Shown: piece by piece, positions 1 to 64,000 of the stretch | How positions within the stretch are numbered: position 1 is the stretch's first letter | How the letters are laid out: every line of letters starts with the position of its first letter | Assembly: GCF_029855045.1 (NCBI RefSeq) | Contig: NZ_CP123228.1 | Coordinates: 992,001-1,056,000 of the forward strand | Direction of reading: 5' to 3' | DNA from: Piscinibacter sp. XHJ-5 | GTDB lineage: Bacteria; Pseudomonadota; Gammaproteobacteria; Burkholderiales; Burkholderiaceae_C | DNA: 64,000 bases | Notes under the pieces: generated by a model | Told to the model about the DNA's origin: nothing | The model's database searches: none | What the model saw: only the letters and a program-made list of their open reading frames with translations | Made by a program: the position numbers and the translations under genes

Positions 1-343
1 GGGAGTCACGGTCGGTCGCGTCACCTCCATCACGCTGGACCAGAAGTCCTTCCAGGGGCTGGTCACGATGGATCTCGACAAGGGCGTGCAGTTTCCCAAG
101 GACTCGTCCGCGCGCATCCTCACGTCGGGACTGCTCGGCGATCAGTACATCGGCATCGAACCGGGCGGCGACGAGAAGAACCTGGCGGCAGGCGATGTGA
201 TCCGCCAGACGCAATCGGCGGTCGTTCTGGAAAGCCTCATCAGCCAGTTCCTCTTCAGCAAGGCGGCCGATGGCGCCAACCCCACGCCGGCTGCACCGGC
301 GGGCCAGGCCGCGCCCCCTGCGGCCGCGGGAGCGAAGAAGTGA
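1..343 (+). CDS. mlaD: MlaD, phospholipid-transport substrate-binding protein (C-terminal part)
   Basis: The gene enters from the left edge; the open frame runs from base 2 to the TGA at 341-343, so only about 113 residues are seen. The visible part ends an MCE/MlaD domain: a VTVGRV strand, an LDQKSFQG stretch, then SGLLGDQYIGIEPGGD, which is typical of MlaD. MlaD is an inner-membrane-anchored periplasmic hexamer that passes phospholipids between MlaC and the MlaFEB transporter. The tail is rich in Ala and Pro and probably disordered. The stop overlaps the GTG of mlaA by 4 bp (GTGA), so translation is probably coupled. mlaF and mlaE should lie just upstream, outside the window. Confidence 0.9.
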   Translation, partial: GVTVGRVTSITLDQKSFQGLVTMDLDKGVQFPKDSSARILTSGLLGDQYIGIEPGGDEKNLAAGDVIRQTQSAVVLESLISQFLFSKAADGANPTPAAPAGQAAPPAAAGAKK

Positions 344-1176
344 TTTCGCCGCTCGCGCTGCAGCGTGCCGGCCGGTCGGCGGTGCTGCTCGCGCTGGCCG
401 CCACGCTGCCGGGATGTTCCACCCTGGGCGCGCGCACGGCCGGAGACCGCGTCGACCCCTGGGAGAAGTGGAACCGCCGCGTCTTCATCTTCAACGAGCG
501 CCTGGACGAGAACGTGCTCAAGCCGGTGGCCGTGACCTACAGCAACGTCGTGCCGCGGCCGACGCGCAACGGCATCGCCAACTTCTTCGGCAATGCGGCC
601 GATGCCTGGTCGGCGATCAACAACTTCCTCCAGGGCAAGTTCACCAACGGCTTCCAGGACGCCATCCGCTTCGGCACCAACACGGTGTTCGGCCTGGCCG
701 GCTTTCTCGATGTCGCCACCGAGTTCGGTCTCGATCACCAGTACGAGGACTTCGGCCAGACATTGGGCACCTGGGGCTTCGGACCCGGTGCCTACGTCGT
801 CTGGCCCCTGTTCGGGCCGTCGAGCGTGCGCGAGTCGCTGGCGCTGCCGCTAGACCGTGCCGTCTCGCCGGCGCTTGCGGTGAACGACGGCGCGGTGAAG
901 TGGGAGCTGACCGGGCTGCAGATCATCAATACGCGAGCAAGTCTGCTCGGCGCGAGCAAGGTGCTCGACGACATCGCGCTCGACAAGTACACCTTCGTGC
1001 GCGACGCCTATCTGCAGCGGCGCCGCAGCCTCGTCTACGACGGCGAGGAGCCGCAGAAGGGCGATGAATCGAAGTCGCAGGGCGACGAATCGAAGACGCA
1101 GTCTGCTGAACCGGCCGCCGCCCCTGCGTCCGCGCCCCAGCAAGCCGCGCCCGAGGCCAAGCCGCCGGCGAAATAA
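340..1176 (+). CDS. mlaA: MlaA/VacJ, outer-membrane lipid asymmetry lipoprotein
   Basis: 278-residue lipoprotein that removes mislocalised phospholipid from the outer leaflet of the outer membrane and passes it to MlaC. The GTG start is chosen because it overlaps the mlaD stop and gives a short signal peptide ending in a lipobox (LPGC, Cys26). The mature part has the VacJ hallmarks DPWEKWNRRVFIFNERLD, NFFGNAADAWSAINNFLQGK and GFLDVATEFGL. The last 50 residues are low-complexity (repeated GDESK, then Ala/Pro-rich), a variable tail not needed for the fold. About 110 bp separate it from mlaC. That is longer than other gaps in the operon, but no clear promoter is seen there. Confidence 0.93.
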   Translation: MISPLALQRAGRSAVLLALAATLPGCSTLGARTAGDRVDPWEKWNRRVFIFNERLDENVLKPVAVTYSNVVPRPTRNGIANFFGNAADAWSAINNFLQGKFTNGFQDAIRFGTNTVFGLAGFLDVATEFGLDHQYEDFGQTLGTWGFGPGAYVVWPLFGPSSVRESLALPLDRAVSPALAVNDGAVKWELTGLQIINTRASLLGASKVLDDIALDKYTFVRDAYLQRRRSLVYDGEEPQKGDESKSQGDESKTQSAEPAAAPASAPQQAAPEAKPPAK

Positions 1177-1287
1177 GGCAAGGCCAACCGGTTTGCCGGA
1201 TCGGACGTTGTTCCGTGGCGCGCCGAACTCCGGCACGAAACGACCCTCCAACGTCCGTGCCAAGAGGCTCAACAGAAAGGTAATCGA

Positions 1288-1911
1288 ATGTTTTCTCGAC
1301 GTATCGCTCTCATGCTCTCGCTGGCCGCAGGCCTGGTGTGGATCGGCGCCCCTTCGCATGCGCAGACACAGGGTCCCGAAGCGCTGATCAAGCAGGTGTC
1401 CACCGAAGTGCTCGACGCCGTGAAGGCCGACAAGTCGATCAAGGCCGGCGATGTCAACAAGATCATCGCGCTGGTCGATGCCAAGGTGATGCCGCACGTG
1501 AACTTCCAGCGCATGACGTCCGCAGCGGTCGGCCGCTACTGGCGCCAGGCCACGCCCGAGCAGCAGAAGCGCCTGCAGGACGAGTTCAAGGTGCTGCTGG
1601 TGCGCACGTATTCCGGCGCGCTGGCCCAGGTCCAGAACCAGACCGTGCAGGTCAAGCCGATGCGCGGCAGCGCCGACGACGCCGAGGTCATCGTGAAGAC
1701 CGAGGTTCGCGGCCAGGGTGACCCGATCCAGCTCGATTACCGCCTGGAGAAGACGTCCAATGGCTGGAAGATCTACGACGTCAACGTGCTCGGCGTGTGG
1801 CTGGTGCAGAACTACCAGAACAGCTTCGCGCAAGAGATCGGCGCCAACGGGATCGACGGCCTGATCGCCAAGCTGGCCGAGCGCAACAAGGCCGCCGGCG
1901 CGCGCAGCTGA
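1288..1911 (+). CDS. mlaC: MlaC, periplasmic phospholipid shuttle (Ttg2D family)
   Basis: 207 residues. A signal peptide with twin Arg at positions 4-5 and a hydrophobic core ends at APSHA|Q (cleavage after Ala25). The mature protein matches MlaC: VMPHVNFQRMTSAAVGRYWRQAT, then LLVRTYSGAL, and a C-terminal GWKIYDVNVLGVWLVQNYQ stretch that lines the lipid pocket in this family. It carries a phospholipid between MlaA at the outer membrane and MlaD at the inner membrane. An AAAGG-type ribosome site precedes the ATG. Length is normal for the family. It is followed after 21 bp by mlaB. Confidence 0.94.
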   Translation: MFSRRIALMLSLAAGLVWIGAPSHAQTQGPEALIKQVSTEVLDAVKADKSIKAGDVNKIIALVDAKVMPHVNFQRMTSAAVGRYWRQATPEQQKRLQDEFKVLLVRTYSGALAQVQNQTVQVKPMRGSADDAEVIVKTEVRGQGDPIQLDYRLEKTSNGWKIYDVNVLGVWLVQNYQNSFAQEIGANGIDGLIAKLAERNKAAGARS

Positions 1912-1932
1912 GCGACAACGGGAGGCATGACG

Positions 1933-2208
1933 ATGCTGTTGCTGCCGGCCACGCTCACGATGAGTGAAGCGCGTGACGCGCTGGGGATGCTGTCGCAGGC
2001 GTTGCGGCGCGAGCCGGACACCGGCGTCGTCATCGATGCGTCGGGCCTGCAGCAGTTCGACACCTCCGCCATCGCCGTGCTTCTCGAATGCCAGCGGCTC
2101 GCGCACGACTGGGGCAAGGGCCTGGAGGTTCGCAACACGCCGCCCAAGCTCGCCGCCCTGGCCAAGCTGTACGGCGTGGACGGCATTGTTCCGCTGGGGT
2201 CTGCGTAG
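1933..2208 (+). CDS. mlaB: MlaB-type STAS domain protein
   Basis: Small cytoplasmic STAS-domain subunit (91 residues) of the MlaFEDB phospholipid ABC transporter, where it stabilises the MlaF ATPase. The STAS core is visible as VIDASGLQQFDTSAIAVLLE followed by a predicted helix and LEVRNTPPKLAALAKLYGVDGIV. Two ATGs are in frame, at 1927 and 1933. The GGGAGG ribosome site at 1920-1925 is one base from the first but seven from the second, so I take 1933. It is the last gene of the mla operon here. In many Burkholderiales the next genes would be a YadGH-like ABC exporter, which here lies 19.6 kb away. Confidence 0.85.
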   Translation: MLLLPATLTMSEARDALGMLSQALRREPDTGVVIDASGLQQFDTSAIAVLLECQRLAHDWGKGLEVRNTPPKLAALAKLYGVDGIVPLGSA

Positions 2209-2251
2209 CCAAGCGCCCGCCGCATGCGGCACAACGGTCCGCGGTTGACCG

Positions 2252-3112
2252 CTAAGCCGCGTACCGCTTCGCTCTCAGGTTGCGCTTTATCTCCTGCAGC
2301 ACGGGCCTCAACTCGCCTGGCAGGCGCAGCGCCACGGCGGTGGTCAGGATGTCGATCACCATCAGATGGAGCAATCGCGACACCATGGGGCTGTAGCGGT
2401 CATAGTCCTCCGGATGATCCACGGCCAGCAAGACCTGGTTGGCCCCTTGCGCCGTTTGCGCCAGGGGTGAGCCGCTCGCAGTGATGAGGATGGTGGTCGC
2501 GCCCTTCTTGCGCGCGATGTCGGCCGCATCGAGCAGATCGCGGCTGCGACCGGAATTGCTGATGATGACCAGGCAGTCGCCCGGCCGCAGCATGGTCGCG
2601 CTCATCACCTGGATGTGGCCGTCGCTGACGGCGGCGGTGTTGACGCCGAGGCGAAAGAACTTGTGCTGCGCGTCCTGCGCCACGATGCCGGAGTTGCCGA
2701 CGCCGTAGAACTCGATGCGGCGGCCCGTCTGTCCTGCGGCCGTCAGCGCCGAGATCGCCCGTTCGAAGGCGTGACTGGCCGCGTCGTTGCGGTACCTCAG
2801 CAGCGCCGACACGGCGTTGTCGATGACCTTGACGATGACGTCTCCAGGCTTGTCGTCTTCGTCGACGGCCCGGTGGACGAACGGCACGCCTTCATTGACG
2901 TTGCCCGCGAGCTTGAGCTTGAAGTCGGCCAGGCCGTCGTAGCCGATACTGCGGCAGAAGCGCACCACGGTGGGCTTGCTGACATGCGAACGCTCGGCGA
3001 GCTCGCCCACGGGGAGACTGGCGAAGCTGCGCGGGTCGGCCAGCACGAGCTTGGCCACCCGCTGCTCGGCGGGAGGCAAGGCGGGAATCGAGGCGCGAAT
3101 GCGGTCCAGCAT
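2252..3112 (-). CDS. hexR: HexR-type RpiR/MurR family transcriptional regulator
   Basis: 286-residue RpiR-family regulator. Residues about 1-80 form the helix-turn-helix domain (LAERSHVSKPTVVRFCRSIGYDGLADFKL). Residues about 125-265 form a SIS sugar-phosphate-binding domain (FYGVGNSGIVAQDAQHKFFRLG, VIISNSGRSRDLLDAADIARKKGA). HexR proteins repress zwf and related central-carbon genes and are released by 2-keto-3-deoxy-6-phosphogluconate. The assignment rests on position: it starts 3 bp downstream of the zwf stop on the same strand, and a HexR-like operator lies in front of zwf. It probably autoregulates through the zwf promoter. The exact effector cannot be read from the sequence. Confidence 0.85.
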   Translation of the reverse strand: MLDRIRASIPALPPAEQRVAKLVLADPRSFASLPVGELAERSHVSKPTVVRFCRSIGYDGLADFKLKLAGNVNEGVPFVHRAVDEDDKPGDVIVKVIDNAVSALLRYRNDAASHAFERAISALTAAGQTGRRIEFYGVGNSGIVAQDAQHKFFRLGVNTAAVSDGHIQVMSATMLRPGDCLVIISNSGRSRDLLDAADIARKKGATTILITASGSPLAQTAQGANQVLLAVDHPEDYDRYSPMVSRLLHLMVIDILTTAVALRLPGELRPVLQEIKRNLRAKRYAA

Positions 3113-3115
3113 GAC

Positions 3116-4570
3116 CTATTGCTCTTCGGCCCAGGCGAAGCCGTCGCGCGCCACCAGCGCGCTGGCGGCCGCCGGTCCCCACGTTCCCGCCGCATAGGGG
3201 CGCGGGCCGCCGCCGGCGTCGTTGTCGCGCCCCCATGCGTCAAGGATGGGCTCGACCCAGCGCCACGCCTGCTCCTGTTCGTCGCTGCGCACGAAGAGGT
3301 TCAGCCGGCCGGCGATGGCGTCCATCAGCAATCGCTCGTAGGCGCCGACGCGGTTCTCGGCGAAGGCCTTCTCGAAGTCGAGATCGAGGAACACCGGAGC
3401 GAGCGTCTCGGGCTGGCCGGCGCCCTTGGCCGCGAGCAGGTGAAGCTCGAGCCCGTCCTCGGGCTGAAGCTTGATGACGAGCTTGTTGGGCTGGTTGATG
3501 CCGGGAAAGATGCTGTGCGGCGTGGGGCGGAAGTTCACGACGATCTGGGCGTCGCGCGCGGCCAGCCGCTTGCCGGTGCGCAGGTAGAACGGCACGCCCG
3601 CCCAGCGCCAGTTCTCGACCTCCGTGCGCAGCGCGACGAAGGTCTCGGTCTTGCTGCCGTGGGGCACCTTCGGCTCCTCGAGATACCCCGGAACCGGCTT
3701 GCCGTTGGAGGTGCCCTTGCGGTATTGCCCGCGGACCACGTCGCGCGCCACGCTCTCGTCGGTGAAGGGCTTCAGCGAGCGCAGCACCTTGAGCTTTTCG
3801 TCGCGGATCGCATCGGCGTCGTTGCGCGAAGGCGGCTCCATCGCCACCATGGTCAGCAGCTGCAGCGCATGGTTCTGGATCATGTCGCGCAGGGCGCCGG
3901 TGCGGTCGTAGAAGTCGCCGCGCGTGCCGACGCCGATGTCCTCGGCAAGCGTGATCTGGATGTTGGCGATGCTCTCGCGGCGCCACAGCGGCTCGAACAG
4001 CGCGTTGCCGAAGCGCAGCGCCATCAGGTTCTGAACCGACGGCTTGCCAAGATAGTGATCGATGCGGAAGGCCTGCGTCTCCCTGAACACCGAGCGCACG
4101 ACGCGGTTGATCTCCTGCGCGCTCGCCAGGTCGTGGCCCAGCGGCTTCTCGAGCACGACGCGGATGTGCGGCTCGTTGAGCCCCCCGGCGCCGAGCTGCT
4201 CGCAGATCATGGGGAACAGGTGCGGGCTGGTGGCCAGGTACAGCACCACGGTGTCGGCATTGCGCTCTTGCAACCACTGCTTGAGCCGCGAGTAGTGCTC
4301 GGGCTGCGAGAGGTCCATGCGACGGTAGTGGACCAGCTGGGCGAAGCGCTCGAACTCCTCGTCGCTCGGCCGCTTCTCGTGCACGACCTCCTGGAAGCGC
4401 TCCTTCAGCCAGGCGCGATACCGCTCGTCGGTGTGTTCGTCGCGAGCGACTGCGAGGATGCGTCCGGAGGGCGGCAGCTTGCCGTGACGGAAAGCCTGGA
4501 ACAGCGCCGGCATCAGCTTGCGCCACGTGAGGTCGCCGGTGCCACCGAAGAGGACGAGATCGAAGGACAT
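3116..4570 (-). CDS. zwf: Glucose-6-phosphate 1-dehydrogenase
   Basis: 484 residues, full length. It oxidises glucose-6-phosphate to 6-phosphogluconolactone with NADP, the first step of the oxidative pentose-phosphate and Entner-Doudoroff routes. The nucleotide-binding motif GGTGDLTWRKLMPAL is at residues 9-23 (family consensus GASGDLA). EKPLG is at 141-145, and the catalytic/substrate signature RIDHYLGK at 169-176. VPFYLRTGKRL further on is also conserved. It is the first gene of a zwf-hexR pair transcribed leftward, with a candidate promoter and HexR operator between it and divergent tal. edd and eda are not in this window. Confidence 0.96.
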   Translation of the reverse strand: MSFDLVLFGGTGDLTWRKLMPALFQAFRHGKLPPSGRILAVARDEHTDERYRAWLKERFQEVVHEKRPSDEEFERFAQLVHYRRMDLSQPEHYSRLKQWLQERNADTVVLYLATSPHLFPMICEQLGAGGLNEPHIRVVLEKPLGHDLASAQEINRVVRSVFRETQAFRIDHYLGKPSVQNLMALRFGNALFEPLWRRESIANIQITLAEDIGVGTRGDFYDRTGALRDMIQNHALQLLTMVAMEPPSRNDADAIRDEKLKVLRSLKPFTDESVARDVVRGQYRKGTSNGKPVPGYLEEPKVPHGSKTETFVALRTEVENWRWAGVPFYLRTGKRLAARDAQIVVNFRPTPHSIFPGINQPNKLVIKLQPEDGLELHLLAAKGAGQPETLAPVFLDLDFEKAFAENRVGAYERLLMDAIAGRLNLFVRSDEQEQAWRWVEPILDAWGRDNDAGGGPRPYAAGTWGPAAASALVARDGFAWAEEQ

Positions 4571-4582
4571 GGGCTCGCGGGA

Positions 4583-4597
4583 TGTAATTTAGTTTCA
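4583..4597. promoter_or_regulatory. Candidate HexR operator between zwf and tal
   Basis: TGTAATTTAGTTTCA is an imperfect palindrome. From memory the HexR box is TGTAATTNAATTACA, and this site agrees at about 13 of 15 positions. It lies 13 bp upstream of the zwf ATG, just downstream of a candidate zwf -10, so a bound repressor would cover the transcription start. hexR is the next gene after zwf. The divergent gene tal (start 4740) is 143 bp away and could also be affected. The match is seen in the sequence; binding is inferred. Confidence 0.65.
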
Positions 4598-4602
4598 TCC
4601 GA

Positions 4603-4631
4603 ATGATGCCGAAGTTTCTTCGGCGGGTCAA
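4603..4631 (-). promoter_or_regulatory. Candidate zwf promoter with an internal palindrome
   Basis: Read leftward, TTGACC (4626-4631) and CATCAT (4603-4608) are separated by exactly 17 bp, giving a plausible sigma-70 -35/-10 pair (5/6 and 4/6 matches). Almost the whole spacer is a perfect inverted repeat, GCCGAAGTTTCTTCGGC (4608-4624), with 7-bp arms and a 3-bp centre. This could be a second operator, for a regulator other than HexR, or chance. The predicted transcription start falls in the HexR-like box. Confidence 0.45.
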
Positions 4632-4739
4632 CGCCGACGGAGTACCGCGGCGGGCGGGCGCTCACGAATTTCGCAGCTGTTACGGGGACCCCGGCATGAT
4701 CCGTTCTAATGGAGCCTGGCGCGCCGCGCAGGATCCTCC

Positions 4740-5690
4740 ATGAACCAACTCGACCAGCTCAAACAGTTCACCACCGTCGTCGCCGACACCGGCAATTTCA
4801 AGCAGCTGGCGCAGTTCTCGCCGCGTGACGCCACGACCAATCCTTCGCTGATCCTCAAGGCCGTGCAGCAGCCCGACTACGCTCCCCTGCTGCAGGAAAC
4901 GGTGGCCCAGTACAAGGACTGGCCGCACGAGGAGGTGGTCGAGCAGGTGCTGGTGCGCTTCGGCCTCGAGATCCTCAAGCTGATCCCGGGACGGGTCTCC
5001 ACCGAGGTGGACGCCCGGCTGAGCTTCGATTGCGCCGCCACGGTGGCGCGCGCACACCGCATCGTGGCGCTGTACGAGGCCGCCGGCATCCCGCGAGAGC
5101 GTGTCCTGGTGAAGATCGCCGCCACCTGGGAGGGCATCCAGGCCGCGCGCATCCTCGCGCACGAGGGCATCCACTGCAATCTGACGCTGCTGTTCTCCTT
5201 CTGCCAGGCCGTGGCCTGCGGGGATGCGGGCGTGACGCTGATCTCGCCTTTCGTCGGCCGCATCTACGACTGGCACAAGAAGGCGGCGGGCGCATCCTGG
5301 AACGAGGCCGCCAACGCCGGTGCCAACGACCCCGGCGTAAGCTCGGTGCGGCAGATCTACACCTACTACAAGAAGTTCGGCATCGACACCGAGGTGATGG
5401 GCGCGAGCTTCCGCAACGTCGGCCAGATCCTCGCGCTTGCGGGCTGCGACCTGTTGACGATCAGCCCCGAACTGCTGGCTGCGCTGCAGGCCAGCGAGGT
5501 CCCGGTCGTGCGCGAGCTGGACCCCGAGGCCGCCAAGACCGCTTCCATTCATGCGGTCACCTACAACGAAGCAAGCTTCCGCTATGCGCTGAACGAGGAC
5601 GCCATGGCCAGCGAGAAGCTCTGTGAAGGCATACGCGCCTTCGCTGCCGACGCGGCGAAGCTCGACGCACTCATCCACGCCATGTCATGA
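4740..5690 (+). CDS. tal: Transaldolase
   Basis: 316 residues, TalB type. It transfers a dihydroxyacetone unit between sedoheptulose-7-phosphate and glyceraldehyde-3-phosphate in the non-oxidative pentose-phosphate pathway. N-terminal [12 protein letters not shown] is the first family signature. The Schiff-base lysine is Lys125 in [22 protein letters not shown] and the C-terminal [22 protein letters not shown] are also characteristic. A weak -10 (TCTAAT, 4705-4710) lies upstream. The stop overlaps the pgi start (ATGA), so tal, pgi and the following HAD gene form a tightly coupled operon divergent from zwf-hexR. Confidence 0.96.
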
Positions 5691-7282
5691 AGTCTTCCCG
5701 TTGCGATCAAACCGAAGCCTGGTCCGCCCTGCGCGGTCACTACGAGGCGCACGGCCGCGAGTTCGACCTGCGCGAGGCGTTCGCCCGCGATCCCGGCCGC
5801 TTCGCCGCGCTGGCGGTCGAGGCGCCGTCGATCTTCGCGGACCTGTCGAAGAACCTCGTCGACACCGCGACCGTGCACTTCCTCGTCGACCTCGCCCGCG
5901 AATGCGGACTGGAGGCGCGCCGCGACGCCATGCTGCGCGGCGACCCGATCAATCACACCGAGGGCCGCGCGGTGCTGCACACGGCCCTGCGCGCGCCGCG
6001 CGGGCAGGGGCCATTCGCCGACGAGGTGCACGGCGTGCTCGACGAGATGCTGGCCTACGTGGAGACCGTTCGGGACACCCGGGCGAGCGGCATCCGGCAC
6101 GTCGTCAACATCGGCATCGGTGGCAGCGACCTCGGCCCCCAGATGGTCGTTCCGGCGCTCGATGCCTTCGTCCATCCCGGACTGCACTTTCACTTCGTCA
6201 GCAACGTCGACGGCCACGACATCGCAGCGGTGCTGCGCCACCTCAAGCCCGCCGAGACGCTGTTCATCGTGGCCAGCAAGACCTTCACGACGCAGGAGAC
6301 GATGGCCAACGCGCACGCCGCGCGGGACTGGTTCACCTCCAACGGAGGAACCGACATCGCCCGGCACTTCGTCGCGACCACGACCAACGTGCAGGCCGCG
6401 GCCGCGTTCGGCATCACGACCACCTTCGGCTTCTGGGACTGGGTGGGTGGCCGCTATTCCCTGTGGTCGGCCATCGGCCTGCCGATCGCGCTGGCCATAG
6501 GCGCCGATCACTTCCGCGCGCTCCTGGGCGGAGCGCATGAGATGGACCGCCATTTCGCCGAGGCGCCGCTGGCGCGCAACCTGCCGGTGCTGCTGGCGCT
6601 GATCGACGTCTGGTACCGCAACTTCCACGGCTTCACGAGTCGCAGCGTCGCGCCGTACCACCAGGGGCTGAAGCGTCTGCCGGCCTATCTGCAGCAGCTC
6701 GAGATGGAAAGCAACGGGAAGCGAGTCGATCTGGACGGCGATGACCTGCCGTTCGCGACCAGCCCGGTGGTGTGGGGTGAGCCCGGCACGAACGGGCAGC
6801 ACGCGTACTTCCAGATGCTGCACCAGGGCACCGACGTGATCCCCGTCGAGTTCATCCTGGTCAAGCGGCCCACCCACGCGCTGAGCGGCCTGCACCACAA
6901 GCTGCTGGCCAACGGGCTGGCGCAATCGCAGGCGCTCATGCTGGGCAAGCGTACCGAGCAGGCGTTGACCGAAAAGGCGCCCACGGCGTCTCGACAACTC
7001 GATGCGCACACCGTGGCGCGGCATCGAACCTTCCCGGGCAATCGCCCGAGCACGACCTTGATGCTCGACCAGCTGACTCCGACAAGCCTCGGGGCACTGA
7101 TCGCGCTGTACGAGCACCGCGTGTTCGCCGCCGGTGCGCTGTGGGGCATCAACAGCTTCGACCAATGGGGCGTCGAGCTCGGCAAGGCCCTCTGCAACGA
7201 CTTGCTGCCCCGCCTGGCAAGCGGGGATACCGCGGGCCTGGACGCTTCCACGGCCGGCCTGCTGGCCCGCTTGCGCGCATGA
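5687..7282 (+). CDS. pgi: Glucose-6-phosphate isomerase
   Basis: 531 residues, the usual bacterial size. It interconverts glucose-6-phosphate and fructose-6-phosphate. Conserved blocks include [12 protein letters not shown] (residues about 144-155), [30 protein letters not shown] (phosphate-binding region), the glutamate/arginine block [35 protein letters not shown] and the C-terminal [11 protein letters not shown]. The ATG overlaps the tal stop, and its own stop overlaps the next start (ATGA both times). Having pgi with tal, facing zwf, places the glucose-6-phosphate branch point under one intergenic control region. Confidence 0.97.
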
Positions 7283-7893
7283 ACGTCGTCTTCGATTTCG
7301 GCGGCGTCGTGTTCCGCTGGCAGCCGCATGAATTCATGGCGCGGCTGCTGCCGCACCACGCGACGGGGGAGGCCGCGGTCGCGGCGCTGGTGACCGAGTT
7401 TTTCCAGGGCTACAGCGGGGACTGGGCCGAGTTCGACCGCGGGATGGTCGACGAGGCCAGGCTGGCCCAGCGGATCGCCTGGCGCACCGGGATCGCGCTG
7501 CCCGATGTCCAGAAGATCATCGATGCGGTGCCGTTCGAGCTGCAGCCGGTGGAGCCCATGGTGCGGCTGATGGAGCGGCTGCGCGAAGGCGGACATCGCC
7601 TCTTCTTCCTGTCCAACATGCCTGCACCCTATGCGCAACACCTCGAGACGACGCATGAGTTCATGCGCTGGTTCGAGGGCGGCGTGTTTTCTTCGCGGGT
7701 GCAGCTGGTCAAGCCCGAGCCGGCGATCTTTCACGAGGCGGTGCGCCGCTTCGGGGCCGCACCGAACGAACTGCTGTTCATCGACGACTTTGCGCTGAAC
7801 GTGAAGGCGGCGCGGGCGCTGGGATGGCAGGCGGTGCACTGCCTGAGCGCCCAGCAAGTGGAGGCCGATCTGGCGGCCCGCGGCTTGCTGTAG
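7279..7893 (+). CDS. HAD-superfamily phosphatase, YihX-like
   Basis: 204 residues. HAD motif I is DFGGV with nucleophile Asp6. Motif II is FLSNMP (Ser112), motif III Lys145 in LVKPEPAIF, and motif IV Asp169-Asp170 in FIDDFALNVKAA. The DxGxV form of motif I, without the usual second Asp, resembles E. coli YihX, an alpha-D-glucose-1-phosphate phosphatase. Residues about 20-85 form a helical C1-type cap. The start overlaps the pgi stop by 4 bp, so it is the third gene of the tal-pgi operon. A role on hexose or triose phosphates fits, but the substrate is inferred. Confidence 0.8.
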   Translation: MNVVFDFGGVVFRWQPHEFMARLLPHHATGEAAVAALVTEFFQGYSGDWAEFDRGMVDEARLAQRIAWRTGIALPDVQKIIDAVPFELQPVEPMVRLMERLREGGHRLFFLSNMPAPYAQHLETTHEFMRWFEGGVFSSRVQLVKPEPAIFHEAVRRFGAAPNELLFIDDFALNVKAARALGWQAVHCLSAQQVEADLAARGLL

Positions 7894-7895
7894 CG

Positions 7896-8396
7896 CTACT
7901 TCGCCGTGGTGGTTGCTGCGGTCTTCGCCGGCGGCTGCCAGGCGCTCAGCGCTTTCGAGAGCTCCTGGTATTCGCCGCACTGCTCGCCGCAGATGCGCTT
8001 CAGCGCGGCCAGATGCTCGCGCGCCTTGTCGGCCTGGTTGACCTGGAGGTAGGCCTCACCGATGTACTCGTGCGCGCCGCGGTGGTTGGGATCGAGACGC
8101 AAGGCGGTGCGATAGCTGTCGAAGGCCTCGTCGAGCTGGCCGCTCTTGCGGTAGCTGTAGCCCATGAGGTTGTGCACGTCGGGGTTCCTGCGGTCCTTTC
8201 GCAACGCACGTTTCAGTTCGACCAGGGCGCCGGTCCAGTCCTTGCGATCGATCATGAGCTGTGCTTCGGTCAGCTCATCGGCGACGTTGGAGGACGGCGC
8301 GGGAGGGGCTCCGCCGGCAGCCTGCCCGAGGGGTGCGCTCACGAGAAACAGCACGGACGCGGCGGCGGCCGCCGCGCTGGAGCGCACAAGGCTCAT
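7896..8396 (-). CDS. Exported TPR-repeat protein
   Basis: 166 residues with an N-terminal signal peptide (Ala-rich core ending near APLGQAAG) and tetratricopeptide repeats from about residue 65 to 145 (NPDVHNLMGYSYRKSGQLDEAFDSY, NHRGAHEYIGEAYLQVNQADKAREHL). A GAGGAGA ribosome site sits 6 bp before the ATG. Two Cys near the C-terminus (CGEQCGEY) may form a disulfide. The stop is only 2 bp from the HAD gene stop, tail to tail. It is probably a periplasmic scaffold protein; no specific partner can be named. Confidence 0.75.
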   Translation of the reverse strand: MSLVRSSAAAAAASVLFLVSAPLGQAAGGAPPAPSSNVADELTEAQLMIDRKDWTGALVELKRALRKDRRNPDVHNLMGYSYRKSGQLDEAFDSYRTALRLDPNHRGAHEYIGEAYLQVNQADKAREHLAALKRICGEQCGEYQELSKALSAWQPPAKTAATTTAK

Positions 8397-8450
8397 CGTT
8401 GTCTCCTCGAATATGTTTGGCGCGTAGGGTAGGCGAGGCGGCGTCGCCGA

Positions 8451-9467
8451 TCAAGGAAAACCCGAGTGCCGTGAGGCTTCATCGCGCGGCGTGCCGCCCC
8501 AATGGCGTCCCCAGGCCCGGCGAAGCTGCAGGTCCGAGGAAAAGCCGGCGACCTCGGCGGCGCGAGTCACGCTCGCTCCGCGCCGCAACGATTGTCGCGC
8601 ATGCTCGAGACGGATCTTCTCGAGGTACTCCAACGGCGAGACACCGGCGTGTTCCGCGAACAGCCGCAGCAGATGGCGCGGGGTCACGTGGGCGACGGCG
8701 GCCAACGAGGTCGTGTCCCAGTCGTGCGTCGGCCGTGCCGCGATCGCGTCCTGCACGCGGTGGACCGCGGGATGCAGATGATGGCGATGGGCCAGCATCG
8801 GCGACAGTTCCGGATCGTGGGGCGTGCGTCGCAGGTACACCACCATGTCGCGCGCCACCGCGGCGGCCAGTGCGTCGCCGCAGGCCTGTGCGATCAGGTG
8901 GAGCGCCAGATCGATGCCGGCTGTCACGCCGGCGCTGGAGGCCAACGGGCCGTCGAGCACGAACACGCGGTTGTCGACCACCTCGGCGTGTGTCGCCAGC
9001 CGGCGCAACTGCTCGAGCAGATTGTGGTGGGTGGTGCAGCGGCGAGACCCCAGCAGGCCGGCGCGCGCGGCCAGAAGCGTGCCCGAGCAGATCGTGACGA
9101 GGCGGTGCTGCAGATCGCCTTCGAGCAGGGGCCGCATCCGCCGATTCAGCCACTGGGCGATGGTCAGCGTGTCGGGGTCGGGCCGCGCCAGCGCCTCGCT
9201 GGGCTGGCCCACCAAGACCATCCAGGTGGGCCTCGGCAGGCTTTGCGGCAGCGGCTCCACGGCAGCCATCGCAAGGCCGACCGAGCTGTCGACCTGGCGC
9301 GTCGCGGCGGTGTAGCGCAGCCGGAAAGGCACTGTGCGGCCGGCGGACGAGCGGTGCTGATTGGCGAGCCGAAACGCCTCCGCCGGGCCCGCCAGGTCGA
9401 GCAGCAGCGCCCGCGGCGGCAGGACGAAAAGGATGTCGATCGGCGGCGGGTCAGCTCGCTCGCGCAA
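8451..9467 (-). CDS. GlxA-type AraC-family transcriptional regulator
   Basis: 338 residues. Residues about 10-195 form a DJ-1/PfpI-like domain with the conserved Cys127 in VTICSGTLLAARAGLL. About 230-335 form the AraC-type double helix-turn-helix (SLAAVAHVTPRHLLRLFAEHAGVSPLEYLEKIRLEHARQSL). The start appears to be TTG at 9467, with GGAG about 8 bp upstream and inside the last codons of the isochorismatase-like gene (17 bp overlap). It is the last gene of a six-gene leftward run and may regulate it. The ligand is unknown; relatives respond to amino-acid or quaternary-amine metabolites. Confidence 0.85.
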   Translation of the reverse strand: MRERADPPPIDILFVLPPRALLLDLAGPAEAFRLANQHRSSAGRTVPFRLRYTAATRQVDSSVGLAMAAVEPLPQSLPRPTWMVLVGQPSEALARPDPDTLTIAQWLNRRMRPLLEGDLQHRLVTICSGTLLAARAGLLGSRRCTTHHNLLEQLRRLATHAEVVDNRVFVLDGPLASSAGVTAGIDLALHLIAQACGDALAAAVARDMVVYLRRTPHDPELSPMLAHRHHLHPAVHRVQDAIAARPTHDWDTTSLAAVAHVTPRHLLRLFAEHAGVSPLEYLEKIRLEHARQSLRRGASVTRAAEVAGFSSDLQLRRAWGRHWGGTPRDEASRHSGFP

Positions 9468-10005
9468 GCGCCTGCTCCACGCTGCAGATGGTCGCGAAGC
9501 GGCCGCTCAAGACAGCCGAGGTGCGCGCGACGATGTCGGCCGCCGGCAACGGCGACCCGTCGAGGTGGCGCATGTCGAAGGTGAGCGTGGCCTCGGGCAC
9601 GAAGTCGACCTCGAAGCCTTCGTCGCTGGCGTGGCGCGTCGTCGTCTCGCAGCACTGCTCGGTGCGGATGCCTGCAACGATGAGGCGGCCGATGCCGTTG
9701 CGCCGCAGCCAGATCGGCAGTCCGGTGCCGACCAGCGCGCTGTGGCGCGACTTGTGGAATTCGGCCGCCGGCTCGATGCGCGCGAGGCCTTCCAGCGGTC
9801 GCACCTGACCCGAGGCGAGCGCGAACGGACCCGCTTGCGCACCGTCGTCCACATGAAGAATGCGCACCACCGGCACGCCTCGCCCGCTGCAGCCGTCGAT
9901 CAGCGCGTTGGTACGGGCGAGGAACGCGGGCAGCGCATCCGCGGTGAAGTACGGGCGGTGGCGGAACGACTCCTGGATGTCGATCAGCAGCAGGGCGGTG
10001 TTCAT
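9451..10005 (-). CDS. Isochorismatase-like cysteine hydrolase
   Basis: 184 residues. The catalytic triad of the family is visible: Asp9 in LLLIDIQESF, Lys85 in FHKSRHSAL, and Cys118 in the GIRTEQCCET nucleophile loop. The fold hydrolyses amides, carbamoyl compounds, nicotinamide or isochorismate. GIRTEQCCETT is the general signature and does not define the substrate. A GGAG site precedes the ATG, and the 3' end overlaps the glxA-type regulator. Beside an M20 amidohydrolase and a DUF2817 hydrolase, an amidase role is more likely than siderophore synthesis. Confidence 0.85.
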   Translation of the reverse strand: MNTALLLIDIQESFRHRPYFTADALPAFLARTNALIDGCSGRGVPVVRILHVDDGAQAGPFALASGQVRPLEGLARIEPAAEFHKSRHSALVGTGLPIWLRRNGIGRLIVAGIRTEQCCETTTRHASDEGFEVDFVPEATLTFDMRHLDGSPLPAADIVARTSAVLSGRFATICSVEQALARAS

Positions 10006-10100
10006 GCAAGGCTCCTTGGTGTGACGAGCCGCGACGGTACGCCGGCGGCGCTGCGCCGTCGCGGCGGGGTCCGACCGATACCGATCAATTTCGGACACGC

Positions 10101-11189
10101 TTACGGCGAACCGCGCAGCCCGCTGACGGCCTGCCGCGCGGCTTCGACGCCCTGCTCGACGACGCGCTGCTTCCACGCGTCGTCGTCCGTGTAGAAGGCG
10201 TCGCGCAACTGCTGCTTGATGAAGCGATGCAACGGCGCCGGCGCCTCGGGATGGTTCTCCAGCCACTGGTCGCCGCGCAGCGCGTTGATCACGTCCAGGA
10301 TGGGGAGCGTGCCGTACTCGAGGGCGATGCCGGTGTATTCGGCCTGCGGGCATTCGTCGTAGGCGGCCAGCCACATCATTCCGGTGAGCAGGGCGGAGGT
10401 GGAGCTGCCGTCGTAGATCGAAGTCACTTCGGGGCCCCACCACGCGCGGGCTCGGGCCAGCGCCGCCGCATCGTCGCGGCAGGCGAAGATGCGCTCGCCG
10501 TGGCCGCTGGGACCTAGCCCGGTGTGCAGGTCGATCCAGCCAAGCTTGTCGCAGCGCCGGCCGTGATCACGCAGCACCTGGCGCAAGGTCTGATTGCTCC
10601 AGGTCGGATTGCGGCCGCCATAGAACAGCCCCTCGGGATGGTCGTACTGCCCGCTGGACGTGGCGGCCTGCACCGCCTCGATGCCACGGGCCTCGATGAG
10701 CGCCGTCACCCTGGCGTTGGCCTCTGGCGACGGCGGCCACGTCGTCGGGACCAGCAGCGGCGCGATCTCGTCGTAGGCCGGATTGGACGGCAGCGGCTGG
10801 GTGAAGTCGTGGAAGTTGCGATTGAGGTCGACGTTTTCCTGCGTGACCCGCCGCCACCACGAGAAGCCGTACGGATTGAGGCCGTGGATGTACAGCACTG
10901 CCACCGCGGCGCTGCTTGCCTGTTGGCGCCAGCGGGCGTCGTGCAGCAGTGCGTTCTGGATGCCGGAGCCGCAGAATCCTTCGACGCCGTGGCAGGCGCT
11001 GGTGATCAGCAGCAGACGCCGCGCGTCGCGCGATCCGTCGAGCGCAACGTCCATGGCCAGCGTCTCGCCGTCGCGCCCCAGCATCGGATGGACATGGGCT
11101 TCGACATCGATGCCGGCTGCTTCGCAAGAGGCGAGAAACTTCGCTCGCGCCTCGGCGTAGGTCTGCGCGAAGTGCCCGCTGACGTCCAT
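10101..11189 (-). CDS. DUF2817 family M14-like zinc hydrolase
   Basis: 362 residues. It keeps the metallocarboxypeptidase (M14) layout: HxxE zinc motif His67-Glu70 in SACHGVEGFCGSG, substrate-carboxylate motif DLNRNF at 121-126, third zinc ligand His222 in WIDLHTGLGPSG, and catalytic Glu291 in GIALEYGTLP. There is no signal peptide, so it is cytoplasmic. DUF2817 is a recognised but functionally undefined family. The ATG lies 10 bp after the M20 hydrolase stop. The pairing suggests cleavage of an imported small peptide or N-acyl amino acid, in which both enzymes act on the same substrate stream. Confidence 0.82.
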   Translation of the reverse strand: MDVSGHFAQTYAEARAKFLASCEAAGIDVEAHVHPMLGRDGETLAMDVALDGSRDARRLLLITSACHGVEGFCGSGIQNALLHDARWRQQASSAAVAVLYIHGLNPYGFSWWRRVTQENVDLNRNFHDFTQPLPSNPAYDEIAPLLVPTTWPPSPEANARVTALIEARGIEAVQAATSSGQYDHPEGLFYGGRNPTWSNQTLRQVLRDHGRRCDKLGWIDLHTGLGPSGHGERIFACRDDAAALARARAWWGPEVTSIYDGSSTSALLTGMMWLAAYDECPQAEYTGIALEYGTLPILDVINALRGDQWLENHPEAPAPLHRFIKQQLRDAFYTDDDAWKQRVVEQGVEAARQAVSGLRGSP

Positions 11190-11199
11190 GGCGCTGGGA

Positions 11200-12393
11200 T
11201 CAGCGCGGCTGGGCCAGCCACTGCTCCGCCATGCGCACCCACAGGGTCGCGCCGAGCGGGATGAGCTCGTCGTTGAAGTCGTAGCTCGGGTTGTGCAGCA
11301 TGCATGGGCCCATGCCGTGGCCGCTGGTGCGATGGCTGCCGTCGCCGTTGCCGATCAGGAAGTACGCGCCGGGCTTCTCGAGCAGGAAGTAGCTGAAGTC
11401 TTCGGCGCCCATCGTGGGCTCGAACTCGAGCACGTTGTCGGCGCCGACGACCTCGCCCATGACGCGGCGCGCGAATTCGGTCTCCGCCGGGTGGTTGATG
11501 GTGGGGGGGTAGTTGCGCACGAACTCGAACTCGCAAGTCGCGCCGAAGGCCGTGCAGGTGTGCTGCGCGACTTCCTTCATGCGGCGCTCGATCAGGTCGA
11601 GCACGTCGAGCGTGAATGTGCGCACGGTACCTTCCATCACGCAGACGTCGGGAACCACGTTGGTCGCCTCGCCGGTGTGGATCATCGTCACGGAAATCAC
11701 GCCGGCATCGATGGGGCGCTTGTTGCGCGTGATGATCGTCTGGAAGGCCTGGACCATCAGGCATGCCACCGGCACCGGGTCTATGCCGTTGTGCGGCATG
11801 GCGGCGTGAGCGCCCTTGCCGCGGATCGTGATCTTGAATTCGTTGCTCGATGCGAAGCAGGGACCGCTCTTGACGGCGAACTGGCCGACCTGCATGCCGG
11901 GCCAGTTGTGCGCGCCGAAGATCGCTTCCATCGGAAACCTGTCGAACAGTCCGTCGCGGATCATCTCCCGCGCGCCGCCGCCGCCTTCCTCGGCCGGCTG
12001 GAACACCAGATAGACCGTGCCGTCGAACAGGCGATGCTTGGACAGATGCTTGGCTGCCGCCAGCAGCATCGCGGTGTGGCCGTCGTGGCCGCAGGCATGC
12101 ATCTTCCCCGGATGCCGGCTGGCGTGGGCGAAGGTGTTGTGCTCGGTCATCGGCAGCGCATCGATGTCGGCGCGCAGGCCCACGGCGCGCCCGCTGCTGC
12201 CGTTTTTCACGATGCCCACCACGCCGGTCTTGCCCAGGCCGCGATGGACCGGGATGCCCCAGTCGGTGAGCTGGCCGGCGATCACATCAGAGGTGCGCTG
12301 TTCCTCGAAGCAGAGCTCGGGATGGGCGTGGATGTCACGCCGCACGGCGGCGATCGACGCCGCGTCGGCAAGGATGGATTCGATGAGGCGCAT
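11200..12393 (-). CDS. M20-family amidohydrolase (aminoacylase/hippurate hydrolase type)
   Basis: 397 residues. This family hydrolyses N-acyl amino acids such as hippurate. Metal-binding residues are evident in HACGHDGHTAM (Cys101, His103), QPAEEGGGGAREM (the Glu pair), and the C-terminal MGAEDFSYFLLEKPGAYFLIGNG containing the last Glu. The Cys rather than Asp in the first block is typical of the HipO/aminoacylase subgroup. The dimerisation lid lies between about residues 190 and 300. It is cytoplasmic, with GGAG before the ATG. It follows two binding-protein genes and immediately precedes the DUF2817 gene. Confidence 0.9.
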   Translation of the reverse strand: MRLIESILADAASIAAVRRDIHAHPELCFEEQRTSDVIAGQLTDWGIPVHRGLGKTGVVGIVKNGSSGRAVGLRADIDALPMTEHNTFAHASRHPGKMHACGHDGHTAMLLAAAKHLSKHRLFDGTVYLVFQPAEEGGGGAREMIRDGLFDRFPMEAIFGAHNWPGMQVGQFAVKSGPCFASSNEFKITIRGKGAHAAMPHNGIDPVPVACLMVQAFQTIITRNKRPIDAGVISVTMIHTGEATNVVPDVCVMEGTVRTFTLDVLDLIERRMKEVAQHTCTAFGATCEFEFVRNYPPTINHPAETEFARRVMGEVVGADNVLEFEPTMGAEDFSYFLLEKPGAYFLIGNGDGSHRTSGHGMGPCMLHNPSYDFNDELIPLGATLWVRMAEQWLAQPR

Positions 12394-12504
12394 GGTGTGC
12401 TCCGGGGCTCGCGCGCGCCGTGGTCAGGCGCTGGAGACGAAGTGGAGCGACCCAGTTTACCCGTGGCGCTGGGGGCCTGCCAGCGCGTCAAACGGGCGCC
12501 GGAA

Positions 12505-13641
12505 CTAGTGGCGGACGCGGCCGTCGGCAGTGAGGATGGTCAGGTCGACGAATTTGGAGCCCGTGTGCTTCTGCGGTCCGAAGTCGACCAGGAAGCCGCC
12601 GAGGTCGAACTCGTGCATCGATTCGAGGCCGGCGATCAGGCTGTCCGCGGTCGGCTTGCCCCCGGCGCGCCGCAAGCCTTCGGCCAGCGCCTTTGCCGCG
12701 ACATAACCTTCCATGCTGCTGTAGTTGGGTTCGAACTTGTCCCCGAGCGCCGTCCTGCCGGCGCTCAGGAATTCGCCCGAGACGTGCGCTTTCGGCGCGA
12801 ACGGGAACGGCATCACCTGGCTCACGACGACGCCCCGGCCATCGGCGCCCAGTTCCTGCGCCAGCGCCTGGGTGCCCACGAAGGACACGTTGTAGAAGGT
12901 GCCGCCGAAGCCGGCCTTGCGCGCCGCGCGGATGAAGGCCGCACAGGACTTGTACGCGCTGATCTGCACGATCGCGTCGGGCTTGCCGGCCATGATGGAC
13001 TGCACCGCTGCGTCGACGGCGACTGTGTTGCGCTCGACCGTGCCGAGCGCCGCCGGCTGCAGCCCCAGGGGCTGCAGCGCCCGGGTCACGCCATCGAGAC
13101 CGGCCTTGCCGTAGCTGTCGTTTTGGTGGAAGACGGCAATCTTGCGGATGCCGACGGCGGTGAGCTGCTTGACGATCTCAGCCGTCTCGTTGAAATACGA
13201 GGCGCGCACATGGAAGGCATAGCGATTGAAAGGCGTGCGCAGCGCTTCCGCGCCCGTGAACGGCGCGACGAACGGCACCTGCGCCTGGGTAGCCAAAGGC
13301 AGCGCTGCAATGCTGGTGGGCGTTCCGATGTAGCCGAACAGCGCGAAGACGCCCGAGTCGATCAGCTTGCGGGTGTTCGCGCTGCAACGATCGGGCTCGT
13401 AGCCGTCGTCCAGGCTCTGCAGCTCGATGCTGCGACCGCCGATGCCGCCGCGTGCGTTGACGCGGTCGAACAGCAGCTGGGCGCCCTTGCGGAACTCCTC
13501 CCCCAGTGCACTCGCCGGACCGCTGAATGCCGCTGACTGGCCGAGCACGATCTTGTGGCCCGATTGCGTCCACGCGGGCAGGCCCACGCTGGCCGTGCAC
13601 AGGCCGGCGCAGGCCCGGATGAGTTGTCGACGTTGCAGCAA
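12505..13641 (-). CDS. Branched-chain-amino-acid-type ABC substrate-binding protein (paralog 1)
   Basis: 378-residue periplasmic binding protein of the LivK/type-1 family (LGQSAAFSGPASALGEEF, DGYEPDRCSANTRKLI, FALFGYIGTPTSIAALPL). An ATG at 13665 is in frame. A near-perfect anti-SD match, GGGAGGTGA (13644-13652), lies inside that frame, 3 bp before the TTG at 13641, so I take TTG. That also aligns the N-terminus (LLQRRQLIRACAGL) with the paralog at 13704-14828. The signal peptide has adjacent arginines and ends near GLPAWTQ. No permease or ATPase gene lies nearby. Sequence similarity to the neighbour is high throughout, which indicates tandem duplication. Confidence 0.88.
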   Translation of the reverse strand: MLQRRQLIRACAGLCTASVGLPAWTQSGHKIVLGQSAAFSGPASALGEEFRKGAQLLFDRVNARGGIGGRSIELQSLDDGYEPDRCSANTRKLIDSGVFALFGYIGTPTSIAALPLATQAQVPFVAPFTGAEALRTPFNRYAFHVRASYFNETAEIVKQLTAVGIRKIAVFHQNDSYGKAGLDGVTRALQPLGLQPAALGTVERNTVAVDAAVQSIMAGKPDAIVQISAYKSCAAFIRAARKAGFGGTFYNVSFVGTQALAQELGADGRGVVVSQVMPFPFAPKAHVSGEFLSAGRTALGDKFEPNYSSMEGYVAAKALAEGLRRAGGKPTADSLIAGLESMHEFDLGGFLVDFGPQKHTGSKFVDLTILTADGRVRH

Positions 13642-13703
13642 GGTCACCTCCCGAAAGTCGTCCATCGGCCACGGCGCGATGCGCCGTGCAGCCGGCGATG
13701 TCC

Positions 13704-14828
13704 TCAGCGGCGCACGCGGCCGTCGTCGGTCAGCATCGACAGGTCCACGAAGCGCGAGGCGACATGCTGCTTCGGTGCGAAGTTGACGTTGAAGCCGCCG
13801 AAGTTGGCGTTCTGGATCGACTCGAGCGCAGAGACCAGCGCTTCGCGCGACGGGTTGCGCCCGGCGCGGCGCAGGCCCTCGGCGAGCACCTTGGCGGCCA
13901 GGTAGCCTTCCATGCTCGAGTAGTTGGGCTTGGCGTCGCCGCCGGCCTTGCGCACCGCTTCGAGGTATTCGCGCGAGATCGGGGTGGTCGTGGCGAACGG
14001 ATAGGGCATCACCTGGCTGATCATGATGCCCAGACCTTCCTTGCCGAGCTCATCGGCCAGCGCCTGCGTGCCGACGAACGAGACGTTGTAGAAGGTGCCG
14101 CCGTAGCCGGCCTTGCGCGCCTCTCGGATGAAGGCGGCGCAGGAACGGTAGGCGCTGATCTGGACCACGGCGTCGGGCATCTTCTGCACGATTTCCTGCA
14201 CGGCCTTGGCCACGTCCACCGTGTTGCGCTCGACCGTGCCGAGCGCCACCGGCGCCAGGCCCAGAGGGGTGAGCGCACGCTTGACGCCTTCGAGGCCGGC
14301 CTTGCCGTAGCTGTCGTTCTGGTAGAAGACCGCGATCTTCTTGAGGTCCAGCGCGGTGAGCTGTTTCACGATCAGCGCCGTCTCGTCGTAGTACGACGCG
14401 CGCACGTGGAACACCGACTTGCTGAACGGGTCACGCAGGGCCTCGGCGCCGGTGAAGGGGCCGAAGAAGGGGATCTTCGCTTCGTTCACCAGCGGCAGCG
14501 CGGCCAGGCAGGTCGGCGTGCCGACATAGCCGAACAGTGCGAAGACGTCGTCCTTGATGAGCTTCTCGGTGTTGGCCTTGCAGCGATCGGGCTCGTAGCC
14601 GTCGTCCAGCGTGCGCAGCTCGATCTGCTGCCCGTTGATCCCGCCGCCGGCGTTGACCATGTCGAAGTAGATCTTGCCGCCCTTGTTCATCTGGATGCCG
14701 AGCTGCGCGGCCGGTCCGCTGAATGCGGCCGACTGGCCCAGGACGAGCGACTTGGCCTGTGCCCAGGCGGGCAGTGCCAACGCAGCACCGGCAGCGGTGA
14801 ACTGCTTGATCGCGTCACGACGGTTCAT
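13704..14828 (-). CDS. Branched-chain-amino-acid-type ABC substrate-binding protein (paralog 2)
   Basis: 374 residues. The signal peptide begins MNRRDAIKQF and ends near LPAWAQA. The mature domain matches the preceding paralog along its length (LVLGQSAAFSGPAAQLG, DGYEPDRCKANTEKLI, SFVGTQALADELG, YSSMEGYLAAKVLAEGLRRAG). GAGGGG precedes the ATG. It is the first gene of the leftward run, 62 bp before paralog 1, and divergent from the molybdopterin oxidoreductase. Two extracytoplasmic binding proteins without their own permease suggest that they feed a shared Liv-type transporter elsewhere, or act with different ligand specificities. Confidence 0.9.
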   Translation of the reverse strand: MNRRDAIKQFTAAGAALALPAWAQAKSLVLGQSAAFSGPAAQLGIQMNKGGKIYFDMVNAGGGINGQQIELRTLDDGYEPDRCKANTEKLIKDDVFALFGYVGTPTCLAALPLVNEAKIPFFGPFTGAEALRDPFSKSVFHVRASYYDETALIVKQLTALDLKKIAVFYQNDSYGKAGLEGVKRALTPLGLAPVALGTVERNTVDVAKAVQEIVQKMPDAVVQISAYRSCAAFIREARKAGYGGTFYNVSFVGTQALADELGKEGLGIMISQVMPYPFATTTPISREYLEAVRKAGGDAKPNYSSMEGYLAAKVLAEGLRRAGRNPSREALVSALESIQNANFGGFNVNFAPKQHVASRFVDLSMLTDDGRVRR

Positions 14829-14966
14829 GAGAAGCCCCTCGAGTTCTTGTGCAGGCAACGGTGCCCGCTTTAAGCGACCGGTCCCGACTGGTCCGGAGTG
14901 CGCCCTCACGATTCTCCGACGCCCCGGTGCGGCTTGTGGAATCGGCTCTGTGCAATAGTTGGCCTC

Positions 14967-17012
14967 ATGAACGATTCCGTCACCTTCGTGCGCGCGGCCT
15001 GCCCGCATGACTGTCCCGACACCTGTGCGATTCGCGTCACCGTTCACGATGGCCGCGCCATCAAGGTGCAGGGCGACCCGGACCATCCGCCGACCCATGG
15101 CGCGCTGTGCACCAAGGTGTCGCGCTATCCCGAACGCACCTATCACGCCGGACGTGTCCTGCATCCAATGCGTCGCAGCGGACCGAAGGGCAGCGGCCGG
15201 TTCGTGCGTGTGACCTGGGACGAGGCGCTGGACGACATCGCGGCGCGTCTGGCCGATATTGCGTCGCGCGACCCGCAGGCAGTGGTGCCGTACAGCTATG
15301 CCGGCACGATGGGACTGCTGCAGGGCGAGAGCATGGACCGGCGCTTCTTTCACAAGCTGGGCGCGTCGCTGCTGGACCGCACGATCTGCTCCAGCGCCGG
15401 CGGCGAAGCGCTCGCCGCGACGTACGGCGCAAAGATCGGGATGCACCTCGAGCACTATGCCGAGAGCCGCCTCATCGTCATCTGGGGAAGCAACTCGATC
15501 GCGTCGAACCTGCACTTCTGGACCTTCGCGCAGGCCGCGAAGCGCAACGGCGCCAAGCTGATCTGCATCGACCCGCGCAGGACCGAGACCGCCGACAAGT
15601 GCCACCAGCACATCGGCCTGCTGCCCGGCACCGATGGCGCGCTGGCGCTGGGCGTGATGCACGAGCTCATCGTCAACGACTGGCTCGACCACGACTACAT
15701 CGAGCGCTACACGGAGGGCTGGGCGTTGCTGCGCGAACGCGCGCTGCAGTGGCCGCCCGAGCGTGCCGCGCAGGTGTGCGGCATCACGCCGGACGAGGTG
15801 CGCGGGCTGGCTCGCGACTACGGCACGAGTTCGCCCGCGGCGATACGTCTGAACTACGGCATGCAGCGCGCACGCGGCGGCGGCAACGCGGTGCGGCTGG
15901 TCGCCATCCTGCCGTGCCTGGTGGGCGCATGGCGACATCGCGCGGGCGGCCTGCTGCTCTCGTCGTCAGGCTGGTTCCCGGTGGACCGCGCCGCGCTGCA
16001 GCGGCCTGATCTGCTGGGCGAGCGCCGGCCGCGCACGATCAACATGAGCACGATCGGCGATGCGCTGTTGAACGAGGGCTCGCCCGAGTTCGGTCCGAAG
16101 ATCGAGGCGCTCGTCGTCTACAACAGCAACCCGGTCGCCGTGGCGCCGGAATCGCCAAAGGTCGTGAAGGGCTTTTGCCGCGAGGACCTCTTCACCGTCG
16201 TGCTCGAGCAGTTCATGACCGACACCGCCGATCACGCCGACTACGTGCTGCCGGCCACCACGCAGCTCGAGCACCTGGACGTGCACACCAGCTACGGCCA
16301 TCGTTACGCGCTGATCAACGAGCCGGCGATTGCGCCGCTCGGCGAAGCGAAGCCGAACACCGGCATCTTTCGCGAGCTGGCGCAGCGCATGGGCTTCGAC
16401 GATGCATGCTTGCGCGATACCGACGAGCAGATGGCGCGCTCGGCCTTCATCCGCGACGTGAGCTTCGACGCGCTGCGCGCCGACGGATGGGTCGCGCTGC
16501 CGCTGCCGGAGGCGCCGCTGGCCGAAGGCGGCTTTCGCACGCCGAGCGGCAAGTGCGTCATCGATTCGCCGCAGTTCGGTGTGCCGGACTACGTGCCGAA
16601 CTATGAGTCGGCAGCGAGCTCGCCGCAGCTTGCCCGGCGCTATCCGCTGGCGATGATCTCGCCGCCGGCGCGCAACTTCCTCAATTCGACCTTCGTCAAC
16701 GTGCAGAGCTTGCGCGACATCGAAGGCGAGCCGCTGGTCGAGATCCACGAGACGGATGCGCTGGCGCGCGGCATCGTCGACGGCCAGGCGGTGCGCGTGT
16801 TCAACGATCGCGGCGAATACGTCTGCAAGGCCGTGCTCAGCAAGCGGGCCCGGCCTGGCGTGGTGAACGGCCTGGGTGTCTGGTGGCGCAAGCTGGGTCC
16901 CACCGGCACCAACGTCAACGAGGTCACGCACCAGCGGCTCACCGACATCGGCCGTGCACCGTCGTTCTACGACTGCCTCGTCGACGTGCGCCCGGCCGGC
17001 ACGGCGTCGTGA
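14967..17012 (+). CDS. Molybdopterin oxidoreductase, DMSO-reductase superfamily
   Basis: 681 residues. An N-terminal [4Fe-4S] site has Cys12, Cys16, Cys20 and Cys48 (spacing CX3CX3CX27C), starting CPHDCPDTC. The molybdopterin domain follows (WDEALDDIAARLADI, GSNSIASNLHFW, CIDPRRTETADKC, LLPGTDGALALGVMHELI) and a C-terminal dinucleotide-binding domain ends at VNEVTHQRLTDIG. Cys131-region RTICSSAGGEA could supply the Mo ligand, by analogy. There is no signal peptide, so it is probably cytoplasmic. Substrate unknown; formate-like or S/N-oxide reactions are possible. The stop overlaps the next gene by 4 bp. An alternative upstream start is less likely because MNDSVTF directly precedes the Fe-S motif. 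Confidence 0.88.
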   Translation: MNDSVTFVRAACPHDCPDTCAIRVTVHDGRAIKVQGDPDHPPTHGALCTKVSRYPERTYHAGRVLHPMRRSGPKGSGRFVRVTWDEALDDIAARLADIASRDPQAVVPYSYAGTMGLLQGESMDRRFFHKLGASLLDRTICSSAGGEALAATYGAKIGMHLEHYAESRLIVIWGSNSIASNLHFWTFAQAAKRNGAKLICIDPRRTETADKCHQHIGLLPGTDGALALGVMHELIVNDWLDHDYIERYTEGWALLRERALQWPPERAAQVCGITPDEVRGLARDYGTSSPAAIRLNYGMQRARGGGNAVRLVAILPCLVGAWRHRAGGLLLSSSGWFPVDRAALQRPDLLGERRPRTINMSTIGDALLNEGSPEFGPKIEALVVYNSNPVAVAPESPKVVKGFCREDLFTVVLEQFMTDTADHADYVLPATTQLEHLDVHTSYGHRYALINEPAIAPLGEAKPNTGIFRELAQRMGFDDACLRDTDEQMARSAFIRDVSFDALRADGWVALPLPEAPLAEGGFRTPSGKCVIDSPQFGVPDYVPNYESAASSPQLARRYPLAMISPPARNFLNSTFVNVQSLRDIEGEPLVEIHETDALARGIVDGQAVRVFNDRGEYVCKAVLSKRARPGVVNGLGVWWRKLGPTGTNVNEVTHQRLTDIGRAPSFYDCLVDVRPAGTAS

Positions 17013-18103
17013 GGCGCGGGCTGCTGATGGCTGGCATAGGGCTCGCAGGCAGCATCGCGCTGGCCGCGGTCACGATCTGCATCGGCTCGGGCTGCAGCTC
17101 GATCGGCTACTACGCGCATTCGGTCGGCGGCCACCTCGACCTGCTGCGCAGCGCCCGTCCGGTGCCGCAGTGGATGAGCGACGAAGACGCCTCCGCAACG
17201 CTGAAGGAGCGACTCGCGCTCACGCAGCGCATCCGCGACTTCGCGGTCAGCGACTTGCAGCTGCCCGACAACGCGAGCTATCGCCGCTATGCCGACCTGA
17301 AGCGCAATGCCGCCGTGTGGAATGTGGTCGCCGCCCCCGAGCTGAGCCTCACGCTCAAGACGTGGTGCTTCCCGGTGGTGGGCTGCGTCGGCTACCGCGG
17401 GTACTTCGAGCGCGAGCGGGCCGACGCCTTCGCGGAGGACCTGCGGCGACAAGGCCTCGAGGTCAGCGTCTACGGCGTGCCGGCCTATTCCACGCTGGGC
17501 GCCATCCCTGGCGACTTCTTCGCCGACCCGCTGCTCAACACCTTCATCCAGTTTCCAGAAGGCGAGCTGGCGCGGCTCATCTTCCACGAGCTCGCGCACC
17601 AGGTGGCGTATGCCAAGGGCGACACGGATTTCAACGAATCCTTCGCGACCGCGGTCGAGCGCATCGGCGGGGCGCGCTGGCTCAGCGAGCGCGCCGCGCC
17701 GCAGGCGCGCGAGGAGTACGAGCGCTTCGACGGCCGGCGTCGCGACTTCCGCACGCTGACCAAGAAGTACCGCGACCGGTTCGAGGCGCTGTACGCCAGC
17801 GACGCCAGCGACGACAGCAAGCGCGCCGCCAAGGCCCGGCTGATGCAAGAGCTTCGCGCCGAGTACGAAGCGATCAAGGCTTCGCGCTGGGCCGGGTTTT
17901 CCGGGTATGACGCCTGGTTCTCGCGCGCCAACAATGCCGGCTTCGGCGTGCTGGCCGCCTACACCGAGCTCGTGCCCGATTTCGAGAAGCTGTTCCAGCA
18001 CAGCGGCGGCGACTTCAAGCGCTTCTACGCCGAAGTCAGGCGGCTTGCCGACCTGCCGACCAAAGCCGAACGACGCGCCGCACTGGCGTCCCTGGGAGAC
18101 TGA
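17009..18103 (+). CDS. Lipoprotein zinc aminopeptidase (COG4324 type)
   Basis: 364 residues from the GTG overlapping the previous stop (GTGA); ATG at 17027 is an alternative. The signal peptide ends in a lipobox-like IGSGC (Cys29), so it is probably a membrane-anchored lipoprotein. The zinc site is HELAHQ (His193, Glu194, His197), with a third ligand likely at Glu210 in FNESFAT. TWCFPVVGCVGYRGYF at about 118-133 is a hallmark of the predicted aminopeptidase family COG4324. Its coupling to a molybdoenzyme has no obvious functional logic and may only be operon sharing. Confidence 0.85.
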   Translation: MRRGLLMAGIGLAGSIALAAVTICIGSGCSSIGYYAHSVGGHLDLLRSARPVPQWMSDEDASATLKERLALTQRIRDFAVSDLQLPDNASYRRYADLKRNAAVWNVVAAPELSLTLKTWCFPVVGCVGYRGYFERERADAFAEDLRRQGLEVSVYGVPAYSTLGAIPGDFFADPLLNTFIQFPEGELARLIFHELAHQVAYAKGDTDFNESFATAVERIGGARWLSERAAPQAREEYERFDGRRRDFRTLTKKYRDRFEALYASDASDDSKRAAKARLMQELRAEYEAIKASRWAGFSGYDAWFSRANNAGFGVLAAYTELVPDFEKLFQHSGGDFKRFYAEVRRLADLPTKAERRAALASLGD

Positions 18104-18106
18104 CAG

Positions 18107-18481
18107 ATGGCCGATATCCGCATCCATCGCGCCCACAAGCTGGGCCTTGCCAAGGCGCGCGAGGTGGCCTGGCACTGGGCCGAAGAAGTGGAGAAGAAGT
18201 TCGACATGGAATGCACGGTCATCGAGGGCGAGGCCAGCGATACCGTCGAATTCACGCGTCCCGGCGTGCGGGGCCAGCTGGTGGTCGCGGCCGATCACTT
18301 CGATCTGACCGCGACACTGGGCTTTCTGCTCGGCGCCTTCAGCAAGACGATCGAGGCCGAGATCGAGCGCAACCTCGACGATCTGCTGTACGCCGAAACG
18401 GCGGCCAAAAAGAAGGCGGCGGCCAGGAAGACCGCCGCCAAGTCTGCTGCGACACCCGCGAAGAAGACGGCGAAAAAATAG
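18107..18481 (+). CDS. Polyhydroxyalkanoic acid system family protein with a Lys/Ala tail
   Basis: 124 residues. The first 90 match the PHA-granule-region family (PF09650): IRIHRAHKLGLAKAREVAWHWAEEVEKKF, then EFTRPGVRGQLVVAADHFDLTATLGFLLG. From about residue 96 the protein is almost only Ala, Lys and Thr (AAKKKAAARKTAAK), like a histone-H1 tail or the PhaM/PhaF DNA-binding tails. Such tails can attach PHA granules to the nucleoid. It starts 3 bp after the peptidase stop, so it may be read in the same transcript. The next gene is a convergent acyl-CoA-binding protein, consistent with a lipid-storage neighbourhood. Confidence 0.8.
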   Translation: MADIRIHRAHKLGLAKAREVAWHWAEEVEKKFDMECTVIEGEASDTVEFTRPGVRGQLVVAADHFDLTATLGFLLGAFSKTIEAEIERNLDDLLYAETAAKKKAAARKTAAKSAATPAKKTAKK

Positions 18482-18499
18482 CGCCGTCCGGCACGCGGT

Positions 18500-18754
18500 C
18501 TACTTCAGCGATTCGATGAGATCGACGTACTCCTGCATCGCCTCATCGGTGCTCTTGCCCTTGAGCTCGTTCCACGCGTCCCACTTCGCGCGGCCGACCA
18601 TGTCGGTGAAGCCGGGGCGCTTGCCGTCGACATCGCCGCTGGATGCCTGCTTGTACAGCGCGTAGATCTTCAGCAGCGTCATGTTGTCGGGCTTTTCCGG
18701 CAGTTGCTTCGATTCGGCCACCGCCTGTTCGAATCGCGCTTTCAAGTCGGCCAT
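18500..18754 (-). CDS. Acyl-CoA-binding protein
   Basis: 84 residues, the normal length for ACBP. It carries the four-helix ACBP signature: LKARFEQAVAESKQLPEKP, LLKIYALYKQASSGDVDGKRPGFTDMVGRAKWDAWNELKGKSTDEAM, YVDLIESL. The conserved Lys/Tyr residues that contact CoA (KIYALYKQA, RAKWDAW) are present. It sequesters long-chain acyl-CoA in the cytoplasm and delivers it to acyltransferases. AGGAGA lies before the ATG. It is divergent from the WS/DGAT acyltransferase across 95 bp, which places an acyl-CoA carrier beside an enzyme that uses acyl-CoA. Confidence 0.92.
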   Translation of the reverse strand: MADLKARFEQAVAESKQLPEKPDNMTLLKIYALYKQASSGDVDGKRPGFTDMVGRAKWDAWNELKGKSTDEAMQEYVDLIESLK

Positions 18755-18849
18755 GGTGGGTCTCCTGTGGGTGAAAATGCCATTGACGGCCCGCATGTTA
18801 CTCAGCATCGTCGGCTGCGCTGAAGCCTAATCCGTAGAGGAGACTCCCG

Positions 18850-20283
18850 ATGCTCACCGCCACCACCGAGCGCATGTCGCGTGTGGACACCGCCTGGTTG
18901 CGGATGGACAACGAGGTCAACCTGATGATGATCGTCGGCGTGTGGCTGCTCACGCCCACCATCACCTACGAGGCGCTTTCCGAGCGCATCAGCGACAAGC
19001 TGCTCAAGTACGACCGCTTCCGCCAGAAGGTGGTCGATGACACCATGGGCGCGAGCTGGGTCGCCGACGAGCAGTTCGATCTGGCCAGGCACGTCGTGCG
19101 CCACAAGCTGCATCGCCGGCGCGGCCAGAGCGAGCGTGCGGCGCTGCAGGAGCTGGCGGGGCGCCTGTCGACGACACCGCTCGATTCTTCGCGCCCGCTG
19201 TGGCAGTTTCACTTCATCGAGCAGTACGAAGGCGGCAGCGCCCTGATCGCGCGGGTGCACCACTGCATCGCCGATGGCATCGCGCTGATCTCCGTGATGC
19301 TGTCGATCACCGACGGCGGCGCCGACCCCCCGGCGCGCAAGCTGCGCAAGACGGCCGATGACAGCGGCTCCGATTGGCTCACCGATGCGGTGGTCAAGCC
19401 CTTCACCGACCTGACGATGAAGGCCATCGGCATGTACGGCAGCGGCGTCGCCAAGTCGATGGAGATGCTGGCCAATCCGTACCAGCCGCTGTTCGGCTCG
19501 CTCGACATGGCCAGGAGCGGCTATCAGGTCGTCAGCGATGTCGCGTCGATGGCGCTGATGCCCGACGACTCGCCCACCCTGCTGAAGGGCAAGCCCGTCG
19601 GCAGCAAGAAAGTCGCCTGGGGCGAGCCGATCTCGCTGGACGACGTCAAGGCCGTCGGCAAGGCGCTGGGCTGCTCCGTCAACGACGTGCTGCTGGCCTG
19701 CGTGGCCGGGGCGATCGGCAGCTACCTGCGCGATGCGGGCGACGATCCCGCGGGCAAGGAGATCCGCGCGATGGTGCCGGTGAACCTGCGGCCGCTGGAG
19801 AAGGCCTATCAACTCGGCAACCGCTTCGGCCTCGTTCCGCTGGTGCTGCCGGTCGGCATCGTCAACCCGATCGAGCGCGTGTATGCCGTGCGCCAGCGCA
19901 TGACGCAGCTCAAGGGCAGCTATCAGCCGGTGCTGGCCTTCGCGGTGCTGGCGGTGGCGGGCCTGCTGATCAAGCCGGCGCAGGACGCGCTGCTCAACAT
20001 GTTCGCCAAGAAAGCCACCGCGGTGATGACCAACGTGCCCGGCCCGGGCAAGCCGCTGAAGTTCTGCGGCTCCACCCTGCGCCAGACGATGTTCTGGGTG
20101 CCGCAGTCGGGCAACATCGGCGTCGGGGTCAGCATCCTGTCGTATGGCGGCGGCGTGCAGTTCGGGCTCATCACCGACGAGAAGCTGTGTCCCGAGCCGC
20201 AACGGATCATCGAGCGCTTCGAGCCGGAGTTCGAGAAGCTGCTCATGGTCACCCTGATGCTGCCTTGGGGAGAGGCGGCGTAG
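18850..20283 (+). CDS. Wax ester synthase/diacylglycerol acyltransferase (WS/DGAT)
   Basis: 477 residues. The catalytic motif HHxxxDG is present as HHCIADG at 137-143. Other family blocks are SRVDTAWLRMD near the N-terminus, LDSSRPLWQF (the PLW motif), NDVLLACVAGAIGSYLR (ND motif) and VMTNVPGPGKPLKFCG. The enzyme esterifies acyl-CoA to fatty alcohols or diacylglycerol, forming storage wax esters or triacylglycerol at the inner membrane. GAGGAGA is 6 bp before the ATG. Its neighbours are an acyl-CoA-binding protein and a PHA protein. Substrate preference cannot be told from sequence. Confidence 0.92.
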   Translation: MLTATTERMSRVDTAWLRMDNEVNLMMIVGVWLLTPTITYEALSERISDKLLKYDRFRQKVVDDTMGASWVADEQFDLARHVVRHKLHRRRGQSERAALQELAGRLSTTPLDSSRPLWQFHFIEQYEGGSALIARVHHCIADGIALISVMLSITDGGADPPARKLRKTADDSGSDWLTDAVVKPFTDLTMKAIGMYGSGVAKSMEMLANPYQPLFGSLDMARSGYQVVSDVASMALMPDDSPTLLKGKPVGSKKVAWGEPISLDDVKAVGKALGCSVNDVLLACVAGAIGSYLRDAGDDPAGKEIRAMVPVNLRPLEKAYQLGNRFGLVPLVLPVGIVNPIERVYAVRQRMTQLKGSYQPVLAFAVLAVAGLLIKPAQDALLNMFAKKATAVMTNVPGPGKPLKFCGSTLRQTMFWVPQSGNIGVGVSILSYGGGVQFGLITDEKLCPEPQRIIERFEPEFEKLLMVTLMLPWGEAA

Positions 20284-20293
20284 GCGCCAGGGC

Positions 20294-21067
20294 CTAGTCC
20301 TCGAGCTCCGCCTTCGCCATCTCGACATCCAGCAGTTCCATCGCGTCCATCGGCTCGCAGGCCGCGGCGTCGGCGTAGAGCTTCTCGGCGTCCTTCATCT
20401 TCTTCTCGCCTTCGAGCATCACCAGCCCATTGGCGTATTCCACCATCGCGATCGCCGAAGCGGGGTTGAGCTTGAGTGCCTGCTTGTACATCGCGAGCCC
20501 CGTGTCCTTGCTCGCGCCCTGCGTGCGACCCAACAGCGAGCCCACCTTGTCGATGACCTCGGCGTGGAAGGCGCCCAGCGCGATGTGAGCGTCCGCGTGC
20601 TTGGGCTGCAGCTTGATGGCCGTCTCCAGTGCACCCTTGACCTTGCTGCCCAGGCCCTGCGCCAGCGCCTTGGCGACGCTGATGCCCTGGCTGTAGCGCC
20701 CGAGGGCGTAGGCCATCAGGTAGTGCGCGTTGGCATTCTTCGGCTCGGCGGCCGCCTGAGCCTCCGCACGCTCGGCCACTTCCATGAAAAGCGACAGCTT
20801 GGCCTTCTCGCTCTTCTCGAGGTAGTTGGCGTAGATCGCCTGCGCCTTGTTGGCCACGGTGATGCCCGCGCCGCCGGCCTTCAGGCCGGCCTCGGCGGCC
20901 TTCTGGAATTCGCCGGCGTGGAACAGCGCCCACGCCGCGAGCACCTTGTCGTCCTTGGGCAGCGGCTCGGCGTCACCGGCGTGCAGTCGCGCCCAGTTCT
21001 TCTTCAGCGCCGCGGCATCGTAGATGTACTCTGCGTTGTCGTACGGGAATGCGGTCCATTTCGCCAT
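20294..21067 (-). CDS. Cytoplasmic TPR-repeat protein
   Basis: 257 residues, no signal peptide. It begins MAKWTAFPYDNAEYIYDAAALKKNWARLH. Tetratricopeptide-like helices follow (VLAAWALFHAGEFQKAAEAG, NANAHYLMAYALGRYSQGI, HADAHIALGAFHAEVI, PASAIAMVEYANGLV). It lies 19 bp after the TetR gene on the same strand, so the two are probably one operon, and runs tail to tail with the WS/DGAT gene. The function is unknown. Protein-protein contact in lipid storage is possible but not shown. Confidence 0.8.
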   Translation of the reverse strand: MAKWTAFPYDNAEYIYDAAALKKNWARLHAGDAEPLPKDDKVLAAWALFHAGEFQKAAEAGLKAGGAGITVANKAQAIYANYLEKSEKAKLSLFMEVAERAEAQAAAEPKNANAHYLMAYALGRYSQGISVAKALAQGLGSKVKGALETAIKLQPKHADAHIALGAFHAEVIDKVGSLLGRTQGASKDTGLAMYKQALKLNPASAIAMVEYANGLVMLEGEKKMKDAEKLYADAAACEPMDAMELLDVEMAKAELED

Positions 21068-21086
21068 GGGGTGTCTCCTTGGGGTG

Positions 21087-21749
21087 TCAGGCAGCGTTGT
21101 AGTTGCCCACCAGCCCGAGCAGATGCTCCTTCTGGGCGGGCTCGAGGTAAGGCATCAGGAGGCTGAGCAAGTGGAAGGCGCCGCGCAGCAAGGCCGCGCC
21201 GGCGCTCTCCGGTTCGAGCGCCTTGCGCGGGTCGCGTACGTACTCGTAGCTCAGCCAGTAAGTGAGGACGACCACCATCGCGGTGGCCACCGGCTCCGCT
21301 TCGCGCAACTCCATGCGCATCGCGTTGCCGCGTGTCATGCCGTCGAGCACGCTCTGCACCGCGCGCGACTTGTTCTTGAGCACGAACTGGAAGTGGGTCT
21401 CGAGGCGCCGGTTCTTCGACAGCAGGTCGTTCAGGTCGCGGTACAGGAAGCGGTACTGCCAGATCAGCTCGAACATCATGTGGAAGAACAGCCATGCATC
21501 CTCCACATTGCGCACGTTGTCTGCGGCATGCAGCAGCTCGTTGAGCGCTCGCTCGTAGCGATCGAACAGGCTGTTGATCAGCTCGTCCTTCGCCGGATAG
21601 TGGTAGTACAGGTTGCCGGGGCTGATGTTGAGCTCGGCCGAAATCAGCGTGGTGGAGACGTTGGGCTCGCCGAAGCGGTTGAACAGCTCGAGCGTGACCT
21701 CGAGGATGCGCTCGGCGGTGCGGCGCGGCTTCTTCGCCTGGGTGGCCAT
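21087..21749 (-). CDS. TetR-family transcriptional regulator
   Basis: 220 residues. The N-terminal helix-turn-helix is RILEVTLELFNRFGEPNVSTTLISAELNISPGNLYYHYPAKDELINSLFDRY (residues about 13-64), with the family's GNLYYHYP recognition helix. The ligand domain continues with WLFFHMMFELIWQYRFLYRDLNDLL, as in the FabR/PsrA-like and PhaD-like groups that sense acyl-CoA. It precedes the TPR gene in a leftward operon and is divergent from the ABC exporter pair at 21845. Control of its own operon or of nearby lipid genes is plausible. No clear operator palindrome was found. Confidence 0.88.
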   Translation of the reverse strand: MATQAKKPRRTAERILEVTLELFNRFGEPNVSTTLISAELNISPGNLYYHYPAKDELINSLFDRYERALNELLHAADNVRNVEDAWLFFHMMFELIWQYRFLYRDLNDLLSKNRRLETHFQFVLKNKSRAVQSVLDGMTRGNAMRMELREAEPVATAMVVVLTYWLSYEYVRDPRKALEPESAGAALLRGAFHLLSLLMPYLEPAQKEHLLGLVGNYNAA

Positions 21750-21828
21750 GGTTCTTCTGGGCTTTTCGGTGTGCCGGGCAATCTAGCACCAAGATGGACC
21801 GGCGGGAGCACGATTCGGGAGCGCTGCC

Positions 21829-21834
21829 TACAAT
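21829..21834 (+). promoter_or_regulatory. -10-like TACAAT close to an ATG
   Basis: TACAAT overlaps the ATG at 21833 and ends 11 bp before the ATG at 21845. A transcript from it would have only a few bases of leader before MPVNSP. No good -35 is seen 16-18 bp upstream. Confidence 0.35.
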
Positions 21835-21844
21835 GGCGCCCCCT

Positions 21845-22792
21845 ATGCCGGTGAATTCGCCCGCCATCTCCTTTCAGGACGTCAGCAAGACCTATCACGG
21901 CCCTCGCGGCGGCGTCCATGCGCTGGATCACGTGAGCTTCGACATCCAGCCCGGCGAGTTCTTCGGGCTGCTCGGGCCGAACGGCGCGGGCAAGACGACG
22001 TTGATCAGCATCCTCGCGGGGCTGGCGCGCGCCACCGGCGGGCGCGTGATGGTGCAGGGGCACGACGTCATCGGCGACTACGCCGCCGCGCGCCGCAGCC
22101 TCGGCATCGTGCCGCAGGAGCTGGTGTTCGATCCGTTCTTCAGCGTGCGCGAGGCCTTGCGCATCCAGAGCGGCTACTTCGGCGTGCACGACAACGACGC
22201 CTGGATCGACGAACTGCTCGCCAACCTGGGCCTGGCCGACAAGGCCGACGCCAACATGCGCCAGCTGTCGGGCGGCATGAAGCGGCGGGTGCTGGTGGCG
22301 CAGGCGCTGGTGCACCGCCCGCCGGTGATCGTGCTGGACGAGCCCACCGCGGGCGTCGACGTCGAGCTGCGCCAGACGCTGTGGCAGTTCGTCGCACGGC
22401 TGAACCGGCAGGGCCACACCGTGCTGCTGACCACGCACTACCTCGAGGAGGCTGAAGCGCTGTGCGGCCGCATCGCGATGCTCAAGCAGGGCCGCGTGGT
22501 TGCACTGGATCGCACGTCGGCGCTGCTCGCGGGCACCGCCAGCACGATGATGCGTTTCAAGATGGACACCCCGCTGCCCGCACAGCTCGTGCCGCAGTCG
22601 CGTGTCACCGGTCGCATCGTGCAGATCAAGGCCCACGATGCGAAGGAGGTGCAAAGCGTGCTCGCCGCGCTGCACGCCGCCGGCTGCGTGCCCGAGGATC
22701 TCGAGATCGGCCGAGCGGATCTGGAGAACGTGTTCCTCGAGATCATGCAGGGCGAGTCCCGGCCGCTGCCGCTGAAGGCGGTGACGGCATGA
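21845..22792 (+). CDS. ABC-2 transporter ATPase (YadG-like)
   Basis: 315 residues from ATG 21845 (an ATG at 21833 is also in frame). Walker A is GPNGAGKTT at 44-52. The signature LSGGMKRRVLVAQAL and Walker B VIVLDEPTAGVD follow, then the switch His in LLTTHYLEEAEAL. The C-terminal domain ends in LENVFLEIMQGE, typical of export-type ATPases. It is coupled by ATGA overlap to an ABC-2 permease. In other Burkholderiales this pair normally follows mlaB and precedes bolA-murA, which supports a cell-envelope export role. The substrate is unknown. Confidence 0.92.
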   Translation: MPVNSPAISFQDVSKTYHGPRGGVHALDHVSFDIQPGEFFGLLGPNGAGKTTLISILAGLARATGGRVMVQGHDVIGDYAAARRSLGIVPQELVFDPFFSVREALRIQSGYFGVHDNDAWIDELLANLGLADKADANMRQLSGGMKRRVLVAQALVHRPPVIVLDEPTAGVDVELRQTLWQFVARLNRQGHTVLLTTHYLEEAEALCGRIAMLKQGRVVALDRTSALLAGTASTMMRFKMDTPLPAQLVPQSRVTGRIVQIKAHDAKEVQSVLAALHAAGCVPEDLEIGRADLENVFLEIMQGESRPLPLKAVTA

Positions 22793-23568
22793 GCTCAGTG
22801 GCCACCGGCCCGCTGGCCGGCACGCGCACGCTGCTCTACAAGGAGGTGCTTCGCTTCTGGAAGGTCAGCTTCCAGACCGTGGCCGCGCCGGTGCTCACCG
22901 CCGTGCTCTACCTGCTGATCTTCGGCCACGTGCTGTCGGACCGGGTGACGGTCTTCGAGAGCGTCGGCTACACCAGCTTCCTCATTCCGGGCCTGGTGAT
23001 GATGAGCGTGTTGCAGAACGCCTTTGCCAACAGCAGCTCGTCGCTCATCCAGAGCAAGATCACGGGCAACCTGGTCTTCCTGCTCGTCGCGCCGCTGTCG
23101 CACTGGGCCTGGTTCGTGGCCTATGTCGGCGCGGCAGTGGTGCGCGGCCTGGCGGTCGGCCTGGGCGTGCTTCTGGTGACGCTGTGGTTCGCCCCGCTGG
23201 GCGCCGCCGAGCCGTGGTGGATCTTCGTGTTTGCGCTGCTCGGCGCCGGCATGCTCGGTTCGCTGGGGCTGATCGCCGGTCTGTGGGCGGAGAAGTTCGA
23301 CCAGATGGCTGCGTTCCAGAACTTCATCATCATGCCGATGACTTTCCTGTCGGGCGTGTTCTATTCGGTGCATTCGCTGCCCGTCTTCTGGCAAGGGGTC
23401 AGCCACCTGAATCCCTTCTTCTACATGATCGACGGCTTCCGCCGCGGCTTTTTCGGGGTCAGCGACGTCTCGCCGTGGATCAGTCTGGGCGTCGTGGGAA
23501 CGAGCTTTCTCCTCGTCGCGGGCATCTCGTTGCACCTGCTGCGCATCGGCTACAAGATCCGCCACTGA
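22789..23568 (+). CDS. ABC-2 type permease (YadH-like)
   Basis: 259 residues with six predicted membrane spans (for example VAAPVLTAVLYLLIFGHVL, FLIPGLVMMSVLQNAF, WWIFVFALLGAGMLGSLGLIAG, LGVVGTSFLLVAGISLHLL). The ABC-2 signature FIIMPMTFLSGVFYSVHSLP and NPFFYMIDGFRRGFFG are clear. It begins at an ATG overlapping the ATPase stop. It forms the membrane half of the exporter with the preceding gene. The polar loop before PLSHWAWF is normal for the family. Confidence 0.92.
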   Translation: MSSVATGPLAGTRTLLYKEVLRFWKVSFQTVAAPVLTAVLYLLIFGHVLSDRVTVFESVGYTSFLIPGLVMMSVLQNAFANSSSSLIQSKITGNLVFLLVAPLSHWAWFVAYVGAAVVRGLAVGLGVLLVTLWFAPLGAAEPWWIFVFALLGAGMLGSLGLIAGLWAEKFDQMAAFQNFIIMPMTFLSGVFYSVHSLPVFWQGVSHLNPFFYMIDGFRRGFFGVSDVSPWISLGVVGTSFLLVAGISLHLLRIGYKIRH

Positions 23569-23593
23569 GGCGCCCGGTAAAATCCCGCTCACC

Positions 23594-23857
23594 ATGTCCG
23601 ACCCCACCGCCGCCGACGTCCAGCGCTTCATTGCGCAAGGGCTGGTCTGCGAGCACCTGGAGGTTGAAGGCGACGGGCGCCATTTCTTCGCCACCATCGT
23701 GTCGGCCGAATTCGAAGGCGCGAACCGCGTGGCGCGCCACCAGCGGGTCTACCGCGCCCTGGGCGATAGAATGCGCGAGCAAATCCACGCCCTGTCGATG
23801 AAGACGCTGACCCCGGCCGAGTGGGCTTCCACGCCGGCCTCCACCCACCACCACTGA
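23594..23857 (+). CDS. BolA/IbaG family protein
   Basis: 87 residues. The BolA fold is seen as LVCEHLEVEGDGRHFFATIVSAEFEGANRVARHQRVYRALGDRMREQIHALSMKTLTP; FEGANRVARHQRVYRALG carries the conserved RHQ(R)VYxxL helix. IbaG-type proteins bind monothiol glutaredoxin with a shared [2Fe-2S] cluster and sit next to murA in many proteobacteria. The tail ending THHH could bind metal. A TAAAAT -10-like element (23578-23583) ends 10 bp upstream of the ATG. A strong hairpin follows the stop. Confidence 0.9.
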   Translation: MSDPTAADVQRFIAQGLVCEHLEVEGDGRHFFATIVSAEFEGANRVARHQRVYRALGDRMREQIHALSMKTLTPAEWASTPASTHHH

Positions 23858-23862
23858 CACCC

Positions 23863-23882
23863 GCCGCAGTGTTCACTGCGGC
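23863..23882 (+). terminator. Hairpin between bolA and murA
   Basis: A perfect 8-bp stem (GCCGCAGT/ACTGCGGC) with a GTTC loop starts 6 bp after the bolA stop. Part of the flanks can extend the stem. There is no T-run, so it may be a weak terminator, an mRNA-stabilising element or a processing site rather than a full intrinsic terminator. Confidence 0.45.
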
Positions 23883-23941
23883 TGGCGGGCCTGCGCCAGC
23901 GGGTTCGAAAGCCGTGATGGGCATGGGCAGAACGAAGGCTC

Positions 23942-25213
23942 ATGGACAAACTCCTCATTCGTGGTGGCCGCCGACTGGAAGGCGAAGTCACGATCTCGGG
24001 CGCCAAGAACGCCGCCCTGCCGGAGCTGTGCGCCGCGCTGCTGACCGCCGAGCCCGTCACGCTGACCAACGTGCCCCGGCTGCAGGACGTCAGCACCACG
24101 CTGAAGCTGCTTCGCAACATGGGTGCCGGCGCCGAGCGCAGCGAGTCGCAGGCCGACACCGTGACCATCGACGCCGGCCGCGTGACGACGCCCGAGGCGC
24201 CGTACGACCTCGTGAAGACGATGCGTGCGTCGATCCTCGTTCTCGGGCCGCTGCTGGCCCGCTTCGGTGAGGCGACCGTGTCGCTGCCCGGCGGCTGCGC
24301 GATCGGATCGCGGCCGGTCGACCAGCACATCAAGGGGTTGCGGGCCATGGGCGCCGACATCAGCGTGGAGCACGGCTACATCCTCGCCAAGGCCAGACGG
24401 CTCAAGGGGGCGAGCATCACGACGGACATGATCACCGTCACCGGCACCGAGAACCTGCTGATGGCTGCCACGCTGGCCGACGGCGAGACGGTGCTCGAGA
24501 ATGCCGCGCAGGAGCCCGAGATTCCCGACTTGGCCGAGATGCTCATCAAGATGGGCGCGAAGATCGAGGGCCACGGCACCAACCGCATCCGCATCCAGGG
24601 GGTCGACGCGCTGCACGGCCTGACGCCGCTCGCGCCGCATCGCATCATCCCCGACCGCATCGAGACGGGCACCTTTCTGTGCGCCGTCGCTGCAGCCGGA
24701 GGCCATGTCGTGCTGAGAAGCGCTCAGGCGGCGCACCTCGGTGCGGTGATCGACAAGCTGCGCGAAGCGGGCGTGTCGATCGAAGCCGGCGAGGACTGGA
24801 TCCGCGTGAAGAGCGATCAGCGCCCCCGTGCGGTCGGATTCCGCACCAGCGAGTACCCGGCGTTTCCCACCGACATGCAGGCGCAATTCATGACGCTCGA
24901 CTGCATCGCCGAGGGCAGCGCGAAGATCACCGAGACGATCTTCGAGAACCGCTTCATGCACGTCAACGAGCTGCTGCGCCTGGGCGCGCGCATCGAGGTC
25001 GACGGCCACACCGCGATGATCCACGGCGTGCCCAGCCTGTCGGGTGCCACGGTGATGGCAACCGACCTGCGCGCCTCGGCCAGCCTGGTCATCGCCGGCC
25101 TGGTGGCCGACGGCGAGACGGTGGTGGACCGCATCTACCACCTCGATCGCGGCTACGACCAGATGGAAGCCAAGCTGCGCGGCATCGGTGCCGACATCGA
25201 GAGGGTCAAATGA
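23942..25213 (+). CDS. murA: UDP-N-acetylglucosamine 1-carboxyvinyltransferase
   Basis: 423 residues, standard length. It transfers enolpyruvate from PEP to UDP-GlcNAc, the first committed step of peptidoglycan synthesis. Lys22-Asn23 lie in [17 protein letters not shown], and the PEP-attacking cysteine is Cys119 in [37 protein letters not shown] and [17 protein letters not shown] near the C-terminus are also conserved. Cys rather than Asp at the active site predicts the usual fosfomycin-sensitive form. The stop overlaps the hisG start, which joins cell-wall and histidine genes in one operon, as in many Burkholderiales. Confidence 0.97.
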
Positions 25214-25848
25214 TCACCCTTGCCCTCTCGAAGGGACGCATCTTCGACGAGACGCTGCCCTTGCTCGGGGCCGCGGGCATCGAGGTCGCCGAAGACCCCG
25301 AGAAGTCGCGCAAGCTGATCATCGGCACCAGTCGGCCCGATGTGCGGGTGGTGCTGGTGCGCGCAACCGACGTGCCGACCTACGTGCAGTACGGCGGCGC
25401 CGACCTCGGCGTCACCGGCCGCGACACCCTGCTCGAGCACGGCGGCGACGGGCTGTACCAGCCGCTGGACCTGCGCATTGCCAAGTGCCGCATGAGCGTC
25501 GCCGCGCGTGCCGACTTCGACTATGCCGCGGCCGTGAAGCAGGGCTCGCGCATCCGGGTGGCGACCAAGTACACGCGCTGCGCAGCCGAGCATTTCGCCG
25601 ACAAGGGCGTCCACGTCGACCTCATCAAGCTGTACGGCTCGATGGAGCTGGCGCCGCTGACCGGGCTCGCCGACGCGATCGTCGACCTGGTCTCCAGCGG
25701 TAGCACCCTGCGCGCCAACCACCTCGTCGAAGTCGAGGAGATCATGCAGATCTCGTCGCGCCTCGTCGTCAACCAGGCCGCGCTCAAGCTCAAGCGCGAG
25801 CCCATCCGCCAGCTCATCGACGCCTTTGCGGCCGCCATCGAATCATGA
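25210..25848 (+). CDS. hisG: ATP phosphoribosyltransferase, short form
   Basis: 212 residues: the short HisG, which lacks the C-terminal regulatory domain of the roughly 300-residue form. It joins ATP and PRPP in the first step of histidine synthesis. Motifs include [17 protein letters not shown], the [16 protein letters not shown] loop and [19 protein letters not shown] near the PRPP site. Short HisG works only as a hetero-octamer with HisZ, which is not in this window and should be elsewhere in the genome. The start overlaps the murA stop, and its own stop overlaps hisD (ATGA both times). Confidence 0.95.
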
Positions 25849-27170
25849 CCGTCGCCATCCGCCAGCTCAGCACCTCCGCTCCGGACTTCGAAGCCGAGTT
25901 CCAGCGTGTGCTGCACTGGTCGGCGGAGCAGGACCACGAGATCGAGGAGCGCGTCGCGGGCATCCTGGCCGACGTGCAGCGCCGCGGCGATGCCGCGGTG
26001 CTGGAGTACACGCAGCGCTTCGACGCCCTGCAGGCGTCGTCGGTGGCGGCGCTGGAACTTCAGCCCACCGAGCTGCAGTCCGCTCTCCACGGCATTGCGC
26101 CGACCCAACGGGAGGCGCTGCAAGCGGCCGCGCGCCGGGTACAGGCCTATCACGAACGCCAGCTCGAGGCCTGCGGCAGGTCCTGGAGCTACCGCGACGA
26201 GGACGGCACGCTGCTCGGCCAGAAGGTGACGCCCCTGGACCGGGTCGGCATCTACGTGCCGGGCGGCAAGGCGGCGTATCCGTCCAGCGTGCTGATGAAC
26301 GCCGTGCCGGCCAAGGTCGCCGGTGTCGGCGAGATCGTGATGGTCGTTCCCACGCCGCGTGGCGAGCGCAACGCGTTGGTCCTCGCGGCAGCGGCCGTGG
26401 CCGGCGTCGATCGTGTCTTCACCGTCGGGGGCGCGCAGGCGGTCGGCGCACTGGCCTACGGCACGGCCACCATTCCGGCGGTCGACAAGATCACCGGCCC
26501 GGGAAACGCCTACGTCGCCAGCGCCAAGCGGCGCGTGTTCGGCCAGATCGGCATCGACATGATCGCCGGGCCGAGCGAGATCCTCGTGCTGGCCGACGGC
26601 AGCACGCCGCCCGATTGGGTCGCGATGGATCTTTTCAGCCAGGCCGAGCACGACGAGCTGGCGCAAAGCATCCTGCTGTGCCCGGACGCGGCCTACATCG
26701 AGAAGGTACGCGAGGCCATCGAGCGCCTGCTGCCCGGCATGCCGCGCCACGCCATCATCCGCGCCTCGCTGGAAGGCAGAGGTGCGCTGATCCTCACCCG
26801 GACGATGGGCGAGGCCTGCGAGCTCAGCAACCGCATCGCGCCCGAGCACCTCGAGGTGAGCTCGCAGGAGCCGCATCGCTGGGAGCCCCTGCTGCGGCAT
26901 GCCGGCGCCATCTTCCTCGGCGCCTATACGAGCGAGAGCCTGGGCGACTATTGCGCCGGACCCAACCACGTGCTGCCCACCTCGGGCACTGCGCGCTTCT
27001 CGTCGCCGCTCGGCGTGTACGACTTCCAGAAACGCACCAGCATCATCGAGGTCAGCGCCGCCGGCGCGCAGACCTTGGGCCCCATTGCCGCCGAGCTGGC
27101 TTATGGCGAAGGCCTGCAGGCGCATGCGCGGGCCGGCGAATTCAGACTGAACAAGGGAACCGCGCAATGA
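25845..27170 (+). CDS. hisD: Histidinol dehydrogenase
   Basis: 441 residues. This zinc enzyme oxidises L-histidinol to histidine in two NAD-dependent steps. Conserved blocks are [76 protein letters not shown] and the catalytic Glu-His in [10 protein letters not shown], followed by [15 protein letters not shown]. Length is normal. It overlaps both hisG and hisC by 4 bp. Confidence 0.97.
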
Positions 27171-28246
27171 GCGCCACGCTGCAGGATCGGATGAAGCGGG
27201 TGATCCGCCAGGACATCCAGTCGATGCACGGCTATGCCGTCCAGCCGTCGGCAGGCATGGTCAAGCTCGACACGATGGAGAACCCGTTTCGCCTGCCGCC
27301 CGCGTTGCGCGACGAGCTGGGGCGGCGACTGGCAGAGGTGGCGCTGAACCGCTATCCCGCCGAGCGTGGCGACGTGCTGCGCGCGGCGCTGGCACGCCAC
27401 GCCGGCATGCCGGAGCACTGCGACATCATGCTCGGCAACGGCTCCGACGAGCTGATCTCGCTGATCGCGATGGCCAGCGACGTGCCGGGCAGCACCGTGC
27501 TGGCACCGGTCCCGGGGTTCGTGATGTACGCACTGTCGGCCAAGCTGCAGGGCCTGCGCTTCGTCGGCGTGCCGACCACGCCGAGCTTCGAGCTCGATCT
27601 GCCGGCCATGGTGGCGGCGGTGCGCGAGCACCAGCCGGGCGTCATCTACCTGGCGTATCCCAACAACCCGACGGCCAACCTCTGGGACGATGCGGCCATC
27701 GACGCCATCATCGAAGCGGCGCCGGGCCTGGTCGTGATGGACGAGGCCTACCAGCCGTTCGCCGCGCGCGACTCGCTGGCGCGCCTGGAGCGCCACGAAC
27801 ACGTGCTGCTGATGCGCACGATGAGCAAGTTCGGGCTGGCAGGGGTGCGCATCGGCTACCTGATCGGGCGCAAGCCGCTGATCGCCGAGCTGGACAAGCT
27901 GCGGCCTCCGTTCAACGTCAGCGTGCTGAACTGCGAGACCGCGCTGTTCGCGCTGGAGCATGCCGACGAATACGCGCGCCAGGCGGCTGTCATCCGCACC
28001 GAGCGCGATGCGCTGCTGAAGCAGCTCGCCGAGCTGCCGGGCGTGACGCCCTTCCCGAGCGAAGCCAACATGATCCTGGCGCGCGTGCCCGACTCGAAGA
28101 AGGCCTTCGAAGGCATGAAGGCACGCGGCGTGCTGGTGAAGAACGTCGCATTCCTGCATCCGCTGCTCGACAACTGCGTGCGGCTGACGGTCGGAACGCC
28201 CGATGAGAACGTGAAGATGATGGATGCGCTGAAAGCGAGCCTGTGA
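27167..28246 (+). CDS. hisC: Histidinol-phosphate aminotransferase
   Basis: 359 residues, class-I/II PLP aminotransferase. It converts imidazole-acetol phosphate to histidinol phosphate. [50 protein letters not shown] (PLP-ring Asp) and the Schiff-base lysine in [19 protein letters not shown] are visible. The ATG overlaps the hisD stop (ATGA). The C-terminal domain ends normally at MMDALKASL, and its stop overlaps the hisB start by one base. Confidence 0.96.
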
Positions 28247-28842
28247 TGAGCATCGAGCGCAGGGCGGATGTCACCCGCAACACCACCGAGACGCAGATCC
28301 GCGTCGCGATCAACCTGGACGGCAGCGGTGTGGCCAAGCTGTCGACCGGCATCGGATTCTTCGACCACATGCTCGACCAGATCGCACGCCACGGCCTGAT
28401 CGACCTCGAGATCGAGGCCAAGGGCGACCTGCACATCGATGGCCATCACACGGTGGAGGATGTCGGCATCACGCTGGGCCAGGCGATCGCGAAGGCGGTA
28501 GGCGACAAGAAGGGCCTGCGGCGCTACGGGCACGCCTACGTGCCGCTCGACGAGGCGCTCTCACGCGTGGTCATCGACTTCTCCGGCCGTCCCGGCCTGC
28601 ACATGCGTGTCGACTTCAAGAGCGGAATGATCGGCGCGCTCGACACCCAGCTGGTCTACGAGTTTTTCCAGGGCTTTTCCAACCATGCCGGCGTCACGCT
28701 GCATGTGGACAACCTGCACGGAGACAACGCGCACCACCAGTGCGAGACGATCTTCAAGGCGTTCGCACGGGCGCTGCGCATGGCGCTCGAGATCGACCCC
28801 CGCGCCGCGGGCGTCATTCCGTCGACCAAGGGAACGTTGTGA
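28246..28842 (+). CDS. hisB: Imidazoleglycerol-phosphate dehydratase
   Basis: 198 residues: the dehydratase alone, not the bifunctional enterobacterial HisB with a phosphatase domain. Metal-binding histidine clusters are seen in [27 protein letters not shown] and [25 protein letters not shown]. It starts at ATG 28246, sharing one base with the hisC stop (TGATG). GTG at 28243 is possible but less likely. The histidinol-phosphate phosphatase must be another gene, not found in this window. Confidence 0.95.
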
Positions 28843-28843
28843 C

Positions 28844-29488
28844 ATGAGCACCGTCGCGGTCGTCGACTACGGCATGGGCAACCTGCGCTCGGTGTCACAG
28901 GCGGTGATGCGTGTCGCGCAGGGATCCGGCTTCGACGTCCTGGTCACGTCCAGGCCCGAGGAGGTGTACGCTGCCGAGCGCATCGTGCTGCCCGGACAGG
29001 GCGCCATGCCGGACTGCATGCGCGAGCTTCGTGAATCGGGCCTGCTCGATGCGGTTCTCGACGCGGCGGCACGCAAGCCGCTGATGGGAGTTTGCGTCGG
29101 CATGCAGATGCTTCTGACGCGCAGTGAAGAGGGTCCGACGGACGGGCTCGACCTGATTCCCGGCGAGGTGGTGCGCTTTCGTCTGGAAGGGCGGCTGCAG
29201 CCCGACGGCAGCCGCTACAAGGTGCCGCAGATGGGCTGGAACGCAGTCGTCCAGGCCCGTGCGCACCCGGTCTGGGCTGGCGTGCCCGACGGGGCGTACT
29301 TCTATTTCGTCCACAGCTACTGCGCCAAGCCGGCCGATGCGGACCACAGCGTCGGCGAAACCGAGTACGGCGAGCGCTTTACCTCGGCGCTGGCGCGGGA
29401 TAACATTTTCGCCACCCAGTTCCACCCCGAGAAGAGTGCCGACCTCGGCCTCGCGCTGTATCGCAATTTCCTGCACTGGAAACCCTGA
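28844..29488 (+). CDS. hisH: Imidazole glycerol phosphate synthase, glutaminase subunit
   Basis: 214 residues, class-I glutamine amidotransferase. It supplies ammonia to His[17 protein letters not shown] opens the domain, [10 protein letters not shown] follows, the nucleophile is Cys84 in [11 protein letters not shown], and the His-Glu pair lies in [12 protein letters not shown]. It starts 1 bp after the hisB stop. HisH and HisF work as a heterodimer. In this cluster they are separated by hisA and by an antisense gene. Confidence 0.96.
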
Positions 29489-29545
29489 CGAGTCACCTCC
29501 TGCCTTCTCGGGCGCCGCTCCTCCACCCCACCTTCCTCATCGGCC

Positions 29546-30286
29546 ATGCTGCTGATCCCCGCGATTGACTTGAAAGACGGCAAGTGCGTGCGTCTGAAAC
29601 AAGGCGACATGAATGTCTCCACCACTTTCGGTGAGGACCCGGCGGCAATCGCCAGGCGATGGGTGGACGCGGGCGCCAGACGGCTGCACCTCGTCGACCT
29701 GAACGGCGCCTTTGCCGGCAAGCCTGTCAACGAGGCCGCCATCAAGGCCATCCTGGCCGAAGTGGGCGAGGAGATCCCGGTCCAGCTGGGCGGCGGCATC
29801 CGGGACCTCGACACCATCGAGCGCTATCTCGACGATGGCCTCAGCTTCATCATCATCGGCACGGCCGCGGTGAAGAGCCCGGGTTTCCTCAAGGACGCCT
29901 GCAGCGCGTTCGGCGGTCACATCATCGTCGGCCTGGACGCCAAGGACGGGAAGGTCGCCACCGACGGCTGGAGCAAGCTCACCGGCCACGAGGTGGTCGA
30001 TCTGGCCAAGAAGTTCGAGGACTACGGCGTCGAAGGCGTCATCTACACCGACATCGGCCGCGACGGCATGCTCAACGGCATCAACATCGATGCCACGGTC
30101 AAGCTCGCGCAGTCGCTCACCATTCCCGTGATTGCCTCCGGCGGGCTGAGCAGCATCGCCGACATCGAAAAGCTGTGCGCGGTGGAAAGCGAGGGCATCG
30201 AGGGCGTCATCTGCGGACGCGCGATCTACACCGGCGACCTCGACTTTGCCGCCGCGCAGAAGCGGGCGGATGAACTGGCGGCCTGA
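29546..30286 (+). CDS. hisA: ProFAR isomerase
   Basis: 246 residues, (beta/alpha)8 barrel. It isomerises phosphoribosylformimino-AICAR-ribotide in histidine synthesis. The catalytic acids are Asp8 in [16 protein letters not shown] and the Asp in [32 protein letters not shown] and [13 protein letters not shown] bind phosphate. It lies 57 bp after hisH, with no good ribosome site before the ATG. Downstream it converges with a PEP-CTERM gene on the other strand, which interrupts the usual hisA-hisF neighbourhood. Confidence 0.96.
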
Positions 30287-30310
30287 GCGGGCCGCCGTTT
30301 CCCGGCTCCA

Positions 30311-30892
30311 TCAGACGCTGCGTCGCCGCTTGGCGGACCACGCCACCGCAGCCAGTCCCGCAAGCATGAGTGCATAGGTCTGCGGCTCGGGAATGAGCGT
30401 CGGGAAGCCGCGGATCTCACCCGATCCGAACGCCGACGTGTGAATGTTGAGGTACGCACGGCCGTCGTTCAAACCGTCGACGAAGGCGGTGAACGCGTTG
30501 GCGATGCCCCCTTGCGCGGTCACGAAGGCCGGATTCCAGCTCGACGCCAGGGTCATGTCGAAGGTGTGGTCGTAGCTGCCCGCGGTCACTCCCGTCGGAA
30601 AGTCCTCGAAACTCGGCAACTGGGTGGCAGGGGCCACAGTACCGGTGAACGGCGTCGCCGTGCAGCAATGGATGTGGCCGATGGTGGTGGTGCCGACCAG
30701 GTCGGCGAAGGTCGCCTCCACCCGCATCGTCATCAGCGTCGTATCGATGGTGACGGTGGCAAAGCCGTGGCCGGGCGAAGTCACGGAGGGCTCGGGAAGC
30801 AGGGGGGCGGTATAGACGCCGATCTGGGCGGCGGCCGGCGCTGCCAAAGCGGCAGCCAACACGAATCCGGCTGGCGATGCGCTGAGTCTCAT
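30311..30892 (-). CDS. CHRD-domain PEP-CTERM sorted protein
   Basis: 193 residues. A signal peptide ends near AAPAAAQ. A CHRD domain follows (residues about 35-165: GHGFATVTIDTTLMTMRVEATFADLVG, TIGHIHCCTATPF, DGLNDGRAYLNIHTSAFGSGEIRG). The C-terminus is a PEP-CTERM sorting signal: PEPQTYALMLAGLAAVAW plus a basic SAKRRRS end. An exosortase elsewhere should cleave it for export to the cell surface or matrix. GAGGAGG before the ATG at 30892 fixes the start. It lies antisense inside the his gene cluster, with hisA on one side and hisF on the other. Confidence 0.88.
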   Translation of the reverse strand: MRLSASPAGFVLAAALAAPAAAQIGVYTAPLLPEPSVTSPGHGFATVTIDTTLMTMRVEATFADLVGTTTIGHIHCCTATPFTGTVAPATQLPSFEDFPTGVTAGSYDHTFDMTLASSWNPAFVTAQGGIANAFTAFVDGLNDGRAYLNIHTSAFGSGEIRGFPTLIPEPQTYALMLAGLAAVAWSAKRRRSV

Positions 30893-30984
30893 GAGCGGTG
30901 TCCTCCTCGGGAACAAGTGGTTCTCCCGACCCCATCGCGTATACGGAGGCTGGCCGCCATCTCATCCGGGCCCCTGCTACTGGA

Positions 30985-30990
30985 TATAGT
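30985..30990 (+). promoter_or_regulatory. Possible hisF -10 (TATAGT)
   Basis: TATAGT matches the consensus at five of six positions and lies 26 bp before the hisF ATG. No convincing -35 is present. hisF would need its own promoter here if transcripts from hisA do not cross the antisense gene. Confidence 0.3.
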
Positions 30991-31016
30991 TCAGGCCCCC
31001 GCCTTTCACCACCTTC

Positions 31017-31796
31017 ATGCTCGCCAAACGCATCATTCCCTGCCTCGACGTGACCGGCGGTCGTGTCGTCAAAGGGGTCAACTTCGTCGAACTGCGCGAC
31101 GCCGGTGATCCGGTCGAGATCGCCGCCCGCTACAACGACCAGGGTGCCGACGAGATCACCTTTCTCGACATCACGGCCACCAGCGACGACCGCGGTCTGT
31201 TGCTCAACATCATCGAAGCCGTGGCATCGCAGGTGTTCATTCCTCTCACCGTCGGCGGCGGCGTGCGCACGGTCCAGGACGTGCGGCGCCTGCTGAATTC
31301 GGGTGCCGACAAGGTGAGCTTCAACTCCGCCGCCGTCGCCGATCCGCAGGTGATCCGCGACGCCTCGCGCAAATACGGCGCGCAGTGCATCGTCGTGGCA
31401 ATCGACGCGAAAAGGCGTGCCGGCGAAGCAGCGGCAGCGCGCGGCGACGGGTGGGACGTGTATACGCACGGCGGTCGGCGCAACACCGGGCTCGATGCCG
31501 TCGACTGGGCTCGCCGCATGGCAGAACACGGCGCCGGGGAACTGCTGCTCACCAGCATGGATCGCGACGGCACGAAAAGCGGCTTCGACCTGGCATTGAC
31601 CCGCGCGGTGAGCGATGCGGTCGCAATCCCGGTCATCGCCTCCGGCGGCGTCGGCAGTCTGGAGCATCTGGTCGAGGGCATACAGCATGGCGGGGCCGAC
31701 GCCGTGCTGGCAGCAAGCATCTTTCACTACGGTGAGCACACCGTCGGCGAGGCAAAGGCACTGATGGCCAGCAGGGGCATACCGGTCCGACCATGA
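31017..31796 (+). CDS. hisF: Imidazole glycerol phosphate synthase, cyclase subunit
   Basis: 259 residues, (beta/alpha)8 barrel partner of HisH. It closes the imidazole ring using ammonia channelled from HisH. Asp11 in [19 protein letters not shown] and Asp in VVAIDAKRR are the catalytic acids; [13 protein letters not shown] and [16 protein letters not shown] bind phosphate. The insertion [14 protein letters not shown] near residue 135 is normal in this group. The stop overlaps rsmD by 4 bp. hisI and hisE, which usually follow in Burkholderiales, are absent. Confidence 0.96.
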
Positions 31797-32371
31797 CGAT
31801 GCGAACGCGGCGCTCGCCGCCGCTGCACGAGGTGCGCATCATCGGCGGCCGGTGGAAGCGCAGCAAACTGCCGGTGGCCGATGCGCCGGGCCTGCGCCCC
31901 ACCCCCGACCGCGTCCGCGAGACGCTGTTCAACTGGCTGGGACAGGACCTGGCCGGCTGGCGCTGCCTCGACGCATTCGCCGGCAGCGGGGCGCTTGGCT
32001 TCGAGGCGGCCTCGCGCGGCGCCGCAGACGTGCTCCTGCTCGAGCGCGATCCACAACTGGTGCGCAGCCTGCAGGAATCGCAGCGGCGCCTGCACGCCGA
32101 CGTGGTGCGGGTCGAGGCGGGCGACGCACTGGCCTTCATGCGTCGTGCGGCGCCGGAAAGCTTCGAGCTGATCCTGCTCGATCCGCCGTTCGACCAGGAC
32201 CTCTTCGAGCCGGCGCTCGCCGCCGCTTCCCGCCTCGTCGTCGCCGAGGGCTTCATCTACCTGGAAGCGGACCGTCCCTTCGATGAAGGCGGCGTCGCGC
32301 CGCTCGGCCTGCGCGTCCACCGCCACGCCCGGGCGGGCGCCGTGCACTTCCACTTGCTCCAGCGCACCTAG
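31793..32371 (+). CDS. rsmD: 16S rRNA (guanine966-N2)-methyltransferase
   Basis: 192 residues. It methylates G966 of 16S rRNA in the 30S subunit. [34 protein letters not shown] is the N-terminal signature. The SAM site is [29 protein letters not shown], and the catalytic motif is LLDPPF. It starts at the ATG overlapping the hisF stop. This marks a junction between the his block and a second conserved block (rsmD-coaD-fdx). Confidence 0.94.
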
Positions 32372-32431
32372 CTGACGCCGGCTGAAACAGCGGGCTACAC
32401 TCCGACCGGACCATTGTTCGAGGGGGCCATC

Positions 32432-33255
<824 letters not shown>

Positions 33256-33261
33256 GCGGGC

Positions 33262-33666
33262 TTACTTGCCGTTGTTCTTCTGAGCGCCGGGCTCGACGGC
33301 GACGAAGTCCTTGTCGGTTGCGGCCTTGCCCTTGCCTTTGGTGCGCTTCTTCTGGCTCTTGACCGGAGCCGAGGCCGGTGCGGGTGTCGAGGCGGCGCGG
33401 GAATCGAAGCCGCTCGCGCTGGCCGGCTTCTCGCCGTTCTCCTTCGACACGCGGTCTTGCTCCATTCGGGCGGCCAGCTTCTTTTCACGTTCTGACACGC
33501 GGCGGGCTTCCGCGCGCTGGGCCGCGGTGCGTGGATCCGCCGAGTCGATCAGCTTTCCACCAGGGCAGGGCGTCTGCGAGTACGACTGTCCGCATCGGTA
33601 GATGGGTGCCGCCGTGGCGGTGTGGAGGGCGACGAAACCGAACAGCACCAACCCGAGGCGCTTCAT
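33262..33666 (-). CDS. Small exported protein, DUF4124-like
   Basis: 134 residues. A signal peptide ([19 protein letters not shown]) is followed by [34 protein letters not shown], which resembles the short DUF4124 domain with two Cys able to form a disulfide. The rest is charged and low-complexity: [11 protein letters not shown], then Ala/Pro, then Lys-rich [12 protein letters not shown]. It overlaps the pth stop by 4 bp, so it is translated from the pth transcript. The function is not known. Confidence 0.75.
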
Positions 33667-34295
33667 GGCAGACGCTCCTGAGGACCCGCCGTGGTGACTT
33701 CTGGTCGGGGCGGCTTCGGCCTCGGCGGTTTCGCGTGGATCTTCATCATCGCGCGCTCCATGTCCCCGTCGAGCAGCAGATCGATTGCTGTGAGCGATTG
33801 ATCGATCGCCTTGTCGATCGCCTCGCGCTGTTCCAGTGGCGGCTTGCGTAGCACATAGTTGATGACCTCGGCCTTCACGCCGGGGTGACCGATGCCAAGC
33901 CGCAGGCGCCAGTAGTCGCCGCTGCCGAGGTGGGCGTGGATGTCCTTCAGGCCGTTGTGGCCCGCGTGGCTGCCGCCCAGCTTCAGCTTCATCTGGCCCG
34001 GCATCAGGTCGAGCTCGTCGTGAACGACGAGGATCTCCTGCGGGGCGATCTTGAAGAAGCGGGCCAGCGCCGCGACGGACTTGCCGGACAGGTTCATGAA
34101 CGTCATCGGCTCGAGCAGCCAGATGTGGCCGGCCGGCCGATTGACCCGCGCCATCAAGCCGAAATAGCTGCGCTCGGGAACCAGCGACGCCTTCAGCGCA
34201 CGCGCGGCTTCGTCTATCCACCAGAAGCCCGCGTTGTGACGGGTGGCTTCGTATTCGGGGCCGGGGTTGCCGAGGCCGACAAGCAATCGAATCAT
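33663..34295 (-). CDS. pth: Peptidyl-tRNA hydrolase
   Basis: 210 residues. It frees tRNA from peptidyl-tRNA released by stalled ribosomes. The catalytic His20 lies in [14 protein letters not shown]; Asn10 is in [39 protein letters not shown] carries the other active-site residues. The C-terminal Pro/Lys-rich extension is longer than in E. coli. It lies just beyond the rplY terminator, so it probably has its own promoter in 34296-34325 or depends on readthrough. Confidence 0.95.
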
Positions 34296-34324
34296 GGCCG
34301 GGATTATCGATCTAGGGCGGGCAT

Positions 34325-34350
34325 AAAAAAGCCCCGCCGAAGCGGGGCCT
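34325..34350 (-). terminator. Intrinsic terminator after rplY
   Basis: Read leftward: a perfect 7-bp GC stem (GCCCCGC/GCGGGGC) with a TTCG tetraloop, followed by six T's. It lies 30 bp past the rplY stop, ends the prs-rplY transcript and separates it from pth. Confidence 0.9.
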
Positions 34351-34379
34351 GATGCGACGCGGCCGAGGCCGCATCACCG

Positions 34380-35027
34380 TCACTTCTTGTTTTGCTTCTC
34401 ATCCTTCTTGCCCTTGCCCGGGGCGGGTGCGGGCGCGGCCACCACCGGGGCGGGCGCGGCTTCCTCTTCAGCCGCTTGGGTCGACACCGACACGATCACC
34501 GGGTTCTTCTTGCCGTGCGTGACGACCTTGGCGCCGGAGGGCAGCTTGACGTCATCGACATGCAGCGACTGGCCCTTCTGCAGGTTGCCGAGGTCCACCT
34601 CGATGAACTCGGGCAGCTGCGAAGCCAGGCACTGCACCAGCAGGTCGGTGACGACGTGGTTCACCAGGCACTTGTCGGTCTTGACGGCCGGCGAGTTCTC
34701 TTCGTTGATGAAGTGCAACGGCACCTTCTTCGTGATCTTGGTCGTGGCGTCCACGCGCTGGAAGTCCACGTGCATCACGATCGGCTTGAACGCGTGCATC
34801 TGGTAGTCGCGCAGGATCACCTGCTCGCTCTTGCCCTTGAGTTCCATCTCCAGCACGGTGGAGTGGAAGGTCTCCTTCTTCAGCGCGAAGAACAGGGCGT
34901 TGTGATCGAGCTCGATCATGGCGGGCTCGCCCGCACCGTAGACGATGCCAGGCACCTTTTGCGCATTGCGCAGGCGGCGGCTCGCTCCGGTCCCCTGCAG
35001 CGTGCGCTCGAAAGCGACGAATTTCAT
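34380..35027 (-). CDS. rplY: 50S ribosomal protein L25 (Ctc/TL5 long form)
   Basis: 215 residues. The N-terminal 5S-rRNA-binding domain ([34 protein letters not shown]) is followed by a C-terminal CTC domain ([45 protein letters not shown]). The tail is Ala/Pro/Glu then Lys-rich, common in this group. It follows prs on the same strand, with a short hairpin between (GGGCC/GGCCC, 35077-35090). A terminator lies just downstream. Confidence 0.95.
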
Positions 35028-35076
35028 GTTGACTCCGTTGAGTTGAAGCGCCCGCGACCAGGCTGCCTCGTGAAAA

Positions 35077-35090
35077 GGGCCTCTCGGCCC
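35077..35090 (-). terminator. Small hairpin between prs and rplY
   Basis: Read leftward, GGGCC-GAGA-GGCCC followed by only four T's. It is too weak for full termination but could reduce rplY expression relative to prs, or mark a processing site. Confidence 0.35.
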
Positions 35091-35102
35091 GGGTGATGCG
35101 GA

Positions 35103-36065
35103 TCAGAAGTTGCTGTTCTGCTCCGCGAACAGGGACGTGACCGACTCGCCGTCGGAAATTCGGCGGATGGTCTCGGCAAACAGGAAGGCGACGGAAAGCT
35201 GGCGCACCTTCGGGCAGGTCTTGCCGTCGTCGTTCAGCGGGATCGTGTTGGTGATCACCACCTCGTCGAGCGCCGAACCCTTGATGCGCTCGATCGCAGG
35301 GCCGGAGAACACGGCGTGGGTGCAGTAGGCATAGACGCTCTTCGCGCCGCGCTCCTTGAGCACCTCGGCGGCCTTCACCAGCGTGCCGGCGGTGTCGATC
35401 ATGTCGTCCATGATCACGCAGTTGCGGCCCTCGATCTCGCCAATGACGTGCATCACCTCGGACACGTTGGCCTTCGGGCGCCGCTTGTCGATGATCGCCA
35501 GGTCGCAATTGAGCTGCTTGGCCAGCGCCCGGGCGCGCACGACGCCGCCGACGTCGGGCGAAACGACCACCAGGTTCTCATATCGCTTGGTCTGCAGGTC
35601 TGAGAGCAGCACCGGCGAGGCGTAGATGTTGTCGACGGGGATGTTGAAGAAGCCCTGGATCTGGTCGGCGTGCAGGTCCATCGTGAGCAGGCGCTCGACA
35701 CCGACCGCCTCCAGCATGTTCGCGACGACCTTGGCACTGATGGGCACCCGGGTGGAGCGTGGACGGCGATCCTGGCGGGCATAGCCGAAATACGGGATGA
35801 CTGCGGTGACACGGCGCGCCGACGCGCGCTTGAGCGCGTCGACCATGATGCACAGCTCCATCAAGTTCTCGTTCGTCGGCGCGCAGGTGGGCTGCACGAC
35901 GAAGATGTCGCGTGCGCGCACGTTCTGCTGGATCTCGATGTCGACTTCGCCATCGGAAAACCGGCCGACCTTCGCGCGGCCGAGTTCGATGCCGAGATGG
36001 GACGCGATTTCCTGCGCCAACGCGGGGTTGGCGTTACCGGTGAAAAGCACGGTGTTGAAAAGCAC
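35103..36065 (-). CDS. prs: Ribose-phosphate pyrophosphokinase
   Basis: 320 residues. It makes PRPP from ribose-5-phosphate and ATP, and so supplies HisG encoded in the same window. [33 protein letters not shown], the ATP-flap region [45 protein letters not shown] and the PRPP loop [12 protein letters not shown] are seen. It starts at GTG 36065 with GGAGGG only 3 bp upstream; the next GTG at 36050 would be too far. tRNA-Gln lies 74 bp upstream on the same strand. Confidence 0.96.
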
Positions 36066-36138
36066 GTTCCCTCCGTCGAGGCTTTCGCTTCAGCCCCGGC
36101 GTGCATCAAGCCGATGCACCGGGATCACACACAAGATT

Positions 36139-36215
36139 TGGCAGGGGAGGAAGGACTCGAACCCTCGCATGTCGGAATCAAAATCCGATGCCTTAACCAA
36201 CTTGGCGACTCCCCT
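36139..36215 (-). tRNA. tRNA-Gln (UUG)
   Basis: A 77-nt cloverleaf including encoded CCA. The acceptor is AGGGGAG/CTCCCCT, the D-arm GCCAAGTTGGTTAAGGC, the anticodon loop TTTTGAT (anticodon TTG, glutamine), and the T-arm GAGGGTTCGAGTCCTTC. Its place between ispE and prs is the conserved betaproteobacterial position. Confidence 0.96.
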
Positions 36216-36253
36216 ACACCGGTCCGCTGCTTGCGCCGCGAACCTTCAACCCC

Positions 36254-37156
36254 TCAGTCTGCAGCCCATCCGATCAGCGGATGCTGCTGCAGACCGCGGC
36301 ACATTCGGCCCACCCATTCCGCCGGAAGCTCCGGCGGCATTGTCGCCCTGGGCGGGCTCTCCTTGCCTTCGATCCTGCCTGCTCTTGCGAACACCGCGCT
36401 GCCGGAGCCCGTCATGCGGCTGTTGCCGAAGCGGCCCTCCAGCAGCCGGGCGGCTTGCGCCACTTCGGGACACATGGCTTCTGCGGGAGGCTGCAAATCG
36501 TTGCGACCGTATCCCTGCAAGAGGCCATCTGCGCCGACATCTGCCCAGACGTCTGCAAGAAAGCCCGCAAGTATAGCAGCTTCGGTGTTGCGCACGAGCA
36601 GCGGGCTGGTGAAGATCGACTGAGTGGCGAGGCTGGCCGCGGGCTTGACGACGGCATACCACTGCGGCGGCAGCCCGATGGGCGTGAGGCGCTCTCCGAT
36701 GCCTTCGACCCAGGCGTTGCGCCCGCCCAGAAAGAAGGGCACATCGGCGCCCAGGCTCAGACCCAGCGGCAGCAGCCGCGACAGCGGCCAGTTCAGGCCC
36801 CACAACCGATTCAGGGCGAGCAGCGTGGAAGCGGCGTCGGAGCTTCCACCGCCCATGCCGGCGCCCCATGGCACCTGCTTCTCGATGGAGATGTCGACCC
36901 CCTGCGTCGTGCCGCTTTCCGCCTGCAGCCGTCGCGCCGCGCGCAGGCACAGGTCGTCGGCGGGCAGCGCCGCGCCGAGGTCGTGACGCGCGATGGCGCC
37001 GTCGTCGCGACGCTCGAGATGCAGCGTGTCGCACCAGTCGATCAGCACGAACACCGACTGCAGGAGGTGGTAGCCGTCGGCGCGCCGTCCGATCACATGC
37101 AGGAAGAGATTGAGCTTGGCCGGCGCGGCGACGTCGTAGAGCGCGCGCAGCGTCAT
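36254..37156 (-). CDS. ispE: 4-diphosphocytidyl-2-C-methyl-D-erythritol kinase
   Basis: 300 residues, GHMP kinase of the MEP isoprenoid pathway. It phosphorylates CDP-methylerythritol. AAPAKLNLFLHVIGRRADGYHLLQSVF is the substrate-binding N-terminus. The ATP loop is VPWGAGMGGGSSDAASTLLAL, and RMTGSGSAVFARA is the third GHMP motif. The ATG overlaps the lolB stop (ATGA). Length is normal. Confidence 0.95.
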   Translation of the reverse strand: MTLRALYDVAAPAKLNLFLHVIGRRADGYHLLQSVFVLIDWCDTLHLERRDDGAIARHDLGAALPADDLCLRAARRLQAESGTTQGVDISIEKQVPWGAGMGGGSSDAASTLLALNRLWGLNWPLSRLLPLGLSLGADVPFFLGGRNAWVEGIGERLTPIGLPPQWYAVVKPAASLATQSIFTSPLLVRNTEAAILAGFLADVWADVGADGLLQGYGRNDLQPPAEAMCPEVAQAARLLEGRFGNSRMTGSGSAVFARAGRIEGKESPPRATMPPELPAEWVGRMCRGLQQHPLIGWAAD

Positions 37157-37827
37157 GACGGGTCGAGCTTGGCGCGCACGAGGACCGCGGGCGCCTGCTC
37201 GCGCTGGGCCGACACCCACCCCTCGTCGAAGCGCGCCAGGCTGACGACCCAGCCAAGCTGGCGGAAGCCACGTTCGGCCGGCGCCGCGGTCGGCGAGCTG
37301 GGCGCACCCTCCCACGCACGGCCGCGAAGCCAGTCGAACAGCGCCGCCACCGGCAGGCTCTCGCCAAGCACCTCGCGGGTCAGCTCATCGAGGTTCGTGA
37401 AGCTCCTTTCACCTTGCGATGTGACCAGCACCACTCGCCCCGGTGCCCACCGGGCCTGCGCGAGCACGGTGCCCAGCGGCGTGCTGAGGTCCAGCCTGCC
37501 CTGCAGCGGGCCTCCTTGGAGGTCGAAGACAGCGGTCACCGTGCGCGCAGCGCTTGTCGGCGTGGCGTCGACGCGCACCGTCATGCGCCCGGCCAGCATG
37601 TCGGAGGGAGCGCGGGTCGCGGGCGGCTGCGTCGTCGCGCATCCGCCCAGCAGCGCCGCGGCCAGCAGCCAAGCCTGTCCTGAGCCTAGTCGAAGGGCCT
37701 GTCCTGAGCCTAGTCGAAGGGCCTGTCCTGAGCCTGGTCGAAGGGCCTGTCCTGAGCCTGGTCGAAGGGCCTGTCCTGAGCCCAGTCGAAGGGCCTGTCC
37801 TGAGCCCAGTCGAAGGGCGCGGATCAC
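37153..37827 (-). CDS. lolB: Outer-membrane lipoprotein LolB with a repeat-expanded N-terminus
   Basis: 224 residues. LolB accepts lipoproteins from LolA and inserts them in the outer membrane. The start is GTG 37827, overlapping the upstream TPR stop (GTGA). Between the first four residues and the hydrophobic core lie six 8-residue units (LRLGSGQA or LRPGSGQA), encoded by 24-bp tandem repeats. Then comes the signal core and lipobox WLLAAALLGGC. The mature LolB domain is otherwise normal (LAGRMTVRVDATP, FDLQGGPLQGRLDLSTPLGTVLAQARW, LPVAALFDWLRGRAW). No other start codon lies between the repeats and the signal core, so the repeats appear to be translated as a long n-region. Confidence 0.88.
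   Translation of the reverse strand: MIRALRLGSGQALRLGSGQALRPGSGQALRPGSGQALRLGSGQALRLGSGQAWLLAAALLGGCATTQPPATRAPSDMLAGRMTVRVDATPTSAARTVTAVFDLQGGPLQGRLDLSTPLGTVLAQARWAPGRVVLVTSQGERSFTNLDELTREVLGESLPVAALFDWLRGRAWEGAPSSPTAAPAERGFRQLGWVVSLARFDEGWVSAQREQAPAVLVRAKLDPS
37673..37816. repeat. Six tandem 24-bp repeats inside lolB
   Basis: Six exact-length units at 37673, 37697, 37721, 37745, 37769 and 37793. They differ only at a few positions in the centre (CCTAGTCG, CCTGGTCG, CCCAGTCG, in pairs). The order of variants (two, two, two) points to stepwise duplication. Each unit contains the core CTGTCCTGAGC...GTCGAAGG, an interspersed repeat I recognise from many bacterial genomes, where translated copies look like LRSGQA or PVLSLVEG. 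Because 24 is divisible by 3, the lolB frame is kept. Confidence 0.95.
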
Positions 37828-39605
37828 AGGTCGCCGACGCGCAGGCGCGCGAGCGTTTCGCGCAGCACGTCGTTCGCCGAATCCTTGCTCCGCCCTTCGC
37901 GCCAGACGCGCTTGGCTTCTTCGCGCTGACCGCTGACCCACAGCACCTCGCCGAGGTGGGCCGCGATTTCCGGGTCGGGACGCGACTGGTACGCGCCGCG
38001 CAGCAGTCGCAGTGCCTCATCCCGGTTGCCCAGGCGGTATTCGACCCAGCCCAGGCTGTCGGTGATGAAGGGCTCGCCGGGCGCGATCTCAAGCGCTTTC
38101 TGAATCAGCGCCTTGGCTTCCGGCAGCCGCACGTTGCGCTCGGCCAGCGAGTAGCCGAGTGCGTTGTGTGCATGGTGGTGATCGGGCTTGAGCGCGATCA
38201 CTCGGCGCAGCAGGCGCTCCATCTCCTCGACGCGATTGAGCTTCTCGGCCATCATCGACTGCTCGTACAGCAGGTCGATGTCGTCCGGATACTTCTTGTT
38301 GGCGCTGGCCAGCACGAGGTTCGCCTCATTCCAGTTCTTGGTGTCGCGCAGGATCTGCACCTCGGCGAGCAGCTTGGCGCGCGCGTCTTCCTCGCCCTTC
38401 TCGGGCGAGCGCCGAATCAGCTCGCGCGCTTCACGCAGCTTGCCCTGGCGCGCCAGCAGCGACGCCCGTCGGGACAAGACTTCGAGCGCGCGCTGCGGGT
38501 TGTCGACCTTCTTCAGCCACGCTTCGGCGGCCTTGAAGTCGTTCTGCTGCTCGGCCGCCTGCGCGAGCAGCAGCCAGGCCTGAGTGAGACCGCGTTCCGG
38601 CGTGGCCGGACCCTCGTCCTCGTCGAAGGCGGCGTGCGGATCGGCGGCCGCCTTGCTACCGCCGGACTGGAGCAGGTCGACATAGCGCTCGAGCGCGGCG
38701 GTGGCCTGCTTGGGCTGGCGCAACTCCAGGTACAGCGCGCCCAGCGTGAGCCACGGCGGTGCGACCGTCGGCTGGCTGCGCGTCACCGACTCGAGCTGCG
38801 CCACGGCGTCGCCGTAGCGCTGCGAGGCAGCCAGCACGCGCGAGTAAAGCAGCCGTATCGCGTTGCTGTCGGGATTGGCCTTCAGGTTCTCGAGGACGAC
38901 CGTCTCTGCCGCCGGCGTACCCGGCAGCATCTCGAGCGCAAGCATTGCCGCACCTTCGGAGGAACTGTCCTGGGCCTGCGCGCGTTGCGCCATGTCGAGC
39001 GCCTTGCCGGTGTCGTTGGCGATGAGCCAGGCGCGGCCCAGGGCCACGTTGACCGCGGCGCGGGTGGCGGGTGCGTCGGCATAGGGCTGCAGCACCTGCG
39101 CCAGGAGCCCCGCCACTTGCTGGCGGTCCTGCACGCGGCCGAAGAACCGCGGCAGGCTCATGATCAGGTTGGCGCGCTCGGCCTCGGGCGTGAGCTGGAG
39201 CAACGAGCGCAGGGGCTCGACTGTTTCGGGCGCGCGATTCAGCGCAATCAGCAGCTGGACGAGATAGCGATGGGCATCCAGCGAGCCGGGAACCTCGCTG
39301 CGCCACTGCTGGGCCGCGGCCAGGGCCTGGTCGCCCGCGCGCGCCTGCAGGGCGATGTCGGTTGCACGGCGGAAGAGCTGCTCGTCCTTGGTTCGCACGG
39401 CGGCGTCGAGCACATCGCGGTAGGCGCTGCCGGCATCGCCAGCGCGCAGCTCGAGCTCGCCGATCAACAGTTGATAGAAGAGCTGCGCGTCGAGCTTGGA
39501 GTGGGTGGGCGCCTCGGCGTGCTGCGCGGAAGCGCCGAAGCTGAGCAACAGCGCCGACGCGGCCAGGGCCAGCGCTCGTGTGCGAAGGGGAAGACGGGCT
39601 GGCAT
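37824..39605 (-). CDS. Exported TPR-repeat protein upstream of lolB
   Basis: 593 residues. A signal peptide (ALALAASALLLSFGASAQ) is followed by tetratricopeptide repeats along nearly the whole length, clearest at the C-terminus (HHHAHNALGYSLAERNVRLPEAKALIQKALEIAPGEPFITDSLGWVEYRLGNRDEALRLL). A short acidic linker (DEDEGP) lies near residue 310. This gene is found between mutM and lolB across betaproteobacteria. It is probably periplasmic and linked to envelope assembly, but no function is proven. Its stop overlaps the lolB GTG. Confidence 0.88.
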   Translation of the reverse strand: MPARLPLRTRALALAASALLLSFGASAQHAEAPTHSKLDAQLFYQLLIGELELRAGDAGSAYRDVLDAAVRTKDEQLFRRATDIALQARAGDQALAAAQQWRSEVPGSLDAHRYLVQLLIALNRAPETVEPLRSLLQLTPEAERANLIMSLPRFFGRVQDRQQVAGLLAQVLQPYADAPATRAAVNVALGRAWLIANDTGKALDMAQRAQAQDSSSEGAAMLALEMLPGTPAAETVVLENLKANPDSNAIRLLYSRVLAASQRYGDAVAQLESVTRSQPTVAPPWLTLGALYLELRQPKQATAALERYVDLLQSGGSKAAADPHAAFDEDEGPATPERGLTQAWLLLAQAAEQQNDFKAAEAWLKKVDNPQRALEVLSRRASLLARQGKLREARELIRRSPEKGEEDARAKLLAEVQILRDTKNWNEANLVLASANKKYPDDIDLLYEQSMMAEKLNRVEEMERLLRRVIALKPDHHHAHNALGYSLAERNVRLPEAKALIQKALEIAPGEPFITDSLGWVEYRLGNRDEALRLLRGAYQSRPDPEIAAHLGEVLWVSGQREEAKRVWREGRSKDSANDVLRETLARLRVGDL

Positions 39606-39694
39606 CGGCAGAACTCCTGAAACACGATTGATTTTAGTGGTGGGGCCGGAGGCGCAGAGGCATGGGATTCGCGACGCTCGCGATAATTCCCGAC

Positions 39695-40525
39695 ATGCCC
39701 GAATTGCCCGAAGTCGAAGTCACGCGGCAGAGCTTTCGCGAGCGCATCCGCGGCGCCCGGATCACCGGCGTGCGGCTCGGCAAGCCTCTGCGCTGGCCGC
39801 TCGGCGTGGCACCCGAAGCGCTGATCGAGCGCACGGTCGGGGAGGTGGCGCGCCGCGGCAAGTACCTGTGGCTGCCGCTGGAGCACGCCGGCACGCCGGC
39901 CGGCGGCCTGCTGATGCACCTGGGCATGTCGGGTTCGCTGGCGTTCACCGACTTGCCGGGCGATGCCGGCACGCACGATCACTTCGACCTCGTCACCACG
40001 CGAGGCACCCTGCGCCTGACCGATCCGCGGCGTTTCGGCGCCGTCGTCTGGTCGCTCAGCCAGAGCGACGGCATGGCCGCCAAGCTGCTGTCCGGGCTGG
40101 GACGCGAGCCGCTCGAGGCGGGGTTCGACGGCGCCTACCTGCATGCCGCGCTGAAGCGCCGGCGGATCGCCGTCAAGCTTGCGCTGCTGTCAGGCGACAT
40201 CGTGGTCGGGGCAGGCAACATCTACGCCTGCGAGGCGCTGTTCGCGGCCGGCATCGATCCTCGTGCACGCAGCGACCGCATCAGCCGGCCGCGCAGCGAC
40301 AGGCTGGCCGCGGCCGTGCGCGAGACGCTGGCTCAGGCGCTGCGACTGGGCGGGTCCACGCTGCGGGATTTCCGCGATGCACACGGCATGGAAGGCCGCT
40401 TCCAGGCGCAGGCGCAGGTCTACGGCCGCGCGGGCGAGCCCTGCCGTGTGTGCGGCGCAACGATCCGCCGTGTCGTGCAGGGACAGCGGTCGACCTTTTT
40501 CTGTCCGGGCTGCCAAAGGCGTTGA
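39695..40525 (+). CDS. mutM: Formamidopyrimidine-DNA glycosylase
   Basis: 276 residues. It removes 8-oxoguanine and formamidopyrimidines, with AP-lyase activity. The N-terminal MPELPEVEV supplies the catalytic Pro (after Met removal) and Glu. Lys in RRGKYLW, the [19 protein letters not shown] helix-two-turn-helix, and a C-terminal zinc finger ([10 protein letters not shown]...FFCPGC) are present. A GATAAT element ends 7 bp upstream of the ATG. The neighbouring downstream genes, a dynamin-like GTPase and mutY, complete a GO-repair neighbourhood. Confidence 0.96.
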
Positions 40526-40651
40526 ACCTGTCACGACCTTTCAACAAGGATTTCGTGTGCAGATGTTTCTCGGGGTGTCCGCCTGGAGCCAGGCGCTACC
40601 ATCTTTCGATCTCGTAGCAAGCCCCGTGTCCGCCCACCGTTCGCAGCCCCG

Positions 40652-42670
40652 ATGACGTCCACTTTTGCCAGCAACTTCGACGCGCTCAGTGGCTGGCGGT
40701 CCACGCTCAGCCGGCGCCTGGCCGAGCTGGCGCACTACCTGGGCGAACACGAGCTGGCCGACGGCCCGATCAACGAGGCACTCAACAACCTCACGCACCG
40801 ACTCGCCGCCGAGAAGCTCGTCGTCGCCTTCGTCGCCGAGTTCTCGCGCGGGAAGTCGGAGCTGATCAACGCCATCTTCTTCGCCGACGCCGGAAAGCGG
40901 GTGCTGCCGGCCACGCCGGGGCGCACGACGATGTGCCCGGTGGAACTGGCCTACGACCCCGAAGAGCCGCCCACGCTGTCGCTGCTGCCCATCGAGACGC
41001 GGCTCGAGGGCCTGTCGCTCGGCGAGCTGCGCACGCAGCCGCGGGCCTGGACGCATCTGGCGCTCAACGTCAAGGAGCCCGACGAGCTCTCGCAGGCGCT
41101 CACCCAGGTCATGCGCACCCGCTGGGTGTCGCAGGACGAAGCCCGCACGCTGGGATTCTGGGACGACGAGCACCCCAGCGAGAACCCGCCGCTGGACGAC
41201 CAGGGCCGGGTCGAGGTGCCCATGTGGCGGCACGCGCTGATCAACTACCCGCACCACCTGCTCAAGCAAGGGCTGGTCGTGCTCGACACGCCGGGGCTGA
41301 ACGCCATCGGCGCCGAGCCCGAGCTCACGCTGAGCCTGCTGCCGACAGCGCACGCCACGGTGTTCATCCTTGGCGCGGACACCGGCGTCACGAAGTCCGA
41401 CATGGCGATCTGGCGCGATCACCTGGACACCAATCACCTCGCCCGCTTCGTCGTGCTGAACAAGATCGACGCGCTGGTCGATCCGCTGGCCACCGCCGCG
41501 CAGGTGAGGGCGCAGATCGAATCGCAGCGACAGGCCACCGCGCGCACCCTCGACATTCCGGCCGAGCGGGTGTTCCCGCTGTCGGCCCGGCAGGCGCTGG
41601 CCGCCCGCGTCGCCCGCGACACCGAAGCGCTCGCCGCCAGCCGCCTCATCGAGCTCGAGGAGGCGCTGTCGACCGAGCTGCTGCCGCAGCGCCGGCAGGT
41701 CATGCAGCAGGTCGTCAGCGACGCCGTCACGCAGGTGCAGAACCATGTCCTGCGCCGCCTCGGCGACTCCCGCCGGCAGCTCGCGGAGCAGATGCTCGAG
41801 CTGCGCGGCATCCGCGGCAAGAGCAGCGCCAAGGTGCGCCTGATGCTCAAGCGGGTCGAGGAGGAGACGGCCGAGTTCGAGACGTGCACGTCACGACTGC
41901 AGGCGCTGCGTGTGGTCCACAGCCGCATGCTCAAGGACACGCTGATCGGGCTGTCGAGCGACCGCCTGCGCGAGGAAGTCGCGCAGATGCAATCCGAGAT
42001 GAGCGCCTCGCTGCTCAACCTCGGCGCCAAGAAGGCATTCATGGGCTTGTGCAAGCGCCTGCGCGCGCTGCTCGATTCCGCCCAGGCCGGCGGCAACGAG
42101 ATCCGCGACATGCTGGGCGCGTCGTTCGCCAAGCTCAACGCCGAGTTCGGCTTCGCCCTCTCGCTGCAGAAGGGCCCCGACCTCGAGCGCTACACACGCG
42201 AGCTCGAGCTGATCGAGCGCAACTACGTGCAGTACCTCGGGCTCACGCAGGCGCTGCGGCTCTCGCAGCCCAAGTTCATGGAGCAGTTCCGGCGCATGCT
42301 GGTGTCCAAGCTGCGCGTCGTCTTCGAGAACGCCAGCGGCGAGATCGAGCTGTGGAGCAAGGGCGCGTCGGCGCAGGTCGATTCACAGCTGCGCGAGCGG
42401 CGCCGCGGGTTCCGCCGCCGTCGCGAGGCGCTCGAGCGCATACAGAACGCCGCCGGCGAGCTGGAGCAGCGCATCGCCGAGATCGAATCGCAGGACCAGC
42501 GCCTGCACCAGTTCATCGCACGGGTCGGCGAACTTGCGAGCGGTCTGCGCGAGTTCAGCGAATCGCAGCCGATGCCTCTCGACGAGCCCGGCGACCCCGG
42601 ACTGCTGCACCTCGACCTGCCGGTCAGCGAAGAGCCTGCCCCCGTCCTGCTGCGCCACGCCCAGGCGTGA
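40652..42670 (+). CDS. Bacterial dynamin-like GTPase
   Basis: 672 residues. The GTPase domain occupies about residues 50-330: P-loop AEFSRGKS (62-69), switch-I Thr in PGRTTMCPVEL, G3 DTPG (212-215), G4 NKID (270-273). Long helices follow to about residue 640, including a heptad-like QLRERRRGFRRRREALERIQNAAGELEQRIAEIESQDQRL region, which is a likely coiled coil. There is no obvious membrane span, so membrane contact, if any, would be peripheral. Bacterial dynamins remodel or protect membranes; this one's role is unknown. No good ribosome site precedes the ATG. Confidence 0.85.
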   Translation: MTSTFASNFDALSGWRSTLSRRLAELAHYLGEHELADGPINEALNNLTHRLAAEKLVVAFVAEFSRGKSELINAIFFADAGKRVLPATPGRTTMCPVELAYDPEEPPTLSLLPIETRLEGLSLGELRTQPRAWTHLALNVKEPDELSQALTQVMRTRWVSQDEARTLGFWDDEHPSENPPLDDQGRVEVPMWRHALINYPHHLLKQGLVVLDTPGLNAIGAEPELTLSLLPTAHATVFILGADTGVTKSDMAIWRDHLDTNHLARFVVLNKIDALVDPLATAAQVRAQIESQRQATARTLDIPAERVFPLSARQALAARVARDTEALAASRLIELEEALSTELLPQRRQVMQQVVSDAVTQVQNHVLRRLGDSRRQLAEQMLELRGIRGKSSAKVRLMLKRVEEETAEFETCTSRLQALRVVHSRMLKDTLIGLSSDRLREEVAQMQSEMSASLLNLGAKKAFMGLCKRLRALLDSAQAGGNEIRDMLGASFAKLNAEFGFALSLQKGPDLERYTRELELIERNYVQYLGLTQALRLSQPKFMEQFRRMLVSKLRVVFENASGEIELWSKGASAQVDSQLRERRRGFRRRREALERIQNAAGELEQRIAEIESQDQRLHQFIARVGELASGLREFSESQPMPLDEPGDPGLLHLDLPVSEEPAPVLLRHAQA

Positions 42671-42671
42671 A

Positions 42672-43709
42672 GTGAAGTTCTCCGATCGCGTCGTGCAGTG
42701 GCAGCGCAGCCACGGGCGGCACACGCTGCCATGGCAGAACACGCGCGATCCCTATCGCGTCTGGCTGTCGGAGATCATGCTGCAGCAGACACAGGTCGCG
42801 ACGGTGCTCGGCTACTACGAGCGCTTCCTGGCGCGCTTTCCCGATGTGCGCGCGCTCGCGGCCGCGGGCATCGACGAAGTCTTCGCGCTGTGGAGCGGGC
42901 TGGGCTACTACAGCCGGGCGCGCAATCTCCACCGCTGCGCCCAGGCGGTCGTGGCGGAGCACGGGGGCGAGTTTCCGCGCAGCAGCGAGGGGCTGGCGCA
43001 GCTTCCGGGCATAGGCCGTTCCACGGCCGCCGCCATCGCCGCGTTCTGCTTCGGCGAGCGGGTGGCCATTCTCGACGGCAACGTGAAGCGTGTGCTGACG
43101 CGCGTGCTGGCCTTCGACGGCGATCTGGCCGTGCCGGCCAACGAACGCCGGCTATGGGGCGAAGCGACGCGGCTGCTGCCGCAGCAGGGGATCGAGGCCT
43201 ATACGCAAGGGCTCATGGACCTCGGTGCCACTTTGTGCCTGGCGCGGTCGCCGCACTGCCTGCTGTGTCCGGTGCGTGCCGACTGCCTGGCGATGCGCGA
43301 AGGGCAGCCGCAGCGCTATCCGGTGAAGAGCCGCAAGCTGAAGCGCGGCCGGCGAGAGCACTGGTGGCTGTGGCTGCAGCAGCGCGACGAGCTGTGGCTC
43401 ACCCAGCGGCCCGACACCGGCGTGTGGGCCGGCCTGTGGAGCTTGCCGGAATTCGAGTCGAGCGAGGCGTTCGATGCGCACACCCGGGGCTGGCCCGGTG
43501 AAGCGGAGGCCTTGCCCGGATTCACCCATGTGCTCACGCATCTGGACTGGACGCTGCATCCGGTGCGCTGGCGCTTGCCGGATCGTGTGCCGGCGGCCCG
43601 GATGCAGACCATCACCGGGTCGTTGCCGGCGGGGCGCTGGTTCGGGTTGGATGAAGCGCTGGCCGCGGGACTGCCCGCGCCGCTGCGCAAGCTGATCGGC
43701 CGCGGTTGA
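42672..43709 (+). CDS. mutY: A/G-specific adenine glycosylase
   Basis: 345 residues. It excises adenine mispaired with 8-oxoguanine. The catalytic Glu lies in LSEIMLQQTQVATVLGYYERF and the Asp in VAILDGNVKRVLTRVL. The [4Fe-4S] loop is C-X6-C-X2-C-X5-C (CLARSPHCLLCPVRADC). The C-terminal NUDIX-like domain (LWLTQRPDTGVWAGLWSLPEFE) recognises 8-oxoG. The GTG start lies 1 bp after the dynamin stop, with AGGCG upstream, so translation is probably coupled. Confidence 0.95.
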   Translation: MKFSDRVVQWQRSHGRHTLPWQNTRDPYRVWLSEIMLQQTQVATVLGYYERFLARFPDVRALAAAGIDEVFALWSGLGYYSRARNLHRCAQAVVAEHGGEFPRSSEGLAQLPGIGRSTAAAIAAFCFGERVAILDGNVKRVLTRVLAFDGDLAVPANERRLWGEATRLLPQQGIEAYTQGLMDLGATLCLARSPHCLLCPVRADCLAMREGQPQRYPVKSRKLKRGRREHWWLWLQQRDELWLTQRPDTGVWAGLWSLPEFESSEAFDAHTRGWPGEAEALPGFTHVLTHLDWTLHPVRWRLPDRVPAARMQTITGSLPAGRWFGLDEALAAGLPAPLRKLIGRG

Positions 43710-43718
43710 AGCCGGGGT

Positions 43719-44330
43719 TCAGACAACCCCCTTGCTCCTCAGGAATTCGTCCACCAGCTGCAGCCGCACCTGTGCGTCCGGCAGCTCCATCAGCTTCTGC
43801 TTGGCCGCCAGCGAGATCGGCAGGATCTCGCACCAGCGGTTGGCGACCCAGCCGGCCTGGTCGAACAGATAGGGCGCGAGAAAAGGCTCGGCGCCCTGCG
43901 CCTTCAGCGTCGCGATCGCGTTGGCCAGGCCCTTGACGGTGTCGTGCATCGCTTCGGCCGGCGCAATGGCTTCATCGTCAGGCAGCGTGCCGGCCTTGGC
44001 GATCCACAGCCCATCGTCCTCGCGGCGGGTCTTGCGCACGTCGAAGCGGTGCGTGCCGCGGCAGCGCACCTGCAGGATGCCGGTCTGTGCGCTGTCGACG
44101 TCGATCAGCTCGGCCATCGTGCCCAGGCTCTCGAAGCTGACGCTGTCGTTGCCGCGCCGCGTCTCGCTGCCCTGCTTGAGCATGACGACGCCGAAGGGCT
44201 TGCTTTCGCGCAGGCAGCTGCCGACCAGATCGAGGTAGCGGGCCTCGAACACCTTCAATGACAGCAGGCCGCCGGGAAACAGCACGGTCTGCAGCGGGAA
44301 CAATGGCAGGTCGAAGGTGGATGAGGACAT
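43719..44330 (-). CDS. Lon N-terminal (substrate-binding) domain protein
   Basis: 203 residues. It matches the Lon substrate-binding PUA-like domain without the ATPase or protease parts: LPLFPLQTVLFPGGLLSLKVFEARYLDLVGSCL, FGVVMLKQG, LGTMAELIDVD, LQVRCRGTHRFDV. It is widespread as a small stand-alone protein in proteobacteria and its function is undefined. It is 46 bp downstream of rapZ on the same strand and converges with mutY. Confidence 0.9.
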   Translation of the reverse strand: MSSSTFDLPLFPLQTVLFPGGLLSLKVFEARYLDLVGSCLRESKPFGVVMLKQGSETRRGNDSVSFESLGTMAELIDVDSAQTGILQVRCRGTHRFDVRKTRREDDGLWIAKAGTLPDDEAIAPAEAMHDTVKGLANAIATLKAQGAEPFLAPYLFDQAGWVANRWCEILPISLAAKQKLMELPDAQVRLQLVDEFLRSKGVV

Positions 44331-44376
44331 CAAGGGGACTGCTTCGTCGCCGCGGAGCGGCGGGAGGGTGAGGGCT

Positions 44377-45294
44377 TCAGTCTTTCGCGTCCAGCTCGCG
44401 ATGGCGCACCAGCGTGACGACCCGCGCGGTGAAGCGCCGGGCCAGCGTCTCGACGAAATACACCGACCGGTGCTGTCCGCCGGTGCAGCCGATGGCCACG
44501 GTGAGGTAGCTCCGCTGGTCGTCCTCGAATGCCGGCAGCCAGCGTGCCAGGAACACCTCGATCTGCGACAGCATTTCGCCGACCTCGGGCTGTTCTTCGA
44601 GGTACCGGATGACCGGCTCGTCGCGCCCGGTTTGCGGCCGCAGCTCGCGGATGTAGTACGGATTGGGCAGCATGCGCACGTCGAAGACATAGTCTGCATC
44701 GAGCGGCACGCCGTGCTTGAAGGCAAACGACTCGAACACCAGGGTCAGCCGACTGCCGGTGGCGCCCACGAGATCTCGCATCCACGCGCGCAGCTGGCCG
44801 GGACGCAGCTGGCTGGTGTCGACCACGGTGGAGACCTCGCGCAGCTCGGACAGCAGCTCGCGCTCGAGCTCGATGGCGTCGACCAGCGCGCGATGTCCGA
44901 ACGGCGACAGGTCGTCCTTGCGCCGGCTCAGTCCGTTGTGCGGCACTTCCTGCGTCAGCGGATGCAGCCGCCGCGTCTCGGAGAAGCGGCGCACCAGGGT
45001 GTCGGTGTTCGAATCGAGGAATACCGAGCGAATCAGCACGCCTTCGCCGCGCAGCTCCTCGAGCAGCTGCAGAAGGTGCGGCAGCGAGCCGCCGCTGCGC
45101 GCATCAACCGCGATGGCGACGCGGCGCTCGGAACGCGCATGCTCCACGCGCAGGAATTCGCGCAGCAGCTCGGGCGGCAGGTTGTCGACGCAGAAGAAGC
45201 CCGCGTCCTCGAGCGCATGCAGGGCGACCGATTTGCCCGAACCGGAGATGCCGGTCACGAGCACCACCTCGCGAGGTGACGCCGCTTCGCTCAT
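44377..45294 (-). CDS. rapZ: RNase adapter RapZ (nucleotide-binding)
   Basis: 305 residues. Walker A is GISGSGKS at 15-22, followed by [22 protein letters not shown]. The C-terminal domain has [32 protein letters not shown] and the sensor/RNA-binding [16 protein letters not shown]. In enteric bacteria RapZ guides RNase E to GlmZ; in betaproteobacteria its RNA partner is unknown. ATG 45294 is taken. An earlier ATG at 45333 overlaps the recN stop and would add 13 residues. hprK and ptsN, frequent neighbours in Burkholderiales, are not present. Confidence 0.93.
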
Positions 45295-45329
45295 GGATTG
45301 GCTCTCATCGTCGTGCCCCGGATCGTGGT

Positions 45330-47012
45330 TCATCCTCGCTTGCGCCTGCGCGCCGCGCCGGCGGGCTCGGCGCCGACCGCGAGCATCTCCTGGGCATGGG
45401 CCAGGGTGGTGCCCGAAAGCCGCTCGCCTGCGAGCATGCGCGCGATCTCTCCGACCCGTGCTTCGCCGCCGACGGCGGCGATGTCGCTGCGGGTGCTGCC
45501 GTCGCGCAGGGCCTTGGAGACGACGAAGTGATGATCGGCGCAGGCGGCGACCTGCGGCAGGTGCGTCACGGCCATCACCTGGCGATCGCGGCCGAGCTGC
45601 TTCATCAGACGTCCCACCGTTTCGGCGACGGCGCCGCCGACGCCGGCATCGATCTCGTCGAAGATCAGCGTGCCCGCTTCGCCGAGCTGGCTGGTGGTGA
45701 CCGCGATCGCGAGGGCGATGCGCGACAGCTCGCCGCCCGAGGCCACCTTGGCCAGCGGCCGCGGCGTGCTTCCCTCGTGTCCGGCAACGAGGAACTCGGC
45801 CGACTCCAGGCCGAACGACTGCGGCGCTTCCTGCATGACCAGCGCGACCTCGAAGCGGCCGCCCGCCATGCCGAGCTGCTGCATGGCCTGCGTGACCGCC
45901 GATGCGAGCCTGGGCGCGGCCTGGCGCCGCGCGGCGGAGACCTGCCTGGCGCGCGCGTCGAATGCCGACTTCGTGCCCGCGAGCTGCTTTTCGAGCGCGT
46001 CCAGATCGGTGGCGGCATCGAGCGCCGACAGCTCGGTCTTCCACTCTGCCAGCAGCGCCGCCAGGTCGGGGGGCGGGCGGCGATAGCGGCGGGCGAGGCT
46101 CATCCACGCGGACATGCGCTCGTCGACCTCCTGCAGCCTCTGGGGTTCGACCTCGGTGTGGTGCAGGTAGCTGGACAGGGTGTGCGCTGCATCCTGCAGC
46201 TGAGCCTGCGCGCCCTGCAGCACCTCGACGATGCCGGCGAGCTGCGGGTCGAAATCGGCGACCTGCTGCAGCGCGTCGATGGCGCGGCCGGTGAGCGACT
46301 CGGCGTTGTCGTCGGCATCGTTCACGGCGTCGAGCGCGCCGCGCGCCGCGTCGATCAGCGACTGCGCATTGGACAGCTTCTGGTGCTCCGCGTTGAGCTC
46401 GTCCCACTCGTAGGCGCCGGGCGCCAGCTTGTCGACCTCGCCGATCTGCCACGCCAGCCGCTCGCGCTCGCGCGCCAGGTCGGCCTGCTTGGTCTGCGCG
46501 GTGTGCAGCGCGTCGGCTGCCGCACGCCAGGCCGACCATGCGAGCGCCAGCGGTGCGGTGTCGACGCCGGCATAGGCATCGAGCAGGGCGCGCACCGACA
46601 CGCCGCGGGTGAGGCTTTGCCAGGCGTGCTGGCCATGAATGTCGACCAGGTGGTCGGCTGCTTCGCGCAGCTGGGCCACGGTGGCCGCGCTGCCGTTGAT
46701 CCACGCGCGGCTCTTGCCTTGCGCGTCGATGGTGCGACGCAGCAGCAGCGTTTCGCTGCCTTCGAAGCCCGCTTCGTCGAGCCACGCCGCAAGGCCGGCG
46801 GGAGCGTCGAACTCGGCGGTGATCTCGGCGCGCGTTGCGCCCTCGCGCACCACGCCGGCATCGCCGCGGCTTCCGAGCGCGAGCTGCAGCGCGTCGATCA
46901 GGATCGACTTGCCGGCGCCGGTCTCACCGGTCAGGACCGAGAAGCCGGCGTCGAGCTCGACCTCCAGGGCGCTCACGATGACGAAGTCGCGCAGGGCCAG
47001 GCGGCGCAGCAT
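45330..47012 (-). CDS. recN: DNA repair ATPase RecN
   Basis: 560 residues, SMC-like. It supports double-strand-break repair. N-terminal [34 protein letters not shown] contains Walker A. A long coiled-coil centre follows (about 155-375), then [16 protein letters not shown] (signature), [13 protein letters not shown] (Walker B) and [18 protein letters not shown]. The start shares one base with the nadK stop (TGATG). The C-terminus ends in a basic ARRRKRG. Confidence 0.95.
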
Positions 47013-47887
47013 CAATTGACTCCGGAATGCCAATGCAGCTTGCGCCGCAGCGTCGCGTAGTAGCTCCAGCCGAGCGGATGAAGGAACCGCACCTGGTGCG
47101 CCGAGCGGCGCACGCAGACCCGGTCGCCGTGGAGAAGGCTTGCAAGGGCCTGCATGTCGAAATTGACGCTCGCGTCGCGGCCGGCCACGATCTCGATGCT
47201 GATATCGCGCGCGTCGGGCAGCACGATGGGCCGGTTCGAGAGGTCGTGCGGCGCGATGGGCACCAGCACCCAGCCCGCGATGCCCGGATGCAGGATGGGC
47301 CCGCCGGCCGAGAGCGCATAAGCGGTGGAGCCGGTGGGCGAGCCGATGATGAGCCCGTCGGCGCGCAGGTTGGCCACGAACTCGCTGCCCACGTCGATCT
47401 TGAGTTCGACCATGCTGGCCGTGCCGCCGCGGCTGACGATCACGTCGTTGACGGCGAAGCCTTCGAAGATGACCTCGCCGTCGCGGAACACGCTGCCTTC
47501 CAGCATGGTGCGACGCTCTTCCTCGTAGTCGCCGGCGATCATGGGCGCCAGCGCCTCGGCGAACTCGCCGATGGGCACGTCGGTGATGAAGCCGAGCCGG
47601 CCCTGGTTGATGCCGACGAGCGGGAGGCCGAAGCGAGAGAGCTGGCGCGCGATGCCGAGCATGGTGCCGTCGCCGCCGACGACGATGGCGATGTCGCAGC
47701 GGTGGCCGAGCTCGGCCGGCGTGAGCGCGCCGTGCTCGGACAGGCCCGTGTTGAGCGCCGTCTCTCGCTCCAGCGTGACCTCGAGGCCCTGGCGGATGAG
47801 GAAGTGCGCCACCTCTTCGAGCACGCCCCGGATGCCTTGCGCCTGGTACTTGCCGACGAGTGCGGCATGACGGAATCGGCGGCTCAT
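47012..47887 (-). CDS. nadK: NAD kinase
   Basis: 291 residues. It phosphorylates NAD to NADP and so supplies the cofactor used by Zwf. The GGDGT motif lies in [41 protein letters not shown] and [17 protein letters not shown] complete the active site. GGAGG lies 8 bp before ATG 47887, which settles the start against longer upstream frames. It is divergent from hrcA and is followed directly by recN, the common nadK-recN pairing. Confidence 0.95.
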
Positions 47888-48027
47888 TGCGCATCCTCCG
47901 TGCCGCGCACTCCGGAATGGGCCCCTTCGACAGGGCTGTGGACATGCTTGGGAGCGGCCCGGCGTCTCATGCGCGGGATTACACCACAGCGATTCGCGCG
48001 CCACGCCGCCGAAAATTCGCCTAAACC

Positions 48028-48033
48028 TACAAT
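48028..48033 (+). promoter_or_regulatory. -10-like TACAAT directly before hrcA
   Basis: TACAAT ends 6 bp before the hrcA ATG. A start 6-7 bp downstream would fall on the ATG and give a leaderless mRNA. No clear -35 or CIRCE inverted repeat is present. Confidence 0.4.
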
Positions 48034-48039
48034 CGAGAC

Positions 48040-49056
48040 ATGCTGGACGAGCGCGCGAAGACCCTGCTCAAGGCGCTGGTCGAACGCTACATCGCGGACG
48101 GCCAGCCGGTGGGCTCGCGCACGCTGTCCCGGGCTTCCGGACTGGAGCTGTCGCCGGCCACCATCCGCAACGTGATGGCCGACCTGGAGGAGCTGGGCCT
48201 CATCGCCAGCCCGCACACCAGCGCGGGGCGCATTCCCACGGCTCGCGGCTATCGGCTCTTCGTCGACACCATGCTCACCGCGCAGCCGCGGCAATGGGGC
48301 GACGCTCCGCGTATCGAGCCTGCCCTGCAGCCCGACCAGCCGCAGCGCGTGATCGCCAATGCGGCCCACCTGCTGTCGAACCTGTCGAACTTCGTCGGCG
48401 TGGTCACCGCGCCGCGCAAGACGAGCGTGTTCCGCCACATTGAATTCCTGCGCCTCGGGGAAAAGCGCGTGCTGGTGATCCTCGTCGCACCCGACGGCGA
48501 CGTGCAGAACCGCGTCATCTTCACGGCACAGGACTACACGCAGTCGCAGCTCATCGAGGCGAGCAACTTCCTCACGCAGCACTATGCGGGCCTCACGATC
48601 GAGGCGGTGCGCGAGCGCTTGAAGACCGAGGTGGAAGAGCTGCGCGGCGAGATCGCCGCGCTGATGCACGCCGCGGTTCAGGCCGGCAGCGAGGCCCTCG
48701 AGGAGAGCCAGGAGCAGGTGGTCATCTCCGGCGAGCGCAACCTGCTGGCGGTGCAGGACTTCTCCAGCGACATGAGCAGCCTGCGCAAGCTGTTCGACCT
48801 GTTCGAGCACAAGACGCAGCTGATGCGCCTGCTCGAGGTGAGCAGCCGCGCCGAGGGGGTTCGCATCTACATCGGCGGCGAAAGCATGGTGGTGCCCTTC
48901 GAGGAGCTGTCGGTGGTGTCCGCGCCGTACGAGATCGACGGCCAGGTGGTCGGCACGCTGGGCGTGATCGGACCGACACGAATGGCCTACGACCGAATGA
49001 TCCAGATCGTCGACATCACGTCGCGGCTGGTGAGCAATGCGCTGAGCCAGAAGTAG
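48040..49056 (+). CDS. hrcA: Heat-inducible transcription repressor HrcA
   Basis: 338 residues. The N-terminal winged helix is [70 protein letters not shown], very close to the family consensus. The C-terminal GAF-like domain ends [37 protein letters not shown]. HrcA represses groE/dnaK-type operons through CIRCE elements and is activated by GroEL. No CIRCE is seen in front of this gene, so self-repression through a standard site is unlikely. Confidence 0.95.
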
Positions 49057-49063
49057 CGCCACC

Positions 49064-49069
49064 TACAAT
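49064..49069 (+). promoter_or_regulatory. tRNA-Met -10 (TACAAT)
   Basis: TACAAT lies 9 bp before the mature tRNA 5' end, followed by a GC-rich discriminator typical of stable-RNA promoters. The -35 region would fall in the last codons of hrcA, and no strong match is found there. Confidence 0.5.
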
Positions 49070-49078
49070 GTCCGGCTC

Positions 49079-49155
49079 GGGCCGTTAGCTCAGTTGGTTA
49101 GAGCAGAGGACTCATAATCCTTTGGTCGCTGGTTCGAGCCCAGCACGGCCTACCA
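49079..49155 (+). tRNA. tRNA-Met (CAU), elongator type
   Basis: A 77-nt cloverleaf with encoded CCA. The acceptor is GGGCCGT/ACGGCCT, the D-arm AGCTCAGTTGGTTAGAGC, the anticodon loop CTCATAA (CAT), and the T-arm GCTGGTTCGAGCCCAGC. The first pair (G-U) and the D-arm fit elongator methionine better than the initiator. A lysidine-modified tRNA-Ile2 (also CAU) cannot be fully excluded by eye. Confidence 0.9.
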
Positions 49156-49157
49156 AG

Positions 49158-49517
49158 CTACCGCCGCGAGCCGGGCGCCTTGCTCGGCGCTTCGTGGGGG
49201 TCGTAGAGCACGGTCCCCGTGCCCACGCCGACACCGACACGCGCATCGCTGTTGCCCACCGGCGCGCTCACCCCGGCGCCGATGCCGCCGCTGACCTGAC
49301 CCCGGTGATTGACGCCCACGCCGACGCCGATCGGGCCTGCGCCTGCGCCGATGCCGGCGGTGACACCGCCGCTGCCCAGGCCCAGGCCGATCGAGACGCC
49401 GGGAAAGATCGGCACGCCGACCCCCGCGCCGACGGAGCCGCAGCCGGCGCCCAGCGTGCCGATGGCGATCACTGTCGATGCCAGGACCCGGCGCGATGAC
49501 GAGCGTGCGGTGTTCAT
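49158..49517 (-). CDS. Small glycine/valine-rich lipoprotein
   Basis: 119 residues. The signal peptide RRVLASTVIAIGTLGAGC ends in a lipobox (Cys about 24). The mature part is dominated by Gly, Val and Ala in alternating patterns (GVGVPIFPGVSIGLGLGSGG, GAGAGPIGVGVGVN). It resembles glycine-rich outer-membrane or surface proteins; no defined domain is visible. The stop lies 2 bp from the tRNA-Met 3' end, tail to tail. An earlier in-frame ATG at 49526 is possible. Confidence 0.6.
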   Translation of the reverse strand: MNTARSSSRRVLASTVIAIGTLGAGCGSVGAGVGVPIFPGVSIGLGLGSGGVTAGIGAGAGPIGVGVGVNHRGQVSGGIGAGVSAPVGNSDARVGVGVGTGTVLYDPHEAPSKAPGSRR

Positions 49518-49613
49518 GCGAGCCATTGTAGAAAGCGGCCCGGGCCACGGACCCCGCATGGACATCGCCGGCTGCGGCCCCCCTCGGGGCGTTCGACGAC
49601 CCTCACGCGGTGG

Positions 49614-50147
49614 TCACACCTGAAGCCACCCGCGAAAGCCCCTGGACGCGTAGTACGACTGCGCCCCATTGTGATAAACGAACACCTTGCCATAGCGCTT
49701 GTCGCAGAAGAGCGCTCCGCCAAGCGCCCTGACGTCGGACGGAGTGCTGACCCAACTCGAAGTCTTGGTGTCGAAGTCGCCGAGCTTCTGCAGTTCGCGG
49801 TACTGCTCCTCCGTCAGGAGTTCGATGCCCATCGCGGCGGCCATCTCGACGGCGCTGTCTTGCGGCCTGTTCTCTTTCCGGGACTCGAGCGCTTCACGGT
49901 CGTAGCAGACACTTCTGCGGCCACCGGGACTCTCCGCCGAGCAATCGCAGAACGCGTAGCGCCCCGTATTCGCGTCTTGACCGACGACGTCGGGTTGGCC
50001 GCCCGTTGCCTCCATGTCGCGAAGCGATCTCAGGGCATCGGGATGCGCCTCGAGCCGGGTTCGCACATCGGGCCATGCGATTGCCTTGTGCCGGTGCATG
50101 TTCTTCTCGAAGCGGGCCTTCAATGCCTGGAGCAACTCTTCGTTCAT
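49614..50147 (-). CDS. DUF4256 family protein
   Basis: 177 residues. It matches the conserved DUF4256 family over its full length: ELLQALKARFEKNMHRHKAIAWPDVRTRL, EATGGQPDVVGQDANTGRYAFCDCSAESPGGRRSVCYDREALESRKENRPQDSAVEMAAAMGIELLTEEQYRELQKLGDFDTKTSSWV, YGKVFVYHNGAQSYYASRGFRG. No signal peptide, and the function is unknown. The ATG at 50147 is taken because the upstream in-frame codons do not resemble the family. Its start is 38 bp from the end of the GFA gene on the same strand. Confidence 0.88.
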   Translation of the reverse strand: MNEELLQALKARFEKNMHRHKAIAWPDVRTRLEAHPDALRSLRDMEATGGQPDVVGQDANTGRYAFCDCSAESPGGRRSVCYDREALESRKENRPQDSAVEMAAAMGIELLTEEQYRELQKLGDFDTKTSSWVSTPSDVRALGGALFCDKRYGKVFVYHNGAQSYYASRGFRGWLQV

Positions 50148-50185
50148 GGTCCTTGCGATTCCGTGCGCGTGGGAAAACGGAAATC

Positions 50186-50590
50186 CTAGAGATGACGCGT
50201 TTCGGCGGGTTCGTTCCACCAGCTGTTGTTGCGCCCGTCGGCGTATCGGACCGGTGCCGCGATCAATTCCGCGGGATCCGCGTTGTCGAGCGCGGCGATC
50301 TGGACCGAGACGAAGTCACCGCCGATCTGCTCGATGTATCCGCGACCGAAGGGACGCACCCCGCACGACTTGCAGAAGAGGTGGTGGGCACTGCGCGATC
50401 CGAACTGGTACTCGGCGAGAGACTCCTGGCCCGCCAGGAGCCGGAACGCCTCGGGCTTGATGATGACGCCCCAGTTCCTGGTCTTGGTGCAGTACGAGCA
50501 ATTGCATCGACCCGTTCCGCCGGCGAGGTCGATATCGGCTTCGAAGCGGACAGAACCGCAATGACAGCTCCCACTGTAGGTCTTGAGCAC
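50186..50590 (-). CDS. GFA/CENP-V family zinc protein
   Basis: 134 residues. The zinc-binding pattern is [12 protein letters not shown], then [10 protein letters not shown], then [15 protein letters not shown]: the CxC, CxxC and CxxC sets of the glutathione-dependent formaldehyde-activating family. Most members are not proven GSH-formaldehyde enzymes, so only family membership is claimed. GTG start with GAGGAG about 9 bp upstream. It precedes the DUF4256 gene. Confidence 0.9.
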
Positions 50591-50622
50591 AGGCTGCTAC
50601 TCCTCGGTCGTTGGTTGGCTCG

Positions 50623-50640
50623 GCCGGCAGCATTGCCGGC
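50623..50640 (-). terminator. Hairpin 1 downstream of tamB
   Basis: Perfect 7-bp stem (GCCGGCA/TGCCGGC) with a GCAT loop. Together with the next hairpin it fills the tamB-GFA gap. There is no T-run, so termination is possible but not certain. Confidence 0.4.
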
Positions 50641-50662
50641 AGGGGCTCATCTTGCAGAAGGT

Positions 50663-50686
50663 CTGCTGACAACGGGTTGTCAGCAG
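50663..50686 (-). terminator. Hairpin 2 downstream of tamB
   Basis: Perfect 11-bp inverted repeat (CTGCTGACAAC/GTTGTCAGCAG) separated by 2 bp, 44 bp after the tamB stop. It could be a terminator stem without T-run, or a protein-binding palindrome before the GFA gene. Confidence 0.45.
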
Positions 50687-50729
50687 CCTCGGATCGGCTC
50701 CAACCGTCCGCCGAGGAGCACGAGCCGCT

Positions 50730-53700
50730 TCATCCCCACAGCCACGTCCAGATCAGGTCCACGGCCGTGGCTTCGCCCGTCTGCACGCGCACGGTGAAGC
50801 GCTTGGCGATCTTGTACATGAGCTCCCAGCTCCCGCCGGTCGCGTCCAGGCTTTGCGCGTAGCCCACGTAGAAGCGCTCCGACACCTGCTTGCCCAGCGA
50901 CACCACCGCATCGCTCAGGCCGCCGCCGGATTCGCCGCGCTTGACCGAGATGGAGTCGAGACCGAGGCGCTTGGCGATGCCTTCGCCGCCACCCGAGCCG
51001 CGTTGCCCGGCCAGCAGCGCCATCGCCGCGCGCTGCAGCAGCGCGCTCTGGTCGCTGGCCAGTCCGGTGCTCGAGCGGCCCATCGTGAGCCAGCTGAGCT
51101 TGTCGAGCTCCGACATCTCCGGCGCCGAGAACAGGCGCACGCGCGGATTCTGCGCGGTGCCGGTGATGGCCACGCCGACCTCGACATCCCTCAGGTCCGC
51201 GCGGACCGCCTGGATGTCGAGCCTGGGGTTGGCGACCTGCCCCACGAACGTCACCAGCCCGCGCTCGATGCGCAGCTTCTCGCCGTACGCCTCGTAAGTG
51301 CCCTGCTCGGTGCGCACCGTGCCATCGAGCCCGAGCTGACCGCCGGGCGCCGTGATGCGCACGTCGCCGGCCAGCCGCGTGTTGATGCCCTTGCCGCGCA
51401 CGCGCAGGCTGGGGCCCAGGTTCACGCGCAAGTCGACGTCGACGACTCGCGCGCCGCGCTTGCCGCCGGACGATGCCGCCTGCTCGGGACGCCCGGGGGT
51501 CGGTCCGTCGACCACCCGCACATCCTTGGACAGCTCGGGCGCTTCGCTGCGTCCCAGGTCGATCAGGCCGTCGTCGACATTGAAGTTGCCTTGCAGCCCG
51601 ACGCGCTGCGCGTCGAGCCGCAGCTGGGCACGTCCGCTGAGGTCGACGCGCCTGTCCACCCGCCCCAAAGCGCGGAATCGCTCGGCATTGAGCGACAGCT
51701 GTGCGGCCGGCTGCGCACCGAGGACGGCGCCGCCTTCCACGCGCACCTGGCCGTCGCCCGCATGCGCCACGAAGCGCTCGATGCGCGCCCGGTCCCCGTC
51801 GAGCGAGACCTGGAGCTCGCCGTCGCGCACGCGCACGCCCTCGACGAAGTTGTTCACCGACAGATGGCCTGCACTCAGGCGGCCGCTGTACTCCGGTGCG
51901 CCCAGCCGGCCGCCGAGCTTCGCGTTGGCCGAGAGGTTGCCGCCCACGCGCCAGCCCACCGGGAGCCAGGGGTCGTAGATGCCCAGATCCGGCACGCGCA
52001 ACTCCAGCGCTCCCTGCATCGTCGTGGCGGCGGTCGGCCAGGGCATCGACGGGGTCGTGCGCGCGTTGACCTGGGCCGATGCGAGGCCGATCCATTGGCC
52101 GGCCACGCGCGCGGTCGCATTCCAGGCCGGACCGTCGGCGCGAACCGCCAGGCGCAGCTCGCTCAGCCCCAGTGCACGACGGCCCGCACCCTGGACCATC
52201 TGCAGGTCGCCGCGATGGCGCTGGAGCAGCACTTCGGCGCGCAGCACCGGCGCCGTGCGCATCACGACACGCCCGGACATCTCGAGGTCGCCGCTCCAAC
52301 CGAGCGCCGGTTGCACACGGGCGAGCAGCGGCGCCACCCGCAGAGGCTCCAGCGCGACGTCGGCATCGACCTGCGCCGGTGCCTGACCTTGTCCGGCCTG
52401 CCACGCGAGGCGGGTCCATCGCAGGACGCCGCCCAGCAGCTCGGCGCGGCCGGGCTGCACCTGCACCCGCGCCGGCTGGGTGGCCGACGCCGTGCGCCAC
52501 TCCAGGTCCACGTCACTGGTGCGCAACAGGGGCTGTGCGTTCTCCACGCGGCTCAGCTCCACGCTCTCGACGCGGCCGCGCCAGCCGGCCACCGCCAGCG
52601 GTCCGCCGCCAGGCTCGTGCAGCAGGCCGCCTCGGGCCTGCAGGCGGGCGCGCGTGCGCGGCCCGCTGTCCTGGCGCTTCGGGTCCGGTGCGGTGCCTTG
52701 CAGGGCTTCGGTCGCGGCCGGTGGCGCGGCAACCATGTCGGACCGCAGCTCGATCCGGTGCGACGCCGCGCTCCCCTTCACCTGCAGCGCCAGCGAGGGC
52801 ACTTGCCGCGCCTGCTCGCTGCCGGCCAGCGTCAGATCGGCGAGCGAGACGACCAGATCGACCGCGGCGTCCGGTGCAGTCCCCAGCCGCCAGCGTGCGT
52901 CCGCCTCGCGCAGGCGCAGGCCGGGCCACACGATCCCCTGTGCGACGAGCTCGCCGCGTGTCTGCATCTGGGGCCATCGGCCGTCGGCCGCGAACTCGCC
53001 GCGCGCCGCGCCCGCGATGGTCTCCGGGGGGCGGCCGCGTGCATCCGCCGATGCGAAGGCTTGCGCCAGCGGCGCAAGGCGCTGCAGCGCCGGTGCGGCG
53101 AGTCGGCCCTCCCAGTGATCCTTGTACGGATCGCGCTCCAGCCGTCCCTTCGCCGTGAGGGAGTTGCCGGCAGCCTCGGCCTTGACCGTGGCCTGCAGTC
53201 CGTCGGCGCCACCCGTTGCGCGCAGACTGGCTTCGCCTTGCACCGGCACGCCGGCGACCACGCTCGGCGCGACACGCAGGTCGGCGCTGCCTTGCCAGGT
53301 GGCCAGCCACGCCGCGATCTCGACGCCGGGTGCGGCATTCGGAACGGTCAGGCGGAAGTCGGCCTCTGCGGCCAGCCGGCTCGGCGAGCGGCGAAGCGGC
53401 GAGTCGGCTGCGCCCGGCCACCACGGCCGCAGGTCGAAATCGCTCAGCGAGAGGTGTCCGTCGGCGTGCCACGGTGCGCCTGCCGCGTCCCGCGCTGCCT
53501 TGCCCTTGGCCAGGGCGCGCGAGCTGCCGCTCGTCGCGAGCAGCTGCTGCACGTCCACGCGAAGCGCGCCGGCGTCGGTGGTCGCCAGCATGGCCCGGGC
53601 GTCGAGGCGGACGGGCCCCTGCGCGGGTCCTTCGAGCACCTTGCCGGTCAGGCTCGAGTCGACCTGGACCGTGCGCTCCGCTGCGGGCTTGCCGCCACTG

Positions 53701-54950
53701 CGCCCCGGCTCCTTGCCGCTGATGCGAGCGGTGCCGTCGATGGACATCGGCATGGCACGCCCATCCAGGCGGTCGGCGCGCACGCCTTGCATGGCGAGAG
53801 ACAAGGTCCACCCCTGCGATGTCGTGAACAGTCCCTCGCCTGTGAGGCGGCCTGCGGCCGCGTCGGCAGCACCGAGGTCCGCCTGCAAGGTCTGAAGCTT
53901 CACCTGCGTGCGATCGCGCGGGTCCGCGGACAGCGCGAGCTGCACCCGGCGCGCGGGAACCCGGCCGGCATTCCAGGCGCCCGCCCGCGCATTGACCAGG
54001 TCGGCACGAGCCTCCAGCGGCTTTTCCGCATCCGCCGCGCGCACGACGATGTCGCCGGAGAGCGCCGTCTGCGGGCCACCCGCGAGCAGGGCGGAGATGT
54101 CGAGCGCGGCCGCCTGGGCGTTGAGCTGCGCGAGCGGCCATTGCGCGAAGGGCCTCAGCGTGGCGTCGACGGCAAGGCTTTGCTGCGGCGCGCTTCCGGC
54201 CACGAGTCGGCCGGTGAGCGTCGACTCGGCAAGCGGTCCGTCGAGCTGCAGATGCGCACCCCACGCAGGCCAGCTCGCGACGGCGGCTTGCCGCAGGTCG
54301 ATGCCGATGTCGGACATCATCGGCTCGGCAGCGCCCACCCGCACATGACCACTCGCCTGCAGCGGGCCACGCGCTGCGGCGAGCGACTCGATGCGATGCA
54401 TCCGACCGCCGTCGGCGCCGAGGTGAACGCGTGCCTGAAGCCCTCGCAAGGGCTCCGTGCCCAAGGGCGCGGCGTGCAGCTCTTCCACCTGCAGCGCCTG
54501 CACCACCAGCTCCACCGGCAGCTCCAGATGCTGCGGCGGTGGCGTGCGGTTGGTCTCGGTGGGGCGGGGCATGATGAGCATCGCCTGCTGCGCCTGGAGG
54601 CGATCGAACCAGACGAGCATCCACGCCGGCCGCGCCGACGAGCGGTACACGCCCAGGCCCTGCCAGGCCACCTGCACCAGCCGCAGCTCGCCGCCGTCGC
54701 CGAAGCGCCAGACCAGCGAGTCGGCGCCGAAATCCCCGATCAGGGTGCCGCGCGGCTTCACGACCTCCACGCCGGGCAGTCGCGACAGCAGCCAGGCGGT
54801 GCCGCGCTCGTGGCGAAGCGCCCACCACAGGCCGCCGCCGGTCGTCAGGGCCAGCACGGCGATGACCGCGACGATTCCGACCAGCCACGGCCACCATCGC
54901 CGCCGGCGCGGGACGCCGGCCGGAGCTGCGGTCACCTCATCGTCCCTCAT
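50730..54950 (-). CDS. tamB: Translocation and assembly module TamB (DUF490)
   Basis: 1406 residues. One N-terminal membrane anchor (WWPWLVGIVAVIAVLALTTGGGLWWAL, about 20-46) is followed by a very long AsmA/TamB-type beta-helical region spanning the periplasm. The C-terminal DUF490 domain includes PELSKDVRVVD, GTVRTEQGTYEAYGEKLRIERGLVTFVG and NPRLDIQAVR, and ends in aromatic residues (LIWTWLWG) as in the family. It works with TamA in outer-membrane protein insertion and possibly phospholipid transport. ATG 54950 is taken; GTG 54953 is in frame. It follows tamA by 17 bp. Confidence 0.95.
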   Translation of the reverse strand: MRDDEVTAAPAGVPRRRRWWPWLVGIVAVIAVLALTTGGGLWWALRHERGTAWLLSRLPGVEVVKPRGTLIGDFGADSLVWRFGDGGELRLVQVAWQGLGVYRSSARPAWMLVWFDRLQAQQAMLIMPRPTETNRTPPPQHLELPVELVVQALQVEELHAAPLGTEPLRGLQARVHLGADGGRMHRIESLAAARGPLQASGHVRVGAAEPMMSDIGIDLRQAAVASWPAWGAHLQLDGPLAESTLTGRLVAGSAPQQSLAVDATLRPFAQWPLAQLNAQAAALDISALLAGGPQTALSGDIVVRAADAEKPLEARADLVNARAGAWNAGRVPARRVQLALSADPRDRTQVKLQTLQADLGAADAAAGRLTGEGLFTTSQGWTLSLAMQGVRADRLDGRAMPMSIDGTARISGKEPGRSGGKPAAERTVQVDSSLTGKVLEGPAQGPVRLDARAMLATTDAGALRVDVQQLLATSGSSRALAKGKAARDAAGAPWHADGHLSLSDFDLRPWWPGAADSPLRRSPSRLAAEADFRLTVPNAAPGVEIAAWLATWQGSADLRVAPSVVAGVPVQGEASLRATGGADGLQATVKAEAAGNSLTAKGRLERDPYKDHWEGRLAAPALQRLAPLAQAFASADARGRPPETIAGAARGEFAADGRWPQMQTRGELVAQGIVWPGLRLREADARWRLGTAPDAAVDLVVSLADLTLAGSEQARQVPSLALQVKGSAASHRIELRSDMVAAPPAATEALQGTAPDPKRQDSGPRTRARLQARGGLLHEPGGGPLAVAGWRGRVESVELSRVENAQPLLRTSDVDLEWRTASATQPARVQVQPGRAELLGGVLRWTRLAWQAGQGQAPAQVDADVALEPLRVAPLLARVQPALGWSGDLEMSGRVVMRTAPVLRAEVLLQRHRGDLQMVQGAGRRALGLSELRLAVRADGPAWNATARVAGQWIGLASAQVNARTTPSMPWPTAATTMQGALELRVPDLGIYDPWLPVGWRVGGNLSANAKLGGRLGAPEYSGRLSAGHLSVNNFVEGVRVRDGELQVSLDGDRARIERFVAHAGDGQVRVEGGAVLGAQPAAQLSLNAERFRALGRVDRRVDLSGRAQLRLDAQRVGLQGNFNVDDGLIDLGRSEAPELSKDVRVVDGPTPGRPEQAASSGGKRGARVVDVDLRVNLGPSLRVRGKGINTRLAGDVRITAPGGQLGLDGTVRTEQGTYEAYGEKLRIERGLVTFVGQVANPRLDIQAVRADLRDVEVGVAITGTAQNPRVRLFSAPEMSELDKLSWLTMGRSSTGLASDQSALLQRAAMALLAGQRGSGGGEGIAKRLGLDSISVKRGESGGGLSDAVVSLGKQVSERFYVGYAQSLDATGGSWELMYKIAKRFTVRVQTGEATAVDLIWTWLWG

Positions 54951-54967
54951 CACTCACCCCGGGTTGA

Positions 54968-56809
54968 TCAGAACGACACGCCGGCGCTGAGGTGCATGCG
55001 CACCTTCTTGTCGTCGACGCCATACGCGACGTCGAGCTTCAGCGGCCCGACCGGGCTGCGGTAGCGCACGCCCACGCCCACGCCCACCACCGGCTTGATG
55101 TCGCGAAACCGTGCGGCGGCATTGCCCGCGTCGACGAACGCGGCCCCCCACACCTGGGGCAGCCGGGCGGACACCGGGCGTGCCACCTCGGCACTCGCCG
55201 TCAGCAGCGATCGGCCGCTGGTGACGACACCATTCACCATGGGTCCCAGGCTGCGGTATTCGTAGCCGCGCACCGACTCCTCGCCGCCGGCGCGGAACAG
55301 CAGCGTGTCCGGAACCCCGACGGCCTGTCTCGCGAAGACCTGGCCGCCTTCGAGACGCACGGTGGCATGCCAGTCCCTGGCAAAGGGCCGGAAATACAGC
55401 ACCCTGCCGTATGCGCGCGCAAGCGGTCCGTTCTCCGCGGTGCTGCTGCGCGCGTACCCCACGGCACCCTGCAGAAGCACCGCCTTGCCGCGGGTGGGCA
55501 GCAACAGGCTGTCGACATCGCGGCGCGTCCAGTCGTAGTTGCCGGTCAACGCCTGCGCACGCGACTCGCCCGTCGGGGCTCGCACGCGGGCGTTGGTGTA
55601 CTCGCCGTAGACCTGGCGCTCGAGCCGGGGATCCTCCCAGGCGCGGCCGATGCGCAGGCGGCCGGCATAGCGCTCCTCGTCGGGACCGCTCCAGCGCTCC
55701 ACGTTGCCCGCGACCAGGTTGCGGCGAAAGCCCGGCTTGGGATAGGAGCGGTAGTCGAACTCCCAGGCCTTGCGCTGCGGGCCGATCTCGAACTTGTTCT
55801 GCGCCGTCCAGCGCAGCCCGAACGGTTGGCGGTGCATGTGCTCCACCGAGGCGCGGGTGCCGGTGTCGGTGCTGTACCCCAATCCCAGCGTCACCTTCTG
55901 CAGCGGCTGTTCCTGCACGCGCACCGTGACCGGCGCGGCGGCTGCCTTCTGGGGATCGTTGTCGAACTCGGCGACGGCGCCCTCGAACAGGCCGCTGCGC
56001 GTGAGCCGTTCCTGGAAGTCGATGAGGCGCTGCTCGCTGTAGGGCGTGCCCGGCCGGAATGTCGCGACGTTGCGCACCGCCCGTTCGTCATAGCGCTTGA
56101 GGCCCTCGATGCGCAAGTCGCCGAGATGGAAGAGCGGCCCGCTCTGCGCGCTCGCCTCCAGCTGCACGCGCTGCTCGCGGCTGCGCACCCGAGCGTCCGT
56201 GGCGATCCAGATCGCGGAGGGATAGCCGTCGGCGTGCAGGCGCCCGAGCGTGGCGTTCTTCGCCGAGGTCCAGTCCGCCTGGCGGAACGGCTCGCCCGGC
56301 TTCAGCGGCCACTCCTCGCGCAAGCGCGCCAGCAGCGCTCGCGCATCGGCATCGCCGGCGTCGGCGCGCTGCTGCAGCTCGCCTTGAACTCCCAGCGTGA
56401 GACCCTCGACGAGCGTGCGCGGGCCGGGCTCCACGCTGACGAGCACGCGCGGCTGCTCGCCGCTGGCCGCGGGCTGCCGGCGGGCTTCCACTTTCGCGTT
56501 GAAGTAGCCCTCGGTGGCGAGCAGGGCACGAGCCTGTTCGGGCGCCATGCCGACGAGGCGGTCGAGTTCCTCGTTGCTGAGCGCCTCGCTGGCCGGGGCA
56601 TCCCGAAAGCGCGCCAGGTCGAGGTTCTGGGAGAGCAACTGCCGCAGCGGCCGCGGCGCCTCGACGTCCAGCGTGTACTGCGCCCGGCGCTTGTCGATCC
56701 TGGCGGCGCTGGCGCCGGCCGCATCGTCGTCCTTCTTGCCGGCACGAAAGAGGGAGCAGCTGGCGAGCATGAGCGCCAGGCAACACGACACCACATGCAG
56801 CGCCCGCAT
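54968..56809 (-). CDS. tamA: Outer-membrane assembly protein TamA (Omp85 family)
   Basis: 613 residues. POTRA domains occupy about residues 50-300 (LVSVEPGPRTLVEGLTLGVQGEL, FHLGDLRIEGLKRYDERAVRN). The beta-barrel (PF01103) follows, with LFRAGGEESVRGYEYRSLGP (the conserved RGY motif) and a C-terminal Phe (GVSF). The N-terminus, ALMLASCSLFRAGKKDDD, has a lipobox-like LASC that is unusual for TamA. An acidic/basic linker KKDDDAAG follows. It precedes tamB in a two-gene operon. Confidence 0.93.
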   Translation of the reverse strand: MRALHVVSCCLALMLASCSLFRAGKKDDDAAGASAARIDKRRAQYTLDVEAPRPLRQLLSQNLDLARFRDAPASEALSNEELDRLVGMAPEQARALLATEGYFNAKVEARRQPAASGEQPRVLVSVEPGPRTLVEGLTLGVQGELQQRADAGDADARALLARLREEWPLKPGEPFRQADWTSAKNATLGRLHADGYPSAIWIATDARVRSREQRVQLEASAQSGPLFHLGDLRIEGLKRYDERAVRNVATFRPGTPYSEQRLIDFQERLTRSGLFEGAVAEFDNDPQKAAAAPVTVRVQEQPLQKVTLGLGYSTDTGTRASVEHMHRQPFGLRWTAQNKFEIGPQRKAWEFDYRSYPKPGFRRNLVAGNVERWSGPDEERYAGRLRIGRAWEDPRLERQVYGEYTNARVRAPTGESRAQALTGNYDWTRRDVDSLLLPTRGKAVLLQGAVGYARSSTAENGPLARAYGRVLYFRPFARDWHATVRLEGGQVFARQAVGVPDTLLFRAGGEESVRGYEYRSLGPMVNGVVTSGRSLLTASAEVARPVSARLPQVWGAAFVDAGNAAARFRDIKPVVGVGVGVRYRSPVGPLKLDVAYGVDDKKVRMHLSAGVSF

Positions 56810-56956
56810 GTGCCGTGCCGAGCAAACGACGTGCCGCGCGCCCGGCGTTCGCGGCCGGATCCCATGGCCGCTGCACAGGTACACCCGCAGGGGTGTAAGG
56901 TGGGGCATGACCCCCGACGAACCCCTGCGAGCGGAAGCGCGCGCGATCGAGTCGAC

Positions 56957-57820
56957 ATGATCAGGTTGCGGCTTGCGCTCGAGCTCGGCTACGACATCGC
57001 CGAGCCCGGTTGCGATTTCATCTTCAACATCCATGCCGCGCACACCGACCAGCAGCGCGTGGTCGAGGAATGGCTGACGATCAGCCAGGATCTGCAGCCG
57101 CGCGTCGAGACCGATTCCGCGACCCGCAACCGCTACCTGCGCCTGCAGGCCGCGGCGGGCCCGCTGAAGGTCGCTTACGGCGCGACCATCGACCTGTCGC
57201 ACCACGTGGGCGACCCGGCGCAGATCGGGGAGGTTCCGGTGGCGCGGCTGCCCCAGGAGGCACTGGGCTACCTGTATCCGAGCCGCTACTGCCAGTCGGA
57301 TCGACTGCACCGGTTCGCGATGCGAGAGTTCGGCCAGCGTTGGCAGGGCTACAGCCGCGTGCAGGCGATTCGCGACTGGGTGCTGCAGCGCACGACCTTC
57401 TCGTCGAACACGTCGGACTCCAACACCTCGGCGATCGACACGCTGCTGGAGACCGTGGGCGTGTGCCGTGACTTTGCCCACCTGATGATCGCGCTGTGCC
57501 GGGCCATCAACATCCCGGCGCGTTTCACGACCGGCATCGACTACGGCGCCGATCCTGCGCTCGGCCCGCCCGACTTCCATGCCTATGTCGAGGTCTATCT
57601 CGGCGACCGCTGGTACTTGTTCGACCCATCCGGCACCGCGATTCCGATGGGCTTCGTGCGACTGGGCACCGGACGCGATGCCGCGGACGTCGCCTTCGCG
57701 ACGATCTTCGGCACGGTCACTTCGGCCGCGCCGCGCATTGCCATCGAGCCCATTGCGGGCGCCGACGGGCAGCTGGTGGTGCCCCGCCATTGCACCGACG
57801 CGCTGTCCACGGACGCCTAG
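56957..57820 (+). CDS. Transglutaminase-like cysteine peptidase family protein
   Basis: 287 residues, cytoplasmic. The catalytic triad is Cys170 (ETVGVCRDFAHLMIALCRAINIPAR), His208 (PDFHAYVEVYLG) and Asp223 (WYLFDPSGTA). The N-terminal beta domain (RLALELGYDIAEPGCDFIFNI...YLRLQAAAGPLKVAYGATIDL) is the bacterial transglutaminase-like N domain. Many members lie near ATP-grasp/circularly permuted ATPase partners, but none is here. It is divergent from tamA; 147 bp separate them. The substrate is unknown. Confidence 0.9.
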   Translation: MIRLRLALELGYDIAEPGCDFIFNIHAAHTDQQRVVEEWLTISQDLQPRVETDSATRNRYLRLQAAAGPLKVAYGATIDLSHHVGDPAQIGEVPVARLPQEALGYLYPSRYCQSDRLHRFAMREFGQRWQGYSRVQAIRDWVLQRTTFSSNTSDSNTSAIDTLLETVGVCRDFAHLMIALCRAINIPARFTTGIDYGADPALGPPDFHAYVEVYLGDRWYLFDPSGTAIPMGFVRLGTGRDAADVAFATIFGTVTSAAPRIAIEPIAGADGQLVVPRHCTDALSTDA

Positions 57821-57831
57821 CGCCGTCGGCC

Positions 57832-58284
57832 CTAGGCCGATACCCAGCGGACGCGGGCAGGAATGTCGCTCGCCGTGGCAGTTTCTACGGCAGGGATCGC
57901 ACCGGACTCGGCCAGTGCCCCCAGGAGCGCGACCGGATCGACCGGCTTGGTGAACCGCCGATCGAAGCCGACGGCCTGCGTGGCCTCGCGCGTCCACGCG
58001 TCGTCCAGTGCGGTGACAGCGACCAGCAACGGAGTGTTCCCGGGGTAGTCGCGCCGCAGCTGCGCCGCCGCCTCGATGCCGCTCATGCGTGGCATCGCAA
58101 TGTCGAAGATGGCGACGTCCGGGCGATGGCTTTGCGCCAGCTCCACCGCCTGCCGGCCGTCGTAGGCCAGGTCCACCTTGCATGGAAGCAGGATCTCCAG
58201 CAGCGCGCCTAGCGTGTCGGCGGCATCGTGGTTGTCGTCCGCAATCAGGATTCGTCGGAGTGGGACATCGACTGCGCTGCTCAT
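57832..58284 (-). CDS. Stand-alone response-regulator receiver domain
   Basis: 150 residues, receiver domain only. The acidic pocket is Asp16-Asp17 (IADDN), the phospho-acceptor is Asp61 (IFDIAMPRMSG), with Thr91 (VAVTALD) and Lys113 (FTKPVDP), so it should be phosphorylatable. There is no output domain and no histidine kinase nearby. The C-terminal 25 residues are an extension without a known fold. It may act by protein contact or as part of a phosphorelay. It is convergent with the transglutaminase-like gene. Confidence 0.88.
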   Translation of the reverse strand: MSSAVDVPLRRILIADDNHDAADTLGALLEILLPCKVDLAYDGRQAVELAQSHRPDVAIFDIAMPRMSGIEAAAQLRRDYPGNTPLLVAVTALDDAWTREATQAVGFDRRFTKPVDPVALLGALAESGAIPAVETATASDIPARVRWVSA

Positions 58285-58425
58285 GGTGTGATCCGTTGCA
58301 CATGGCGAGCAAGCGCCGTTCCTGTCACCCGGACGCGAGGACCTCACCGGGATGCCGCGTCCCGAACCCGCGAGGCCGGCGACGAGAGCAGCATGCCGGC
58401 CGGCAGCATCGCGGCGAGAAGCGCC

Positions 58426-58773
58426 TCATCGTGACTTGTGGTCGTGGAGAAATCGCGCCATCCGCCGCCTCAGGGGCAAGCGGTTCCACGATGAACCGGC
58501 ACCGACGGCGCGCTCGTAGACCGCGCGCTGCAGCGGCGCGGGAAGGTTGTTCCACTCGCCGACCAGCGCCGCGCCCAGACGCTCGAGCAGCAGGCGCTCG
58601 TCTTCCGGTGCCTGGAGCATGCCGGCTTCCGCGCCGCCCTCGGCTTCCCACCCGTCCAGGGACGCCGCCGCTTCCATGCTGTCGCTGGCCAGCGACGAGC
58701 GGCCATTCATTCCTCGCTGGAGCATGCGCGCGCCCTGCGCCATTCGCTTGGAGATGAGGTTGGACATGGTCAT
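58426..58773 (-). CDS. Small protein of unknown function
   Basis: 115 residues. MTMSNLISKRMAQGARMLQRGMNGRSS begins a helical N-terminus. An acidic middle (SMEAAASLDGWEAEGG, EDERLLLERLGAALVGEWNNLP) and a basic end (RLPLRRRMARFLHDHKSR) follow. GGGAG precedes the ATG. No domain is recognised. Codon use fits a real gene, but there is no homology support here. Its ATG is 124 bp from the divergent ferritin-like gene. Confidence 0.45.
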   Translation of the reverse strand: MTMSNLISKRMAQGARMLQRGMNGRSSLASDSMEAAASLDGWEAEGGAEAGMLQAPEDERLLLERLGAALVGEWNNLPAPLQRAVYERAVGAGSSWNRLPLRRRMARFLHDHKSR

Positions 58774-58897
58774 CGCGGGGCTCCCGTTACTGGTCGGCCA
58801 GCCTGCGCGCAGAGTGGCGCTGTCGTCTGTGGGGTGCCGCACAGACCACAAGGGGAGGCCGGCGCAAGGTCCGCTGTTGTCACCCGGAGCCAGACGC

Positions 58898-59398
58898 ATG
58901 CTCACCCACCACGAATCGACCAACGTCACGCAGCTGCTGCCCACCGAACGTGACCACGGTCCGCGGCGTGGCGATCTCATCGTGATGCTGAACGACGCGT
59001 TGGCCACCGAGCTGGTGTGCGTGCTGCGCTACAAGCGCCACCATTTCACGGCCCACGGCATGGCGGCAGCGAAGATCTCGGAAGAGTTCCTGGTGCATGC
59101 CCGCGAGGAGGAGGCTCACGCCGATCGGATCGCGCGGCGGATCGTGCAGCTGGGTGGGGAACCGGATTTCTCGCCCGACTCGCTGACGCGGCGCAGTCAC
59201 GCCGCCTACGACCACTCGCTGGATCTCGAGGCGATGATCAGGGCCAACCTGATTGCCGAGCGGATCGCGGTCGACCGCTACAGCCAGATGATCGCGCTGA
59301 TCGGCGATGAGGATCCGTCCACCCGCCGTCTTGTCGAGGACATCCTGATCGACGAGCAGCAGCATGCCCAGGAGCTGAGCAGCTGGCTCGGCAACTGA
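58898..59398 (+). CDS. Ferritin-like/bacterioferritin-type protein
   Basis: 166 residues, four-helix ferritin-like fold. The di-iron ligand pattern is present: Glu in DALATELVCVLRYKRHHF, Glu/His in VHAREEEAHADRIARRIVQLGG, Glu in NLIAERIAVDRYSQM, and EQQH in LIDEQQHAQELSSWL. There is no clear heme-binding Met, so either a bacterioferritin without heme or a Dps-like oxidoreductase. It may store iron or remove peroxide. It runs tail to tail with the Crp/Fnr gene 33 bp away. Confidence 0.85.
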   Translation: MLTHHESTNVTQLLPTERDHGPRRGDLIVMLNDALATELVCVLRYKRHHFTAHGMAAAKISEEFLVHAREEEAHADRIARRIVQLGGEPDFSPDSLTRRSHAAYDHSLDLEAMIRANLIAERIAVDRYSQMIALIGDEDPSTRRLVEDILIDEQQHAQELSSWLGN

Positions 59399-59431
59399 GC
59401 GCGCACCCCTGCGGCCCTCGAACGGTCGCGC

Positions 59432-60151
59432 CTATTGCGCCGTCTGCACCGGAAGAAGGCGGTCGTATTCCTTCCTGACCACGGCATAGCACTCGCAGGT
59501 GCGCTGCTCCAGGCCCTCGCGGTCGAGCACCGTGATGTGGCCGCGCCGGTATTGGATGAGTCCCGCGCGCTGGAGGTTGGCTGCAGCTTCGGTCACGCCT
59601 TCCCGGCGAACGCCGAGCATGTTGGCAATCAGCTCCTGCGTCATCACCAGCTCGTTCGCCTGCAACCGGTCCAGGCTCAGCAGCAGCCAGCGGCACAGCT
59701 GCTGGTCCAGCGAGTGGTGCCGGTTGCACACCGCCGTCTGTGCCATCTGGGTGATCAGCGCCTGCGTGTAGCGCAGCAGCAGATGCAGCACCGGACCCGA
59801 GCGGTTGAACTCGTCCTTCAGCAACTGGCCTCGCATGCGAAAGCCCTGACCCGCGCTTTGCACGACCGAGCGGCTGGGCGTGGTCTCGCCGCCCATGAAC
59901 AGCGAGATCCCGACGATGCCCTCGTTGCCGACCACGGCGATCTCTGCCGATGCGCCGTCTTCCATCACATACAGCAGCGACACGATGGAGGTGGTGGGAA
60001 AGTACACGTGCGTCATCGCCATGCCGGATTCGTACAGCACCTGGCCCAGCGGCATGTCCACCGGTTCGAGTGCCGGACGCCAGCGCATCCACTCGTCCGG
60101 GGGCAATGCCGCGAGAAGACGATTCTTCAGCGGATCGGGACGGGTTGCCAT
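59432..60151 (-). CDS. Crp/Fnr family transcriptional regulator
   Basis: 239 residues. The cyclic-nucleotide-binding-like domain (about 20-140: YESGMAMTHVYFPTTSIVSLLYVMEDGASAEIAVVGNEGIVGISLFMGG) lacks the phosphate-binding Arg loop of true CRP and the N-terminal Cys cluster of FNR. The C-terminal helix-turn-helix is MTQELIANMLGVRREGVTEAAANLQRAGLIQY. It belongs to a widespread subgroup without a defined ligand. It has Cys near the C-terminus (RTCECYAVV). 230 bp of non-coding DNA lie upstream. Confidence 0.9.
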   Translation of the reverse strand: MATRPDPLKNRLLAALPPDEWMRWRPALEPVDMPLGQVLYESGMAMTHVYFPTTSIVSLLYVMEDGASAEIAVVGNEGIVGISLFMGGETTPSRSVVQSAGQGFRMRGQLLKDEFNRSGPVLHLLLRYTQALITQMAQTAVCNRHHSLDQQLCRWLLLSLDRLQANELVMTQELIANMLGVRREGVTEAAANLQRAGLIQYRRGHITVLDREGLEQRTCECYAVVRKEYDRLLPVQTAQ

Positions 60152-60381
60152 GACAGTTCCAGCATGTCATGCCGAGTATGGCAGCCAATGTGCGCAAGCG
60201 CACCGATGCGACCTTGCGGCGAGCAGGTGGGCAAACGAGGAGGCCCGACAACGCGCGTTGTGGGGCCTCATGCCGAACTCCAGGCTTTCGCCACGCTGTT
60301 CGTTGCCGCACAGACCTCGGCACGAGGCGCGTCTACGCTGGAAGCGGTTGACAGTTCCACGACCGGACCCGAGGCGACACC

Positions 60382-60567
60382 ATGACATTCGACGAAGACA
60401 TCGACTCGTTCAAGAGGCGCATCGCCGATGCGGAAATCCAGCGCGATGCCTGGCGGGTCGCGGGGCGCGAGGAGAGATACCTCGAGGCCTATTTCATGGT
60501 CGAGGCCCTGGAGCAGCAGCTCGACGAGCGGCTTCGACAACATGCAGCCGGCCAGGTGCCCGGCTGA
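60382..60567 (+). CDS. Small helical protein
   Basis: 61 residues: a highly charged helical sequence (DSFKRRIADAEIQRDAWRVAGREERYLEAYFMVEALEQQLDERL) that would form a coiled coil. GAGGCG lies 6 bp before the ATG. No domain is recognised. Similar small proteins occur in other Burkholderiales, but this is from memory and unverified. It lies between a divergent Crp/Fnr gene and a long non-coding stretch. Confidence 0.5.
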   Translation: MTFDEDIDSFKRRIADAEIQRDAWRVAGREERYLEAYFMVEALEQQLDERLRQHAAGQVPG

Positions 60568-60962
60568 GAGGCGCGCGTCGAGCTCACGCAGAATTCGATT
60601 GGCCGTCGAGGGAAACCATGCATTGCCGCAGAGGTCGTGCGGCACGAAGCTGGTTGCACCCGACAGCAGCGCCGACTCCGGCGCAAGTGGCCAGTCGTCT
60701 CCGCCACGATCCCCGCCAACAACCTCGGTGTTGCGCCCGGACCAGCCTCGGGATGGGCTGAGGAGAACGGAGCAGGTCGCAGTGAGTTCGGCAGACCTTC
60801 TGTGGATGTGCGGGGCCCGGCGCCCCGACAGCGATGCCGTGAAGCGCGCAGGCAACAGGACGGCTCTCTCCAGCTGACGCCGATCGTCGTCGCCGATTCC
60901 ATCGCAGAACGTCATCGGGCCGGCCCTCGGGGCGGCCCCAACGCAAGAAGAGGGAATCCGAC
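60568..60962. other. 395-bp region without a supported gene
   Basis: Open frames exist on both strands, but none has a family-like protein sequence, a good start and a consistent codon pattern. It probably holds the promoter and leader for the PQQ-type propeller gene at 60963. No hairpin or operator was confidently identified. Confidence 0.5.
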
Positions 60963-62600
60963 ATGGCAAGTTCGAACGCGGCGCTCCGCTGGAGCGCATG
61001 GGGTGTACTTTGTCTCGCGGGAGGTGCTGCACTGTCCGCCGACTGGACCAGCGCAGGACACGACATGAGGAACTCGCGCTACCAGAACGACGAGACCCGG
61101 ATCAGCGTGAGGACGGTCGGCGGGCTCACCTTGCGATGGTCGGTTGCCACCAGCGGCGACGTGACCGCCAATCCCGCCGTCGACGGCGACTACCTGTACT
61201 TTCCCGACTCGGCCGGCTTTCTCTACAAGGTGGACAAGGCGACGGGCGCGATCGTGTGGAAGAACCCGGTCGCGCAGTACACCGGCATTGCCGGCGACTT
61301 CGCACGCGCGACGCCGGCCGTCGCGGGCGACGCGCTGATCCTGGGCAACCAGAGCGGCAAGTTCCTGGGCACCGCCTTCGGGCAACCCGACCCGCAGGCG
61401 GCGCGCGTGTTTGCGGTGAACAAGCACACCGGCGCGCCCATGTGGTCGACTCAGGTCGACGACACCGTGCTGTCCTTCGTCACGCATTCGGCGGTCGTCG
61501 CCAACGGGACCGCGCTCGTGGGCATCGCATCGAACGAGGAGCTGGTGGCGGCCTTCGTGCCGAAGCCGTACTGGCAGTGGCAGTTCCGCGGCAGCGTCGT
61601 CGCGCTGGACACCATCACCGGCGCCATCAAATGGAAGACCTACACCGTGCCGCCCGGCTACTACGGCGGCGCCGTCTGGGGGAGCACCGGAGCGATCGAC
61701 CTGCGGCGCAACCAGGCCTACATGGCGACGGGCAACAACTACATGCTGCCCGACAGCGTGCTCGCCTGCCTGAACAGCGGCGGCAGCCCTGCCGCATGCA
61801 TGGACCCGTCGAACATGTTCGATTCCATCATCGCGCTCGATCTGTCGACCGGCGTCGTCAAATGGGTGGCGCGCGGACTGCCCTACGACGCCTGGAACGT
61901 GGCCTGCGGACTCAACACGCCCGGCTTCGTCGTCGGGCCGTGGTTCCCCGGGGTGTACGCCAACTGTCCCAACGGCAACCCGGCGACAGCCGGCCCCGAC
62001 TGGGACTTCGCCCAGGGACCGATCATGTTCGGCGACACCGGCAACGACCTCGACACCGGCCTGGTGGGGGCCGGCCAGAAGAGCGGCATGTTCTGGGCCT
62101 TCCGCGCCAAGGACGGCAAGCTGGCCTGGTCGCGGCAGGCGGCGCCGGGCGGTGTCACCGGAGGCCTGCAATGGGGTTCGGCCACCGACGGCCAGCGCAT
62201 CTTCGTCGCGGCCGCCAACAGCGGACCGTCGAGCAACGGCGGCGGGGTGGGTGCCCTGCCATGGACGCTGAAGGACGGCACGACGACCACCGCGGGCGGA
62301 TGGGCGGCGCTGGATGCGAAGTCAGGCGCCGTGCTGTGGACCACCAAGGACCCGCAGGGCAGCCGCGCCGAGGCGGCCGTCAGCGGCGCCAATGGCGTGG
62401 TGTTCGGATGCAACCTGGCGGCAGGCGCGGGAACCCTGTACGCGCTCGACGCGAAGAGCGGCAAGGTGCTGTGGTCGTACGACAGCGGCGCGCCGTGCAA
62501 TGCCGGTCCCTCCATCGTCGACGGCATGGTGTTCTGGGGCAGCGGCACCTTCGTGAGCCCCGGCGGGCCGAAGAAGGTGTTCGCCTTCTGGCTGCCCTGA
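60963..62600 (+). CDS. PQQ-type beta-propeller quinoprotein
   Basis: 545 residues. A signal peptide (WSAWGVLCLAGGAALSA) is followed by DWTSAGHDMRNSRYQNDETRIS, the typical start of PQQ dehydrogenases. Propeller repeats follow (DGDYLYFPDSAGFLYKVDKATGAIVWKN; VFAVNKHTGAPMWSTQ; VVALDTITGAIKWKTYT; GTLYALDAKSGKVLWSY). It most resembles the propeller of polyvinyl-alcohol dehydrogenases but has no cytochrome c CXXCH domain. PQQ binding is inferred. AGAGGGA precedes the ATG. It is probably periplasmic and may oxidise an alcohol. Confidence 0.8.
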   Translation: MASSNAALRWSAWGVLCLAGGAALSADWTSAGHDMRNSRYQNDETRISVRTVGGLTLRWSVATSGDVTANPAVDGDYLYFPDSAGFLYKVDKATGAIVWKNPVAQYTGIAGDFARATPAVAGDALILGNQSGKFLGTAFGQPDPQAARVFAVNKHTGAPMWSTQVDDTVLSFVTHSAVVANGTALVGIASNEELVAAFVPKPYWQWQFRGSVVALDTITGAIKWKTYTVPPGYYGGAVWGSTGAIDLRRNQAYMATGNNYMLPDSVLACLNSGGSPAACMDPSNMFDSIIALDLSTGVVKWVARGLPYDAWNVACGLNTPGFVVGPWFPGVYANCPNGNPATAGPDWDFAQGPIMFGDTGNDLDTGLVGAGQKSGMFWAFRAKDGKLAWSRQAAPGGVTGGLQWGSATDGQRIFVAAANSGPSSNGGGVGALPWTLKDGTTTTAGGWAALDAKSGAVLWTTKDPQGSRAEAAVSGANGVVFGCNLAAGAGTLYALDAKSGKVLWSYDSGAPCNAGPSIVDGMVFWGSGTFVSPGGPKKVFAFWLP

Positions 62601-62619
62601 CACCGGCAGACCGGCTGGC

Positions 62620-62643
62620 CCCTCTCCCGCTCGCGGGAGAGGG
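62620..62643. repeat. REP-like hairpin after the propeller gene
   Basis: A perfect 11-bp stem (CCCTCTCCCGC/GCGGGAGAGGG) separated by 2 bp, 19 bp after the stop, with a GGGTGAGGGC-type motif about 60 bp further on. This combination is a familiar interspersed repeat in proteobacterial genomes. It may act as a bidirectional terminator between the convergent propeller and esterase genes. Confidence 0.65.
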
Positions 62644-62717
62644 AGTCTGATATTGCCGTCCGTCATGACTTGCAACGTCCTCACTCAGGTTCCCGGGTAG
62701 GGTCTGGGGTGAGGGCC

Positions 62718-63659
62718 TCAGGCGGCATCGACCGCTTCCCGCAGCGCCACGCCGAACTGACGCTGTGCCTGGCGCGCGGCCGTCACGCCGCCGGCCATCA
62801 CGATGAAGCCGTGCGCCAGGCCATGCCATTCGACGAGCTGCACGGCGGTGCCGGCGGCCAACAGCGCGTCGCCGAAAGCGAGCCCTTCGTCGCGCAGCGG
62901 ATCGTGACCGGCCAGCACCAGCAGCGCCGGCGGCAGGCCGGCGAGCGAGGCGGCGAGCAGCGGTGCGCCGCGAAAGTCCACGGCCCGGCCGGCGGGTCCG
63001 AAGGCATGGGCGAGGAAGTAGTCCATCGTGCGCCGCGTCAGCGTCGGCCCGGAGGCATGCCGCGTGCGTGACGGGTAGTCGCCGTCGTGCCCACCGGCCG
63101 CGGGCGGGTACAGCAGCGCCTGCATGCGGATCGCCGGACCGCCGGCGTCGCGCGCGAGCAGCGCCACCACGCTGGCGAGCACCGCCCCGGCGCTGTCGCC
63201 GGCCACCGCCAGCCGCGCCGGATCGGCACCCAGCGCGCGTGCGCGCTCGGCGGCCCAGACCAGTGCAGCCCAGGCGTCGTCCACGGCAGCGGGAAACGGA
63301 TGTTCCGGTGCGAGCCGGTAGTCGACCGAGACGACGACCGTGCCGCTGTCTTCGCACAGCTGGCGGCACACGTTGTCGTAGGCCGGGATGTCGCCGAGCA
63401 CGTACCCGCCGCCGTGGTAGTACACGACGATGCCCCACGGCCCCTCTTCGCGAGGCGTGTAGACCCGCAGCGGGATCGCCGGCAGCGCGCCGGCCGGCAC
63501 CTCGCGGTCTTCCACGCGCACGTCGGCCGGCGCGCGGTCGGCTGCCGCGCAGATCTGGCGGTAGAGGTCGCGGCACGCCAGCGGCGGCAGGTCGCACAGG
63601 TCGGGCATGCCGGCCTCGTGGGCGGCCTTCATCATCGCGGCGAGTTGCAGGTCGAGCAT
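62718..63659 (-). CDS. HSL-family alpha/beta-hydrolase (esterase)
   Basis: 313 residues. The oxyanion motif HGGG is at 82-85, the nucleophile Ser156 in GDSAG, the acid in AGHDPLRDEG and the catalytic His in LAHGFIVM. VDYRLAPEHPFPAAVDDAWAALVW is also characteristic of the hormone-sensitive-lipase family, which hydrolyses short acyl esters. There is no signal peptide, so it is cytoplasmic. It is 20 bp downstream of an MMPL transporter gene on the same strand and may be cotranscribed with it. Confidence 0.92.
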   Translation of the reverse strand: MLDLQLAAMMKAAHEAGMPDLCDLPPLACRDLYRQICAAADRAPADVRVEDREVPAGALPAIPLRVYTPREEGPWGIVVYYHGGGYVLGDIPAYDNVCRQLCEDSGTVVVSVDYRLAPEHPFPAAVDDAWAALVWAAERARALGADPARLAVAGDSAGAVLASVVALLARDAGGPAIRMQALLYPPAAGGHDGDYPSRTRHASGPTLTRRTMDYFLAHAFGPAGRAVDFRGAPLLAASLAGLPPALLVLAGHDPLRDEGLAFGDALLAAGTAVQLVEWHGLAHGFIVMAGGVTAARQAQRQFGVALREAVDAA

Positions 63660-63679
63660 GGAGTTTTCCTTCGAGGAGA

Positions 63680-64000
63680 TCAGGCGGCGGCGGTCCGCAG
63701 CGCCGAGGCCGGCGCGGCCGCGGGCCGCAACAGGAAGTGCGCCAGCGCCGGCAGCAGCACCAGCGCGCCGACCATGTTCCAGACGAACATGAAGGCGAGC
63801 AGGATCCCCATGTCGGCCTGGAACTTGATCGGCGAGAACGCCCAGGTGCCGACGGCCAGGGCGAGCGTGACGCCGGTCAGCAGCACGACGCGGCCGGTGA
63901 ACTGCAGCGCGTGCAGGTATGCATCGGACAAGGAATCGCCGGCGCGCAGCCGCGCCAGCATGACGCTGAGCACGTACAGCGCGTAGTCGACGCCGATGCC
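63680..64000 (-). CDS. RND/MMPL-family transporter (C-terminal part)
   Basis: The gene runs off the right edge; only about 106 C-terminal residues are visible. GIGVDYALYVLSVMLARLRAGDS is the conserved start of a membrane helix pair in MMPL/RND transporters, followed by GRVVLLTGVTLALAVGTWAFSPIKFQADMGILLAFMFVWNMVGALVLLPALAHFLL. The Asp in IGVDYAL fits the family. Hydrophobe- or lipid-export families of this type often adjoin lipid-modifying genes. The identity of the substrate is unknown. Confidence 0.88.
   Translation of the reverse strand, partial: GIGVDYALYVLSVMLARLRAGDSLSDAYLHALQFTGRVVLLTGVTLALAVGTWAFSPIKFQADMGILLAFMFVWNMVGALVLLPALAHFLLRPAAAPASALRTAAA

Follow-up and report, generated by a model that had tools for sequence, protein, structure and literature searches.

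A 24-bp tandem array ahead of the lipobox of Piscinibacter LolB: probable in-frame insertion and multiplication of a widespread repeat

In the 64,000-nucleotide stretch of Piscinibacter sp. XHJ-5 DNA analyzed here, referred to below as the window, six exact 24-bp units are found in tandem within lolB, between the GTG start codon and the segment encoding the hydrophobic core of the signal peptide. Comparison with related sequences indicates that a unit of a widespread repeat was probably inserted into lolB, multiplied in tandem to six copies and tolerated in a leader that is expected to be cleaved off.

The lolB gene (37153..37827 (-)) starts with GTG at 37825..37827 (-), ends with TGA and encodes 224 residues; the open reading frame becomes longer if counted from further upstream of the GTG at 37827. 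The start codon forms a GTGA overlap with the TGA (37824-37826) of the upstream open reading frame, which encodes a tetratricopeptide-repeat (TPR) protein (37824..39605 (-)) and is unaffected by the array because its stop precedes it. The identity of lolB given in the preliminary description is borne out by a match to the Pfam LolB family (PF03550, E 1.3e-14), of which the genome contains no other member by this search. From the GTG, the N-terminus reads MIRA, six octapeptides, WLLAAALLGG and Cys63, where the hydrophobic core with its lipobox (WLLAAALLGG-C, from Trp53 to Cys63, 37639..37671 (-)) contains LLGGC at residues 59-63, i.e., the protein combines a LolB domain with a lipoprotein motif. 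The signal peptide is shorter than the more than 70 residues proposed earlier, with 62 residues (4 + 48 + 10) before the lipid-bearing Cys, and this segment contains seven R/K and no D/E.

A search with TRF identified the 24-bp array at 37673-37818 with 6.1 copies, 97% matches and a score of 264, while the next best of the eight TRF rows in the window scored 74. The six exact units, CCCTTCGAC(NNN)GCTCAGGACAGG, occupy 144 bp (37674..37817 (-)) and encode (LRxGSGQA)x6, which confirms that six in-frame units lie between the GTG and the lipobox. In the reading order of lolB the variable triplets are TGG TGG CAG CAG TAG TAG, with the peptides LRLGSGQA x2, LRPGSGQA x2 and LRLGSGQA x2, and only columns 10 and 11 of the 24 vary. 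The variants thus occur in adjacent pairs also at the DNA level, a pattern that is predicted by the stepwise duplication suggested previously. A unit with the TAG triplet has stops in two of the six frames; the frame used in lolB provides one arginine and no acidic residue per unit.

The source genome (G000) is a single 6.65-Mb contig. The search returned four further genomes of the genus (G001, G002, G003 and G004), and in all of them the GTGA stop/start overlap is kept and the array is absent, such that a short signal peptide with its core follows directly after the junction without repeats. Among the best 120 of 809 LolB matches, which include the window's own protein as predicted from Met77, none has LRxxSG within the first 40 residues, and a Cys is found at residues 9-30 where it could be located (114/120); the top-ranking homologue shares 86% identity with the query across 78% of its length. 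Because the four congeners and the best 120 matches are without the array, the array can be read as a clean insertion that added 144 bp in frame.

The exact form of the unit, CTTCGACNNGGCTCAGGAC, has six matches in the genome, all at lolB. A looser family, TTCGACN{1,4}GCTCAGG, has 51 matches in G000 including the six lolB units, compared to five for the backwards control. Hence, the earlier statement that the unit belongs to an interspersed repeat of many genomes holds for the looser family, which is also widespread, but not for the exact form, which in this genome is confined to lolB. The commonest dispersed form, CCTTCGACAAGCTCAGGGCGAACGG, accounts for 27 of 44 fetched copies, and elsewhere the looser motif is found 90 times in G003, 64 times in G033, 33 times in G009 and not at all in G002. 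Closely spaced inverted pairs are present among the dispersed copies in G000 (1187411-/1187474+ and 4369442+/4369492-), and five such pairs, 42-45 bp apart, are listed for G003; many dispersed copies are unpaired, and the lolB array is head-to-tail. Some dispersed copies are themselves parts of larger tandem units, i.e., six copies at 150-bp spacing (G000:C1:4277198-4277962) and three at 96-bp spacing (G000:C1:1573822-1574028), and a single copy of the TTCGAC family (L176, G000:C1:4325049) resides in an open frame with Lhr-helicase domains, between two winged-helix domains.

Outside this genome, a two-unit pattern with a free triplet was found in 53 stretches of genome contigs from many phyla, which according to the record titles include Methylomirabilota, Chloroflexi, Nitrospira, KSB1, Acidobacteria, Actinomycetota and Proteobacteria, and both isolates (e.g., Rehaibacterium and Algoriphagus) and MAGs. 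A viral origin of the unit was considered and rejected, as the two-unit pattern had no matches in viral contigs. The pattern fixed the unit flanks in this set, so that only the triplet can be judged; 26 kinds of triplet occur, and both members have the same triplet in 46 of 78 pairs of adjacent units, where 2000 shuffles gave a mean of 5.7 and a maximum of 13. Such sharing is what tandem duplication predicts. In 17 of the 53 stretches, which are two-unit elements (Methyloversatilis and Methylocaldum; among L080-L126), neighboring triplets always differ (0/17 alike), and simple duplication is therefore not the explanation of all arrays. Of the copies listed for a Nitrospira genome (G068), 54 have a spacer of three bases, which is TTC, TAC or TCC in 39 of them and thus, on the opposite strand, GNA flanked by C and G; triloops of the GNA type are stable in DNA.

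The location of these arrays relative to genes varies. A scan of 29 spanning ORFs, picked by length and derived from 24 of the 53 stretches, gave a Pfam match in at least one ORF for 18 of the 24. In several of these, the array lies within a conserved domain or is flanked by matched segments, for example in UvrC (L128), a metallophosphatase (L093), an AMP-binding enzyme (L086), PEP carboxylase (L110) and TilS (L114), and may lie upstream of the true start in other scanned stretches. When residues 1-64 of LolB were used as a query, 37 proteins were obtained at E up to 1, with LRxxSGQ in 35 of them and varied Pfam domains.

Another lipoprotein that carries the unit at this kind of site is BamB of Gallionellales (L098/L186), where three units in the LRxGSGQA frame directly precede LLMALLALGGC (Cys57). 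The bamB ATG overlaps the upstream stop, and a second in-frame ATG just before the core would leave only MALLALGGC. The closest homologue of this protein (P0158) is 95% identical and one unit shorter (411 vs 419 aa). Among the best 120 of 1,933 BamB homologues, the position of the Cys peaks at residues 18 (22 proteins), 26 (14) and 34 (13), i.e., in steps of one unit. The Cys was not located in seven of these sequences and is found before residue 16 in 18, which probably have truncated starts; one class modulo 8 holds 49 of the 95 with the Cys at residue 16 or later, where the sequences are related and hence not independent. LRxxSG is found within the first 62 residues in 21 of these 120 and after that in none. 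Within one clade, the BamB relatives harbor from zero to three units, and by eye the units of many relatives look degenerate.

Repeat DNA at this site was also seen in other genomes. In bamB of G325 (L188), a degenerate DNA unit is located by eye at the n-region site, and in bamB of G402 (L215) a GTAG-type inverted pair is placed in frame in the signal n-region; this pair has ten exact copies in G402 and none in G000, G033 or G060. In lolB of G033, a genome of the window's family (L187:2725-3450), the frame that opens at the GTGA overlap passes through a repeat of the WIPACAGMT type and reaches a Cys at position 92. The 25-base core of this repeat has nine copies in G033, two of them at lolB, and four in G060. 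There are in-frame ATGs within the G033 array, one of which directly precedes the core, so that the start is uncertain and the n-region of this LolB is repeat-bearing only if the upstream start is used. Altogether 98 loci were looked at, of which 88 were read to the Cys by eye, i.e., 60 of 70 BamB loci and 28 LolB loci other than that of the window (from a set of 30 that included the latter and one locus truncated at the end of its contig); repeat DNA is found in the n-region in three of the 88 (L021, L188 and L215), where the search for BamB loci started from a protein that carries the repeat and L188 is the closest match by score. Forty of these BamB loci, added to extend the set, showed no new n-region repeat, and 10 of the 40 could not be read to the lipid-bearing Cys.

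In the probable course of events, a unit of the interspersed repeat would have been inserted after codon 4 of lolB, ahead of the hydrophobic core, and would have been multiplied to six copies by tandem duplication, through slippage or unequal exchange. The array would survive because the 24-bp unit keeps the frame, because the LRxGSGQA frame is free of stops and acidic residues and adds one arginine per unit, yielding a longer positively charged n-region, and because signal peptidase II is expected to cleave off the whole segment, which would leave mature LolB unchanged. An n-region needs positive charge and little else, so that an in-frame, acid-free and arginine-bearing repeat would probably do no damage in this position and could go on to multiply in tandem. 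We infer translation from the GTG, export, cleavage, neutrality and the mechanism of duplication from the sequence. The presence of repeats at a similar place in a few other genomes suggests that signal leaders tolerate repeat DNA.

A broader and tentative interpretation is that the n-regions of LolB and BamB may constitute a recurrent safe harbor for several unrelated repeat families, where the 24-bp unit gives rise to eight-residue steps in length and where, in some lineages, the number of steps may be selected as a setting of the export rate. The three of 88 loci read, besides the cases that started the search, are anecdotal in this respect. The natural series of 0, 1, 2 and 3 units in BamB and 6 in LolB offers a way to ask how long and how charged the n-region of a lipoprotein may be, and the findings hint at where repeats that would otherwise be disruptive can persist in outer-membrane biogenesis genes. 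The lolB case also illustrates that gene callers can lose a lipoprotein signal, as the window's LolB is stored without one, as 148 residues, in the protein database searched.

In the preliminary description, it was proposed that the copy number could tune export or translation of LolB. In this scenario, the number of copies would be a selected setting, where either the n-region, through its length and charge, or the RNA that follows the start codon would adjust export or translation of LolB, and slippage would supply the variants. Such a role is unlikely. It would be consistent with a unit that keeps the frame, with the range of zero to three units in one BamB clade and with the one-unit difference between near relatives there. 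However, folding of the array RNA is no better than that of shuffled sequences (z 0.84, with 151 of 200 being at least equally stable), which offers no support for tuning and led to rejection of the array RNA as a translation switch; the units in many BamB relatives look degenerate by eye, as neutral remnants would, and the array is absent from the other returned congeners.

A start after the array, which would turn the repeats into an untranslated leader, is quite improbable. The reading frame contains neither ATG nor GTG nor TTG from codon 2 up to the lipid-bearing Cys, which leaves the non-standard CTG codons as candidates, i.e., two inside the array (codons 7 and 15), which would leave most of it translated, and four after it (54, 55, 59 and 60). 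The next ATG, Met77, is located beyond the lipid-bearing Cys, and it is this codon that was chosen by the gene caller in the database entry for the window's LolB (P0002, 148 aa, region 37153-37599), perhaps because the array confuses gene calling. In favor of a late start, a 2013 study of REPs warns in its account of N-terminal elements that many of these may be extragenic (PMC3733652). Against it, the four returned congeners retain the GTG and its overlap with the upstream stop, a protein starting at Met77 would not be anchored, and a start at a CTG after the array would give an n-region without any positively charged side chain.

An assembly error as the source of the array or of its copy number is highly improbable, because the genome is one contig, 144 bp is within the span of ordinary reads, three variants in ordered pairs do not constitute a simple misjoin, and arrays of this type of unit are found in isolate-titled records and MAGs alike. 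Tandem repeats as such are error-prone in assemblies, as noted in the relevant part of PMC6868369. That the insertion cripples a lolB gene that is being lost is scarcely credible, given that the frame, the lipobox and the domain are intact in the sole PF03550 match of the genome and the best homologue is closely similar, even if lolB can be dispensable, as illustrated by a viable Xanthomonas transposon mutant (PMC8739992). The earlier statement that LolB is essential in most Gram-negative bacteria was too strong in view of this mutant and of a review (PMC11784454) which, in the sections concerned, restricts LolB to beta- and gammaproteobacteria and describes deletion of lolB as lethal in wild-type E. 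coli.

In the open-licence literature, the DNA of the 24-bp unit or its peptides were not found, where a 12-base string occurred only in two unrelated papers, and no description was found of repeat arrays in the signal n-regions of lipoproteins. Insertion of REPs in genes is known, while a recurrent lipoprotein n-region site was not found described in the same literature. According to the sections of PMC3733652 that concern these elements, REPs are short and interspersed, often occur as dimers or groups and can be read through in frame as part of unrelated proteins; some of the intragenic REPs are located at the N-terminus, and clusters encoding 43-82 residues are reported. The lolB repeat resembles these GTAG/CGTC-tagged intragenic REPs in being short, grouped, in frame and N-terminal, and the looser family is, like REPs, interspersed (51 vs 5) and includes inverted pairs among its dispersed copies. 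In contrast to REPs, the dispersed copies of the TTCGAC family, including CCTTCGACAAGCTCAGGGCGAACGG, carry, as judged by eye, neither GTAG nor CGTC as an end tag, and in lolB the 24-bp units are arranged head-to-tail, with apparently low folding potential. Folding of single units is weak for two 27-mers of the dispersed form (z -0.74 and -0.70) and gives z 0.20 to 1.38 for three lolB units. RAYT-type transposases (PF01797) have no matches in G000; nine matches were found in seven of 12 genomes, and the motif is present in none of the nine fetched loci of ~3.3 kb. TTCGAC and GTCGAA are absent from the main text of PMC3733652. Since two of the REP properties tested, the tag and the link to RAYT, are lacking, the lolB repeat is referred to as REP-like rather than as a REP.

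Similarities are found also with other systems. RPEs of Rickettsia, which are ~150 bp, enter coding genes in frame and are translated, as described in the pertinent part of PMC10969869; the lolB unit is likewise short, located in a gene and in frame, but unlike RPEs it is a 24-bp tandem that is spread over many phyla. PARCELs are tandem protein-coding repeats shared by distant microbes, in some cases in surface lipoproteins, as outlined in parts of PMC2996958. Their repeats are amphipathic and 25 residues long, compared to the eight-residue units of LolB, and the sections of that paper on the repeats do not describe placement in signal n-regions. In coding minisatellites and contingency loci that remain in frame, the length of the unit is divisible by three. 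In this property of unit length, which is the one they share, the lolB array resembles contingency loci, as its copy number can change without a frameshift.
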